Shown piece after piece: positions 1 to 42,576 of a stretch of DNA of 42,576 bases. A model generated the notes under the pieces. It was given only the letters and a program-made list of their open reading frames with translations, was not told the DNA's origin and searched no databases. The stretch is from a virus, in IMG/VR virus record IMGVR_UViG_3300025087_000150, positions 1 to 42,576 of that record, one strand, 5' to 3'. Position numbers and translations under genes: made by a program. The number at the start of each line of letters is the position of its first letter. The stretch's first letter is position 1.

Positions 1-127
1 ATGGTGGTCTTAATGCTAAATTCTACAATACAGTTACTACTCTATCTGGTTTAGGAGCAACTCATGTACTTGACATTGCTGAAATCAATAGAAGTGTAGC
101 GTATCTTGATAGTTTGGACGCAATGCC
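1..127. repeat. Terminal direct repeat, left copy (circular overlap)
   Basis: Bases 1-127 are identical to 42450-42576. The length of 127 equals a common maximum assembly k-mer and the repeat lies inside a coding gene, so it is best read as the overlap of a circular contig and not as a biological terminal repeat. Joining 42449 to 1 restores one uninterrupted capsid reading frame. Confidence 0.95.
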
Positions 128-548
128 TTACGATGACGGTAATTACATCGGTGTAATGGACCCAATCGTAGAAAGAGATTTGATGGCGGATACAACTGCT
201 GTTACATCTTGGGCAGCATGGAACGAATATACAAACCCTGAGGCGATGTATAACCATGAAATCGGTAAGACGCATTCAGTTAGATGGTTAAAGTCAACTA
301 ACCTGTTCACTCATAACTCAGGTGTAGGTGCGGGAGCAACAGCTCATCACACATTTATCTTTGGTAAGGGTGCGTTCGGGGTAGTGGATTTTGACGGTGG
401 AGTTAAAACTTATGTTATACCATCTAGCCAAGTGGATTCTTATAATCCTGCGGCAACTTGGTCAACAGTAGCTTGGAAGATAACCTTCGCAAGTGAAGTT
501 CTTAACCCATCATGCGGACTTGTGGTAATTACAGGTCACGTTGGATAG
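1..548 (+). CDS. Major capsid protein, N4-gp56 family (C-terminal part; gene crosses the contig join)
   Basis: This is the 3' part of the capsid gene that starts at 41984. In the window its frame begins at base 3 and stops with TAG at 546-548. Joined across the circle the gene is 1014 nt and encodes 337 residues. The C-terminal half shows features I associate with the N4-gp56 capsid family: a YNHEIGKTHSVRWLKST stretch, followed by HHTFIFGKGAFGVVDFDGG and a final beta-rich segment. An internal TTG at 114 gives an apparent shorter frame but is not a real start. The protein would form the icosahedral shell. A strong terminator lies 60 bases downstream. Confidence 0.88.
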   Translation, partial: GGLNAKFYNTVTTLSGLGATHVLDIAEINRSVAYLDSLDAMPYDDGNYIGVMDPIVERDLMADTTAVTSWAAWNEYTNPEAMYNHEIGKTHSVRWLKSTNLFTHNSGVGAGATAHHTFIFGKGAFGVVDFDGGVKTYVIPSSQVDSYNPAATWSTVAWKITFASEVLNPSCGLVVITGHVG

Positions 549-554
549 AAACCA

Positions 555-605
555 ATATAAAAACAAATATAAAAACAAATAAGTAGGGGAGTAGGGTAGT
601 AGGGT
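555..605 (+). repeat. Two short tandem repeats after the capsid gene
   Basis: A 12-mer ATATAAAAACAA occurs twice head to tail (555-578). It is followed by three copies of an 8-mer AGTAGGGK (582-589, 590-597, 598-605). They lie between the capsid stop and its terminator in the mRNA 3' untranslated region. Their role is unknown; they could be slippage products or a site for a protein or nuclease. Confidence 0.7.
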
Positions 606-607
606 AC

Positions 608-654
608 CAAATTAAAGCCCATCATTAAACCCTACGGTGATGGGTTTTAATTTG
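608..654 (+). terminator. Strong intrinsic terminator after capsid
   Basis: A 17-bp stem (608-624 with 638-654) has one G-U wobble on the plus strand and a 13-nt loop. The GC-rich core CCCATCA/TGATGGG is flanked by an A-run and a T-rich 3' arm. It sits directly after capsid and before the sugar gene module, so it probably limits transcription of the module relative to the capsid transcript. No clear promoter was seen between it and 662. Confidence 0.85.
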
Positions 655-661
655 TAAATAT

Positions 662-1453
662 ATGAAAAAAATAATTATAACAGGGGCGGGTTCATTAGGG
701 AGAGGTTTTATAGACTATTTTCTTAGAGATAAAAATAATCATATTACCGTTATTGATAATAATGAGTGGTCCCTGGCTGAATTAAAAGATATTTCCCGCA
801 ATAATAAGAATTTAAAACTTATTTTAGATGATTGTAAATTTGCACCAGAAGGAGATTTATTAATTCATACTGCAGCTTACAAACATGTTGACTTAGTTGA
901 GGATAACCCAAATAGTTCCTTTGAAAATAATGTAGTTAATACACAAAAATTATTTGTACATAATACAACTAAAAAAAAGATATTCATTTCCACAGATAAG
1001 GCGGTATACCCCAAAGGAGAATATGGAAAACAGAAGGCATTAGCAGAAGATTATGCTAGAAGATGGGGTGGGGTAATAGTTCGCATGGGTAATTTAAAGG
1101 GAAGTTCGGGGAGTATTTACCCACTCTGGGAAAATCAGATTTTAGAAGATAAACCACTTACTATCACTGATTGGAAAATGAAAAGATATTTTATAGATAT
1201 ACAGGAAGCCGTTGAAAAAATAATGAATTTATATCCCAGAGCGAAACCAGGAGATATTATAATCCCTGATTGTGGAGAGGAAGTATTATTAAAAGATATA
1301 GTTAACCAAGTTTTAACAATACATAACAAACCGTTAGACTACCCAGTAAAGATAATAGGCATCAAGAAGGGAGAAAAATTAAGAGAAAGTCTAACTTGGG
1401 TTCATGAAAAATGCATATACACCGATAAGTTCGGTTCAATATATGAATCTTAA
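662..1453 (+). CDS. NAD(P)-dependent sugar-nucleotide dehydratase/epimerase, FlaA1/PseB/CapD-like
   Basis: The 263-residue protein has a Rossmann start TGAGSLG (residues 7-13), then HTAAYKHV, STDKAV (110-115) and YGKQK (121-125). In the PseB/FlaA1 polysaccharide-biosynthesis family the Asp, Lys and Tyr of these last two motifs are the catalytic residues, and all are present. It would act on a UDP-HexNAc in the cytoplasm as a 4,6-dehydratase or C5-epimerase. It is shorter than typical family members (about 330 residues), so the C-terminal part of the substrate domain is reduced. The start ATG has no Shine-Dalgarno sequence, only an A/T-rich leader. It is the first gene of the sugar module. The exact substrate is inferred. 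Confidence 0.82.
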   Translation: MKKIIITGAGSLGRGFIDYFLRDKNNHITVIDNNEWSLAELKDISRNNKNLKLILDDCKFAPEGDLLIHTAAYKHVDLVEDNPNSSFENNVVNTQKLFVHNTTKKKIFISTDKAVYPKGEYGKQKALAEDYARRWGGVIVRMGNLKGSSGSIYPLWENQILEDKPLTITDWKMKRYFIDIQEAVEKIMNLYPRAKPGDIIIPDCGEEVLLKDIVNQVLTIHNKPLDYPVKIIGIKKGEKLRESLTWVHEKCIYTDKFGSIYES

Positions 1454-1467
1454 CAACTGGAGATAAA

Positions 1468-1740
1468 ATGGAAAAGGGAGTAGAGGAAGTGCAGGTGAAA
1501 TGTCGATGCGGTGGTGATGTTATAATCACTATCATTGAAGAAATGAACTACGACCCCAAAAGAGGAATCCAATGGGGTGGCATTGCCAAGTGTGGCAAGT
1601 GCCATGGTGCATACTACTTCGTATTCTATGTTGGAGAACCTTTCAAATTTGTTCCACGATACGGAGAATCTGTAATGGAGGTGAACAAAAATGAAGTTCG
1701 GAATAATCGGAGGAAACGGCGGAGTAGCACGAGTTCATAA
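1468..1740 (+). CDS. Small zinc-ribbon protein, function unknown
   Basis: The 90-residue protein has a CRCGG motif near residue 12 and CGKCH near residue 42, spacing typical of a four-cysteine zinc ribbon. The last 17 residues are basic (RNNRRKRR) and overlap the start of the next gene by 50 nt. The overlap suggests translational coupling with the oxidoreductase. Without further domains it could bind nucleic acid or be a partner of the sugar enzymes; I do not recognise it. Confidence 0.65.
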   Translation: MEKGVEEVQVKCRCGGDVIITIIEEMNYDPKRGIQWGGIAKCGKCHGAYYFVFYVGEPFKFVPRYGESVMEVNKNEVRNNRRKRRSSTSS

Positions 1741-2473
1741 AGAGAGCATTAAAATCGTTGGGGGGGAATATCTCATTTGTGATATTGCGGGAGTATCCGC
1801 AGACTTCACAAACTATTTGGAGATGATTCCTCTGGTAGATGTGGTGGTAATTTGTACACCCAACTACCTTCACTATTCAATGGTGGTTGATGCTCTGAAC
1901 GCTGGTAAGAAAGTAATCTGCGAGAAACCCCACGCCCTTTCGGCAACTGAGGTTGGGAGAATCCTACGAGGAGATACGGCAAAGAATTTTTACCCCGTGC
2001 TTCAACTGAGGTACAACCCCGAACTGCAGGAACTAAAGGAAAGGTATTCCAGATTTCACTCAGTGGAAATGCAAATACAAATCCACAGAGCGGAGCCTTA
2101 CTTCCAAGGGTGGAAGGGGAAGCAGATGCTTTCGGGAGGGCTTCTTTTCAACATCGGGATTCATTACTTTGACTTTCTGAGATGGTTTTTCGGAGAGTAT
2201 AAAGGACAGACAGAAACCAGTTACCACTGGCGGAACTCCCAAGGGGTTTTACTTCTTGAGAGGGCGGTGGTCAAGTGGCATCTGAACATTGAATCTCCCC
2301 CAGACCAGCAGAAACGGATTGTTAAGATTGATGGAGATGAAATAAATCTCTCCTACAATTTCCAAAATCTTCACCAGGAAATTTATAAGGAGGTGGTAGC
2401 AGGTGTACCATCCTCGGTGAAGGACATTTACGGCACTTATGCTTTAATAGAGCATCTGATGTCAGGGGGCTAA
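1691..2473 (+). CDS. Gfo/Idh/MocA-family oxidoreductase, WlbA/WbpB-like
   Basis: The 260-residue protein starts with an NAD-binding FGIIGGNG, followed by CTPNYLH (55-61), the family motif CEKP (77-80) and GGLLFNIGIHYFD (149-161). The last motif resembles WlbA/WbpB, which oxidises the C3 hydroxyl of UDP-GlcNAc-uronate during synthesis of 2,3-diamino sugars. The catalytic Lys of EKP and the His of GIHYFD are present. It is somewhat shorter than bacterial homologues (about 310). A GGAGGTG ribosome site precedes the ATG. With the 2-epimerase at 9307 it supplies two steps of such a pathway; the remaining steps would have to come from the host. Family is sure, substrate is inferred. Confidence 0.82.
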   Translation: MKFGIIGGNGGVARVHKESIKIVGGEYLICDIAGVSADFTNYLEMIPLVDVVVICTPNYLHYSMVVDALNAGKKVICEKPHALSATEVGRILRGDTAKNFYPVLQLRYNPELQELKERYSRFHSVEMQIQIHRAEPYFQGWKGKQMLSGGLLFNIGIHYFDFLRWFFGEYKGQTETSYHWRNSQGVLLLERAVVKWHLNIESPPDQQKRIVKIDGDEINLSYNFQNLHQEIYKEVVAGVPSSVKDIYGTYALIEHLMSGG

Positions 2474-2510
2474 ACACCCCCTTTCAGACACATTAGTAAC
2501 TTTATATAAA

Positions 2511-4178
2511 ATGCCAAAATTAAGTATCGTAACACCAGCTTATAACACAGCAGAATTTATTTCTGACTATATTAAATCTCTACAAGACCAGGACTTTCAG
2601 GACTGGGAACTTATTGTAGTTGATGACGGTTCTAGTGACGGAACATACGATAAGGTTATTGAGATGCAGAATAAAGACCCTCGTATATTTGCGGTAAAAG
2701 AACCAAAGAATGTAGGCGCTTCTGCTGCTAGAAATCATGGAGCAATATCAGCAACGGGAGAATATATTATGTTTCCTGCTTCTGATGGTAAGTTTTATCC
2801 AGGTGCTCTCACTAAACTTTTGAAACCAATGGAAGAAGACCCAACTATTGATTTTGTTTATGGTGGGTATAGATTTTATAACCCCAAAACAAAACAGGAA
2901 CAACCATTTATCGCCGAAGAATTTGACCCTTACTTTTTAAAACAATATAACTACATAGATGGTACTTTCCCAATGAGAAAGAAACTATTTGATAAGACGG
3001 ACGGATTTGATATCCACTGTAAATCTCTTAATGATTGGGAATTTTGGCTTAATGCAGTTATTAAGTGTAAAGCAAAAGGACACTGGATTCCAGAGATGTT
3101 TTTTGATACTCGCTTTCCACATAAAGGTGGTCTATCTTGGGATAGCTCTCACAACTGGGCAGATAGAGTTGATTATATAAAAAAGAAATATAACATAGGC
3201 TACAAGGACATCTGTGTAACTTCGCTAGGCGCGCCCCATCACGGCAAGAAGATAGCTAAGGTTCTCAATGCAGACTTTAAGCCGTTTCCCCTAATGAAAC
3301 TAGACAAATCAAAATATAAAATGATTTATTCTATTGGGTTCTACCCAAATATACTTGAGCAACAGGCGATGGCTTTGTCATACCCCCCAGTGTTTGATGA
3401 TGATGGGAACATAAAAGAGGACAGTAAGCCATTTAAGGGGAAGAAGATTGCTCACTGGATTGGTTCTGATATATGGCAATTAATGAATATGATTTTTGTA
3501 GAAGGAATCCGTTTCAAGGGGTTATTAAATGACAAAGAAAGTATTACAAAAAACATAGTGGAGTTTGAAAAAACAAAAGAAGAGATGGAATATATGGGGG
3601 TTAAAGAACTTGATATGTTTCCACTCCCAGTTCTTGACCCAGTAGAGGTAACCCCGTTACCCGAAAAGTTTACAGTGGCTGTCTATGCACCTAAAGTAAA
3701 TAGGGAGGTATATAACTTTAATTTTATGTTGTCGCTTGCTCAAGCGCTTCCTGATGTTGATTTCAAATTCTTTGGTGCAGTAGAAGAACAGGGGACGATA
3801 GGGAATATAGAGTATATGGGTTATCTTGATAAGGAAGGTATGAATAAACTAATTAAAGAAACCTCTTGTATTATCCGCCTAACAGTCCACGATGGGTTCC
3901 CATTATCTCTTGCAGAGTGGATTATTGCAGGTCGCCACGCTATCTTTCAGATTAAGCAACCATATATGGAACACTTGCAAATAGTGGGAAATGAAGCGAC
4001 TGATTTATCTCATGCCGTTGACTTGGTAAGAAAGTTAAAGAAATATCCGCTTAATAAGCTAGGCTCTCTATACTACAAAAAGTTATGCGACCCAGTAGAA
4101 TATAAGGAAAAGATATATAGTTATTTGGAGGATAAAAATGAGACAAAAAAAAGTGAAACAATTAAGAAAACAGTTTAG
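2511..4178 (+). CDS. Two-domain glycosyltransferase (GT2 plus GT-B-like domain)
   Basis: The 555-residue protein has an N-terminal GT2 (GT-A) domain, about residues 1-230, with IVTPAYNTAEF and VVDDGSSDG (36-44). The usual metal-binding DxD is replaced by FPASDG. A second domain from about residue 235 has GAPHHGKKIAK, HWIGSDIW and an LTVHDGFPLSLAEW segment, which looks like the nucleotide-sugar-binding half of a GT-B enzyme. A single polypeptide with two transferase domains could add two sugars in sequence. The start lacks a Shine-Dalgarno sequence. The 3' end overlaps the next small ORF by 41 nt. The acceptor is unknown. Confidence 0.85.
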   Translation: MPKLSIVTPAYNTAEFISDYIKSLQDQDFQDWELIVVDDGSSDGTYDKVIEMQNKDPRIFAVKEPKNVGASAARNHGAISATGEYIMFPASDGKFYPGALTKLLKPMEEDPTIDFVYGGYRFYNPKTKQEQPFIAEEFDPYFLKQYNYIDGTFPMRKKLFDKTDGFDIHCKSLNDWEFWLNAVIKCKAKGHWIPEMFFDTRFPHKGGLSWDSSHNWADRVDYIKKKYNIGYKDICVTSLGAPHHGKKIAKVLNADFKPFPLMKLDKSKYKMIYSIGFYPNILEQQAMALSYPPVFDDDGNIKEDSKPFKGKKIAHWIGSDIWQLMNMIFVEGIRFKGLLNDKESITKNIVEFEKTKEEMEYMGVKELDMFPLPVLDPVEVTPLPEKFTVAVYAPKVNREVYNFNFMLSLAQALPDVDFKFFGAVEEQGTIGNIEYMGYLDKEGMNKLIKETSCIIRLTVHDGFPLSLAEWIIAGRHAIFQIKQPYMEHLQIVGNEATDLSHAVDLVRKLKKYPLNKLGSLYYKKLCDPVEYKEKIYSYLEDKNETKKSETIKKTV

Positions 4179-4278
4179 AAAAATAGGTGTTGATAAAAAG
4201 ATTGTTTTGAAACATAAAGATAAACCAGATGAAACTATCAATAACTGGAGGCGTTTTAAAAATGATAAAAAATCCTAA
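4138..4278 (+). CDS. Small basic protein, 46 aa
   Basis: A short ORF begins with a well-placed TTGGAGG ribosome site seven bases upstream of the ATG. The product is very Lys/Arg-rich (MRQKKVKQLRKQF at the N-terminus) with no recognised domain. It overlaps the end of the two-domain transferase and the true start of the next transferase. The good ribosome site and the overlap at both ends suggest a coupled translated gene, but it could be only a translational relay. Confidence 0.5.
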   Translation: MRQKKVKQLRKQFRKIGVDKKIVLKHKDKPDETINNWRRFKNDKKS

Positions 4279-4999
4279 ACTATCAGCGTATATACCAACA
4301 TACAACAGAGTAGTGTATCTTCCTGAAACTATTAATTCTATTATTAATCAGTCGTATAAGAATTGGGAATTGATAATTGTTGATGATGGCTCTACCGATT
4401 CAACCCCAGACCTCATAGATTTCTATGTTAAAAAGTACCCAGATAAGATTAAGTATTTTAGACGCAAGAAAAATATGGGAATTGCGTACACACGCAATGA
4501 AGCAATCTCAAAGTGTACAGGTGATATTATTGTGACCTGTGATTCTGATGATGTTAATATGTATGGTCAGTTTGGTAAGGGGAAAATGGAACGCTTTGCA
4601 GAGATTGCTAAGTTCTTTGAGAAGAATGATGTTGATATAATCTACTCTAGCTGGCTAATCTGCGATGCTCAACTAACCCCAGTAGTATACAGGGAAACAC
4701 CTAAAGAATTATTGAAAGACGGTAAACTAGATATTGAAAAACTTATGGAGTTTCAGGTTATAGCCCAACCAACCCTAGCATTTAAGAAAAAGGTTTGGGA
4801 AAAGATACCTTACAACGAGAAACAGAAATGCGGGGAAGATTGGCAGTGGCTTATTAATATTGCTCGTTCTAATTTCAAATGGGGACAGATAAGAAAACCT
4901 CTTGTTAAATACCGTCAACACCCTAATCAAGTTAGCATATTAAAAAAGAAAGAGGTGGACGATTATGACAACAAAGCGAAAGCAAAGTCTTGGAAATAA
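4262..4999 (+). CDS. GT2 family glycosyltransferase
   Basis: The 245-residue GT-A transferase has SAYIPTYNR, IIVDDGSTDSTPDL and the metal-binding CDSDD, then a catalytic-base region CGEDWQW. All key GT2 features are intact. I chose ATG 4262 because TGGAGG lies eight bases upstream; the in-frame ATG 4229 lies inside the preceding small ORF and has no ribosome site. It overlaps the next gene by 35 nt. It probably transfers one sugar of the glycan made by this module; donor and acceptor are unknown. Confidence 0.87.
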   Translation: MIKNPKLSAYIPTYNRVVYLPETINSIINQSYKNWELIIVDDGSTDSTPDLIDFYVKKYPDKIKYFRRKKNMGIAYTRNEAISKCTGDIIVTCDSDDVNMYGQFGKGKMERFAEIAKFFEKNDVDIIYSSWLICDAQLTPVVYRETPKELLKDGKLDIEKLMEFQVIAQPTLAFKKKVWEKIPYNEKQKCGEDWQWLINIARSNFKWGQIRKPLVKYRQHPNQVSILKKKEVDDYDNKAKAKSWK

Positions 5000-5843
5000 G
5001 GACATCACTGTTATTGTATTGGTCCATTATGAAACTGACAAAACAATTAAATGCCTAGAATCACTATATAACACTGATTACCCATTTAAATTATTAGTTG
5101 TATGTGATGGTGCAGACGACTACCTTAAAAAATATCTTAAAGACAATGTGGTAGGTAGGCTGGTAATTAACAAAAAACACTTAGGAGTTGTTAAAACTTG
5201 GGCGGTAGCAGAAAAATTAATAGACACAGACTTTTTCTTCTTTGCTCATTCTGATATGGTATTTGAGAAAGATTGGTTGTCTGAGCTAGTCAAAAAATAT
5301 GATTCATTAGAAAATCCAGGGTACATATTGCCTATTAATCTTAAACCGCCAGGATTTCTGATATTCAACTTTCTTATAGAAACCAAACTATATAAATCAA
5401 TACCAATAGATAAAAAATATAAATTACATTATTTAGACTTTGACTGGTACCAGCAGTTTAAAATAGAGTATCCTAATTTATGTGGGATATTATGTGAAGA
5501 AGCCAAAATATATCACGACACTCAAACAACGATGATAATGGTAAGTGACATAGATGGGTGGGGTGATGATGCTAAAGAAGATGCAAAATATTATTATAGT
5601 AAATATAATGATGACCCCCATCCAATATATGGGGAGCCCGTGTATAAAGAAGAATATTTAAAAACACATAAGTGTAAATGGAGAGAAGTAAACGCTGTAC
5701 ACCCCAAAAATTATTACATTCTTCCAAGTGGCTCTTATGCCATCCATTACTATCAATGTCCAATCTGTAATAAAAAAATAGAAAATGAAGAATTTAAAAG
5801 ACAAAAAGATACTCTGCTGCTGGAGGGAGAAATTAACATATAA
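4965..5843 (+). CDS. GT2-like glycosyltransferase, divergent
   Basis: The 292-residue protein begins with TVIVLVHYETD and VVCDGADDY, the GT-A nucleotide-binding start, then FFAHSDMVFEKDWL, where HSD takes the place of DxD and the following residues match the GT2 pattern. The C-terminal part ends with a YYQCPIC plus CNKK pair that may bind zinc. It overlaps the next ORF by 59 nt. It acts in the cytoplasm on an unknown acceptor. Confidence 0.8.
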   Translation: MTTKRKQSLGNKDITVIVLVHYETDKTIKCLESLYNTDYPFKLLVVCDGADDYLKKYLKDNVVGRLVINKKHLGVVKTWAVAEKLIDTDFFFFAHSDMVFEKDWLSELVKKYDSLENPGYILPINLKPPGFLIFNFLIETKLYKSIPIDKKYKLHYLDFDWYQQFKIEYPNLCGILCEEAKIYHDTQTTMIMVSDIDGWGDDAKEDAKYYYSKYNDDPHPIYGEPVYKEEYLKTHKCKWREVNAVHPKNYYILPSGSYAIHYYQCPICNKKIENEEFKRQKDTLLLEGEINI

Positions 5844-6744
5844 ACAGGCGGGGGACAAACTCTATTATAATGTTGTTGGTGACCACGATGGATATGAAAC
5901 AAAACATTTCCTTCCAGCACTAAAAGAGATATTTAAAAAAGTAGATTTTCTACCACTAGAATACACTAATGATACTACCCTCTACAACGCACTACAATCA
6001 CGCAAATACGATTACTTTTTATTTCAGGCATATCGGGACGAAATAGCACCAGAAACTCTCCTGTGGGCTCGTGACGAGTTAGAAACAATAACTGTAGCGT
6101 GGAACGGAGATGATGAACACCAGTGGGACATTAAGGATAGTTGGGCAGGAAATAAAATACAGCATCTATTCAACTGGAATATCACCACATATAAACCCGA
6201 ATTATATTCAGAACCAGTTATTAAAACTATATGGGGTACTAATGAAAAATTATTTAAAAATAAGAATTTAAAAAAAGATATAGACATTTCATTTTGTGGA
6301 GTAGCTAATCAGGATAGACCAGATAGGGTTTATTGGCTCAACACCAAGTTAGTCTCACAAATGAAGAAGATTGAGACTTTCGGAGTGGGATGGTCTAATG
6401 TATTATCCAATGATGAGTATGTGGATATATTTAACAAATCAAAAATAAATATAAATTTTAGTAGGAATGAAGGGGTGCTACAAATCAAAGGTCGGGACTT
6501 TGAAATTCCTATGTGTGGAGGGTTTTTAATAACAGAATATAATCCAGAGTTAGAAAAATATTTTAAGATAGGAAAAGAAATTGAGACTTACAGGGACAAT
6601 AAAGAACTACTTGACAAGATTATATTTTATAGCAATAATGATAAAAAGAGAGAGAAGATTGCAAGAGCAGGTTATAGAAGAACCCAAGAGAATCATACTT
6701 ATAAACAGAGATTTTTAGAAATATTTAATAAATTGGAGGAATAA
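5785..6744 (+). CDS. CgeB-like / GT1-type glycosyltransferase
   Basis: The 319-residue protein resembles the CgeB / glycosyl transferase group 1_2 family. It has an N-terminal half with KYDYFLFQAYRDE and VAWNGDDEHQWD, a short DISFCGVANQDR, then SKININFSRNEG, GRDFEIPMCGGFLITEY and a C-terminal ETYRDNKELLDKI followed by the GYRRTQENHTYKQRF tail typical of these enzymes. The start has only a weak ribosome site and lies inside the previous gene, so it probably depends on coupled translation. Confidence 0.82.
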   Translation: MKNLKDKKILCCWREKLTYKQAGDKLYYNVVGDHDGYETKHFLPALKEIFKKVDFLPLEYTNDTTLYNALQSRKYDYFLFQAYRDEIAPETLLWARDELETITVAWNGDDEHQWDIKDSWAGNKIQHLFNWNITTYKPELYSEPVIKTIWGTNEKLFKNKNLKKDIDISFCGVANQDRPDRVYWLNTKLVSQMKKIETFGVGWSNVLSNDEYVDIFNKSKININFSRNEGVLQIKGRDFEIPMCGGFLITEYNPELEKYFKIGKEIETYRDNKELLDKIIFYSNNDKKREKIARAGYRRTQENHTYKQRFLEIFNKLEE

Positions 6745-6748
6745 AAAC

Positions 6749-6895
6749 ATGGAAGATGAACTAATTGCTACTGACCCAGAGGGTCAAGACGAAGAAATTG
6801 TAGAAGAAGAGCCATTGACTGAACTTGAACCAAATATAGATGAAGTCGATGATAGTGTCAAGGCAGCAAACACAACAGATAATTTAGAAATATAA
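6749..6895 (+). CDS. Small acidic protein, 48 aa
   Basis: An ATG follows the TTGGAGGAATAAAA ribosome site at the end of the previous gene. The product is strongly acidic, with DEEIVEEEPLTELEP in the middle and no cysteines or membrane segment. It is not recognised. Its position between two transferases and good ribosome site support translation. It may be a small adaptor or simply a filler gene. Confidence 0.55.
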   Translation: MEDELIATDPEGQDEEIVEEEPLTELEPNIDEVDDSVKAANTTDNLEI

Positions 6896-6914
6896 TTAAA
6901 AATGGAGGTGTATT

Positions 6915-7079
6915 ATGGCTAAAAAACAAGAAGTTGAAGAGGAGATTGTGGAAGTAAAAGAAAAAAAAGAAGATAAAAAAATATCATTTACTCTTGCTGA
7001 CTGGGATGAATATATGAGGTCTGGCAATACCACGGGCATTGTTAAATCGTTCCCAGATTTTTTAAAAGAGAGGGAATAA
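6915..7079 (+). CDS. Small charged protein, 54 aa
   Basis: A GGAGGTG site lies five bases upstream of the ATG. The N-terminal half is a charged Lys/Glu helix (VEVKEKKEDKK) and the C-terminal half, SFTLADWDEYMRSGN then SFPDFLKERE, looks folded. No family was recognised. It ends three bases before the next transferase start. Confidence 0.55.
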   Translation: MAKKQEVEEEIVEVKEKKEDKKISFTLADWDEYMRSGNTTGIVKSFPDFLKERE

Positions 7080-7082
7080 TTA

Positions 7083-7829
7083 ATGAAAAAAGTAGGGATT
7101 ATTTTAGTTACATATAACGGACTAGGCTACTTAAAACAAGGGATACCTTCATTATTGAAGACCAAGTATCCTGATTTTCATTTATACATTTTTGATAATG
7201 GTTCTACTGATGGGACAACTACTTATTTACGCAGATTAAAGGATAAAAGGATTAGTCTAATTAAAAACGGCGACAACGTCGGTATGAACGGCTATCCCAT
7301 AGTTGCTACTGCGGTATCTCGTAAATGCGATTATATGGTTACTATAGACCAAGATGTTATTCATTTCCCAGATGGTTGGTTAATGCATTTATTAAATGCT
7401 TTCCAATCATATCCTGGTATGGGATACCTTGCTACTAATGTGGTCCAGAATAATTTTACTAATGGTTGTATCTGGTCTGACTATACTTTTGAAGAACAAG
7501 AACATGCGGGATATACTTATATGTTTGGGAATAAATATTACCTCACTGGTGGTTGGTGTACTATGACTAGCAGTAAGATATATCAGGAAGTTCAAGGTTT
7601 TAGATATGAGAGAGATGAACAGTTTTTTCAGATAGACGGGCCATACTGCGACGCGCTAAACCATCATGGGTATAAATGGGCTATTTTAAAAGATGTAAAA
7701 GTATTGCACGCCTGCGGACCCTATTGCGCTAGAAAGTATGGGGAGTGGAACGAAAAAATTAGGGGTATCTCCTACGAAGATGCCATTAAGCAATATAGCA
7801 AAAGAGATAAAAGACTAACTTTTAGATAA
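7083..7829 (+). CDS. GT2 family glycosyltransferase, rhamnosyltransferase-like
   Basis: The 248-residue GT-A enzyme has GIILVTYNGLGYL, FDNGSTDGT and the metal motif TIDQDVIHFPDGWL, followed by LTGGWCTM. The pattern of a DNGSTDG start plus DQD is common in rhamnosyltransferase-like GT2 proteins, but donor specificity cannot be assigned. All catalytic elements appear intact. Confidence 0.87.
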   Translation: MKKVGIILVTYNGLGYLKQGIPSLLKTKYPDFHLYIFDNGSTDGTTTYLRRLKDKRISLIKNGDNVGMNGYPIVATAVSRKCDYMVTIDQDVIHFPDGWLMHLLNAFQSYPGMGYLATNVVQNNFTNGCIWSDYTFEEQEHAGYTYMFGNKYYLTGGWCTMTSSKIYQEVQGFRYERDEQFFQIDGPYCDALNHHGYKWAILKDVKVLHACGPYCARKYGEWNEKIRGISYEDAIKQYSKRDKRLTFR

Positions 7830-7842
7830 CAAGGAGGTTAAA

Positions 7843-8226
7843 ATGTTTAAAAAGAAAATAACTAAAGTACCAGAAGGGAAAACAACAAATCGTATTGTAG
7901 CTATTAACACTGCTATTGTATCTATAAGACAGATTGAGGCAGATAAAAAAGTATTTGACGAAGCACAAAAGATTTTGGGATTAAAGAAAGAAATTGCCAA
8001 ACATTATGCTGCAATTGATGAACATGTAAGGGCAATTGATGAGCATGGTAAACAAATTGAAGATGTCTATGCTGTTGGTATAAAATTACCAATAGAACCA
8101 GAGGAAGTAAAGTATAAAATAGATAAGAATACAGGTGCTGTTTTATTCTTTAATGCTAAGGGAGAATATGTCGGAACAACTTATGATTTAATTGAAAGGC
8201 AGAAAGGAGAAACAAATGGCAAATAA
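7843..8226 (+). CDS. Hypothetical coiled-coil protein, 127 aa
   Basis: An AAGGAGG site lies upstream of the ATG. Residues 20-80 are a continuous helix with two near-identical turns, AIDEHVR and AIDEHGK, suggesting a coiled coil. The C-terminal part KNTGAVLFFNAKGEYVGTTYD looks like a small beta hairpin. It overlaps the next gene by 11 nt. Its function is not recognised; it could be an oligomerisation or scaffold subunit for the transferases. Confidence 0.6.
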   Translation: MFKKKITKVPEGKTTNRIVAINTAIVSIRQIEADKKVFDEAQKILGLKKEIAKHYAAIDEHVRAIDEHGKQIEDVYAVGIKLPIEPEEVKYKIDKNTGAVLFFNAKGEYVGTTYDLIERQKGETNGK

Positions 8227-9193
8227 AGGAAAAATATTTATGACAGGTGCGAGTGGGTTTATAGGTAGTTATATGGCGGAGAAATTTTTAGAAAAAGGAT
8301 ATAAACTAGCGATTCTTCTGCGCCAGACCAATAGACTAAACTACCCTGCCGTTCAGAGATTATTAAAAAACTATGATATAGATGTTTATTATGGGACTAT
8401 AACAGATAGACACTATATGGATTTTGCAATGAAGGATTTTCAACCAGATTATGTTATTCACTTAGGAGCGATAACCCCAGTAGCATACAGTTTTGACCAC
8501 CCAGTAGAGGTATTTGAAACAAACGCAAATGGCACAATTAACCTAGCGGAATCAGCCAGAAGGAATTGTCCACATCTAAAGAAATTTATTTTCTCATCTT
8601 CTATGGAAACTTATGGATATAACCCGAAGAGAGAACCAGTAGTTGAAACAGATGAACAAATGCCAGGGGCTCCTTATGGGGTGGCGAAGGTAGCAGCAGA
8701 GAAGTATCTTAAAATGATGAACTTTGCTTATGGTTTTCCAAGTATCTGTTTTAGACAGACGAACTGTTATGGTCGTAGAGAAAATGATTACTTTGTGGTA
8801 GAAGCTATTGTTACCAAGATGTTAAAAAATCCAGAAACTATTAACTTAGGCGCTGGCGACCCAACTAGAAACTTTATATGGATAGATGACTTAGTTGATT
8901 TGTGGGTAGCAGCAATAGAATCAGAAAACCCAGAGATATTAGGGGAATCATTTAATACTGGTCCAGCCAATGGGATAACAATCCAAGAGCTTGCTGATAT
9001 TTGCGCAGAGAAATTGGATTGGCGAGGAGATATAAAATGGAACACTATGCCGAGAAGACCAGGAGAATTGTCTTATCTAAATAGTAATTGTGATAAAGCT
9101 AAAAAATTATTAGAGTGGGAACCAAAGGTCGGGCTATCCGAGGGATTGGATAGAGTAATAAAAATTTGGAAGGAAAATCTCAATGTTAATTAA
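8216..9193 (+). CDS. NAD-dependent sugar epimerase/dehydratase (extended SDR)
   Basis: The 325-residue protein has MTGASGFIGSYM (Rossmann, residues 9-20), HLGAIT, IFSSSMETYG (the catalytic serine region) and PYGVAK, which is the YxxxK pair (Y154, K158). NWIDD-like FIWIDDLVDLW follows in the substrate domain. It belongs to the GDP-mannose dehydratase / UDP-glucose epimerase superfamily; the substrate is unclear. ATG 8216 was chosen over 8192 because AAAGGAG lies directly upstream and it produces a clean N-terminus. Confidence 0.87.
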   Translation: MANKGKIFMTGASGFIGSYMAEKFLEKGYKLAILLRQTNRLNYPAVQRLLKNYDIDVYYGTITDRHYMDFAMKDFQPDYVIHLGAITPVAYSFDHPVEVFETNANGTINLAESARRNCPHLKKFIFSSSMETYGYNPKREPVVETDEQMPGAPYGVAKVAAEKYLKMMNFAYGFPSICFRQTNCYGRRENDYFVVEAIVTKMLKNPETINLGAGDPTRNFIWIDDLVDLWVAAIESENPEILGESFNTGPANGITIQELADICAEKLDWRGDIKWNTMPRRPGELSYLNSNCDKAKKLLEWEPKVGLSEGLDRVIKIWKENLNVN

Positions 9194-9365
9194 TCTAACC
9201 GTAGAACAACAACAGATGTTGTTAAATATGTTATCAACCGCAACTATAAAAGTTTCCGATTACCCAATGATAAAAAAATTAGCAGACACATTAAGCAAAC
9301 CAATAGATGAAAAAAAGAAAGATAATAACGGTGGTGGGGACAAGACCCAACCTGACAAAACTTAG
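9183..9365 (+). CDS. Small hypothetical protein, 60 aa
   Basis: This short ORF overlaps the epimerase end by 11 nt and the 2-epimerase start by 59 nt. The sequence is helical with a hydrophilic Lys/Asp/Gly tail and begins MLINLTVEQQQMLLNML. A GGAAGGAAAA site precedes the ATG. It is not recognised. Coupled translation with the following gene is likely because that gene has no ribosome site of its own. Confidence 0.5.
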   Translation: MLINLTVEQQQMLLNMLSTATIKVSDYPMIKKLADTLSKPIDEKKKDNNGGGDKTQPDKT

Positions 9366-10197
9366 TCCTGATATTCCTTGTGATGTTATAAACACAGGTC
9401 AGCATTATGATTTTGAAATGGATGGAATATTTATTAGAGATTTAGGAATTAAACCACCTAAGTGGAATCTTGGTGTTACAGAATTAGACAAAATGATATT
9501 GGGAATAACAGAAATACTAAGAAAAGAAAAACCTAGTTTGGTATTAGTCTATGGGGATACCCGCTCTACCCTTGCAGGAGCAAGAGCAGCGACTTCCATC
9601 GGTATCCCCGTAGCTCATATAGAAGCAGGGTGTAGAAGTGGGGACAGGAAACTAATAGAAGAAAAAATAAGAATAGAGGTTGATGCTCTTTCTAGTTTAA
9701 AGTTTTGTCCTACTCCAGATTGTTTAGAAAATCTTAGATTGGAAGGAAATAATATTAATTCTTTCTGGGTTGGCGATGTTCTTTATGATACATACTTGCG
9801 CAACAGAAAACACGATGGTTATGTCTTTGTAACTATCCATAGAGAAAATAATATAAATACAGAGAAAAGATTAAAGCAAATTATAGACCACATAGCAAAA
9901 CATAAAGATGTTATATTTTCACTTCATCCTCATACAAAGAAGATGATTAATAAATTTAAAATAAAAATACCTTCACATATTAAGGTTATAGAGCCAATTT
10001 CATACAAAAAGGTACTAAAGCTCCTCAGGAAAGCAAAACTCGTTATAACTGATTCTGGCGGCATACAGAGGGAAGCGTTCTTTTCTGGCACTCCATTTGA
10101 GATATTAAGAGCAAAAAATGAGTGGGGGGTACATCAATTTGGTGATGGTACAGCAGGTAAAAAAATAAATAAAATAATAAATGACTACCTCAAATAA
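9307..10197 (+). CDS. UDP-GlcNAc 2-epimerase-like, WecB/WbpI family
   Basis: The 296-residue protein has VVGTRPN (9-15), NTGQHYDFEMDG, the nucleotide site YGDTRST (82-88), HIEAGCRSGDR (104-113), TIHREN (176-181) and TDSGGIQREAFFSGTP (248-263). These are the conserved motifs of non-hydrolysing 2-epimerases, which convert UDP-GlcNAc (or the 3-acetamido uronate in WbpI) to the manno form. It is shorter than the usual 360-380 residues, partly through a compact N-terminal loop, and the EE-x-NR motif reads EEKIRIE, a change in a usually conserved position. The start is inside the previous ORF. Confidence 0.82.
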   Translation: MKKRKIITVVGTRPNLTKLSPDIPCDVINTGQHYDFEMDGIFIRDLGIKPPKWNLGVTELDKMILGITEILRKEKPSLVLVYGDTRSTLAGARAATSIGIPVAHIEAGCRSGDRKLIEEKIRIEVDALSSLKFCPTPDCLENLRLEGNNINSFWVGDVLYDTYLRNRKHDGYVFVTIHRENNINTEKRLKQIIDHIAKHKDVIFSLHPHTKKMINKFKIKIPSHIKVIEPISYKKVLKLLRKAKLVITDSGGIQREAFFSGTPFEILRAKNEWGVHQFGDGTAGKKINKIINDYLK

Positions 10198-11305
10198 AAA
10201 AAAGATTAAAGTATTTATGCAACACGCAGAGCAATCAGCAGTGGGATATTATCGTATTATCCGCCCTGCTATGGCTCTCAATAAGATGAAGGAGATACAA
10301 GCGAGTACATTTCCTTTTTCTTCTTTTAATAAACCACCCGATGTTAGTATAGATGATGTTGAAGACATTGTGGCTAAACACGACTTACTTTTATTTTCAA
10401 GAGTTGATAACCCTAATGGGGTTGTTTTTATTAAAGCAATAAAAGACCAAAGGTATTATAAAAACAATATTCCTATTTTAATTGACGTAGATGATTTGGC
10501 CAAATTTACTACCTCTGATAATCCTGCATACATTTATTATAAGCCTGGTGCTGATTGCAACCCTACTATGTGGGGAGAGGAACAGCTTAAATATGCAGAT
10601 GGGTGGATTACTACTTCTAAATACATTGGTAAAATGTTAAAAGACATAAACCCAAACTATCATGTTATTCCTAATTGTGTTGATTTTGATTTAATAAAAC
10701 GCTGGGAAAAGCCAAAACCTCATACCGATATTAGAATAGGCTGGGCTGGTGCCATGGCTCATCAAGAAGACCTAGAGATAGTTAAAAATGTAGTACCTAA
10801 AATATTAGAAGAAAACCCTAATGTTACATTTTATTTCTTTGGTTTGCTACCAGGTTGGGCGCATAACAATCCAAGAATAAAGCATATTAAGTGGATGAAC
10901 TTTGGGAACTATTTTAATGAGTTATCTAAATTGGGGTTAGATATAGCAATAGCCCCTCTCCAAGATACACACTTTAATAGAGCAAAATCAAACCTACGCT
11001 GGTTGGAATATTCTATGTTAAAGATACCCACAGTTGCTTCAAAAGTATACCCTTATGTGCAATCTATCCAAAATGGCAAGGATGGTTTTATAGTTTCTTC
11101 AGATAAGGAGTGGTATTCTATCTTGACAAAACTTGTAAAACAAAGTAAGTTTAGAGTAAGGATAGGAAATGCCGCATTTAACAGGGTAAAGCGGGATTAT
11201 AATATTGATAAATGGAAATATAAATATTTAGAGATATTCCAAAAGTATATCAAAAAGGGGGTGACAAATGGCAACAGAAGCAACCTTAATGCAGACAGTT
11301 CGTGA
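10181..11305 (+). CDS. GT-B glycosyltransferase (GT4/GT1 type)
   Basis: The 374-residue protein begins with AVGYYRIIRPAMALN, which fits the acceptor-binding domain of a GT-B fold. IDVDDLAKF and VIPNCVDFDLI mark the interdomain region, RIGWAGAMAHQEDLE starts the donor domain, and RWLEYSMLKIPTVAS corresponds to the usual E-x7-E segment. A single-domain-plus-tail enzyme of this type would transfer from an NDP-sugar. It overlaps the adaptor gene by 38 nt, which ties the sugar module translationally to the virion genes downstream. Confidence 0.86.
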   Translation: MTTSNKKKIKVFMQHAEQSAVGYYRIIRPAMALNKMKEIQASTFPFSSFNKPPDVSIDDVEDIVAKHDLLLFSRVDNPNGVVFIKAIKDQRYYKNNIPILIDVDDLAKFTTSDNPAYIYYKPGADCNPTMWGEEQLKYADGWITTSKYIGKMLKDINPNYHVIPNCVDFDLIKRWEKPKPHTDIRIGWAGAMAHQEDLEIVKNVVPKILEENPNVTFYFFGLLPGWAHNNPRIKHIKWMNFGNYFNELSKLGLDIAIAPLQDTHFNRAKSNLRWLEYSMLKIPTVASKVYPYVQSIQNGKDGFIVSSDKEWYSILTKLVKQSKFRVRIGNAAFNRVKRDYNIDKWKYKYLEIFQKYIKKGVTNGNRSNLNADSS

Positions 11306-12581
11306 TAAACTTGATGATAATTATAGACAGCAAGACGCTATTAATGATGCGGGAAATATATCCGCATCAGTAACAAATATAACCGTAGATGACGGCACCA
11401 AATTTACACCAGGAGATATTATCCAGATTGAATCGGAACTTTGTTTAGTAGAGGAAGTTCCATGGATAGTAACCTACATAAATGAAGGTGCTGATTTTAG
11501 TTCTACGGATGTTACCTTAACGGTTGTGGCAGGAACAAATATTGCAAACAATGATTATATTCAACTAGAGTCAGAAATATTACAGGTAACTGCTGGTGGA
11601 ACCACCACATCACTAACGGTAACTCGTGGTCAGATGGGAACCATGGCAACATCTCATAGTGATAAAACTGCAGTAGGGCTGGTTAATGAGATAAAAGTAA
11701 GGCGCGCATATATGGGAACCACTGGTGCTACTCACGCTAATGATATTGCTATTTATGTGATAGACCAGTATTCAAATAAAGAAATTCAACAAGCTATTGA
11801 AGATGGGATAAGAGCGTTAGGGGATAAAAATAATCCTATATTTGATGCCTTTGATAGATTCCTCTATGACGATACAGACACCTCTGCGGAGGCTCTTGAT
11901 ATTGATGAGTTAGTTTTAACAGTGACTACTGGTACAAAATTCGCAGTTGATGATATAATTCAGATTGAAAACGAGTTAATGAAAGTGACAGCAGTAAACA
12001 CTAATGATTTGACTATAACTAGAGGATACAATGGTACTGCCGCTATTGCACACGCTACTACCTTAACCATCTATATTCTAACCCAGACCAGCGATACTGT
12101 ATTTGATTATGCCCTTCCCACAAACCTATATTGGATAAATGAAGTTAGGGTTTATAATCATAAAGCAAATATTGCTAACACTGGAATATTGGATTACACC
12201 AGATTAACTGGTTGGAGATTTGACCAAGATAAACAGAGACTACACTTTGATTATAATATTGATAGTGATAGATTAATTTATATTATAGGTGCATCTCGTG
12301 TTGCTGTCCCCGCGACAACCGCTACAGAAATAACCGCAGCAGACTATATTGAAGAACTTATAACTCTCTATGCAGTAATACAACTTATGGGTAAGCGCAT
12401 GGCGGTATATAATAACTCTGCGAAATACTCTACAAAGGTAGCTGAGGCAGGTGGTAGTTCAGAGTTCTTAAACACTTGGAGAATGTGGAGAGACATGCAG
12501 TCACAATACGATACTCTCAAAGATAGGTACGCATCAGGAGAAGGGAGTGTAGATATAAATATTAATAGGTATGATTTATAA
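11268..12581 (+). CDS. Head-tail adaptor-like virion protein with nested beta repeats
   Basis: The 437-residue protein has a helical N-terminus (1-30), a helical segment at 168-195 and a helical C-terminus (about 340-437), as in connector adaptors. Between them lie beta repeats: one at 216-270 (GTKFAVDDIIQIENEL...TRGYNGT) and another at 78-137 (ESEILQV...TRGQMGT). A third copy is split: its first half is at 36-63 (DDGTKFTPGDIIQIESEL) and its second half at 143-166 (RRAYMGTTGATH), with the 78-137 repeat sitting inside it. The gene follows a GGGGGTG ribosome site and precedes the nozzle-like protein. Adaptor assignment rests on architecture and position. Confidence 0.65.
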   Translation: MATEATLMQTVRDKLDDNYRQQDAINDAGNISASVTNITVDDGTKFTPGDIIQIESELCLVEEVPWIVTYINEGADFSSTDVTLTVVAGTNIANNDYIQLESEILQVTAGGTTTSLTVTRGQMGTMATSHSDKTAVGLVNEIKVRRAYMGTTGATHANDIAIYVIDQYSNKEIQQAIEDGIRALGDKNNPIFDAFDRFLYDDTDTSAEALDIDELVLTVTTGTKFAVDDIIQIENELMKVTAVNTNDLTITRGYNGTAAIAHATTLTIYILTQTSDTVFDYALPTNLYWINEVRVYNHKANIANTGILDYTRLTGWRFDQDKQRLHFDYNIDSDRLIYIIGASRVAVPATTATEITAADYIEELITLYAVIQLMGKRMAVYNNSAKYSTKVAEAGGSSEFLNTWRMWRDMQSQYDTLKDRYASGEGSVDININRYDL

Positions 12582-12769
12582 TGGCTAAAAAACCACAACC
12601 AGAAAAAGATGATGTCTTTGAAAAACTTAGACCTAACACGCAGATAATGGCAAAGGTCAGAGTTGGTTTTGGTGATGGTATTTATAGGACACCCGAAGAA
12701 ATAGAAAAGATAAAAAAGAAACCGAAAGGAGTTCAAGATGAAAGTAGCGGGGAGAATACGCCTCAATAA
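12581..12769 (+). CDS. Small hydrophilic protein, 62 aa
   Basis: The ORF starts at the stop of the adaptor gene (TAATG overlap) and its last 32 nt overlap the nozzle gene. The product is Lys/Glu/Pro-rich, with FGDGIYRTPEEIEKI in the middle and a likely disordered tail. It is not recognised. Stop-start overlap favours real coupled translation. Confidence 0.55.
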   Translation: MAKKPQPEKDDVFEKLRPNTQIMAKVRVGFGDGIYRTPEEIEKIKKKPKGVQDESSGENTPQ

Positions 12770-14816
12770 TAAAGATTATTTCTTTAAAGAAGGTGGGTAT
12801 CAAAAAACAAAACTAGCTCCAACTATACCTCGCTTCGGTCAAGGTGAACTTAATATTTCTGATTTATCAGCTTGGAATTACTGGTCACAATCTGACTGGT
12901 CTCATGGATACCAACAAAAGTATGATGTAGATAATTCTAAATATTACGGTACAGAAATTCAAACAGTTTCTACAAGAGGTATTTCTTATTTTACTAATGT
13001 TTTTGACACACCAGGACAAATATCTTTGTTATTTGACCAAGCAGCCCCAGCAACACCAGAAAAAACATTTGGTGCTGGTCATACTTGGGGAGGTTTACAA
13101 AGCCCAGGATGTGGTATCAGCAATTCTGTTTTATTTGTTGGGACAAACCATGCTACGACAGCTTTATTATACCGCTCCAGCCAAGCAGGAACTTGGGCAA
13201 CAGTAACTACCAGTTGGTCAACAATTACTAGGGTAAGGGATATAGTTGAATTTAAAAGTGAAGCATATATAGCTTGCACAACTTCAAATGGTTCTACCGA
13301 TAGTCCACTACAAATATGGGATGATAATGCTAGCTCAATGAGGGAGTGTACTGATTTTACTGGAACAATAGCAAGGAGAGTAGGAGTTGCAATAAACAAT
13401 ATATTTGTTTCTATTGCTTCTGGTGCCTATGCTACTGGAGATTATTTATATAAAAGTAGTACGGGTGCTTCTGGTGCATGGACAAATATATTTACATCTG
13501 GTGGTGGTCAAACAATAACTCAATTAGAAGAACATAATAATAAATTATATTTTATAGTGGAAGATTATCCTAAAGCTGAACTCTGGGTTTATGATGGTTC
13601 CACTTGTTTAATGGTATATAGATTTGATGAATTAACTGCGCCAGTAATAAAATCATTTTTAGGAAACTTATATATAGCTGGTGACCAATCTGGTAAGTTA
13701 GTAATATATAAATATAACGAAGCAACACTAACTAAGGATTTTGTAGAGGAACCAAAGGGGCAAGTGCCCTGTGGTAGCACTGCTTATAACTATTTTATAG
13801 TTTGGCAAGACAAGATGTATCTCGGTCCATTAGTTACGGATGGAAAGAATTGGGCTCCTGCCTACTATTTTGATTTTATATCTGGTAATAATTATTATTA
13901 TCCATTTATTATATTTGGTTCAAGTAGTGCTGTCCCATACTATCATGATTTATCAACACCTCCTAATATATATATATTATCAACATCAAATTACCATCCA
14001 GTATCAACGATTGAATCTTCTATTGTTGATATGGATATGGTGGGGGTTGATAAATATTTTGGTGGGATAACAATCTATCATGAACCATTACCATCCACAG
14101 CAAAATTATTTTTAAAAGTTAGAATTGATAGTACAAATAAATGGGAAACAATAGCAACAACATCGTCTAACGCAACTGCAAATTCTGTTTCTTTTGACAC
14201 GGAATTATTGACTAACAATATCGGTAAAAGCATTGAATATCAATTAACGATGATAAATGGTGCAACCGCAAATTCGGGGACTGGTGATGGTGGTACTGCT
14301 ACCACATTAACTAAAAGTGGATATGATTTTGCTGCTAATGGTGTTAAGGTTGGACATTTATTAGTTAATACTACAAAAAATTCATGGGCAAAAATAACAA
14401 CAGTTGCCGTAGGGACAATTACGTGTCTATTTGGTATGTCAGATGGAGTTGCTAATGCTAACGGAGATACCTTTGTAGTATTATCAGGAACCACAACTAC
14501 ACCAGTTATTTCAGATGTTGTTATCAGATATATTCTTATGCCTTCACCAAAGAGAAAATGGCAGTTAGATATACTAGCCATTGATGGGATTAAAGAATAT
14601 AAAGTTCCAAAGAAGGGTACTGATATTGAAAGGGAGCTTTGGGATATGGCAAACCAGACTATTATTAGATTTGAAGATATAGACGGAAAAACCTATGATA
14701 ATAGAAAAACAGGGTCAGATGATAGAGGGGTTATAGTAGAAGATATACAAACAATGCATCCTTTCTATGCTAACCCAGAAGAATATATTGTGAGGTTAAA
14801 TTTAATAGAAGGATAA
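12738..14816 (+). CDS. Large beta-rich tail protein, nozzle/tail-tubular-B-like
   Basis: The 692-residue protein is nearly all beta and Ser/Thr/Gly-rich. It contains blade-like segments such as NSVLFVGTNH, FKSEAYIACTTSNGS, NNKLYFIVED and GNLYIAGDQSG, spaced as in a beta-propeller (about residues 120-360). The C-terminal third is a second beta domain ending ANPEEYIVRLNLIEG. In short-tailed phages a large propeller-containing nozzle follows the adaptor gene, which fits here. An AAGGAGTT site lies upstream of the ATG. The call is by architecture and order; a stopper or receptor-binding protein is an alternative. Confidence 0.6.
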   Translation: MKVAGRIRLNNKDYFFKEGGYQKTKLAPTIPRFGQGELNISDLSAWNYWSQSDWSHGYQQKYDVDNSKYYGTEIQTVSTRGISYFTNVFDTPGQISLLFDQAAPATPEKTFGAGHTWGGLQSPGCGISNSVLFVGTNHATTALLYRSSQAGTWATVTTSWSTITRVRDIVEFKSEAYIACTTSNGSTDSPLQIWDDNASSMRECTDFTGTIARRVGVAINNIFVSIASGAYATGDYLYKSSTGASGAWTNIFTSGGGQTITQLEEHNNKLYFIVEDYPKAELWVYDGSTCLMVYRFDELTAPVIKSFLGNLYIAGDQSGKLVIYKYNEATLTKDFVEEPKGQVPCGSTAYNYFIVWQDKMYLGPLVTDGKNWAPAYYFDFISGNNYYYPFIIFGSSSAVPYYHDLSTPPNIYILSTSNYHPVSTIESSIVDMDMVGVDKYFGGITIYHEPLPSTAKLFLKVRIDSTNKWETIATTSSNATANSVSFDTELLTNNIGKSIEYQLTMINGATANSGTGDGGTATTLTKSGYDFAANGVKVGHLLVNTTKNSWAKITTVAVGTITCLFGMSDGVANANGDTFVVLSGTTTTPVISDVVIRYILMPSPKRKWQLDILAIDGIKEYKVPKKGTDIERELWDMANQTIIRFEDIDGKTYDNRKTGSDDRGVIVEDIQTMHPFYANPEEYIVRLNLIEG

Positions 14817-14817
14817 T

Positions 14818-16275
14818 ATGACTACTGAAGAATTAGAACAACAATTTAATGGACACTTACATAGTGGGACAGATACTAAGAAAGTTGCGCTAGGAAGCAT
14901 TGATGGTGTTATTAACTATGGTTCTACTGTACCAGCATATAGTCCATCGTCAGTTCAAGACCAAATATATATGTATCTAAGTGGTTCTACAAAAAGGCTA
15001 TATATTTATGATTTTATATTGGGAGCATGGAATTATATAAGTATAAATGATGGGGTAACAACTGAAACTGGGGCTGGATGGTATGGAAATGGTCAGGATG
15101 GTGATGTTACTATAAGTGGTGCAACTTCTTTAACAAGAGATATGTATTATAATGACTTGACTATAGATGCTTCTCAGGTCCTTTCGCCAGCTGGTTATAA
15201 AATATTTGTGAAGGGGACATTAACTGTAAATGGTACTATCCAAAACAACGGTGGTAATGGTGGTAATGGTGGTAATGGCAACACTGGTGGTGCTGGGGGT
15301 ACAGCTGGGTCGGCTGGAGCGGCTTCATCTGGTGGAACGCTACCTGCTGGGTTAATAGGTGTTGTTGGTGGTGTTGGTGGTGCTGGGCATAGTGATTTAA
15401 TGACTAATGGTAATCCAGGTGTTGCAGGTCCCAATGGTACAGCATCTTCTCAAAATATATTAGGAGTAGGTCTAGCTGGTTCTAAAGCCCATTATGGAGG
15501 AGTAGCTGGGGTGTCTGGTGGTGGTAATAATAGTGGCGGTTCAGGTTCTAATGCTGGTGCCGCTGGCACGGCTGCTACTGCTACTGCTTTTCCATATACA
15601 ATAAACCATGCTGTAAATTTAACTACTTATCAGGTTAGGGCGGGTTCTGCTGGGGGAGGTGGTGGAGGCGGAGGAGCTGTTTATCATGATTATAATGCAC
15701 AGAGTGGTTCTGGCGGTGGTGGAGGAGGCTCTGGCGGTTGTGGTGGCAATATTTTAATATGTGCAAAAACAATAAGTATATCAGCGACTGGTATTGTCCA
15801 ATCACTCGGTGGCAACGGTGGAACTGGTGGGAACGGCGCAGCGGGTTCTGGAAGTGAGGGTTCTGATACTGGTGCTGGTGGTGGTGAAGGTGGCCATGGT
15901 GGTAGCGGTGGTTCGGCTGGTGGTATATTTATATTTTCAGACGATATAACAGTTATAGCAAGTGGTATTGTTAGGAGTAATGGTGGCAACGGTGGAACTG
16001 GTGGAAATGGAGGTAATGGTCATGCTTATGGAACATTAGATTTTGGTGGTGGTGGGGATGGTGGAGATGGTGGTAAGTCTGGGCATGGTGGATTATTAGT
16101 TATAGGATATTTTAATACATATACAAATGGGGGTACAGTACAGGCTAGTGCGGGAACAGGTGGGACAGCAGGAACTAAGGGTGTTGGCGATGGTCCAACT
16201 GGAGATGCTTATAGTTCAAATGGTACAGCGGGTACAGCTGGTTCAGCTGGTACAGTAATATCAACTAAATATTAA
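14818..16275 (+). CDS. Glycine-rich adhesin-like tail protein
   Basis: The 485-residue protein has an N-terminal segment (1-110) resembling a virion attachment region (LEQQFNGHLHSGTDTKKVALGS is split here by its function as a fibre start). From about residue 140 onward it is dominated by runs such as GGNGGNGGNG, GAGGTAGSAG and GGGGGGGG alternating with short beta strands such as TISISATGIVQSLGG. This composition resembles polyglycine-type receptor-binding tips, in which glycine-rich helices pack as a sandwich. The protein probably sits at a fibre tip and contacts the cell surface. It follows a GAAGGATAAT start site directly after the nozzle-like gene. Confidence 0.6.
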   Translation: MTTEELEQQFNGHLHSGTDTKKVALGSIDGVINYGSTVPAYSPSSVQDQIYMYLSGSTKRLYIYDFILGAWNYISINDGVTTETGAGWYGNGQDGDVTISGATSLTRDMYYNDLTIDASQVLSPAGYKIFVKGTLTVNGTIQNNGGNGGNGGNGNTGGAGGTAGSAGAASSGGTLPAGLIGVVGGVGGAGHSDLMTNGNPGVAGPNGTASSQNILGVGLAGSKAHYGGVAGVSGGGNNSGGSGSNAGAAGTAATATAFPYTINHAVNLTTYQVRAGSAGGGGGGGGAVYHDYNAQSGSGGGGGGSGGCGGNILICAKTISISATGIVQSLGGNGGTGGNGAAGSGSEGSDTGAGGGEGGHGGSGGSAGGIFIFSDDITVIASGIVRSNGGNGGTGGNGGNGHAYGTLDFGGGGDGGDGGKSGHGGLLVIGYFNTYTNGGTVQASAGTGGTAGTKGVGDGPTGDAYSSNGTAGTAGSAGTVISTKY

Positions 16276-16276
16276 T

Positions 16277-16708
16277 ATGCCAGAAAGTATTGTAGCCACA
16301 ATTAAATCAGACGATGTACCATTGCAACAGGATAGGGTTTCCCCTACTGATAGCCATATAATGGACGAGATTAAAACTACTCCTAGAGAATTTGAATTAT
16401 TAAACAGAAGACCCTTTTTATCAGAAGTATATAAGTTAGACTGGGATAATATGAACGACCAGACAGATGCTTTTAAATTAAAAACCAAAACAGAATCTAT
16501 TAATAACTGGATAATGTCAGACTTAATTAGGAAAAACTTAAAAGATGAATTAAATTCATACAAGGCTCTTCTTAATGACCTAGAATATAAATCTGATTGC
16601 TACCCTACCGAAAAAGTAGATTCAAAGATTAAAAAACTTTATCACTATATAAAAAATTATAGTAAGATGAAGGAAATAAATAAGAGATTAAAAGGAGATT
16701 CAATATAA
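16277..16708 (+). CDS. Hypothetical helical protein, 143 aa
   Basis: The protein is charged and mostly helical, with a disordered start and long helices from residue 50 (KTKTESINNWIMSDLIRK) to the basic C-terminus. No cysteine pairs, signal or membrane segment were seen. It has no Shine-Dalgarno sequence and its stop overlaps the next start by one base. It lies among tail genes, so a tail assembly factor or minor virion protein is possible. Confidence 0.6.
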   Translation: MPESIVATIKSDDVPLQQDRVSPTDSHIMDEIKTTPREFELLNRRPFLSEVYKLDWDNMNDQTDAFKLKTKTESINNWIMSDLIRKNLKDELNSYKALLNDLEYKSDCYPTEKVDSKIKKLYHYIKNYSKMKEINKRLKGDSI

Positions 16709-17025
16709 TGGGAAACGAATTTAAACCAACACAATTAGCCGAACAAAATATAGCCAATTTAGGTATGGACCCATTAACTGACCCACCAATTCCTTATCGT
16801 GGTATGCTTTATTGGAACGGGACAGCATGGGTAAGGTGGGGTGGGGGAGATATGTTTGGATTAGTCCCCTCTGCCTATGATTATGTTGACCTTGACTATG
16901 ATGGTTCAAATAGAATGACCAGTGCAGTTTTTAAAACAGGAGGTTCTACGGGGACTACCGTGGCTACTCTTACTATTACTTATGTAGGGGCAACAACAAA
17001 TATAGATACCGTAACAAAAGTATAG
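16708..17025 (+). CDS. Small beta structural protein, 105 aa
   Basis: An AAGGAG site precedes the ATG. Residues 25-50 (IPYRGMLYWNGTAWVRWGGG) resemble the short beta module found at the N-terminus of some tail-fibre proteins, and the second half is a Thr/Gly-rich beta strand region. It ends exactly one base before the fibre gene. It could be a separate fibre-attachment subunit. Confidence 0.6.
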   Translation: MGNEFKPTQLAEQNIANLGMDPLTDPPIPYRGMLYWNGTAWVRWGGGDMFGLVPSAYDYVDLDYDGSNRMTSAVFKTGGSTGTTVATLTITYVGATTNIDTVTKV

Positions 17026-18792
17026 ATGAAACTTTTATTTAACCCACTTACCTCAAATTTTGATTATGTTGTCAGTAGTCATACTGATATACCTGATATT
17101 GCCACAACTTTTGAAGCATTAGCAAATAAAGTTACTTCAATATCTGGGGCATCAACAGATATTCAATATCCATCAGCAAAACTTTTATATGACCAACTCG
17201 CAGGCAAACAAGCACAACTAAATGGGACTGGTTTTGTAAAAGCATCGGGGACTACTATATCTTATGATAATTCTACATATTTAACTTCATTGTCAGGTGC
17301 AGTTTTAACAGACCAGACATCACCACAAACAGTAGGGCTAACAGGAGCTAGGTTAGCAATGTTATGGGTAACAGATATAACTTGCACTAACGCTATATCT
17401 GGTTCGGTGACAGGAAACGCAGGGACAGTAACTAACGCAACTCTCACTACTGCCTTAACTGTAAATACAGGGACATTAACATTAACAGCAAATGTTTTAA
17501 ATAATTCAGTGCTAACAATAGGTGCTGGAGCGGTTTCTGTGTCAGGTGCGAATACAGGCGACCAAACCACAATGGGAGCCATCTCAGACACTAAGGCAAA
17601 CTTTAACACAGCCTGTTCTGATGGTAATTTCTTATTCTCAGGCGATGCCCCAACGGCACACGCTGCTAGTCACGCAGTAGGTGCTGCCGACACAGTATTC
17701 CCAGCAGACCCAGGTGCAGATAAGTTTCTTATGTGGGATGATGACCCAGGTGCTTTAGTATGGGCAGATGGGGTTACTGTTCACGACTTACTTTCAGCAA
17801 CACACGGGGACACCACCGCATCTGCTGTAGCAAGAGGAGATATAATAGTGGGAACTGGAGCAACTCCTAAATGGGACAATCTAGCTATTGGAACATCTGG
17901 TAAGGTTTTAATAAGCGATGGGACTGATGCTGGGTGGAGCGCGAGTGCGCTGGGAACCGCTGCCTACGCCGCAACGGGTGACTTTCTAGCAGTTGCTGGG
18001 AAAGCTGCTGATTCAGATTTATTAGACGGTCACGATACTGCATATTTTCAAACAGCTTTAACTTTTGGGATAGCCGATACAAACAAGGTTCAAATAAATG
18101 CTGCCGATGTAGCGGATAATGACTACGCAAGATTTACAGCAACAGGATTAGAAGGTAGGAGTTATTCAGAGGTTCTTTCAGATATAGGCGCGGAACCAGC
18201 AAAAGGAGTAGATGATAATTATGTTACAGATGCACAACTCGTTATAATAGGGAATACGAGCGGGGCTAATACAGGGGATAACGCAGCTAATAGTTCTACT
18301 ATGTATATTGGGACAACTCAGGTTGCACTAAATAGAGCGTCCGCCACATTGGTTCTTACTGGCATTACCTCTATTGATGGATTATCAGCAACAGCAACAA
18401 AATTAGCAACAGCAAGGGCTATTAACGGGGTAGATTTCGATGGTACTGCTGCTATAAATATACCAAGTTTGAATTGGACAGCAGTAACCTCAAACGGAAA
18501 CCTAGCGGTAGATACAGGAACTTTAGCAAACAAAGGAACATTGCTAGAACTTACACTACCAACAACAGTAGCGGTAGGTAAGGTAATAAGGGTAGCGGGT
18601 ATGAACGCTGGACTTTTCAAAATAGTGCAAAGCGCTAATCAATATATCAAGTTTGGAAATGTAGCAACAACAACAGGAGCGGGAGGATATTTAGCCTCAA
18701 CTTTAGCTTATGACTGTGTAGAATTAGTTTGTATAGTAGCAGATGTGGGGTTTGTGGTCGTATCAAGTATGGGGTCAATAACAGTAGCTTAA
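17026..18792 (+). CDS. Tail fibre protein
   Basis: The 588-residue protein is Ala/Thr/Gly/Ser-rich with repeated short strands: VTGNAGTVTNATLTTALT, VSGANTGDQ, AASHAVGAADTVFP and LLDGHDTAYFQ. ATKLATARAINGVDFDG (about residue 460) is a motif widely seen in phage fibre repeats. Residues 425-450 (YIGTTQVALNRASATLVL) match a segment of the fibre at 19348. The protein probably forms a trimeric fibre shaft. It starts immediately after the preceding stop and has no ribosome site, so coupled translation is likely. Confidence 0.85.
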   Translation: MKLLFNPLTSNFDYVVSSHTDIPDIATTFEALANKVTSISGASTDIQYPSAKLLYDQLAGKQAQLNGTGFVKASGTTISYDNSTYLTSLSGAVLTDQTSPQTVGLTGARLAMLWVTDITCTNAISGSVTGNAGTVTNATLTTALTVNTGTLTLTANVLNNSVLTIGAGAVSVSGANTGDQTTMGAISDTKANFNTACSDGNFLFSGDAPTAHAASHAVGAADTVFPADPGADKFLMWDDDPGALVWADGVTVHDLLSATHGDTTASAVARGDIIVGTGATPKWDNLAIGTSGKVLISDGTDAGWSASALGTAAYAATGDFLAVAGKAADSDLLDGHDTAYFQTALTFGIADTNKVQINAADVADNDYARFTATGLEGRSYSEVLSDIGAEPAKGVDDNYVTDAQLVIIGNTSGANTGDNAANSSTMYIGTTQVALNRASATLVLTGITSIDGLSATATKLATARAINGVDFDGTAAINIPSLNWTAVTSNGNLAVDTGTLANKGTLLELTLPTTVAVGKVIRVAGMNAGLFKIVQSANQYIKFGNVATTTGAGGYLASTLAYDCVELVCIVADVGFVVVSSMGSITVA

Positions 18793-18796
18793 ATAT

Positions 18797-19345
18797 ATGT
18801 CAACATTAGTAGCATCAAATACAACTGGTTCATCACAAAATAATCTGGGAGATGCTTATATTGGCGAGTCACAATCTTTTAATGGAACAGGTATTAACAT
18901 ATATAGTGCATCTTTTAATGTTAAAAAAGTGGGTACCCCAACAGGTAATGCGTATATAAAACTATATACACACTCAGGAACATTTGGGACATCATCAGTG
19001 CCAGGAGTATTGCTAACCACATCAGACGCAATAGATGTTAGTACAATAGGAACATCTGATTTTGAAGATAAGTCGGCATTATTTACACTACTCAATAGGT
19101 ATTTTTTGGTAAACGGTACACACTATTGTATAGCGATAGAATATGACGGAGGCGATGTTGACAATTATTTAAATGTAAGATTTAGTTCCACGAGTGTATG
19201 TGATGGTAATTATGCGAGAAAGTCATCTGGGAGTTGGGCTGCAAGTGCAGACAGGGATTATAAATTTGCAGTATATGGTGAACAAGTACCACCGACAATA
19301 ACAGGGGTTTCAACTATTCAAGGAATAAATACTATTCAATTATAA
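18797..19345 (+). CDS. Beta-sandwich tail protein, possible carbohydrate-binding
   Basis: The 182-residue protein begins with STLVASNTTGSSQNNLGDA and continues in alternating strands (GESQSFNGTGINIYSASFNVKK, cut short here, then YIKLYTHSGTFG and HYCIAIEYDGGDVDNYLNV). The pattern is that of a jelly-roll domain used in secreted and viral surface proteins with sugar-binding roles. Its place between two fibre genes supports a role in receptor binding. The function is inferred from fold-like appearance only. Confidence 0.55.
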   Translation: MSTLVASNTTGSSQNNLGDAYIGESQSFNGTGINIYSASFNVKKVGTPTGNAYIKLYTHSGTFGTSSVPGVLLTTSDAIDVSTIGTSDFEDKSALFTLLNRYFLVNGTHYCIAIEYDGGDVDNYLNVRFSSTSVCDGNYARKSSGSWAASADRDYKFAVYGEQVPPTITGVSTIQGINTIQL

Positions 19346-19347
19346 AT

Positions 19348-20736
19348 ATGAAAAACAGTGCAGTAAATTTAGACATCACAAACAACGCAGACGGATTTGA
19401 CATTAGTGGCGGGACGACAGTAAGAAAACTAACGCTTTCTGGCGCTAATATTGCGATGGTTGGTTCAGGAACTAATGTTTATACATTTCCTGCGGCAACC
19501 TGTACACTAGCTAGTACGACATCCCCTACTTTTGCAACTTCAATTACTGGTAGTTATTTAACCGCTAGTGAAATTTTAATTACCGATGGAAGTAAAAATA
19601 TAGTTTCTGCTCCTGTGGCGACTTATCCATCTCTCACAGAATTAAGTTATGTTAAGGGATTAAGTAGTGCAATCCAAACTCAATTAGGTGGCAAAGCCGC
19701 TACTGCCCAAACATTTTATATAGGCACAACACAAGTAGCTATTAACAGAGCCAGTGCCGCACTAACTTTAGCTGGGATAACTTTAACAACACCAGATATA
19801 GGAGCAGCAACTGGTACATCTTTATCTCTTACTGGTGCTGATTTATTATTAGGTCTAAATACAACTTCTGCCACTGGTAATCCTTATATGTCTTTTTCAC
19901 AAGATGCGACTAGACGCAGTTATATCCAACACGTTGATACAGGAGATAATTTAGTGATGGCGTCAGAATACGGTTGTATTTCGTTTTGGCCTGGTTCCGC
20001 GGGAACAGAGGCGGAAGAGATGAGGGTAATAGTTGGAGGGGTTGGATTCGGGGGTGAAACTACTCCAGCAAGAGATGTTGATGTCTTATGTAGCACATCT
20101 GATGGTGGGATTCAAATAACAGACGGCACAAACTTTTTAGGATTTTTAAAAAGAGACAGTTCAAACGACAGTGGTCAGATGGCTTTATATGATACAAATG
20201 CACTAAAAGTTAATTTACTTGGTGCTGGGGTGAATCTTTTTAACAACGGCACACCAGCGAGGATGGCAGATGGGGTTAAAATAGGTGCAGACTCTACAAA
20301 TAATCACATAGACGATGCCTCAAGCGGCGCTGGTTCAGCTACTTTATATATTGGCAATAAAACCATTGATACAACAGCAGTTTCAACACTAGAGGTTAAA
20401 AAGAACATTATAGATAGTGGCACATTATTAGATAAAATATCCCAACTAAGAGTGGTAGATTTTAATTATAAGAAAGCATTTGATGAAGATGATAAGACGC
20501 AACACAAAGGGATGATTGCCGAAGAATTTGAACTGTTATTACCAGAACTTGTTAATCAACCAGATTATCAAGAAATACCATACGAATATAAGGATGATAA
20601 AGGAAATGTAACGGAGGTAGCAACCAAGACGGTTGGTAGCCCACATAAGAGTATTAGATATAAAGATATGATTCCTTATTTAGTTAAAGCAATACAGGAA
20701 TTAAAGGAGGAAATAAATATATTGAAAAAGGGGTGA
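19348..20736 (+). CDS. Tail fibre/spike with C-terminal S74 intramolecular chaperone
   Basis: The 462-residue protein has a fibre-like Ala/Thr-rich N-terminal part (including FYIGTTQVAINRASAAL, shared with the 17026 fibre), a central beta domain, and a C-terminal S74 domain from about residue 340. The latter shows STLEVKKNI, with Ser and Lys five residues apart as in the catalytic dyad of endosialidase chaperones, then LRVVDFNYK, KGMIAEEF and SIRYKDMIPYLVKAIQEL. The chaperone would assist trimer folding and cleave itself off. The dyad is intact, so autocleavage is predicted. Confidence 0.85.
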   Translation: MKNSAVNLDITNNADGFDISGGTTVRKLTLSGANIAMVGSGTNVYTFPAATCTLASTTSPTFATSITGSYLTASEILITDGSKNIVSAPVATYPSLTELSYVKGLSSAIQTQLGGKAATAQTFYIGTTQVAINRASAALTLAGITLTTPDIGAATGTSLSLTGADLLLGLNTTSATGNPYMSFSQDATRRSYIQHVDTGDNLVMASEYGCISFWPGSAGTEAEEMRVIVGGVGFGGETTPARDVDVLCSTSDGGIQITDGTNFLGFLKRDSSNDSGQMALYDTNALKVNLLGAGVNLFNNGTPARMADGVKIGADSTNNHIDDASSGAGSATLYIGNKTIDTTAVSTLEVKKNIIDSGTLLDKISQLRVVDFNYKKAFDEDDKTQHKGMIAEEFELLLPELVNQPDYQEIPYEYKDDKGNVTEVATKTVGSPHKSIRYKDMIPYLVKAIQELKEEINILKKG

Positions 20737-20741
20737 TGTAA

Positions 20742-21035
20742 ATGTTTTGTTGGGATTGCTGGAGATTAATGAGGAAGTATTATTCGCCTTACTTCGGTGG
20801 AGAAATCCACGAGTGCGACAAATGTCATTTGACAATCAAAAGGAGGACAAATGAGCATCAAAAAAATAGGTATGAAATATACAAATCAAGAACTTCCGAG
20901 CAAGGACATCCAATTGAGCCATACACGAAGCAAGTGGCGGAAAAGAATCCCCCCAAAGAAAAACGTTCCAAACAAAGCAGTAAGAGTAAAGCAGAGGTTG
21001 TGGAACGAAGTATTACAAGAAGCATTTTCGGATAG
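20742..21035 (+). CDS. Zinc-ribbon-like small protein, 97 aa
   Basis: The N-terminal 35 residues contain CWDC and CDKC, spaced as a zinc ribbon, and look well conserved. After that the protein is Lys/Ser-rich and low in complexity (KEKRSKQSSKSKAE), and the same DNA encodes a more protein-like sequence in another frame (20851-21045). The start follows GGGGTGAT. The first third is likely real; the remainder could be an overprinted tail. Confidence 0.55.
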   Translation: MFCWDCWRLMRKYYSPYFGGEIHECDKCHLTIKRRTNEHQKNRYEIYKSRTSEQGHPIEPYTKQVAEKNPPKEKRSKQSSKSKAEVVERSITRSIFG

Positions 21036-21045
21036 GGAGGTGTAG
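20851..21045 (+). CDS. Small basic protein, 64 aa, overlapping in another frame
   Basis: An excellent AAAGGAGGACAA ribosome site precedes the ATG. The product is basic, with HTRSKWRKRIPPKK and a C-terminal helix QRLWNEVLQEAF. It lies almost entirely inside the 20742 ORF in a different frame, which is unusual. The ribosome site and natural composition favour expression. It is not recognised. Confidence 0.6.
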   Translation: MSIKKIGMKYTNQELPSKDIQLSHTRSKWRKRIPPKKNVPNKAVRVKQRLWNEVLQEAFSDREV

Positions 21046-21046
21046 T

Positions 21047-21196
21047 GTGTTATGCCCCGACTGTCAAGTAGAACTTCAACAATTTAAAACTACGGTTGAA
21101 AGAATCGTGGTTTACATCTGCCCTAAGTGTAAAAGAGTTTTTTACATGAAAGGTGGAATCTTCAAACCCATTAGGAAGGGGGTAACTCCTTCCTAG
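21047..21196 (+). CDS. Zinc-ribbon protein, 49 aa, GTG start
   Basis: A GTG codon lies six bases after AGGGAGG. The frame encodes MLCPDCQVELQQF and later VVYICPKCKRVFYMKGG, a complete four-cysteine ribbon, and stops at 21196. The size, ribosome site and paired CxxC motifs make this a real gene although it lacks an ATG. Its function is unknown; such ribbons often bind nucleic acid or stabilise very small phage proteins. Confidence 0.7.
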   Translation: MLCPDCQVELQQFKTTVERIVVYICPKCKRVFYMKGGIFKPIRKGVTPS

Positions 21197-21221
21197 AATT
21201 TTAAAAATAAAACTTAATTAT

Positions 21222-21380
21222 ATGCCAATAATATTTAATAAGGACAAATCAGTGTTTTTACAGGAGTATAACCTCATCTTTACAATAGAGGAGGATATTA
21301 GTATAATACAAAAACAGGGGGTCAGAGTAATACAGGTAACCCCTGAAATATTAATGCGAATCAAGGAGGTAATACAATAA
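21222..21380 (+). CDS. Small hypothetical protein, 52 aa
   Basis: The ORF encodes MPIIFNKDKSVFLQEYNLIF and ends VTPEILMRIKEVIQ, a mixed alpha/beta composition that looks like a folded small protein. Its TAA overlaps the next start as TAATG. There is no Shine-Dalgarno sequence. It is not recognised. Confidence 0.55.
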   Translation: MPIIFNKDKSVFLQEYNLIFTIEEDISIIQKQGVRVIQVTPEILMRIKEVIQ

Positions 21381-21568
21381 TGGATTTAAACACAATGAAG
21401 GAAATAGCATCATTTGGAGGAACAGGAGTAGCAATATTCCTAGCTTATGTATTATGGCAACAAGTACAGGCTACTATGAAATTAATGGGCAATCATTTGA
21501 ATCACAATACAAAAGCTCTTACTAAATTAGAGTGTGCAATACAAAAACTTTGTAAGCGAATAAAATGA
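21380..21568 (+). CDS. Small single-pass membrane protein, holin candidate
   Basis: The 62-residue protein has a short N-terminal stretch, one hydrophobic segment (GVAIFLAYVLWQQV, about residues 16-30) and a polar helix ending in a basic tail (QKLCKRIK). This layout is common for small phage holins and for small membrane proteins near lysis genes. It follows TCAAGGAGGTAAT. It lies 240 bases upstream of the hydrolase at 21812. An alternative is the membrane protein at 22851. Confidence 0.6.
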   Translation: MDLNTMKEIASFGGTGVAIFLAYVLWQQVQATMKLMGNHLNHNTKALTKLECAIQKLCKRIK

Positions 21569-21642
21569 TACTTTTTAATATAGGAATAACAACAATTATG
21601 CTCTTGAGCGTTTATATATAAAGATATTATTAAACCAAAAAT

Positions 21643-21828
21643 ATGAGCGATGATATAATGTTAATCAAAGTTGTTGAAAAATACGATTGGAACATACTAG
21701 ATATGGCTCGTGAGATTCAGCGACAGGAGAATATGATAGAACATCTTGCAGATAAGATGCAGGACCAAAAAAAAGAAATTAAAGAATTAGAAATAGAGGA
21801 GGAGAAAAAAAATGTTAAAACCAAATAG
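21643..21828 (+). CDS. Small coiled-coil protein, 61 aa
   Basis: The product is a charged helix with heptad character (EIQRQENMIEHLADKMQDQ) and a Lys/Glu-rich tail. No membrane segment is seen. It overlaps the next gene by 17 nt. It may act with the adjacent lysis genes, but no family was recognised. Confidence 0.55.
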   Translation: MSDDIMLIKVVEKYDWNILDMAREIQRQENMIEHLADKMQDQKKEIKELEIEEEKKNVKTK

Positions 21829-22849
21829 CAATGACGGTGTTTTGCACCGAGAACCAGACCCAACGGACTGGCTGGCTGGTGCGATAGACCTCAAAGAAGT
21901 ATGCGATGACTGGACACCTTACTTACCAGCAGATGAGAAACAAGTATTTAAAAACTTTGATTCGATGGCCTGTGTTAGTTTTAGCGCAATCAACGCAATA
22001 GAAACACAATTGAACTTTCTTATCAAAACGGGGCGTATGAGTGTCGGGAACATTGAGTGGCTCAATGATAACAGATACCTTAAAAATGGACTGGTGGAGC
22101 TTTCAGACCGCTTTACAGCGAAGATGAGTGGAACTACCAAACAAGGTAATTATATGACAGCAGTCTGGGATTCAATTCGTAATGATGGGGTAATCCCCGA
22201 TAGTGATGCTCCTGCAAATGAAGATTTTAAATGGGAAGATTATTATTGTGAAATGCCACAAGAACTGAAGAATAAAGGAAAAGAGTTTACTAATAGGTTT
22301 GAGGTACAATATGAGTGGATATTTTGGAATAATTCAACTATTAATATAAACCTACTTAGAAATCACATAAAACAAGCACCTATTCAAATAGCTACTCTGG
22401 TATGCCCGACTTGGAATACAGGCGATGTAAAGGCTTGTGGTTGTGGTGGTGGGCATGCACACATAATTTATAAGATAGATGATGCTTATAGAGATTTTGA
22501 CAGCTATCCTCCTTACAGAAAAAAACTATCCTCAGATTATTGTATCCCTTCGGCTATGAAAGCGGTTATTACTGAAAGGGCTTTATCAAAGGAAGAAATA
22601 GCCGCAGGACTTCAACGGGTGTTGTTAGAACCCATACCAATGTTCAACCCTAAATTTGGTGTAGGTTATCCAGGAGGTAGGGTAAATTGGGCTTTAGCTC
22701 ACAGAAGAAATATATATAATTTATATATAACTTTATTAAAAAGAATCCCAGCGCCACAGGAGGTCGATTGGTGGTTGTGTCGAACAGCAAATATAGATAC
22801 AATAACTAGGGATATAAAAGCGTCAGTAGAATATCAGTCAAAAAATTAA
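21812..22849 (+). CDS. Papain-like cysteine hydrolase with DUF4214-like tail; endolysin candidate
   Basis: The 345-residue protein shows a C1/papain-like pattern: NFDSMACVSFSAINAIE with a candidate nucleophile Cys54, then GCGGGHAHIIYKIDD with His215/His217, and DFDSYPPY with Asp230 as the third member. About residues 300-342 (NLYITLLKRIPAPQEVDWW ... YQSK) resemble the DUF4214 motif, often seen in surface and secreted proteins. No other lysozyme, amidase or CHAP gene is visible and it is flanked by small membrane proteins, so a cell-wall or surface hydrolase is likely. A protease role in the virion is the alternative. An AGGAGG site lies upstream. Confidence 0.65.
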   Translation: MLKPNSNDGVLHREPDPTDWLAGAIDLKEVCDDWTPYLPADEKQVFKNFDSMACVSFSAINAIETQLNFLIKTGRMSVGNIEWLNDNRYLKNGLVELSDRFTAKMSGTTKQGNYMTAVWDSIRNDGVIPDSDAPANEDFKWEDYYCEMPQELKNKGKEFTNRFEVQYEWIFWNNSTININLLRNHIKQAPIQIATLVCPTWNTGDVKACGCGGGHAHIIYKIDDAYRDFDSYPPYRKKLSSDYCIPSAMKAVITERALSKEEIAAGLQRVLLEPIPMFNPKFGVGYPGGRVNWALAHRRNIYNLYITLLKRIPAPQEVDWWLCRTANIDTITRDIKASVEYQSKN

Positions 22850-22850
22850 T

Positions 22851-23048
22851 ATGAAAAAAATTATAAAAAAAATACCAAACAATATAAAAACGATGCTCTG
22901 GAACTTTCTTTATCTGTTTCTAGCATTAGTGGTAAATTTCGCAATAGACAATCTAGCAAACTTCAAAATACCAGTAGCTTATGCAGCGTCGGTAGCAATT
23001 GTGTTGTCTGCAATATCAAAATATTTAGCAACTAAAAATAAAAAATAA
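22851..23048 (+). CDS. Two-pass membrane protein, holin candidate
   Basis: The 65-residue protein has a basic start (KKIIKKIPNN), two hydrophobic segments (MLWNFLYLFLALVVNF and VAYAASVAIVLSAI) joined by a polar turn, and a Lys-rich end. Size, topology and its place one base after the hydrolase fit a holin. It lacks a ribosome site and is probably coupled to the hydrolase. Confidence 0.65.
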   Translation: MKKIIKKIPNNIKTMLWNFLYLFLALVVNFAIDNLANFKIPVAYAASVAIVLSAISKYLATKNKK

Positions 23049-23050
23049 CC

Positions 23051-23224
23051 ATGGCAACAGTAAAAAGACCAGCCTCTAGGTTGAAGGCATACACTCTTGG
23101 TAATTATGTGAAGGGTGCTATTAAGACTACCCCACAAGGGAAACCAATTCAAGGTGTAAAAAAACTCCCTCCACCACCAAATATGACGACATTAAAAAAC
23201 TGCATTAAAACAAAGAAATGTTAA
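23051..23224 (+). CDS. Small basic Pro/Lys-rich protein, 57 aa
   Basis: The ORF starts two bases after the membrane protein and encodes MATVKRPASRLKAYTLGN followed by KPIQGVKKLPPPPN. The composition is basic and unstructured. It is not recognised. Its 3' end overlaps the next start. Confidence 0.5.
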   Translation: MATVKRPASRLKAYTLGNYVKGAIKTTPQGKPIQGVKKLPPPPNMTTLKNCIKTKKC

Positions 23225-23430
23225 AAACAATTAATAATTTCATTAAATTACTGCAAAACATAGTTTATGCTCCCCTAAAAGCTCTTATAATCGTCTGTAT
23301 GGCGTTTTTATTGTGGAGTGGACGTGAGATACCTTCAAGTTGGGAAAACTTCATACTTGATATACTCGATGCAACTAAAAATAGCGAAGATGACGATGAG
23401 CCAGTTAATATTTCATTATCTGCCCAATAA
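23218..23430 (+). CDS. Small single-pass membrane protein, 70 aa
   Basis: There is an amphipathic N-terminus, one hydrophobic segment (APLKALIIVCMAFLLW, about residues 18-33) and an acidic C-terminal tail (NSEDDDEP). This could be a lysis accessory protein or antiholin. It is the last rightward gene; its final 15 nt overlap the end of the first leftward gene. Confidence 0.6.
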   Translation: MLKTINNFIKLLQNIVYAPLKALIIVCMAFLLWSGREIPSSWENFILDILDATKNSEDDDEPVNISLSAQ

Positions 23431-23631
23431 TATCTTTGCTATTTCTAATTCCTCTTTTGCTTTTATATATTCCATCCCAGTGGGGGTAGATAATGCTTCC
23501 ATTTCTCTTAACTTTTCCGTGCTTTGGTCAGACTTACAATATCTTTTAGCAAAGTCTGAATATTTAGTAGCATAATTATCTATTATTCTCTGGTCGAATA
23601 GTAAACTCTGTTCTGGGTCTTTCTTGTCCAT
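23416..23631 (-). CDS. Small helical protein, 71 aa
   Basis: The product is charged and helical (FDQRIIDNYATKYSDFAKRY; then KAKEELEIAKILLG). It is coupled to the resolvase gene upstream (56-nt overlap) and converges tail to tail with the last rightward gene. No family is recognised. Confidence 0.6.
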   Translation of the reverse strand: MDKKDPEQSLLFDQRIIDNYATKYSDFAKRYCKSDQSTEKLREMEALSTPTGMEYIKAKEELEIAKILLGR

Positions 23632-23929
23632 AATATACCTCCGCTTTTATTTTTCTAACTTGGTTATCATTATTTATAATTTTTGAATACTGAATACCAT
23701 CTATTAAACTTTTTAATAAATTATCTAGGTCACACTTCTGATTCCCTTGCCTATAAAAAGAAGCCTCAACTTCTACAATACTATCACCTAGAGGCTTCAT
23801 CTTACTTGCGATAATACTCCAAGCGATAGCTTGTTGATAATCAAGACTCTTCCTAGACTTAGGATTCCACTTAGACCTGATATTCATCCTAAATTGTGGT
23901 ACTGGTTGTCCCTCTACAATTATTGCCAT
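23576..23929 (-). CDS. rusA: RusA-family Holliday junction resolvase
   Basis: The 117-residue protein has the diagnostic RusA pattern: an N-terminal beta region (GQPVPQFRMNIRSK), then CDLDNLLKSLIDGIQ with the paired acidic residues of the active site, and NNDNQVRKIKAEVYYG, which supplies a third polar position. In RusA the aspartates bind magnesium and cleave four-way junctions. It would resolve recombination or replication intermediates before packaging. This and the HNH gene are the only DNA-processing enzymes in the leftward block. Confidence 0.85.
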   Translation of the reverse strand: MAIIVEGQPVPQFRMNIRSKWNPKSRKSLDYQQAIAWSIIASKMKPLGDSIVEVEASFYRQGNQKCDLDNLLKSLIDGIQYSKIINNDNQVRKIKAEVYYGQERPRTEFTIRPENNR

Positions 23930-24036
23930 ATAATTCCAGCTATAAAACCAAGAATAAAAGTAATTAGAGATGATATAGATATAGCTACAATCTCTGACTT
24001 ACTTAATTTTCTCATAGTTAATCTTTTGCTTAACAT
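23920..24036 (-). CDS. Small membrane peptide, 38 aa
   Basis: The reading frame encodes a polar start, then a hydrophobic segment (IVAISISSLITFILGFIAGI). It overlaps the resolvase start by 10 nt. No ribosome site is visible at either ATG (24036 or the internal 24015). The hydrophobic segment and coupling support a real but unnamed gene. Confidence 0.5.
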   Translation of the reverse strand: MLSKRLTMRKLSKSEIVAISISSLITFILGFIAGIIWQ

Positions 24037-24054
24037 AATTTTATTTTATTAATA

Positions 24055-24546
24055 TTATTCAGCTAATACTTCGTCATCATAACTAGGCTCAGGTGGAAAG
24101 TTGGGGTCATCAAAATCATCAGGGTCTAGCTCATCTGGTTCTGGGTTAATCTTTTCTATCTCTTCTCCGTTGTTCCCAAGCTCTTCTTCTCCATCATCTC
24201 TTTCTGAATTATTGTCTGTCTCCTCATCCTCTTCCACTCTAACATCGCCTTGCTCTCCAATATCTTCTCCATTTGAGACATTGACCTCCCCTGTTGTATT
24301 ATCTTCCCTTTCACCATCCCCCAATATTGGTTCAATTTCCTTGGGTCCATCACTTTGAATAGTGCCATTATTTAGTTCCTCCACGTTAGTATTATTTTTT
24401 AGTTGTTCTTCCATAAATTCTATAAAACCATCCCCTAGTTTGTTCGCTAACTCTCTGGTATAAATATCAAATACCTCCCCAAAATCAAAACCAGGCGCTA
24501 ACTCCCTAGTAGAAGTTTCAATAAAATGCTGCTTAAACTTTTCCAT
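24055..24546 (-). CDS. Acidic disordered protein, 163 aa
   Basis: An N-terminal helical domain (about 1-55: FGEVFDIYTRELANKLGDG) is followed by a long acidic tail rich in Glu, Asp, Asn and Pro (for example EEDEETDNNSERDDGEEE). Such tails can mimic DNA or bind basic host proteins. It overlaps the AbrB-fold gene upstream by 14 nt. A DNA-mimic anti-host or anti-restriction role is possible but not shown. Confidence 0.6.
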   Translation of the reverse strand: MEKFKQHFIETSTRELAPGFDFGEVFDIYTRELANKLGDGFIEFMEEQLKNNTNVEELNNGTIQSDGPKEIEPILGDGEREDNTTGEVNVSNGEDIGEQGDVRVEEDEETDNNSERDDGEEELGNNGEEIEKINPEPDELDPDDFDDPNFPPEPSYDDEVLAE

Positions 24547-24733
24547 TTTTATTTTTCTCCACTTTACTTATAAATAATATTTTTGTTTCTAAATCACAAA
24601 CCATTTTAACCTCATCTCCCTGCTTCAGTCCCATACGAAATACTGCTAATTCTGGTATAGTTACCCGTAGTGAGTTAGAAGATTTGTGTATTTTGAATAC
24701 TTTTCTTATATTTTCTGTTCTTTTTATTCTCAT
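24533..24733 (-). CDS. SpoVT/AbrB (MazE-fold) DNA-binding regulator
   Basis: The 66-residue protein carries the swapped-hairpin beta pattern VFKIHKSSNSLRVTIP, then FRMGLKQGDEVKMVC and LETKILFIS, matching the SpoVT-AbrB fold. As a dimer it would bind DNA and regulate transcription. It is encoded alone, with no toxin-like partner adjacent. It may control the leftward or late region. Confidence 0.75.
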   Translation of the reverse strand: MRIKRTENIRKVFKIHKSSNSLRVTIPELAVFRMGLKQGDEVKMVCDLETKILFISKVEKNKNGKV

Positions 24734-24735
24734 AA

Positions 24736-25029
24736 TTAATAATTTATTAATCCTTCCTTCCTTAACATATCCTTATAGGTTATTACTTCTATCTTAGCGT
24801 TTATTCTTGGTCTGTTACAATCGGTTTGTGGGTTAATTACCCTGCTTCTGGTTCTCCACTTATCAGTCAGGCTGTCTGGTTTCCACCAATAATATTTTAT
24901 ATCCTTTATTATTAAATCAGGCTCTCCGTGTATTGTCATTATTAGATTTCTGTACCTTATCTTTTTTGGGTTTTCGATGACTGGTATCCCTACTTTGTTA
25001 TGGGTGAATATATCAGTTGTATAAGTCAT
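24736..25029 (-). CDS. Hypothetical protein, 97 aa
   Basis: The product is mixed beta (TTDIFTHNKVGIPVIENP; IKDIKYYWWKPDSL) and ends with a helix. No cysteine or membrane motif is visible. The gene has an A-rich leader without a Shine-Dalgarno sequence. It is not recognised. Confidence 0.6.
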   Translation of the reverse strand: MTYTTDIFTHNKVGIPVIENPKKIRYRNLIMTIHGEPDLIIKDIKYYWWKPDSLTDKWRTRSRVINPQTDCNRPRINAKIEVITYKDMLRKEGLINY

Positions 25030-25042
25030 TTTGTTTATTTAT

Positions 25043-25399
25043 TTATTTTTTACCACAATTAGCCGAACAGCCCATAAACCCATCCTGCATCTCCCCTGGT
25101 TTCCAAGGGTTTTCTCTTGGTTCTTTAAATACTATCCACCTCTTCGGAGCCCCACATTTAGCGCAAAATTGCGCCCCTGTGTTTGGTGGTGGTGGTGTTG
25201 CTGAATAAGGTGGGGCCACCTGTTCTCTTTCTGGGTTGGTTACAAAAGGGACCTCTTCTTTTGGTGCAAAAATTGCGCCCATCTTTGTATGAAGTAATTT
25301 TAAATCTGAAACTGCTTCTTCTAATTTTGTTCTGTCTGGCTCATACACATTAATTAAGACTTCTCCCACTTTCATAGAAAGCTGTATTCCAATATCCAT
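25043..25399 (-). CDS. Zinc-ribbon protein, 118 aa
   Basis: The N-terminal half is alpha/beta (VGEVLINVYEPDRTKLEEAV), then a Pro-rich linker (PPYSATPPPPN), then a zinc ribbon with CAKCG and a final CSANCGKK. Such ribbons often bind single-stranded or duplex DNA. An AGGAGA ribosome site lies upstream, so this is probably the start of a translation unit. A DNA-binding accessory role is likely; a single-strand binding function cannot be claimed. Confidence 0.65.
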   Translation of the reverse strand: MDIGIQLSMKVGEVLINVYEPDRTKLEEAVSDLKLLHTKMGAIFAPKEEVPFVTNPEREQVAPPYSATPPPPNTGAQFCAKCGAPKRWIVFKEPRENPWKPGEMQDGFMGCSANCGKK

Positions 25400-25400
25400 T

Positions 25401-25499
25401 TTAAAATCTCCTATTCCCTATATCTATTAATACTGCTAGAAATATACCGACCGTTATTCCTATACCTAAAAACAAAATCATTATTGTTGTTTCTTGCAT
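25401..25499 (-). CDS. Membrane peptide, 32 aa
   Basis: A short ORF encodes one hydrophobic segment (TIMILFLGIGITVGIFLAVL) with a polar tail ending NRRF. Its stop lies one base before the next gene. There is no ribosome site. It is plausible as a tiny phage membrane protein, but could be chance. Confidence 0.4.
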   Translation of the reverse strand: MQETTIMILFLGIGITVGIFLAVLIDIGNRRF

Positions 25500-25508
25500 A
25501 TATTTATT

Positions 25509-25904
25509 TTATTTATATTTTTCTGTTGAAAACCAATGTAATGGGAGAAAAACCTGTAACCCATGGCGCACTTTATCATATTGTTTTATTTCTGCTTTGT
25601 TACTAACTTGAAATTTTTTGCCTATAACTTCTCCAAAATTAACAAAATCTACCATTTCGCCATAATGTGACACTGGACAGGTATAACAAACTCCCTCCTC
25701 TTCCTCATATATTTTTATAATATCACAATTGGGAACTATTGAATTAACTAAAATACCATAATCTAGCCCCCAACTATTACTCTTTCTAAATAAGTGCTTT
25801 GATTTTTTAACATATTTAGAAAATATATTATCATCTATCCTGCCGACAGTCTGTTTCTTCCCATGATAGATGTGTAATTCATAGTGATAGCGTGGGTTGT
25901 CCAT
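25509..25904 (-). CDS. Hypothetical protein, 131 aa
   Basis: An AGGAGA site precedes the ATG. The protein begins MDNPRYHYELHIYHGKKQT and has a cysteine pair (EGVCYTCPVS) and an aromatic C-terminus (FLPLHWFSTEKYK). It is not recognised. The intact ribosome site and length support a real gene. Confidence 0.65.
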   Translation of the reverse strand: MDNPRYHYELHIYHGKKQTVGRIDDNIFSKYVKKSKHLFRKSNSWGLDYGILVNSIVPNCDIIKIYEEEEGVCYTCPVSHYGEMVDFVNFGEVIGKKFQVSNKAEIKQYDKVRHGLQVFLPLHWFSTEKYK

Positions 25905-25958
25905 ATTGTTCTCCTGTTGTATTTAATTGCTCTATTGTTTTATCTTTGAGGGGTTAAA

Positions 25959-26330
25959 TTATTTTAGTTTTAGATATTTGCTAATAACCCTGATTGATGT
26001 GCTAATTCCGTGTGCTTCAAACTCCCCATTTTTATCATCTATGCCGACATATTCTGCCACATATTGCATAGCGTGAGATATTTCGTGTGCGAAGGTTGCC
26101 AATGCCACATAATAATCCAACGTTGAGTCTATTACTACAAGTGGGTGTTTATCTGGATAGCAGTTAAAAGTAAGTCCTCTTTTGTTCGCAAAGTCTTTTT
26201 CTATTGTCTTTTCTCCAACTCCAACATATTTTGATGTTGGTTTTATTAGTTCTTTCGGTGTTCCTAAATAAACTATTATTCCGTACTCTTCTGTAAAAAC
26301 TGGTATTTTTATTATCTTCATTTGTTTCAT
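25959..26330 (-). CDS. Putative zinc metallopeptidase (HEISH motif)
   Basis: The 123-residue protein has ATFAHEISHAMQYVAEY, a canonical HExxH at residues 82-86 within a helix, followed by FEAHG (E103 or E105), a candidate third zinc ligand. It is a minimal domain, smaller than most peptidases. It could cleave a host protein or regulator. The start is ATG 26330 or 26321. The motif is clear; substrate and activity are not known. Confidence 0.65.
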   Translation of the reverse strand: MKQMKIIKIPVFTEEYGIIVYLGTPKELIKPTSKYVGVGEKTIEKDFANKRGLTFNCYPDKHPLVVIDSTLDYYVALATFAHEISHAMQYVAEYVGIDDKNGEFEAHGISTSIRVISKYLKLK

Positions 26331-26416
26331 TATTACTTGGTAATTCCTCTTATTTGCTATTGTTTATCTGTTAGCCATTCTTTTTACTTTTCCTAGTAGT
26401 TATTATCTAAAGAGAT

Positions 26417-26857
26417 TTATTGGATAGTTTTAATATAATGAGCCATTCCAATAATCATTTTTCTCTCAATATCATCTGCCTCTGGGTAAGATATTTCGCT
26501 ATCCAACATTTCAAATACCACATCATCATTCTTTGTTACTTGAAAAACCCACTCTCTTTTATCACAATCTTTTTCATAACAATCATCATCTGTTTTGTGG
26601 CTCTTTATCGGACACCTTGTAACCTCATATCCGAAATAAAATGATAAATCACCAGCAGAAGCTCCGACATAATCATCTGAACCATATACGGAAACTTTAT
26701 TGCCCGACTCATATTCTTCTCTTTCTGCTATTTTCCTTTGGTGGTTAAGATTGGATATCCTATCTTTAATTTGTTTTACATCTCCTTGTGGAGTTTGTGG
26801 GTCGTCTAATTTTTCTTCCAATATTTCAATTTCATTTTTTAATTCTTTTGATTTCAT
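26417..26857 (-). CDS. Hypothetical protein, 146 aa
   Basis: The N-terminal half is a coiled coil (EIEILEEKLDDPQ; ISNLNHQRKIAEREE). The second half is beta-rich (SFYFGYEVTRCPIK) with cysteines that could bind metal, and ends with a helix. It is not recognised and has no ribosome site. Confidence 0.6.
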   Translation of the reverse strand: MKSKELKNEIEILEEKLDDPQTPQGDVKQIKDRISNLNHQRKIAEREEYESGNKVSVYGSDDYVGASAGDLSFYFGYEVTRCPIKSHKTDDDCYEKDCDKREWVFQVTKNDDVVFEMLDSEISYPEADDIERKMIIGMAHYIKTIQ

Positions 26858-26866
26858 ACTTTATAT

Positions 26867-27250
26867 TTAATTATTATTGGGTAATGAGTGTACAATTATT
26901 CCTTTATCAATAGCCGTATCTCGTTCTTTTCTACATTTTTCGTGTATAAGCCTCAAATTATGCAAATAATTATTTCCGCCTTTTTTTACTGGCACAATAT
27001 GGTCTATCGTCGCATCGCTGAAATTCATTGGCTCATTGCACCAGAAACATTTATTTCCTTTTTTTCTGAATAAGGTAGATTTTATCTGTTTTTTGTTGTT
27101 AAAAAAACTACTTCCAATCCTTTTTCTTCTAATCTTGTTTATCTCTTTTGCATAACATTTCCTTCGGTATTTCTGGTCAAACAAATATCTGATTCCATAC
27201 TTCCTTGCTTTGGTAATTCTCTTTATTAGTGTTTTTATTTTGTTTAACAT
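26867..27250 (-). CDS. HNH endonuclease
   Basis: The 127-residue protein has a basic N-terminal region (1-60) and then CFWCNEP, ATIDHIVPVKKGGNN and NLRLIHEKC, the full HNH pattern with zinc-binding cysteine pairs. HNH proteins near a terminase can assist packaging, but this one lies in the leftward block, which suggests a DNA-repair, host-DNA or homing role. A homing nuclease is an alternative because such genes are often free-standing. Confidence 0.85.
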   Translation of the reverse strand: MLNKIKTLIKRITKARKYGIRYLFDQKYRRKCYAKEINKIRRKRIGSSFFNNKKQIKSTLFRKKGNKCFWCNEPMNFSDATIDHIVPVKKGGNNYLHNLRLIHEKCRKERDTAIDKGIIVHSLPNNN

Positions 27251-27307
27251 AGTCTAAATTATTAGGTCAACGAAAGTTATTCTGGAAAGCTATTACTTTG
27301 TTTTAAT

Positions 27308-27541
27308 TTAACCTAAATATTTCTGTATAACATTGTCTTTAGTGGCTGGAATTTTCCCTTCCATTACTCCTGCTGGGTATGATAGTTTCAGCTATCCGTC
27401 GGAGCACCACCAGTGTTATCTAATCATTCTTCTAAGCCACATTCTCCACGGACTATTTCTACAAAATATTCTACTTTCAAGCCATAATACCTTTCTCTTA
27501 TAAATATTATCAGCAATTTTTCTATAGTTTGTTAGTTTCAT
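27308..27541 (-). pseudogene. Possible decayed small gene
   Basis: A strong GGAGGATAAG site precedes ATG 27541. The straight frame gives only 41 residues (27416-27541). After about residue 15 the natural-looking sequence continues in a shifted frame (YYGLKVEYFVEIVRG), meets a TGA at 27424-27426, runs on to TGA 27388-27390, then resumes in a third frame (YPAGVMEGKIPATKDNVIQ) ending at 27308. This pattern suggests an 80-85 residue gene with at least two frameshifts and one nonsense codon, or local sequence errors. No other use of this stretch is seen. Confidence 0.4.
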
Positions 27542-27557
27542 CTTATCCTCCTATTAG

Positions 27558-27824
27558 TTATTTTATAATATCTACGCACTTGTCAAATCCAAATACTATA
27601 CTATCTAATTCTTTCTTATTCTCTCCATAAAATCTGCTTCCTTTTTCTATTATTTCCTGTTTGGTTGACTTAATAGACTCTATCGCTTCTTCTTTTCCTG
27701 CTTTAATTCCTTTTAGGTAGTATTCTTGTAATAGTTTTGAGATAAAATCAGCACAGTCATTTATTGAGTGTCTTTCTATTAAAAATCCCTTTATCCTTTC
27801 TATCTCATTTAATTCATTGGTCAT
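27558..27824 (-). CDS. Small helical protein, 88 aa
   Basis: The sequence begins MTNELNEIERIKGFLIER and is helical throughout (CADFISKLLQEYYLKGIKAG; then AIESIKSTKQEIIEKG). It overlaps the upstream gene by 11 nt. No family is recognised. Confidence 0.6.
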   Translation of the reverse strand: MTNELNEIERIKGFLIERHSINDCADFISKLLQEYYLKGIKAGKEEAIESIKSTKQEIIEKGSRFYGENKKELDSIVFGFDKCVDIIK

Positions 27825-28368
27825 TTTTGTAATTGATTAGTTTGTTTATAATTGTAATTGCGTCTTTTTCTATCAAACCAAAGTCTAATTTATCATATTT
27901 AAAACTCTCAATATTTGTAGTAACTCCTGTTATGCAGTACTCTTCAGATATTTGAGATTTTAAGGCGTATGTTTTTACCCCTTTTTCGTGTTCCCACTCT
28001 ATAATTTCTGCATAAACACCATCAACAATTTCTTTTTGCCAGAAACAATTACTTCCTTCGTCCAACATACCGTGTGCTGGATGCTTTTTCCATTTCTTTT
28101 CTTCATTAGTTGGTACACACTCACAACCACAACCCATTTCCAATCCATTACAGTGTTCATTGTCAAGTGTACATTTATTGCATTTTCCAGAACGAGGCAT
28201 AAGTTTTGTAATCCTATCTACTTCGCTAGTTGGTTGGTTAGGTTTATAATAATAAGGATTAGCTTCAAAATATTCTTGTTGGTGTTTATCATCAGTTTCA
28301 ATAATATACCCCTTTTCGTGTTCCGCAGTATCTTTAATAACCATATATTTTTTATTTTCTTGTTTCAT
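27814..28368 (-). CDS. Cysteine-rich hypothetical protein, 184 aa
   Basis: A beta-rich N-terminus is followed by a cysteine cluster (SGKCNKCTLDNEHCNG, then MGCGCECVP) that could bind one or more zinc ions, a middle beta region and a C-terminal helix (LIEKDAITIINKLINYK). It is not recognised. It starts one base after the preceding leftward gene. Confidence 0.6.
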   Translation of the reverse strand: MKQENKKYMVIKDTAEHEKGYIIETDDKHQQEYFEANPYYYKPNQPTSEVDRITKLMPRSGKCNKCTLDNEHCNGLEMGCGCECVPTNEEKKWKKHPAHGMLDEGSNCFWQKEIVDGVYAEIIEWEHEKGVKTYALKSQISEEYCITGVTTNIESFKYDKLDFGLIEKDAITIINKLINYKNDQ

Positions 28369-28369
28369 T

Positions 28370-28621
28370 TTAGTATATTATTTTATCTTGATATTCTATC
28401 CCGAGTTCCATTGAACAAAGGAATAAGTAATCTGCGTGTATATATTTGGATTTTAACCCACCTGTTTTGCAAGTATGCGATATAAATTCTTTGCCAATAC
28501 TTGTCATATCTAAAACCTTTACGGCTGTCATTTGACAGGCTTCACACTTACAAGAAGGTATCCTTTTACGATAAATAACTTTACCTATCCTATCCCTAAA
28601 CCATTTATTTGAGTGTTTCAT
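28370..28621 (-). CDS. Small cysteine-containing protein, 83 aa
   Basis: The product has CKCEACQM near residue 24 and a later HTCK, with a basic N-terminus (KWFRDRIGKVIYRKRIP). This fits a small zinc-binding nucleic-acid protein. It has no ribosome site. It is not recognised. Confidence 0.55.
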   Translation of the reverse strand: MKHSNKWFRDRIGKVIYRKRIPSCKCEACQMTAVKVLDMTSIGKEFISHTCKTGGLKSKYIHADYLFLCSMELGIEYQDKIIY

Positions 28622-28626
28622 TGGTT

Positions 28627-28887
28627 TTATGTTAGTTGTTGTATAATATTCTTTTTCATATCTCTCTCCTTATCCTTTCTATTCGTTAATATATCCACCT
28701 TGTCGGCAAATTCATCTGATTCCTCCTTACTCATACCAGTCACCCCCTTATCTCTTATCATCCTAGCTAAACCAGATTGAGCAACCGCTTTAATAAAACG
28801 ATATTCAATATGGTCTAGTTCTTCATCGTTGGGATAATTATCTATATTGGCTATTTCTTCACTTGTAAATTCTGTACCATCTCCCAT
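28627..28887 (-). CDS. Small acidic/helical protein, 86 aa
   Basis: An AAAGGAG site lies ahead of the ATG. The product (FTSEEIANIDNYPNDEEL; then FIKAVAQSGLARMIRDK) is helical and charged. It is the first gene after the structured leader at 28991-29228, and may be regulated by it. It is not recognised. Confidence 0.6.
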   Translation of the reverse strand: MGDGTEFTSEEIANIDNYPNDEELDHIEYRFIKAVAQSGLARMIRDKGVTGMSKEESDEFADKVDILTNRKDKERDMKKNIIQQLT

Positions 28888-28990
28888 TTTTACTCCTTTC
28901 TATAAAAGATAAATTAATATTTTCAGTTTTTCTACTTTCGGATTTTACTTTGAAAATTGCTCCAAAAAGCTCCTTAATGTGTACTCACCT

Positions 28991-29228
28991 GAGGTATCGG
29001 GGGCAGGCGACAAGTTAAAATCTGGCAATTTTGAAAACCAAATTAGTAAATCTCGCGCCCGCCCTTTAATATACCTCAACACCTACATCCGCATATTAAA
29101 ATAGACTAACGGGGGGAGCTAAACAACCCGCTAATTTTAAAAAGTAACTATTTTAATATACAAAAAAGAGACGGTCTTTATACGAAAGCTACGAGCTCGC
29201 GCACAAAGAGGATATCCGCCTCTTTTTT
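28991..29228 (-). ncRNA. Three-hairpin structured RNA candidate
   Basis: Three adjacent inverted repeats fill this gene-free stretch. Hairpin 1: 28991-28997 with 29071-29077 (7 bp) and 29001-29009 with 29056-29064 (9 bp). Hairpin 2: 29093-29104 with 29148-29159 (12 bp perfect) and 29105-29113 with 29127-29135 (9 bp). Hairpin 3: 29162-29174 with 29216-29228 (13 bp). The four imperfect pairs are G-U wobbles on the minus strand but A-C mismatches on the plus strand, which points to function as leftward RNA. A minus-strand RNA starting near 29235 would contain all three in order 3, 2, 1 and end just before the 28887 gene. No known family was recognised. Confidence 0.65.
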
Positions 29229-29241
29229 ATACACTAATATT

Positions 29242-29270
29242 TTTAAAATACCCTATTTTTTGACCGTCAA
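29242..29270 (-). promoter_or_regulatory. Candidate leftward promoter for the structured RNA
   Basis: On the minus strand TTGACG is followed after 17 bases by TTTAAA. The -35 overlaps the near-palindrome TTGACGGTCAA (29260-29270), a possible operator. The predicted start near 29235 is about seven bases before the first stem of the structured RNA. The -10 is imperfect. Confidence 0.45.
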
Positions 29271-29281
29271 TTTTATTTATA

Positions 29282-29791
29282 TTATACGCTACAACTCAAT
29301 CCTTCCCTAGTTTTTATTGCTTTTTTACAAAACTCTTTTAACTCTTCATATTTTTCTACAAAGTATTCTTGATTATGTTTTTCCATTAGTTTCAAATTAT
29401 TTTCAAAAACAACTTCATTATCTGCCAACTGTTTTAAAAACTTTTTGACCGCTCCCGTTGGCAATATTCTCTCATTTTTGACTTCTATTGCGTTTTTTCT
29501 AACTAACTCCCACCACGATAAACCAAACTTCCACAATAGACTGCTATCATTATAGCTATCACGAAAATAACCTTTTGAATACATTAAGTCAAATATTCTA
29601 GTAACTTCTTCTTGCAATGCGGAATATTTTTCTTTCATTTCATTACTTCCTTTTTCCCATAATTCTGATTGTGTTCTATAACCCATTATTATCAAAGCAT
29701 TATTTCTATTGTTACAAGCCTTTTTAAAATCACTTTCATATTTTTTCTTATTTTTTGTGTATTCACTCATTAAATATATATCTGCTCCCAT
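29282..29791 (-). CDS. Hypothetical protein, 169 aa, MGADIYL type
   Basis: The N-terminus MGADIYLMSEYTKNKKKYE resembles a family of small phage proteins that begin MGADIY, but the function is unknown. The rest is helical with a DSSLLWKFGLSWWELV segment. An AGGAGC site precedes the ATG. It ends just before the promoter at 29242-29270. Confidence 0.65.
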   Translation of the reverse strand: MGADIYLMSEYTKNKKKYESDFKKACNNRNNALIIMGYRTQSELWEKGSNEMKEKYSALQEEVTRIFDLMYSKGYFRDSYNDSSLLWKFGLSWWELVRKNAIEVKNERILPTGAVKKFLKQLADNEVVFENNLKLMEKHNQEYFVEKYEELKEFCKKAIKTREGLSCSV

Positions 29792-29838
29792 TTTAAGCTC
29801 CTATTTTCTAATAGACGGCCAAAAAACAAGGTATTTTT

Positions 29839-29863
29839 ATATATAACTGTAAGCGATGGGGAT
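29839..29863. repeat. Left arm of a 25-bp inverted repeat around a small gene
   Basis: This arm pairs with 30133-30157. The outer 14 bases and inner 7 bases are perfect and four bases between them do not match. The two arms bracket the 29871-30116 gene and its ribosome site. Confidence 0.75.
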
Positions 29864-29870
29864 TCTAATT

Positions 29871-30116
29871 TTAGTTTGTAATGTATGTAGCCTCTAATTG
29901 TTGCGGTGATACTATTATCCCAAACCTCTCCTCATTTTCGGTCAAAAGATAATTTTTGTTATCCGTATCTATTCCCTTTATATGAGTAAAAATATATGGC
30001 TTTTCAAAGTGTACAATCCCCAATCTTATTACTTCTTTTTTTAAGTCATCTAAGCTTCTAGTTTCAAATAAGATTTTGTTTTTTGTTTTCAATGGTTTTA
30101 AGATAGAATATATCAT
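29871..30116 (-). CDS. Small hypothetical protein, 81 aa, flanked by inverted repeats
   Basis: I chose ATG 30116 because AAAAGGAGCTATATT lies directly upstream; the in-frame ATG 30140 lies in the inverted repeat arm. The protein reads MIYSILKPLKTKNKILFE and looks like a small alpha/beta domain ending SPQQLEATYITN. It is bracketed by 25-bp inverted repeats. Its ribosome-site leader is identical over 19 bases to that of the next gene upstream (30386). Confidence 0.6.
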   Translation of the reverse strand: MIYSILKPLKTKNKILFETRSLDDLKKEVIRLGIVHFEKPYIFTHIKGIDTDNKNYLLTENEERFGIIVSPQQLEATYITN

Positions 30117-30132
30117 AATATAGCTCCTTTTA

Positions 30133-30157
30133 ATCCCCACCCTTTACAGTTATATAT
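30133..30157. repeat. Right arm of the 25-bp inverted repeat
   Basis: This partner of 29839-29863 has ATCCCCA next to the gene and TTACAGTTATATAT on the outside. In leftward mRNA the two arms could fold the whole gene into one large loop. Confidence 0.75.
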
Positions 30158-30206
30158 TATTTTAAAGTGCAATTAATAACTAATAAGAAAATACAGGTTT
30201 TTTAAT

Positions 30207-30386
30207 TTATTTTTTTATATATCCCTTGTTTTTTAACTCTTTTAAAAACTCTTTTAATTTTATTCTATTACTAAAAATAGCAATATCATAAAATGGACTC
30301 CCATCATTATGTTTTTTAATCCCATCATAGTAATTGACTACTAACTTAGCACAACCTATTGCATACATAATATTATATGTTTTCAT
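30207..30386 (-). CDS. Small basic protein, 59 aa
   Basis: An AAAAAGGAGCTATATT leader precedes ATG 30386. The protein begins MKTYNIMYAIGCAKLVV and has FYDIAIFSNRIKLKEFLKEL, the composition of a small folded alpha/beta protein. Its C-terminal half (LKEFLKELKNKGYI) resembles that of the neighbouring gene at 29871 in style (DDLKKEVIRLGI), and the leaders are identical, so the two may be related. Confidence 0.65.
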   Translation of the reverse strand: MKTYNIMYAIGCAKLVVNYYDGIKKHNDGSPFYDIAIFSNRIKLKEFLKELKNKGYIKK

Positions 30387-30442
30387 AATATAGCTCCTTT
30401 TTACCCTGTATTCTCTTATTAATTATTAAAGTGCTAGCAGTT

Positions 30443-30898
30443 TTATACTGCTAAACTAAAAACTCCTGTTGTTTTCATTAAATACATCTGATTATCTGCT
30501 TCTTTTAATACCTTCGCGGGATTTAATCCGCTTGCTAATCCTATTGATACACTAACCCCGCTATTGTATATACTGCGTGCCTTTGATTCTGCTTCCCCTT
30601 GTGTTTTAAATACGATTATAAACTCATCTCCGCCTATTCTATAGCTATTTAAACCCCGTAATTGACAAGCAAGGCTATTTATTAGAATATCCCCTTGTTC
30701 GTGCCCTAGATTGTCATTTGTCCATTTGAGCTTGTTTAAATCAAGCATAACAATAGAGATATTTGAATAATTATTTTTATCAGCTTCCCAACCATTGCGG
30801 TTTTTTATACCTGTTTGAGTATCAAACAAACCAAAAGTATTATAGAAGTCTTGGTCTCTTGTCTTGTAGATATATTGTAGCTTCTTGATAATTTGCAT
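30443..30898 (-). CDS. Standalone GGDEF-domain protein (diguanylate cyclase)
   Basis: The 151-residue protein is a single GGDEF domain. It has TGIKNRNGWE, the phosphate and metal segment VMLDLNKLKWTNDNLGHEQGD (split by role: D53 for metal, N61 and D70 for guanine), the exact signature RIGGDEF (residues 87-93) and the terminal ADNQMYLMK. All catalytic residues that can be read are intact. The allosteric RxxD inhibition site is absent and there is no sensor domain. It would make c-di-GMP from two GTP if dimerised. The start has no ribosome site; a leader ORF and a structured 5' region lie upstream. Confidence 0.88.
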   Translation of the reverse strand: MQIIKKLQYIYKTRDQDFYNTFGLFDTQTGIKNRNGWEADKNNYSNISIVMLDLNKLKWTNDNLGHEQGDILINSLACQLRGLNSYRIGGDEFIIVFKTQGEAESKARSIYNSGVSVSIGLASGLNPAKVLKEADNQMYLMKTTGVFSLAV

Positions 30899-30927
30899 CT
30901 GTTTATATTAATCTGATAATTATTCAT
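30805..30927 (-). CDS. Possible leader ORF, 40 aa, overlapping the GGDEF gene
   Basis: ATG 30927 lies four bases after a very strong GGGGGAGG sequence and encodes MNNYQININRCKLSRSYNIS onward to TAA 30805, out of frame with and overlapping the GGDEF gene. The GGDEF start at 30898 has no ribosome site. Translation of this ORF may open the GGDEF start by coupling. The peptide itself has no recognised features. Confidence 0.35.
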   Translation of the reverse strand: MNNYQININRCKLSRSYNISTRQETKTSIILLVCLILKQV

Positions 30928-30930
30928 TAA

Positions 30931-31002
30931 ACCTCCCCCTAAAACGTGGGAACGTTGCCCTGTCACCCTACGTACTTGACGTCAAACAGGCTAGGGGGAG
31001 GT
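30931..31002 (-). promoter_or_regulatory. Structured leader hiding a Shine-Dalgarno sequence (three-way-junction-like)
   Basis: An 11-bp perfect stem (30931-30941 with 30992-31002) encloses a 5-bp hairpin (30943-30947 with 30952-30956) and a second arm (30959-30963 with 30986-30990, with an inner ACGT pair at 30970-30973/30979-30982). In leftward RNA the 3' strand of the outer stem, TAGGGGGAGGT, holds the ribosome site for ATG 30927, and the 5' strand contains an anti-Shine-Dalgarno ACCTCC. Forming the outer stem would block initiation. This is the layout of a translational switch. Confidence 0.6.
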
Positions 31003-31058
31003 TGTGGACTTATTTTTTAAAAAGTGTAGTTATCCACAGATTCTTTTTAACTTTAATC

Positions 31059-31087
31059 ATTTTATCTTATATTTTTTTATTTGTCAA
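31059..31087 (-). promoter_or_regulatory. Leftward sigma70-type promoter
   Basis: On the minus strand TTGACA (31087-31082) and TAAAAT (31064-31059) are separated by 17 bases. The predicted start is near 31052. The transcript would cross the DnaA box, the Shine-Dalgarno-hiding structure and then the GGDEF gene. A second TTGACA at 31101-31096 lies just upstream. Confidence 0.7.
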
Positions 31088-31134
31088 TACTTATTTGTCA
31101 ACAGGTTTAAAATGACTATAAAATAAGAAAAGTG

Positions 31135-31162
31135 TTGACAGTAAAATTAAAAAGAATATAAT
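31135..31162 (+). promoter_or_regulatory. Rightward sigma70-type promoter
   Basis: TTGACA (31135-31140) and a perfect TATAAT (31157-31162) are separated by 16 bases. The -35 lies within TGTTGACA, the inverted partner of the sequence near the leftward promoter. The predicted start near 31169 places the whole 31174-31228 switch inside the leader. Confidence 0.78.
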
Positions 31163-31173
31163 TTTGATATAAA

Positions 31174-31228
31174 AGTCGTTGAAATATCCACAAGTATAAC
31201 GCCCGCAGTTTTCAACGACTCTGCGGGC
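31174..31228 (+). terminator. Leader attenuator candidate with two exclusive hairpins
   Basis: Stem A: 31174-31184 pairs with 31210-31220 (11 bp, perfect). Stem B: 31201-31208 pairs with 31221-31228 (8 bp, GC-rich) and is followed by TTTATATATT, like an intrinsic terminator. The two overlap. A pseudoknot of both is unlikely because no bases remain to span the 11-bp stem A, so they should exclude each other. Stem A would act as antiterminator and stem B as terminator of the gene at 31241. Confidence 0.6.
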
Positions 31229-31240
31229 TTTATATATTAT

Positions 31241-31732
31241 ATGATGTTTAAGACACCAATCAATAGACAACAAATTGATAATCTCTGTCTCGGAGACAAA
31301 CAGGCGGGAGTAATACTGCGAGAATTGGTATTGAGAGCAAAAAGTGTTGAGGGTATAGCAACCCGCCCCGATGGTTCTACTATATTATTGAAGCGCGGAG
31401 AGTGTATTTGCGGGAGGCGAGAATTGGCTAAACTATTTATGAGTAGCCAAATGAAAATACGTGGAAAACTCGATTTTATCGAAAAAGTAGCCAAACAGAT
31501 AACCAAACGGAGAGGTCAACAATGTAGCATAGTTAACATAATAAATTATGATGATATTGTAATTTTAACCAAATCAATAACCAATAGACAACCAAATGAC
31601 AACCAAATGGATAACCACAAAGTAAGAGAGTATATTAGAGAGAATAATATATCTAATAATAAAGATAATAGTGTATTTATTAAGTATAATGATATTTATA
31701 AAGAATTTAATAAGAATAAAGATATTATATAA
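31241..31732 (+). CDS. Winged-helix-like DNA-binding protein, replication initiator candidate
   Basis: The 163-residue protein has GECICGRRELAKLFMSSQ and IRGKLDFIEKVAKQITK followed by SIVNIINYDDI, the helix-turn-helix and strand layout of phage replication proteins of the replisome-organiser type. The Asn/Lys-rich C-terminal tail is disordered. The gene is alone on its rightward transcript, next to DnaA boxes. It could also be a small terminase because it precedes the large terminase, but the HTH-plus-NYD pattern fits replication better. It starts at ATG 31241 or 31244, without a ribosome site. Confidence 0.65.
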   Translation: MMFKTPINRQQIDNLCLGDKQAGVILRELVLRAKSVEGIATRPDGSTILLKRGECICGRRELAKLFMSSQMKIRGKLDFIEKVAKQITKRRGQQCSIVNIINYDDIVILTKSITNRQPNDNQMDNHKVREYIRENNISNNKDNSVFIKYNDIYKEFNKNKDII

Positions 31733-31947
31733 TATTATTAGTAACGGGTATAAGTATATAGACTTTAATATACTATTATGTTATTATACTTCTTATAAGA
31801 TATTATATATTATTATATATATATTATATATATTTATATTATATAATACTTAATTTAATATAATTAGTGTTAACCTAGTAGAAAAGAGTCAATGGTCTAG
31901 TACAGAAAAAAGACTGTATGCACAGAAATAACACAACACATAGGGTA
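31733..31947. other. Extremely AT-rich non-coding tract
   Basis: From 31733 to about 31860 the sequence is almost entirely A and T, with runs such as ATTATATATATATT. The remainder to 31947 shows no gene. Such a tract can melt easily and may be the unwinding element of the origin, close to the DnaA boxes and the HTH gene. Confidence 0.5.
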
Positions 31948-31971
31948 GTCGTACAAGATATAATGTACGAC
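31948..31971. promoter_or_regulatory. Operator-like inverted repeat
   Basis: GTCGTACA (31948-31955) and TGTACGAC (31964-31971) are perfect inverted arms separated by AGATATAA. The size fits a dimeric repressor site in the 5' region of the late genes. No further copies were noticed. Confidence 0.5.
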
Positions 31972-32078
31972 ATTAAATTAAGGGGGGTATTAACTTTCCA
32001 AAAGATTTTTATCTTAATAGACTTCTAATTTCAGATTCTAATTTTTAATATTCATAAGGTTCATAAAAAGATTCTATC

Positions 32079-32106
32079 TTTACAAATTTTTAAAAGTGTG
32101 CATAAT
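32079..32106 (+). promoter_or_regulatory. Candidate late promoter upstream of terminase
   Basis: TTTACA (32079-32084) and CATAAT (32101-32106) are separated by 16 bases, giving a predicted start near 32113, 36 bases before the terminase ATG. Both hexamers have one mismatch to consensus. Confidence 0.45.
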
Positions 32107-32148
32107 TAAACTTATAAGAATTTAAACCTGTAAAAAGTGGGGAAAAAC

Positions 32149-33759
32149 ATGCCAATTTCAACAAATTTCAAAACAGGGGGAAAATATTTCCCAACAGTGA
32201 AGCAAAGAAAAGCTTACCAAAAGAAATTGCTCCTTAAAGATTTAAACATACTGGGAATTGTAGAATTTGCCAATGAGATATTGGGGGTTAGTTTGCATAA
32301 GAATCAGGCAAAGTGGCTTAGAGAATCCACGGATGACTCATACGAGATGAATATCTTGGTACCAAGTTATCGGTGGGGTAAGACATTTGCCATAGCGATT
32401 AAGCATATTTGGCATTGTTACTACAAGATTGGAATTTGGGATAAACAGGCGAGGAAGTTGAAGGATTATAACACGCTGAACTTAAGCCCGAAGTTGAGGC
32501 AGGTACAGGCTTGTTATAAATACATCTGGCAGATTTTAAACGAGGAACTGTGGTGGGAAGAACCTCTGAAACATGGGGCAAGGGAGTGGAGGAAGAATAA
32601 GTTGCATCCAGACATCAAAGGTTTTATTAAAAGCCCAACTAAACAGCCGATAGCCAAGTTAATGAGTCAGACCCCTATCATTTTTAAGAATAATTCAGTA
32701 TTCAATTGCGCTCCAACTGGGGGGGATTTGGCAGCGGGGATTGCGGGGGCTGAGTTCCCGTATATCAGCTACGATGAGTGTGGGTTATCTGGGCATTTAG
32801 AGGAAGAATTAGGTACCAGAATTATGTCTCGTCAGATGGGCTGTGGAATAAACATTGACCTAGTTGGGACTCCTGATAGTGACTCTGAATCCTTCCCGTA
32901 TTATCAGGGTTTAGTAAGTGATGGGCTAGAATTAAAGAACGATTGGCATGTTTTGATAGGTGTCTATGACGACAATAAGTTTATACCTAAGAAGACAAGA
33001 GATAAATTTAAACAAGCCATTTTAAAGAGTAATCCAGACAGCTACGCACAGACGATTGAGGGTAAATTTATAACTGGTGGTAGCCATTTAATACCACTAA
33101 CGAACATTGAAAAAATGTTCAAGAAAAACACACGTTTATTTAAAAATGGATTTGAAGGGCACCAGTATGTGATTGGCTGCGACTGGGCGGCTAGCAAAGA
33201 ACACACCTGTTTTGTCTGTATAGATTATACCGAGAGACCTTACAAGGTGGTGGATTTCTTCCGCTGTCGTGGTAATGATTTAACAACTGATGAGCAGATT
33301 GCCGTGCTGATTGAGATGAAAGGAAAATTTCAAGATGCCGATATTATAACTGATAGTAACGGACTCGGGGGTGCAATTATTGAGCAGAGACTTCAAGAGT
33401 ATGATGCGGTGGGATTCAAGTTTGCGGTAGGGGATAAGGCAAAATTAATTCTGGCTTTGAAACTAGCTCTTTGCCACACCAATGAAGATGGCACAGAAGA
33501 AACAATTATTGAGTGTCCTGATTCTGACAGCACATCAGTACTTAAAAAAGAACTCATGATGTACACAGAAAAAGACCAGAGGAACCGCAGAAAGGATACA
33601 GTTATGGCACTCGCATTAGCGCTTTATTTTATACAAACACAAGAAGAAGACAATTTAGAAATAACCGATTATGATATTTTAGGAAATTATAGTCAACAAG
33701 GAGGAGAATATGGGAACTCAATCTTTGGACAAAGTAGCGGGCAAGGTATATGGGACTGA
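32149..33759 (+). CDS. terL: Terminase large subunit
   Basis: The 536-residue protein has Walker A PSYRWGKT (72-79), Walker B YISYDE (205-210), coupling motif LVGTPDS near 238-244 and a RuvC-like nuclease with Asp345 (GCDWA), Asp402 (TDSNG) and Asp483 (RKDTV). It pumps DNA into the capsid and cuts it. I prefer ATG 32149 with GTGGGGA upstream; an in-frame GTG lies at 32137. It overlaps the portal gene by 50 nt. No separate small terminase was recognised. Confidence 0.9.
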   Translation: MPISTNFKTGGKYFPTVKQRKAYQKKLLLKDLNILGIVEFANEILGVSLHKNQAKWLRESTDDSYEMNILVPSYRWGKTFAIAIKHIWHCYYKIGIWDKQARKLKDYNTLNLSPKLRQVQACYKYIWQILNEELWWEEPLKHGAREWRKNKLHPDIKGFIKSPTKQPIAKLMSQTPIIFKNNSVFNCAPTGGDLAAGIAGAEFPYISYDECGLSGHLEEELGTRIMSRQMGCGINIDLVGTPDSDSESFPYYQGLVSDGLELKNDWHVLIGVYDDNKFIPKKTRDKFKQAILKSNPDSYAQTIEGKFITGGSHLIPLTNIEKMFKKNTRLFKNGFEGHQYVIGCDWAASKEHTCFVCIDYTERPYKVVDFFRCRGNDLTTDEQIAVLIEMKGKFQDADIITDSNGLGGAIIEQRLQEYDAVGFKFAVGDKAKLILALKLALCHTNEDGTEETIIECPDSDSTSVLKKELMMYTEKDQRNRRKDTVMALALALYFIQTQEEDNLEITDYDILGNYSQQGGEYGNSIFGQSSGQGIWD

Positions 33760-35779
33760 TGTGGAAATTGCTAAAGACGATAATGCTACTTTAGCTGCAG
33801 TGGAAATAGCGGCTCGTTATGCCGAACTTGGTGATGAAGTAACTCAGAGAGTAAATAATTATCGTCTTTATGACGCTTTTTTTACGGGCGATAATCAGTG
33901 GTGTAAGAAGAATCGTCAGGTTGACCGTAATAAATTTACAATCAACATCTGCGAACCTACTTGTCGCAAATATGCTGCATTGCTAGCTGCTTCTTTTCCT
34001 AAAGTTAGCATCCCTCGCTTATCCGAAAATGACCCATTTTATGATATAATTACTCAGCGACAGGAGAACTTTGCAGCTGAGTTTAACCAAAGCGAAGCAA
34101 AAGAGAAGATTCTGCGCGAAGTTCTCTTTGATGACAACGACATAGACACTCTTTTTGCCAGCGCTAGTCTTACGGGTAGTTGGTCAGGGGATACAATTCT
34201 TTATGTTTATAGGGATAAAGAAAATAAAATACGCATACAAGAGATATTCCCTGGAGATTTTCGCGCCCGTTTTACAGATAATTCATTTTTAAATGTAGAA
34301 TATGGCTTTGTTACCAAGGTAATGAGTTTGCGCAGCATAGAAAATATATTTAATTACAAAGCCATCGCTGATGCTCCTGGTCAGGACCTCAATTCTGGGG
34401 GAAGTCATCAGTACCCAGTGAACAATACCTTTGCTGACCTATGGAACTCTTCCAAATTACTCAAAAAAGACTATGCGGTAGTCAAATTTTACTATGATGA
34501 TAAATATCATGCGGTCTTAATAAACAATAAACTGGTAAAAATAACAGGTACAAACAAATTAATTGTTGAACATGGCTTACCTCACACCCCTTTTTGGTGG
34601 ATTCCTAACAAAAAACAGAGTTATCGCAATTGTGGAGAGTCTGATTTGAAACAAGTAATAGAAATACAGGAAGCTATTAACGTTGCCGTTTCTGATGAGG
34701 CGGATATTGTGAGTTTATTTGCAAATCCAAAGGTGATTGGCAAAGGATTAACCACAAAAGAGGTACAAGGACTAAGAATAAACAAAGGAAATCTGATTAA
34801 AATCAATGCTAAAGCCTCTCTTGACCCATTCCAGTTTAATACTCAAATTTATCCAGTGGAACAGCGCATCCAAAACCTTATGGACAAGTATCACATGGTT
34901 TCAGGGTTGCCACCTATCGCATTTGGAGCAGCACAGGGCTCTATTGTGACTGGAGTTGCGCTAACTGCACAGTTTGCACCGACACTACAGACCTTAAGAG
35001 CTAAAACCAATTTATGGAACTCAGCTTTGGTGAACCCAGAGCGTGGTCTTATCCCTTTTGTCTTAAAAGTCCTAGAAAAGTTTGGTGGTACCCACAAAGA
35101 AAGTGGAATTAAATATTCGGATATAATTAACAAGGATTATCACGTTAAATTACTCTGGGAAAACAGGGTACCAAAGGATGATTCAATTTATATCAACAAT
35201 GAGTTACAAAAACTAGGCGCTCGCCTTCAATCTCGCATGACTACTATGTCAAATATTGGTTTAGATTCACCAGAAGACGAAATGAAGGTTATTGCATGGG
35301 AAGAGTTACATCCCTTCTACTCTCCTGAAAAGGAAATGCAGAGACAACAGATTATGGCTAATCTTCCAAAGGGGGCTGACGAAGAAATTGATGTAGCAGT
35401 TGCCGAAAATGTTAAGTTGGCTAGCGGGCAGGAACTGCCATCAACAGCAGGAAGCCCAGACGGGCACCTAGTCCACATCAAGGTTCATGCTAATGCACTA
35501 GATTCTGGAGCAATAACCGACTTTGAAATAATCAAGATTTTTGATAAGCACATAGCAGGTCACGAGACAGCGTCTCAATCCCCAGGTAATACTGGGCAGG
35601 GTCCTACTATGGGAGGAACAGAAGGAGAAGTTGGTCAAACCCCTGCTGGGGCTGGTGCCCTAGAAGCTCAGCTCCCAGGGGCTGTGACTGGTAGAAGTTT
35701 AGGAAGACCACCAGTGACGGGCGAAGAAGGCAGTGGGGCAGGAGCCAGTATGGTAGGTGGTCTTGGAGGGATGATGTAA
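33710..35779 (+). CDS. Portal protein
   Basis: The 689-residue protein follows a strong AAGGAGGAG site. It starts with NYRLYDAFFTGDNQW and NICEPTCRKYAALLAA, then a beta-rich middle (DTILYVYRDKENKIR), PHTPFWWIPNKK, and a helical core near IEIQEAINVAVSDEADIVS with LPPIAFGAAQGSIVTG. This is the layout of large podovirus and N4-like portals. The C-terminal 90 residues are Gly/Pro-rich and disordered. It forms the dodecameric vertex through which DNA passes. Confidence 0.85.
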   Translation: MGTQSLDKVAGKVYGTDVEIAKDDNATLAAVEIAARYAELGDEVTQRVNNYRLYDAFFTGDNQWCKKNRQVDRNKFTINICEPTCRKYAALLAASFPKVSIPRLSENDPFYDIITQRQENFAAEFNQSEAKEKILREVLFDDNDIDTLFASASLTGSWSGDTILYVYRDKENKIRIQEIFPGDFRARFTDNSFLNVEYGFVTKVMSLRSIENIFNYKAIADAPGQDLNSGGSHQYPVNNTFADLWNSSKLLKKDYAVVKFYYDDKYHAVLINNKLVKITGTNKLIVEHGLPHTPFWWIPNKKQSYRNCGESDLKQVIEIQEAINVAVSDEADIVSLFANPKVIGKGLTTKEVQGLRINKGNLIKINAKASLDPFQFNTQIYPVEQRIQNLMDKYHMVSGLPPIAFGAAQGSIVTGVALTAQFAPTLQTLRAKTNLWNSALVNPERGLIPFVLKVLEKFGGTHKESGIKYSDIINKDYHVKLLWENRVPKDDSIYINNELQKLGARLQSRMTTMSNIGLDSPEDEMKVIAWEELHPFYSPEKEMQRQQIMANLPKGADEEIDVAVAENVKLASGQELPSTAGSPDGHLVHIKVHANALDSGAITDFEIIKIFDKHIAGHETASQSPGNTGQGPTMGGTEGEVGQTPAGAGALEAQLPGAVTGRSLGRPPVTGEEGSGAGASMVGGLGGMM

Positions 35780-35780
35780 T

Positions 35781-37304
35781 ATGGCAACCCAAATATTAAA
35801 ACAACATATCGGAGCAGGGCAGGATATACCAGAAGAATCTGGTGGTGTTGCTATTAATGTTTGGAATCTTTTAAACAATGCCAAATATCAAGAGAGTACT
35901 GTTAAAACCTATGAAGACCAAATCCAATTACAGAAATATCTTAATGGTGAAATTACTTATGACCAGATGAACCAGTACATTAAGAATAGACAGTTAGAAA
36001 ATATTTCACAGGAAACTAAATTAGACTTACTTAAGATGACTGGTACTATGCAAAAAGAAAAGGCTGGAGAAAAAGCTGACCAAGACCAGTTGATGATAAA
36101 CAAATTTAAGGCAGGTGAAGTTGGATATGATGAGGTAAAAAATTACTTTGGTGCTAGACAATTAGAAGCCACCACCCCAGAAGAAAAAGCATCGCTAGAA
36201 AATTATAGACTAACTGCACAGGAGACCAGCCAAAATTTAGAAGATAATTCTGCAATATTAAAAGTACAAAATGGCGAGTGGGGACTTAAAGACCTCAATG
36301 ATTATCTTTCAACAAGGTTAGCCCAAGAAAAACCAGGGAGCGACCAATATATCCAATTGGAAGACGCTAAGAGAACAGCAGGCAATCAGTATCAGATAGC
36401 AGAAATAAATAGAAAATATAATTCTGGGGAAATAGATGAAATAGCGGCTATGCGGTCATACCAAGCTATGCAAGGGGGTATGAAACCAGACTCCAACGCC
36501 TTTGGTGATATTAACGATAGAATTATAACTTTAGCTACTAATGCTAAAAACAAATATGGTGATACAGTTAAAGCACAACTAGATGAGACCCTACAAAGAT
36601 TGCAATATAATGCTGAAATAGCTAAAACAAATTACGACCAAGCGCCAGACGACCAAGCCATGAAAGATATTTATTACAAATCAGTTGATGCAGTAAACCA
36701 ATTTAAATTAAAAATACCTGTTGCCACTTCCGAGGCACAAAATATAATTAATAAATCATTTACCCCAGACCAAATAGCGCAGTTGCAATCAACAACTACA
36801 CAGGGAATAGCTAGTCAATTGGGGATACCAGTGACATCCGAAGGAAAGCTACAACAGCCTAGTTTAGCAACTCAGATTACTAACCCTGAACAATTAAAGT
36901 CAGCCCAAATTAGAGGTCTATATGATTCTGTTATGAATAGAAGTGCTAGGGGAGCATCAGTAAGTCAGGGAGAAATAGATTTCTGGATGGGACAAAACCT
37001 TCCTATTGAGGAAATAAGAAAACGCTTTATGGAATCACCAGAATATACAATTGCTCAGGCATGGAAACCAACTTTTGCAACCCAAAATGTTGCTACACCA
37101 CCACCACCAGCAACAAATTATTCTAACCCAGTTATTAATACACCAGCAAATATACCAACAAACTATGGTCAAACACCACAAAATTTATATAATTCTAGTA
37201 CGGGCGCTTTTGACCCAGCAAGTGGTATGTATAAGGGGTTAAGAGCACACAAAGATGATGCTGGAGTTTGGAGAGATTTCTATGACAAAGCAATACCAAT
37301 GTAA
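35781..37304 (+). CDS. Large helical virion protein, candidate ejection protein, with DUF4214-like tail
   Basis: The 507-residue protein is helical and Gln/Asp/Lys-rich, with no catalytic motif. Two internal copies of a short repeat (YLNGEITYDQMNQYIKNRQL and KFKAGEVGYDEVKNYFGARQL, about 55 residues apart) indicate a repeated unit. Near residues 375-428 (GLYDSVMNRSARG, EIDFWMGQNLP, ESPEYTIAQAW) it resembles DUF4214. The gene sits one base after portal. It may be an injected or internal virion protein. Confidence 0.55.
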   Translation: MATQILKQHIGAGQDIPEESGGVAINVWNLLNNAKYQESTVKTYEDQIQLQKYLNGEITYDQMNQYIKNRQLENISQETKLDLLKMTGTMQKEKAGEKADQDQLMINKFKAGEVGYDEVKNYFGARQLEATTPEEKASLENYRLTAQETSQNLEDNSAILKVQNGEWGLKDLNDYLSTRLAQEKPGSDQYIQLEDAKRTAGNQYQIAEINRKYNSGEIDEIAAMRSYQAMQGGMKPDSNAFGDINDRIITLATNAKNKYGDTVKAQLDETLQRLQYNAEIAKTNYDQAPDDQAMKDIYYKSVDAVNQFKLKIPVATSEAQNIINKSFTPDQIAQLQSTTTQGIASQLGIPVTSEGKLQQPSLATQITNPEQLKSAQIRGLYDSVMNRSARGASVSQGEIDFWMGQNLPIEEIRKRFMESPEYTIAQAWKPTFATQNVATPPPPATNYSNPVINTPANIPTNYGQTPQNLYNSSTGAFDPASGMYKGLRAHKDDAGVWRDFYDKAIPM

Positions 37305-37321
37305 TATGAGGTAATAATGAC

Positions 37322-38770
37322 ATGGTACAAATTTTTCAAGAACCACAAATTAAACAAAGTAGTAAAGGTAATTTAGAAACAGGGTTCCAAGCACCTGATA
37401 TTATTAGTATTGCTGCACAAGCTACTCAGAATAACGATTTGTGGGATAAGATAAAAGAACAAGAAAGGCAAATTGATTTGGCAAATGAGCAGGGGATACT
37501 TACTAACAAAGAAGCAGCGGCTCAAAAACAGAGTTTAGCCCAATCATATCTTTCTATGGGTGGCGATGCTTATCGTGCGGCAGGTCTTCAAATTAAAGCC
37601 CTTAATCTTGCTCAGCAAAAGAAAGAAAAAGGTGTAGCAACTGGTAGTGGAGGGGGGGATGGGGGTACTGGCGTGGCGACATCACTAGACACGCAAATAG
37701 CTCAGATAGAAGATGCTAAGATAGAATTAATTAATATGATTCCACAAGGAGTGCCTACAGTTGATTTCTGGGATACATACAAAAAACTAACTCTTATGGA
37801 AAAAGACCTAGTTATTAATTCTGGTTTATCAGCAGCTAAAAAAGGAAATGCTTTAGATTTTATTGAGGGTTATGGAGAATCAAACGCTGATTTAAATAGT
37901 CTAGGTAAAGCAGATAAATTACTCTATGGTGGTTCTTCTAAATCAAATGCACAGGATAGAGAATCTGATATATCGCTTATTGATAACAATAGAGATAACC
38001 AAGATTTTATAAATGACCTTATTTGGGTGGGCAAATTGAACTATCCAACTGGGAGTACATTTTTAGACGAAAAAAATCCAATAAAATTTGAGTTTATAAC
38101 CAAAGATGCTTTGGCAAATTCTAAGAACGGTGGTAAATACAAACCAGCTAGAATCTTTGATGCAGAGGGAGGGGAACATCTTAATTATGTTTTTGAAGTT
38201 CAGGAAATAGATGACCCAACTGGAGCAACCGATAAGAAGGGAGACCCACTTAAAAAATATATGACATATCTGCCTGGCTCTGGGTTTAAAACTATTGATA
38301 AAGGAGAGTTTGACAATTGGGATATTAATAAGCAAAGAGAATTTTTACAGATAGGTAGCCCACCTGCTAACCAAACAGATGTTGACCAAGCTAGACAAGC
38401 AGATACTACTTTCCAAAAATCAATAAAAGCAGTTATGAACGTGGGTGCAAAGATTGCTGCAGGGGAAAGTGGACCTGGTAAATTAGAAACAATGCAAAGA
38501 AATATTGCCGCAAAAGTAAACCCAATGATTGAACAAGGATGGCAAGGATATACACAGGGATGGAAAGATTTAGGGGGGAAGATAATCGCTCCAGCAGTTA
38601 GTGCAATTAGTAAAAAAATAAATGAACAACCACTACCTTCACTTTATAAAAATGGTCTTCCAGGACAAAGAACATTACAGGAAAGTGGTGTTGTTGGTTT
38701 AGTACAAAAGGCAGGTAAGGCAGCATTAGGTGGAGTAAAAAACTTTTTAAAATTTTTAAAGGGAGGATAA
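37322..38770 (+). CDS. Virion protein, candidate internal/ejection protein
   Basis: The 482-residue protein is mainly helical in its first 110 residues (WDKIKEQERQIDLANEQG), has a glycine linker (GSGGGDGGTG) and a beta-rich central region (ARIFDAEGGEHLNYVFEV). The C-terminus, with VGLVQKAGKAALGGVKNF, could be an amphipathic membrane-active helix. It lies between two other large virion proteins. No enzyme motif is visible. Confidence 0.55.
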   Translation: MVQIFQEPQIKQSSKGNLETGFQAPDIISIAAQATQNNDLWDKIKEQERQIDLANEQGILTNKEAAAQKQSLAQSYLSMGGDAYRAAGLQIKALNLAQQKKEKGVATGSGGGDGGTGVATSLDTQIAQIEDAKIELINMIPQGVPTVDFWDTYKKLTLMEKDLVINSGLSAAKKGNALDFIEGYGESNADLNSLGKADKLLYGGSSKSNAQDRESDISLIDNNRDNQDFINDLIWVGKLNYPTGSTFLDEKNPIKFEFITKDALANSKNGGKYKPARIFDAEGGEHLNYVFEVQEIDDPTGATDKKGDPLKKYMTYLPGSGFKTIDKGEFDNWDINKQREFLQIGSPPANQTDVDQARQADTTFQKSIKAVMNVGAKIAAGESGPGKLETMQRNIAAKVNPMIEQGWQGYTQGWKDLGGKIIAPAVSAISKKINEQPLPSLYKNGLPGQRTLQESGVVGLVQKAGKAALGGVKNFLKFLKGG

Positions 38771-38771
38771 T

Positions 38772-41147
38772 ATGGCATACGACCCATTTGCAAATCAAAT
38801 TCAAGCTCAACAAACAAAACAGAAATCATCTGGTGTTAAGGGTTTATTTTTAAAAGCTCTTTCTTATCTCCAAAAACCGCAGGGAGCTCTTATTGGTATG
38901 GCCGAAGGACTATCTAAATCAGATGATGATTTATCTGGGGTACAGGGCATGGTAAGAGGTTGGAAAGAAAACAGAAATTTTTCTAATTTATATGAAACTG
39001 CTACTGGTAAAAATTATAAGGAGGCCAGTTTGGGTGTTAAGACAGCATCAACTATTGCAGATTTTGTGTTAGACCCAATTAATCTTGTTGGTGTTGGGGC
39101 AGTTGGCAAGGGTATAGCCAAGGGCGCGGGGCTTGTCTCTAAAACAATTAAGGAGGTTAAATTTATAGCACCAGTAATAGAAAAGGTAAATTCTCTACCA
39201 ATCTTCAAACGTTTTGCTGAAATGTTTGTTCCTGGTTCTGGGTTACCAGTTGATTTTTATAAGAGTATTAGAAATCTGACTCATGAGAAGAATTTTAATA
39301 TTGGTAAAGTAATCGATAGTGAATCAGCTTTTTGGAAGAAAGCGGCACTAAACGGTAACGATATGGATGAGCTTGTTAAATTCCTTGACCAGGGGATAGC
39401 ACCAAAGTCTACTAAAGTGGCAGAAATAGGAGACCAGGTGAAAGGCGGTTTAGATGAAATTTTTGATGATTTGATAGAGAAGGGTTTAGCCAAGGAAGCC
39501 GACAGAAAAGAATTTTATTTTCCTCATAATTTTGAAGTGTATTTAAAAAAGACTCCTGAACAAATTGGTAAATTTAAACCAATTAAAAAACCAGCACCTG
39601 GATTTATGAAAGAAAGAGGCACAACATTAAGAAAAAATTTAGAAGCGGATTTTGCTGCTGGTAAAATTTCACAAGCAGAATTAGATATTGGGTTAAAGAA
39701 AGCAGCACAAGAAGGGGTTACTGGGATAAAAGTTGGTCCAGACTCTATACAGGGATGGGATAAAAATGCACCAGCCGTACTGGCTCGCTATAAGATTGGT
39801 GCTCTTAACACTGGTATAACAGATGATTTTATAAAATCAACCATGAGTAAGTTTGGTAAGAATACCGATGAAATGATTAATAAGTTTATAGACCCAGAAA
39901 CAGGTGCTGTAGTTTATATGGACAATATGGGAAATAAATTTTCAGAAGTTGCTAGTAATATAGCTAAAGATGCTGAAACAGGAAAAGAATTATTGTTACC
40001 ACAAAATGTAGCCAAAGAATTTAATCGCTTTATGTCGGGTAATACTGGTGGTATTTTTGGTAAGGGATATGATAAAGTGCTTAACACCTGGAAACTACTA
40101 TCTACATCTGGATGGGGTATCCCCAATGTGGGCTATACAACTCGTAATGCTCTGGGCAATTTCTGGAATAATTATCTTGGTGGAGTTTTAAACCCAGTCC
40201 GTTATATGGATTCTGCTGCTTTACAGAAGTTAGCTAAAAGCGATGAGGTTTTGACAGGAAGATTAGGAAAATTAGCTGAACAATTAGGAACTGAATCCAC
40301 TGGTAAAGCCGTTATGGAAAAATTAAATAAACTTGGAGCAACTGGGACTGGTTATTTTTATGGTGATATTAGCAAAACCATGGATAAACTAACTACAAAT
40401 CCTACTAAGCTTAGAAAACTTATGGATGTTATGTATGATATACCCCGCAATATGAATAGTTCAATTGAAAATAACGCTAGATTAGCTCATATATTAGATA
40501 GATTAGGTAAGGGGGATGATGTAGAGAAGGCGGTATCCTCTATGGAAAAATACTTATTTGATTATACTGACCTAACGGATTTTGAAAATAAAGTAATGAA
40601 AAGAATAATCCCATTTTATGCATGGATGAGAAAGAATCTACCATTACAAATGGAAGCAATTGTTAAACAACCACAAAAGTTTAATGTGTTAGGTAAGGTA
40701 AAAACAGCGACTGCACAAGGGCAAGAAGTTGATATGAGAAATATGCCAGATTGGATGCAGGATACTTATATGATTCAAGTACCAGAATTTTTGAATAAAA
40801 CAGGACAACCATTATTCTGGAACCCCTACATGCCGTTTCAAGATTTAGAAGACATAGGTGCTTCCAAACTATTACCTAGTTTAGTTGGTAGGTCATCACC
40901 AATAATTAAAATGCCATTTGAATTGCATTATAATAAGGATTCTTTCACTGGCCAACAAATTGTGCAAAAAAATAGTGATACAAAATTGGAGAAAGCACAA
41001 GATTATTGGAATTATTTTGCTGGTAAAATTAGACCATACAGGAGTTTTGAATCATTAACCAATGATGATAAGGATAAATTTTTAGAAACACTTTCTTTCT
41101 TTGGTTTCAAGGTATATAACCCGCAGGGAACTAGGTCAAAAAAATAA
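38772..41147 (+). CDS. Large virion protein, candidate ejection protein, 791 aa
   Basis: A GGGAGGATAAT site precedes the ATG. The protein has hydrophobic Gly-rich stretches (VGVGAVGKGIAKGAGLVS; near residue 100), a long helical middle and a conserved-looking block YLFDYTDLTDFE, VMKRIIPFYAWMRKNLPLQ (about residues 590-625). It resembles large internal proteins of environmental podoviruses that are injected with the genome, but no direct match can be shown here. It may be part of the translocation channel. Confidence 0.55.
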   Translation: MAYDPFANQIQAQQTKQKSSGVKGLFLKALSYLQKPQGALIGMAEGLSKSDDDLSGVQGMVRGWKENRNFSNLYETATGKNYKEASLGVKTASTIADFVLDPINLVGVGAVGKGIAKGAGLVSKTIKEVKFIAPVIEKVNSLPIFKRFAEMFVPGSGLPVDFYKSIRNLTHEKNFNIGKVIDSESAFWKKAALNGNDMDELVKFLDQGIAPKSTKVAEIGDQVKGGLDEIFDDLIEKGLAKEADRKEFYFPHNFEVYLKKTPEQIGKFKPIKKPAPGFMKERGTTLRKNLEADFAAGKISQAELDIGLKKAAQEGVTGIKVGPDSIQGWDKNAPAVLARYKIGALNTGITDDFIKSTMSKFGKNTDEMINKFIDPETGAVVYMDNMGNKFSEVASNIAKDAETGKELLLPQNVAKEFNRFMSGNTGGIFGKGYDKVLNTWKLLSTSGWGIPNVGYTTRNALGNFWNNYLGGVLNPVRYMDSAALQKLAKSDEVLTGRLGKLAEQLGTESTGKAVMEKLNKLGATGTGYFYGDISKTMDKLTTNPTKLRKLMDVMYDIPRNMNSSIENNARLAHILDRLGKGDDVEKAVSSMEKYLFDYTDLTDFENKVMKRIIPFYAWMRKNLPLQMEAIVKQPQKFNVLGKVKTATAQGQEVDMRNMPDWMQDTYMIQVPEFLNKTGQPLFWNPYMPFQDLEDIGASKLLPSLVGRSSPIIKMPFELHYNKDSFTGQQIVQKNSDTKLEKAQDYWNYFAGKIRPYRSFESLTNDDKDKFLETLSFFGFKVYNPQGTRSKK

Positions 41148-41150
41148 CTA

Positions 41151-41179
41151 TTGACAAGGATTGCAAAGTGTGCTACCTT
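41151..41179 (+). promoter_or_regulatory. Promoter for scaffold and capsid
   Basis: TTGACA (41151-41156) and TACCTT (41174-41179) are separated by 17 bases. The predicted start, near 41186, coincides with the ATG of the small ORF below. It would drive extra expression of scaffold and capsid. Confidence 0.6.
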
Positions 41180-41185
41180 AATAAC

Positions 41186-41281
41186 ATGAATAAAAGTAGG
41201 GAAAGCAAACTAATCTATGTTTTGGCAATACTGGGTGGATTAATCTATCTAGTTTTTGATTACCTAGATTGGTTTTGGTAA
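41186..41281 (+). CDS. Membrane peptide, 31 aa
   Basis: The ORF encodes a charged start (MNKSRESK) and a hydrophobic segment (LIYVLAILGGLIYLVF). The predicted transcription start falls on its ATG, so it could be translated from a leaderless mRNA. There is no ribosome site. It may be chance. Confidence 0.4.
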   Translation: MNKSRESKLIYVLAILGGLIYLVFDYLDWFW

Positions 41282-41354
41282 AATTAAATATTAACTTAAC
41301 AGTCACTCAACAGATACCGAAAGGATTTGATTGAGGATTGGAAAGGGAAAAAAT

Positions 41355-41915
41355 ATGTCAGAAGAGACAAAAGATGCCGTTCAATCTGGACAGGTAGCAG
41401 GTGAAAATCCAGCAGGTCAGTCAGCACCCGAAGCAGTTGACACAACAGATGGGTTCAAATTTACTGGAACCGAGTTCCAAAGCAAGTTTGATAAAGCAGT
41501 ATCTGAAACAAGAAGGTTAGAGGTAGAAAATCAGAAGCTACAAGAACGATTATCTATGGCAGATAACCTAGAGGAAGTTGAGAAACGGCTGTCACAGGCT
41601 GATTCACTCCGTTCTCTGGCTGATGCCAAAGAGGCTCGTATCAAAATAGTTGCTGAGAAGTATCCAAACCTTCTTACCAACCTCGACTTAATTCCTTTGG
41701 GAACGACAGAAGAGATGGCAAGAGCTGCTAAAAAACTTTCCGAACTTGGTGGCGGGATTCTAAAAGATTCCGAGAAAAAACCAGAAGCAGAACCTTTGGG
41801 AGCAGTTCCAGGCGAAACTGGTCCTTCTGAGGGGACACCCGATGCTGAGACATTTGCAAAAATGCCTAGAGAACAGCGTGAGGGTTTATTAAAGAAATTG
41901 GGTTTATTCCAATAA
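41355..41915 (+). CDS. Scaffold protein candidate
   Basis: The 186-residue protein is acidic and helical, with a long coiled region (RRLEVENQKLQERLS; VEKRLSQADSLRSLA), a disordered middle and a C-terminal helix (PREQREGLLKKLGL). Size, composition and position just before capsid are typical of phage scaffolds. ATG 41355 follows GAAAGGGA; an in-frame TTG lies at 41331. Confidence 0.75.
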   Translation: MSEETKDAVQSGQVAGENPAGQSAPEAVDTTDGFKFTGTEFQSKFDKAVSETRRLEVENQKLQERLSMADNLEEVEKRLSQADSLRSLADAKEARIKIVAEKYPNLLTNLDLIPLGTTEEMARAAKKLSELGGGILKDSEKKPEAEPLGAVPGETGPSEGTPDAETFAKMPREQREGLLKKLGLFQ

Positions 41916-41983
41916 TTTAACAACTTAGACTGTTATCTTGCTAGTAGGGTCTTGAAAGGTCGAAATAACTAGGAGATAACAAA

Positions 41984-42576
41984 ATGGCAACACCAGGAGA
42001 AAATACCACAGCGAGTAAGCTACAATACCTTGTACCTACTCACTGGGATTCAACCATGTTGGAGATGCTTAAAAAGCGTGTTGTACTTTGGGGCGTAGCA
42101 GATAAGAAACCTTTACCTAAAAATAGTGGTAACATTATAAAATGGTCAAGATTCTCACCTCTAGGTCCTGTAAATGCAGCCACTCAAGGGGCACAGCCAA
42201 CAATGTTTGCACTTAGTGCGGTTAATGTAACAGCTACTTTAACTCAATTCACTGGACAAACTACCACATCTGATTTACTTGAAATGACAGCAGTCAATTC
42301 AGGTTTGATGAGTGACATAGTTGGTCAGTTATCTTATCAAGCAGCTTTGACTGTAGATAAGTATATCTGGCTTAACTTGTTAGGTTTGACAGCGGGCGGA
42401 GTTTCAGCGGTAGATTATATGATGCCAGCACCAGGGGCAATTCTAACTAATGGTGGTCTTAATGCTAAATTCTACAATACAGTTACTACTCTATCTGGTT
42501 TAGGAGCAACTCATGTACTTGACATTGCTGAAATCAATAGAAGTGTAGCGTATCTTGATAGTTTGGACGCAATGCC
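41984..42576 (+). CDS. Major capsid protein, N4-gp56 family (N-terminal part)
   Basis: AGGAGATAACAAA precedes the ATG. The protein begins MATPGENTTASKLQYLVP and has WGVADKKPLPKNSGNIIKWS followed by TATLTQFTGQTTTSDLL, typical of N4-gp56-type capsids. The frame runs past the window end; across the circle it continues at base 1 and ends at 548, for 337 residues in total. It forms the shell with the scaffold at 41355. Confidence 0.9.
   Translation, partial: MATPGENTTASKLQYLVPTHWDSTMLEMLKKRVVLWGVADKKPLPKNSGNIIKWSRFSPLGPVNAATQGAQPTMFALSAVNVTATLTQFTGQTTTSDLLEMTAVNSGLMSDIVGQLSYQAALTVDKYIWLNLLGLTAGGVSAVDYMMPAPGAILTNGGLNAKFYNTVTTLSGLGATHVLDIAEINRSVAYLDSLDAM
42450..42576. repeat. Terminal direct repeat, right copy (circular overlap)
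   Basis: This stretch is identical to 1-127 and marks closure of the circular genome. It lies inside the capsid gene. Confidence 0.95.

Follow-up and report, generated by a model that had tools for sequence, protein, structure and literature searches.

A strongly folded three-hairpin RNA between leftward genes of an uncultured phage, tentatively read as an intercistronic terminator and leader

Three neighboring hairpins in the genome of an uncultured virus, IMGVR_UViG_3300025087_000150, occupy a 394-base gap between two leftward genes, raising the question of whether they fold as RNA, from which strand, and what such an RNA might do for the genes around it. The window analyzed is the entire 42,576-base record, the first and last 127 bases of which are identical, so that it represents a complete circular assembly. 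By its gene families the virus is a phage, and it encodes terminase- and portal-like proteins. The gap falls within a leftward block of small genes that runs from about 31.0 to 23.4 kb, ~1.8 kb from the promoter-like site that heads these genes (Table 1).

Table 1. Coordinates of the three hairpins and of the features around them in the 42,576-base window.
Feature	Coordinates	Strand	Description
Promoter-like site	31059-31087	-	TTGACA, 17 nt, TAAAAT; head of leftward genes; 11/12 consensus positions
Upstream gene (29791)	29282-29791	-	169 aa, no known family
Candidate competitor	29262-29268	-	GACGGUC; perfect pairing with GACCGUC (29177-29171), 3' arm of hairpin I
Hairpin I	29162-29228	-	-31.8 kcal/mol, z -6.8
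Hairpin II	29093-29159	-	-16.4 kcal/mol, z -3.6
Hairpin III	28991-29077	-	-37.4 kcal/mol, z -5.4
Downstream gene (28887)	28627-28887	-	86 aa, acidic, no known family; ribosome-binding site GAAAGGAG

The initial annotation had placed three hairpins here and assigned them to the minus strand, on the grounds that four imperfect pairs would be G-U on that strand alone. The coordinates of all three were reproduced, and folding both strands, the check proposed at that time, gave -94.9 kcal/mol for the minus strand of 28985-29235 (z -7.65, with none of 1,000 shuffles coming near) versus -59.9 kcal/mol for the plus strand (z -3.17). The difference of 35.0 kcal/mol between the strands is larger than in every one of 1,000 dinucleotide shuffles (mean 13.9, SD 4.4, maximum 31.4), which bears out the strand assignment, the four wobble pairs (G29219-U29171, U29134-G29106, G29131-U29109, and G29060-U29005), all of them G-U on the minus strand, being weak evidence when taken by themselves. 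The full minus-strand fold contains 12 G-U among its 83 pairs. Folded alone, each of hairpins I, II, and III beats its own shuffles on the minus strand, whereas the plus-strand z scores reach only -2.2 to -2.5. With both strands of the genome scanned, no other place proved as stable relative to its G+C content, and 5,292 windows drawn from 84 other viral loci included none of equal stability for its composition, a comparison that slightly favors the candidate because its frame was chosen and those of the other windows were not. The minus-strand stability, the strand difference, and these two comparisons together lend good support to the earlier proposal of a leftward structured RNA, which we consider very likely.

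All three hairpins follow a common plan of an outer stem, a bulge on the 5' side (an internal loop in hairpin III), and an inner stem. In hairpin I, a 13-bp outer stem, with arms AAAAAAGAGGCGG and CCGUCUCUUUUUU, is followed by a 6-nt 5' bulge (AUAUCC), an inner stem of 10 + 5 bp, and a 3-nt loop, and six U's lie at its 3' edge. The 13 bp originally reported for this hairpin describes its outer stem and is too small for the whole, a further 10 + 5 bp lying inside the one-sided bulge. Hairpin II has a 12-bp A+U-rich outer stem, a 12-nt 5' bulge, a 9-bp inner stem, and a 13-nt apical loop, UUGUUUAGCUCCC (29126-29114). Hairpin III is built from an outer stem of 7 bp, which lengthens to 9 bp when the whole element is folded, a 6/3 internal loop, and a G+C-rich inner stem. 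The 238 bases of the hairpins had been described as gene-free, and the gap is indeed non-coding: its open reading frames are short, and the best of them, 45 codons within hairpin III (28945-29082), scores like a wrong frame. This frame reads plausibly, but we rejected it as a gene, as it has no Pfam match and its coding score of -0.10 compares with means of 0.15 for real genes and -0.14 for shifted frames.

Searches of phages, plasmids, IMG/VR, and GTDB genomes turned up no relative of either the RNA or the phage that carries it. The DNA-similarity search covered phages and plasmids; protein searches covered viral contigs (with terminase, portal, capsid-region protein, and upstream gene), genome contigs (with terminase), and phage records (with terminase, a 692-aa protein, and the upstream and downstream genes), and each of these returned none. 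Alignment of the portal protein gave relatives at no more than 28% identity, and a tighter portal motif search had no match. Exact patterns taken from the RNA matched nothing, or once, by chance, in a G+C-rich tail region. Covariance models built from the single sequence recovered nothing beyond their own window except a weak mirror match to hairpin I read from the opposite strand and a non-significant one in a chance locus. No Rfam covariance model matched at its gathering score, in agreement with the earlier observation that no known RNA family could be recognized; the best match at lax thresholds (E 0.11), to a microRNA model, fell far short of the cut-off of that model. Four specific assignments were considered and rejected: a CsrB-like RNA, as GGA motifs are few and lie outside the apical loops; a tRNA-like RNA, no tRNA or tmRNA having been found; and a retron non-coding RNA or a type III antitoxin RNA, as neither a reverse transcriptase gene nor a ToxN-like toxin gene occurs among the leftward neighbors searched. 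As far as can be shown, the element is an orphan of a known kind, with no relatives found.

The kind to which it most likely belongs is suggested by hairpin I, which has the form of an intrinsic terminator, a stable hairpin followed by UUUUUU on the transcribed strand, although it is longer than usual terminators. Under the d'Aubenton Carafa formula, hairpin I and its U-run score +15.8. This applies to the leftward direction only, the stem on the plus strand being interrupted by an A-C mismatch. Shuffled genomes yield between zero and five positive scores each, reaching up to 17.1, and hence it is position and strand, not the score alone, that carry the argument for a terminator. No other stretch of the genome scores positive on either strand (the next best reaches -2.1), and the phage or its host may end transcription by other means. 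The terminator rules applied here, like those for promoters below, are assumed to hold for the host.

Our preferred reading, which we hold tentatively and at somewhat less than even confidence, is that the element is a non-coding intercistronic RNA of a leftward phage transcript, comprising a terminator or attenuator and then a structured leader. Hairpin I would end transcription as an intrinsic terminator, probably with partial efficiency, or would act as an attenuator, dividing the first leftward genes (the GGDEF protein gene, 30386, 30116, and 29791) from the later set, which runs from 28887 to 23416. Only read-through transcripts, or those begun at a promoter just upstream, would then contain hairpins II and III, which may serve the downstream mRNA as a compact, nuclease-resistant leader.

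The same transcript may offer an alternative partner for hairpin I. The segment GACGGUC, which begins 14 bases past the stop codon of the upstream gene, could capture the 3' arm of this hairpin ahead of terminator formation. In predicted minimum-energy folds of the growing transcript this pairing is present from 29172 to 29169, after which hairpin I replaces it; it is much weaker than the complete hairpin (-10.6 versus -38.1 kcal/mol). Shuffled upstream sequences contain at least seven such pairs in 1.4% of cases and at least five in 8%, figures that apply to a pairing sought after the fact. Because an early pairing of this sort is possible, the balance between the two structures may depend on ribosomes or on polymerase speed. 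We regard this possible switch as a lead rather than a result.

How the downstream gene might be controlled depends in part on where transcripts begin. The initial annotation had proposed a promoter at 29270-29242 and a start near 29235. The pair at these positions (TTGACG, 17 nt, TTTAAA) does not have the two most constant bases of a -10 element and is absent from the sites returned by our scan, so the proposed start draws on a weak promoter match; moreover, a transcript begun at ~29235 would lack the competing segment 29268-29262. Under the assumed host rules, the scan returned 43 promoter-like sites in the genome versus 47 in shuffles, and none between the element and 28887. A leader switch controlling 28887, also suggested at the outset, is possible, given the lack of a promoter-like site between the element and this gene and the leftward terminator score of hairpin I.

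Among known systems, intrinsic terminators and leader attenuators share with the element a G+C-rich stem followed by a U-run and an intergenic position within one transcript; a mutually exclusive upstream pairing is, in the element, a candidate feature. The element differs in its long, bulged hairpin and in the two further stable hairpins downstream; compared with leader attenuators, it has no leader peptide or known ligand, and its terminator activity is a predicted one. The putL and putR RNAs of phage HK022, which are ~70 nt long, form two stem-loops, and lie at or near an early promoter (PMC9378689), resemble it in being compact, bulged hairpins of leftward or rightward early phage transcripts. 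We rejected membership in this group on hairpin count, size, and distance from the leftward promoter-like site, as the element has three hairpins in ~240 nt, lies ~1.8 kb into the transcript, and begins with a terminator-like hairpin.

The order of likelihood places a terminator or attenuator with a leader as most likely, then a free small RNA, and then plain mRNA-end hairpins. As a small RNA, which we consider unlikely though a serious contender, the element would be cut from the operon mRNA or made from its own promoter near 29270-29235, and the 13-nt loop of hairpin II (UUUAGCUCC) would pair with the GGAGCU(A) ribosome-binding sites that precede the three nearest upstream genes, providing feedback. 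The ribosome-binding sites of 30386, 30116, and 29791 (GGAGCUA, GGAGCUA, and GGAGCUU) are complementary to this loop over 7, 7, and 6 bases, respectively, and the element is compact and stable. There is also a precedent in OppZ and CarZ of Vibrio, small RNAs derived from 3' UTRs that act on their own operons (PMC7398697) and that the element would resemble in lying downstream of possible targets, whose ribosome-binding sites its loop could recognize; the element, as a candidate free RNA, differs from them in not lying at an operon end and in its weak pairing. The loop match has a p value of 0.013 when the loop is shuffled but 0.15 when its CUCC core is kept, many other sites in the genome pair with the loop as well or better, and the whole loop is unpaired only ~22% of the time. 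The case for targeting of ribosome-binding sites by this loop is weak, and the region has no good promoter from which a small RNA could start.

The hairpins could instead have no regulatory part and shield two mRNA ends, the 3' end left by the upstream message and the 5' end from which the downstream one begins, or be the mark of a processing site. Their location between two genes of one transcript and their great stability on the mRNA strand only would suit such a role, yet three bulged hairpins in 238 bases exceed what end protection needs, and nothing equally stable occurs elsewhere in the genome. We judge this, too, to be unlikely. Rather doubtful is a new class of phage RNA, in which the three hairpins of the same plan would be jointly regulatory or protein-binding in a lineage that has no sequenced close relatives.

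Downstream expression could also be set by a cis-acting antiterminator of the put kind or by a riboswitch-like leader that binds a ligand, in keeping with the compact, bulged shape of the hairpins ahead of 28887 and with a GGDEF protein encoded by an upstream leftward gene. We consider this very unlikely: lax thresholds still bring up no Rfam riboswitch, the element is far into the leftward genes with no promoter near, and hairpins II and III come after the terminator, not before it. Least probable of all is that the hairpins arose by chance or are palindromes acting as DNA at protein sites, as could be imagined for the palindromic TTGACGGTCAA at 29260-29270 as an operator, since DNA dyads would not give a strand difference beyond that of all 1,000 shuffles.

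If real, the element would mark where an uncharacterized phage lineage uses nothing but RNA structure to set the first leftward genes apart from the later ones, and would be a small, convenient system for testing RNA control in phages that have no known regulators. More generally, one genome can be enough to single out an RNA when a wobble-pair strand bias is combined with folding energies that differ between the strands, while its function needs relatives or experiment.

Several other features of the genome were observed. The region 662-12581 (11.9 kb) carries sugar-nucleotide and glycosyltransferase genes, with Polysacc_synt_2, GDP_Man_Dehyd, Epimerase_2, and several GT2/GT1 families; these make up most of the larger genes searched, and the glycan cassette is unusually large for a 42.6-kb phage. 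The GGDEF protein (30443-30898, minus strand) is short and stand-alone, with an intact RIGGDEF motif, and its phage relatives are distant (≤40% identity). Promoter-like sites at 31135-31162 (plus) and 31087-31059 (minus) are divergent, one of them a perfect TTGACA-16-TATAAT, and the segment 31621-31860, with 12.5% G+C, begins at the 3' end of a DnaD-like helicase loader gene and is a candidate replication origin. Finally, 25959-26330 (minus) encodes a 123-aa protein without a Pfam match that carries an HExxH motif (FAHEISHAMQ) and is possibly a small metallopeptidase.
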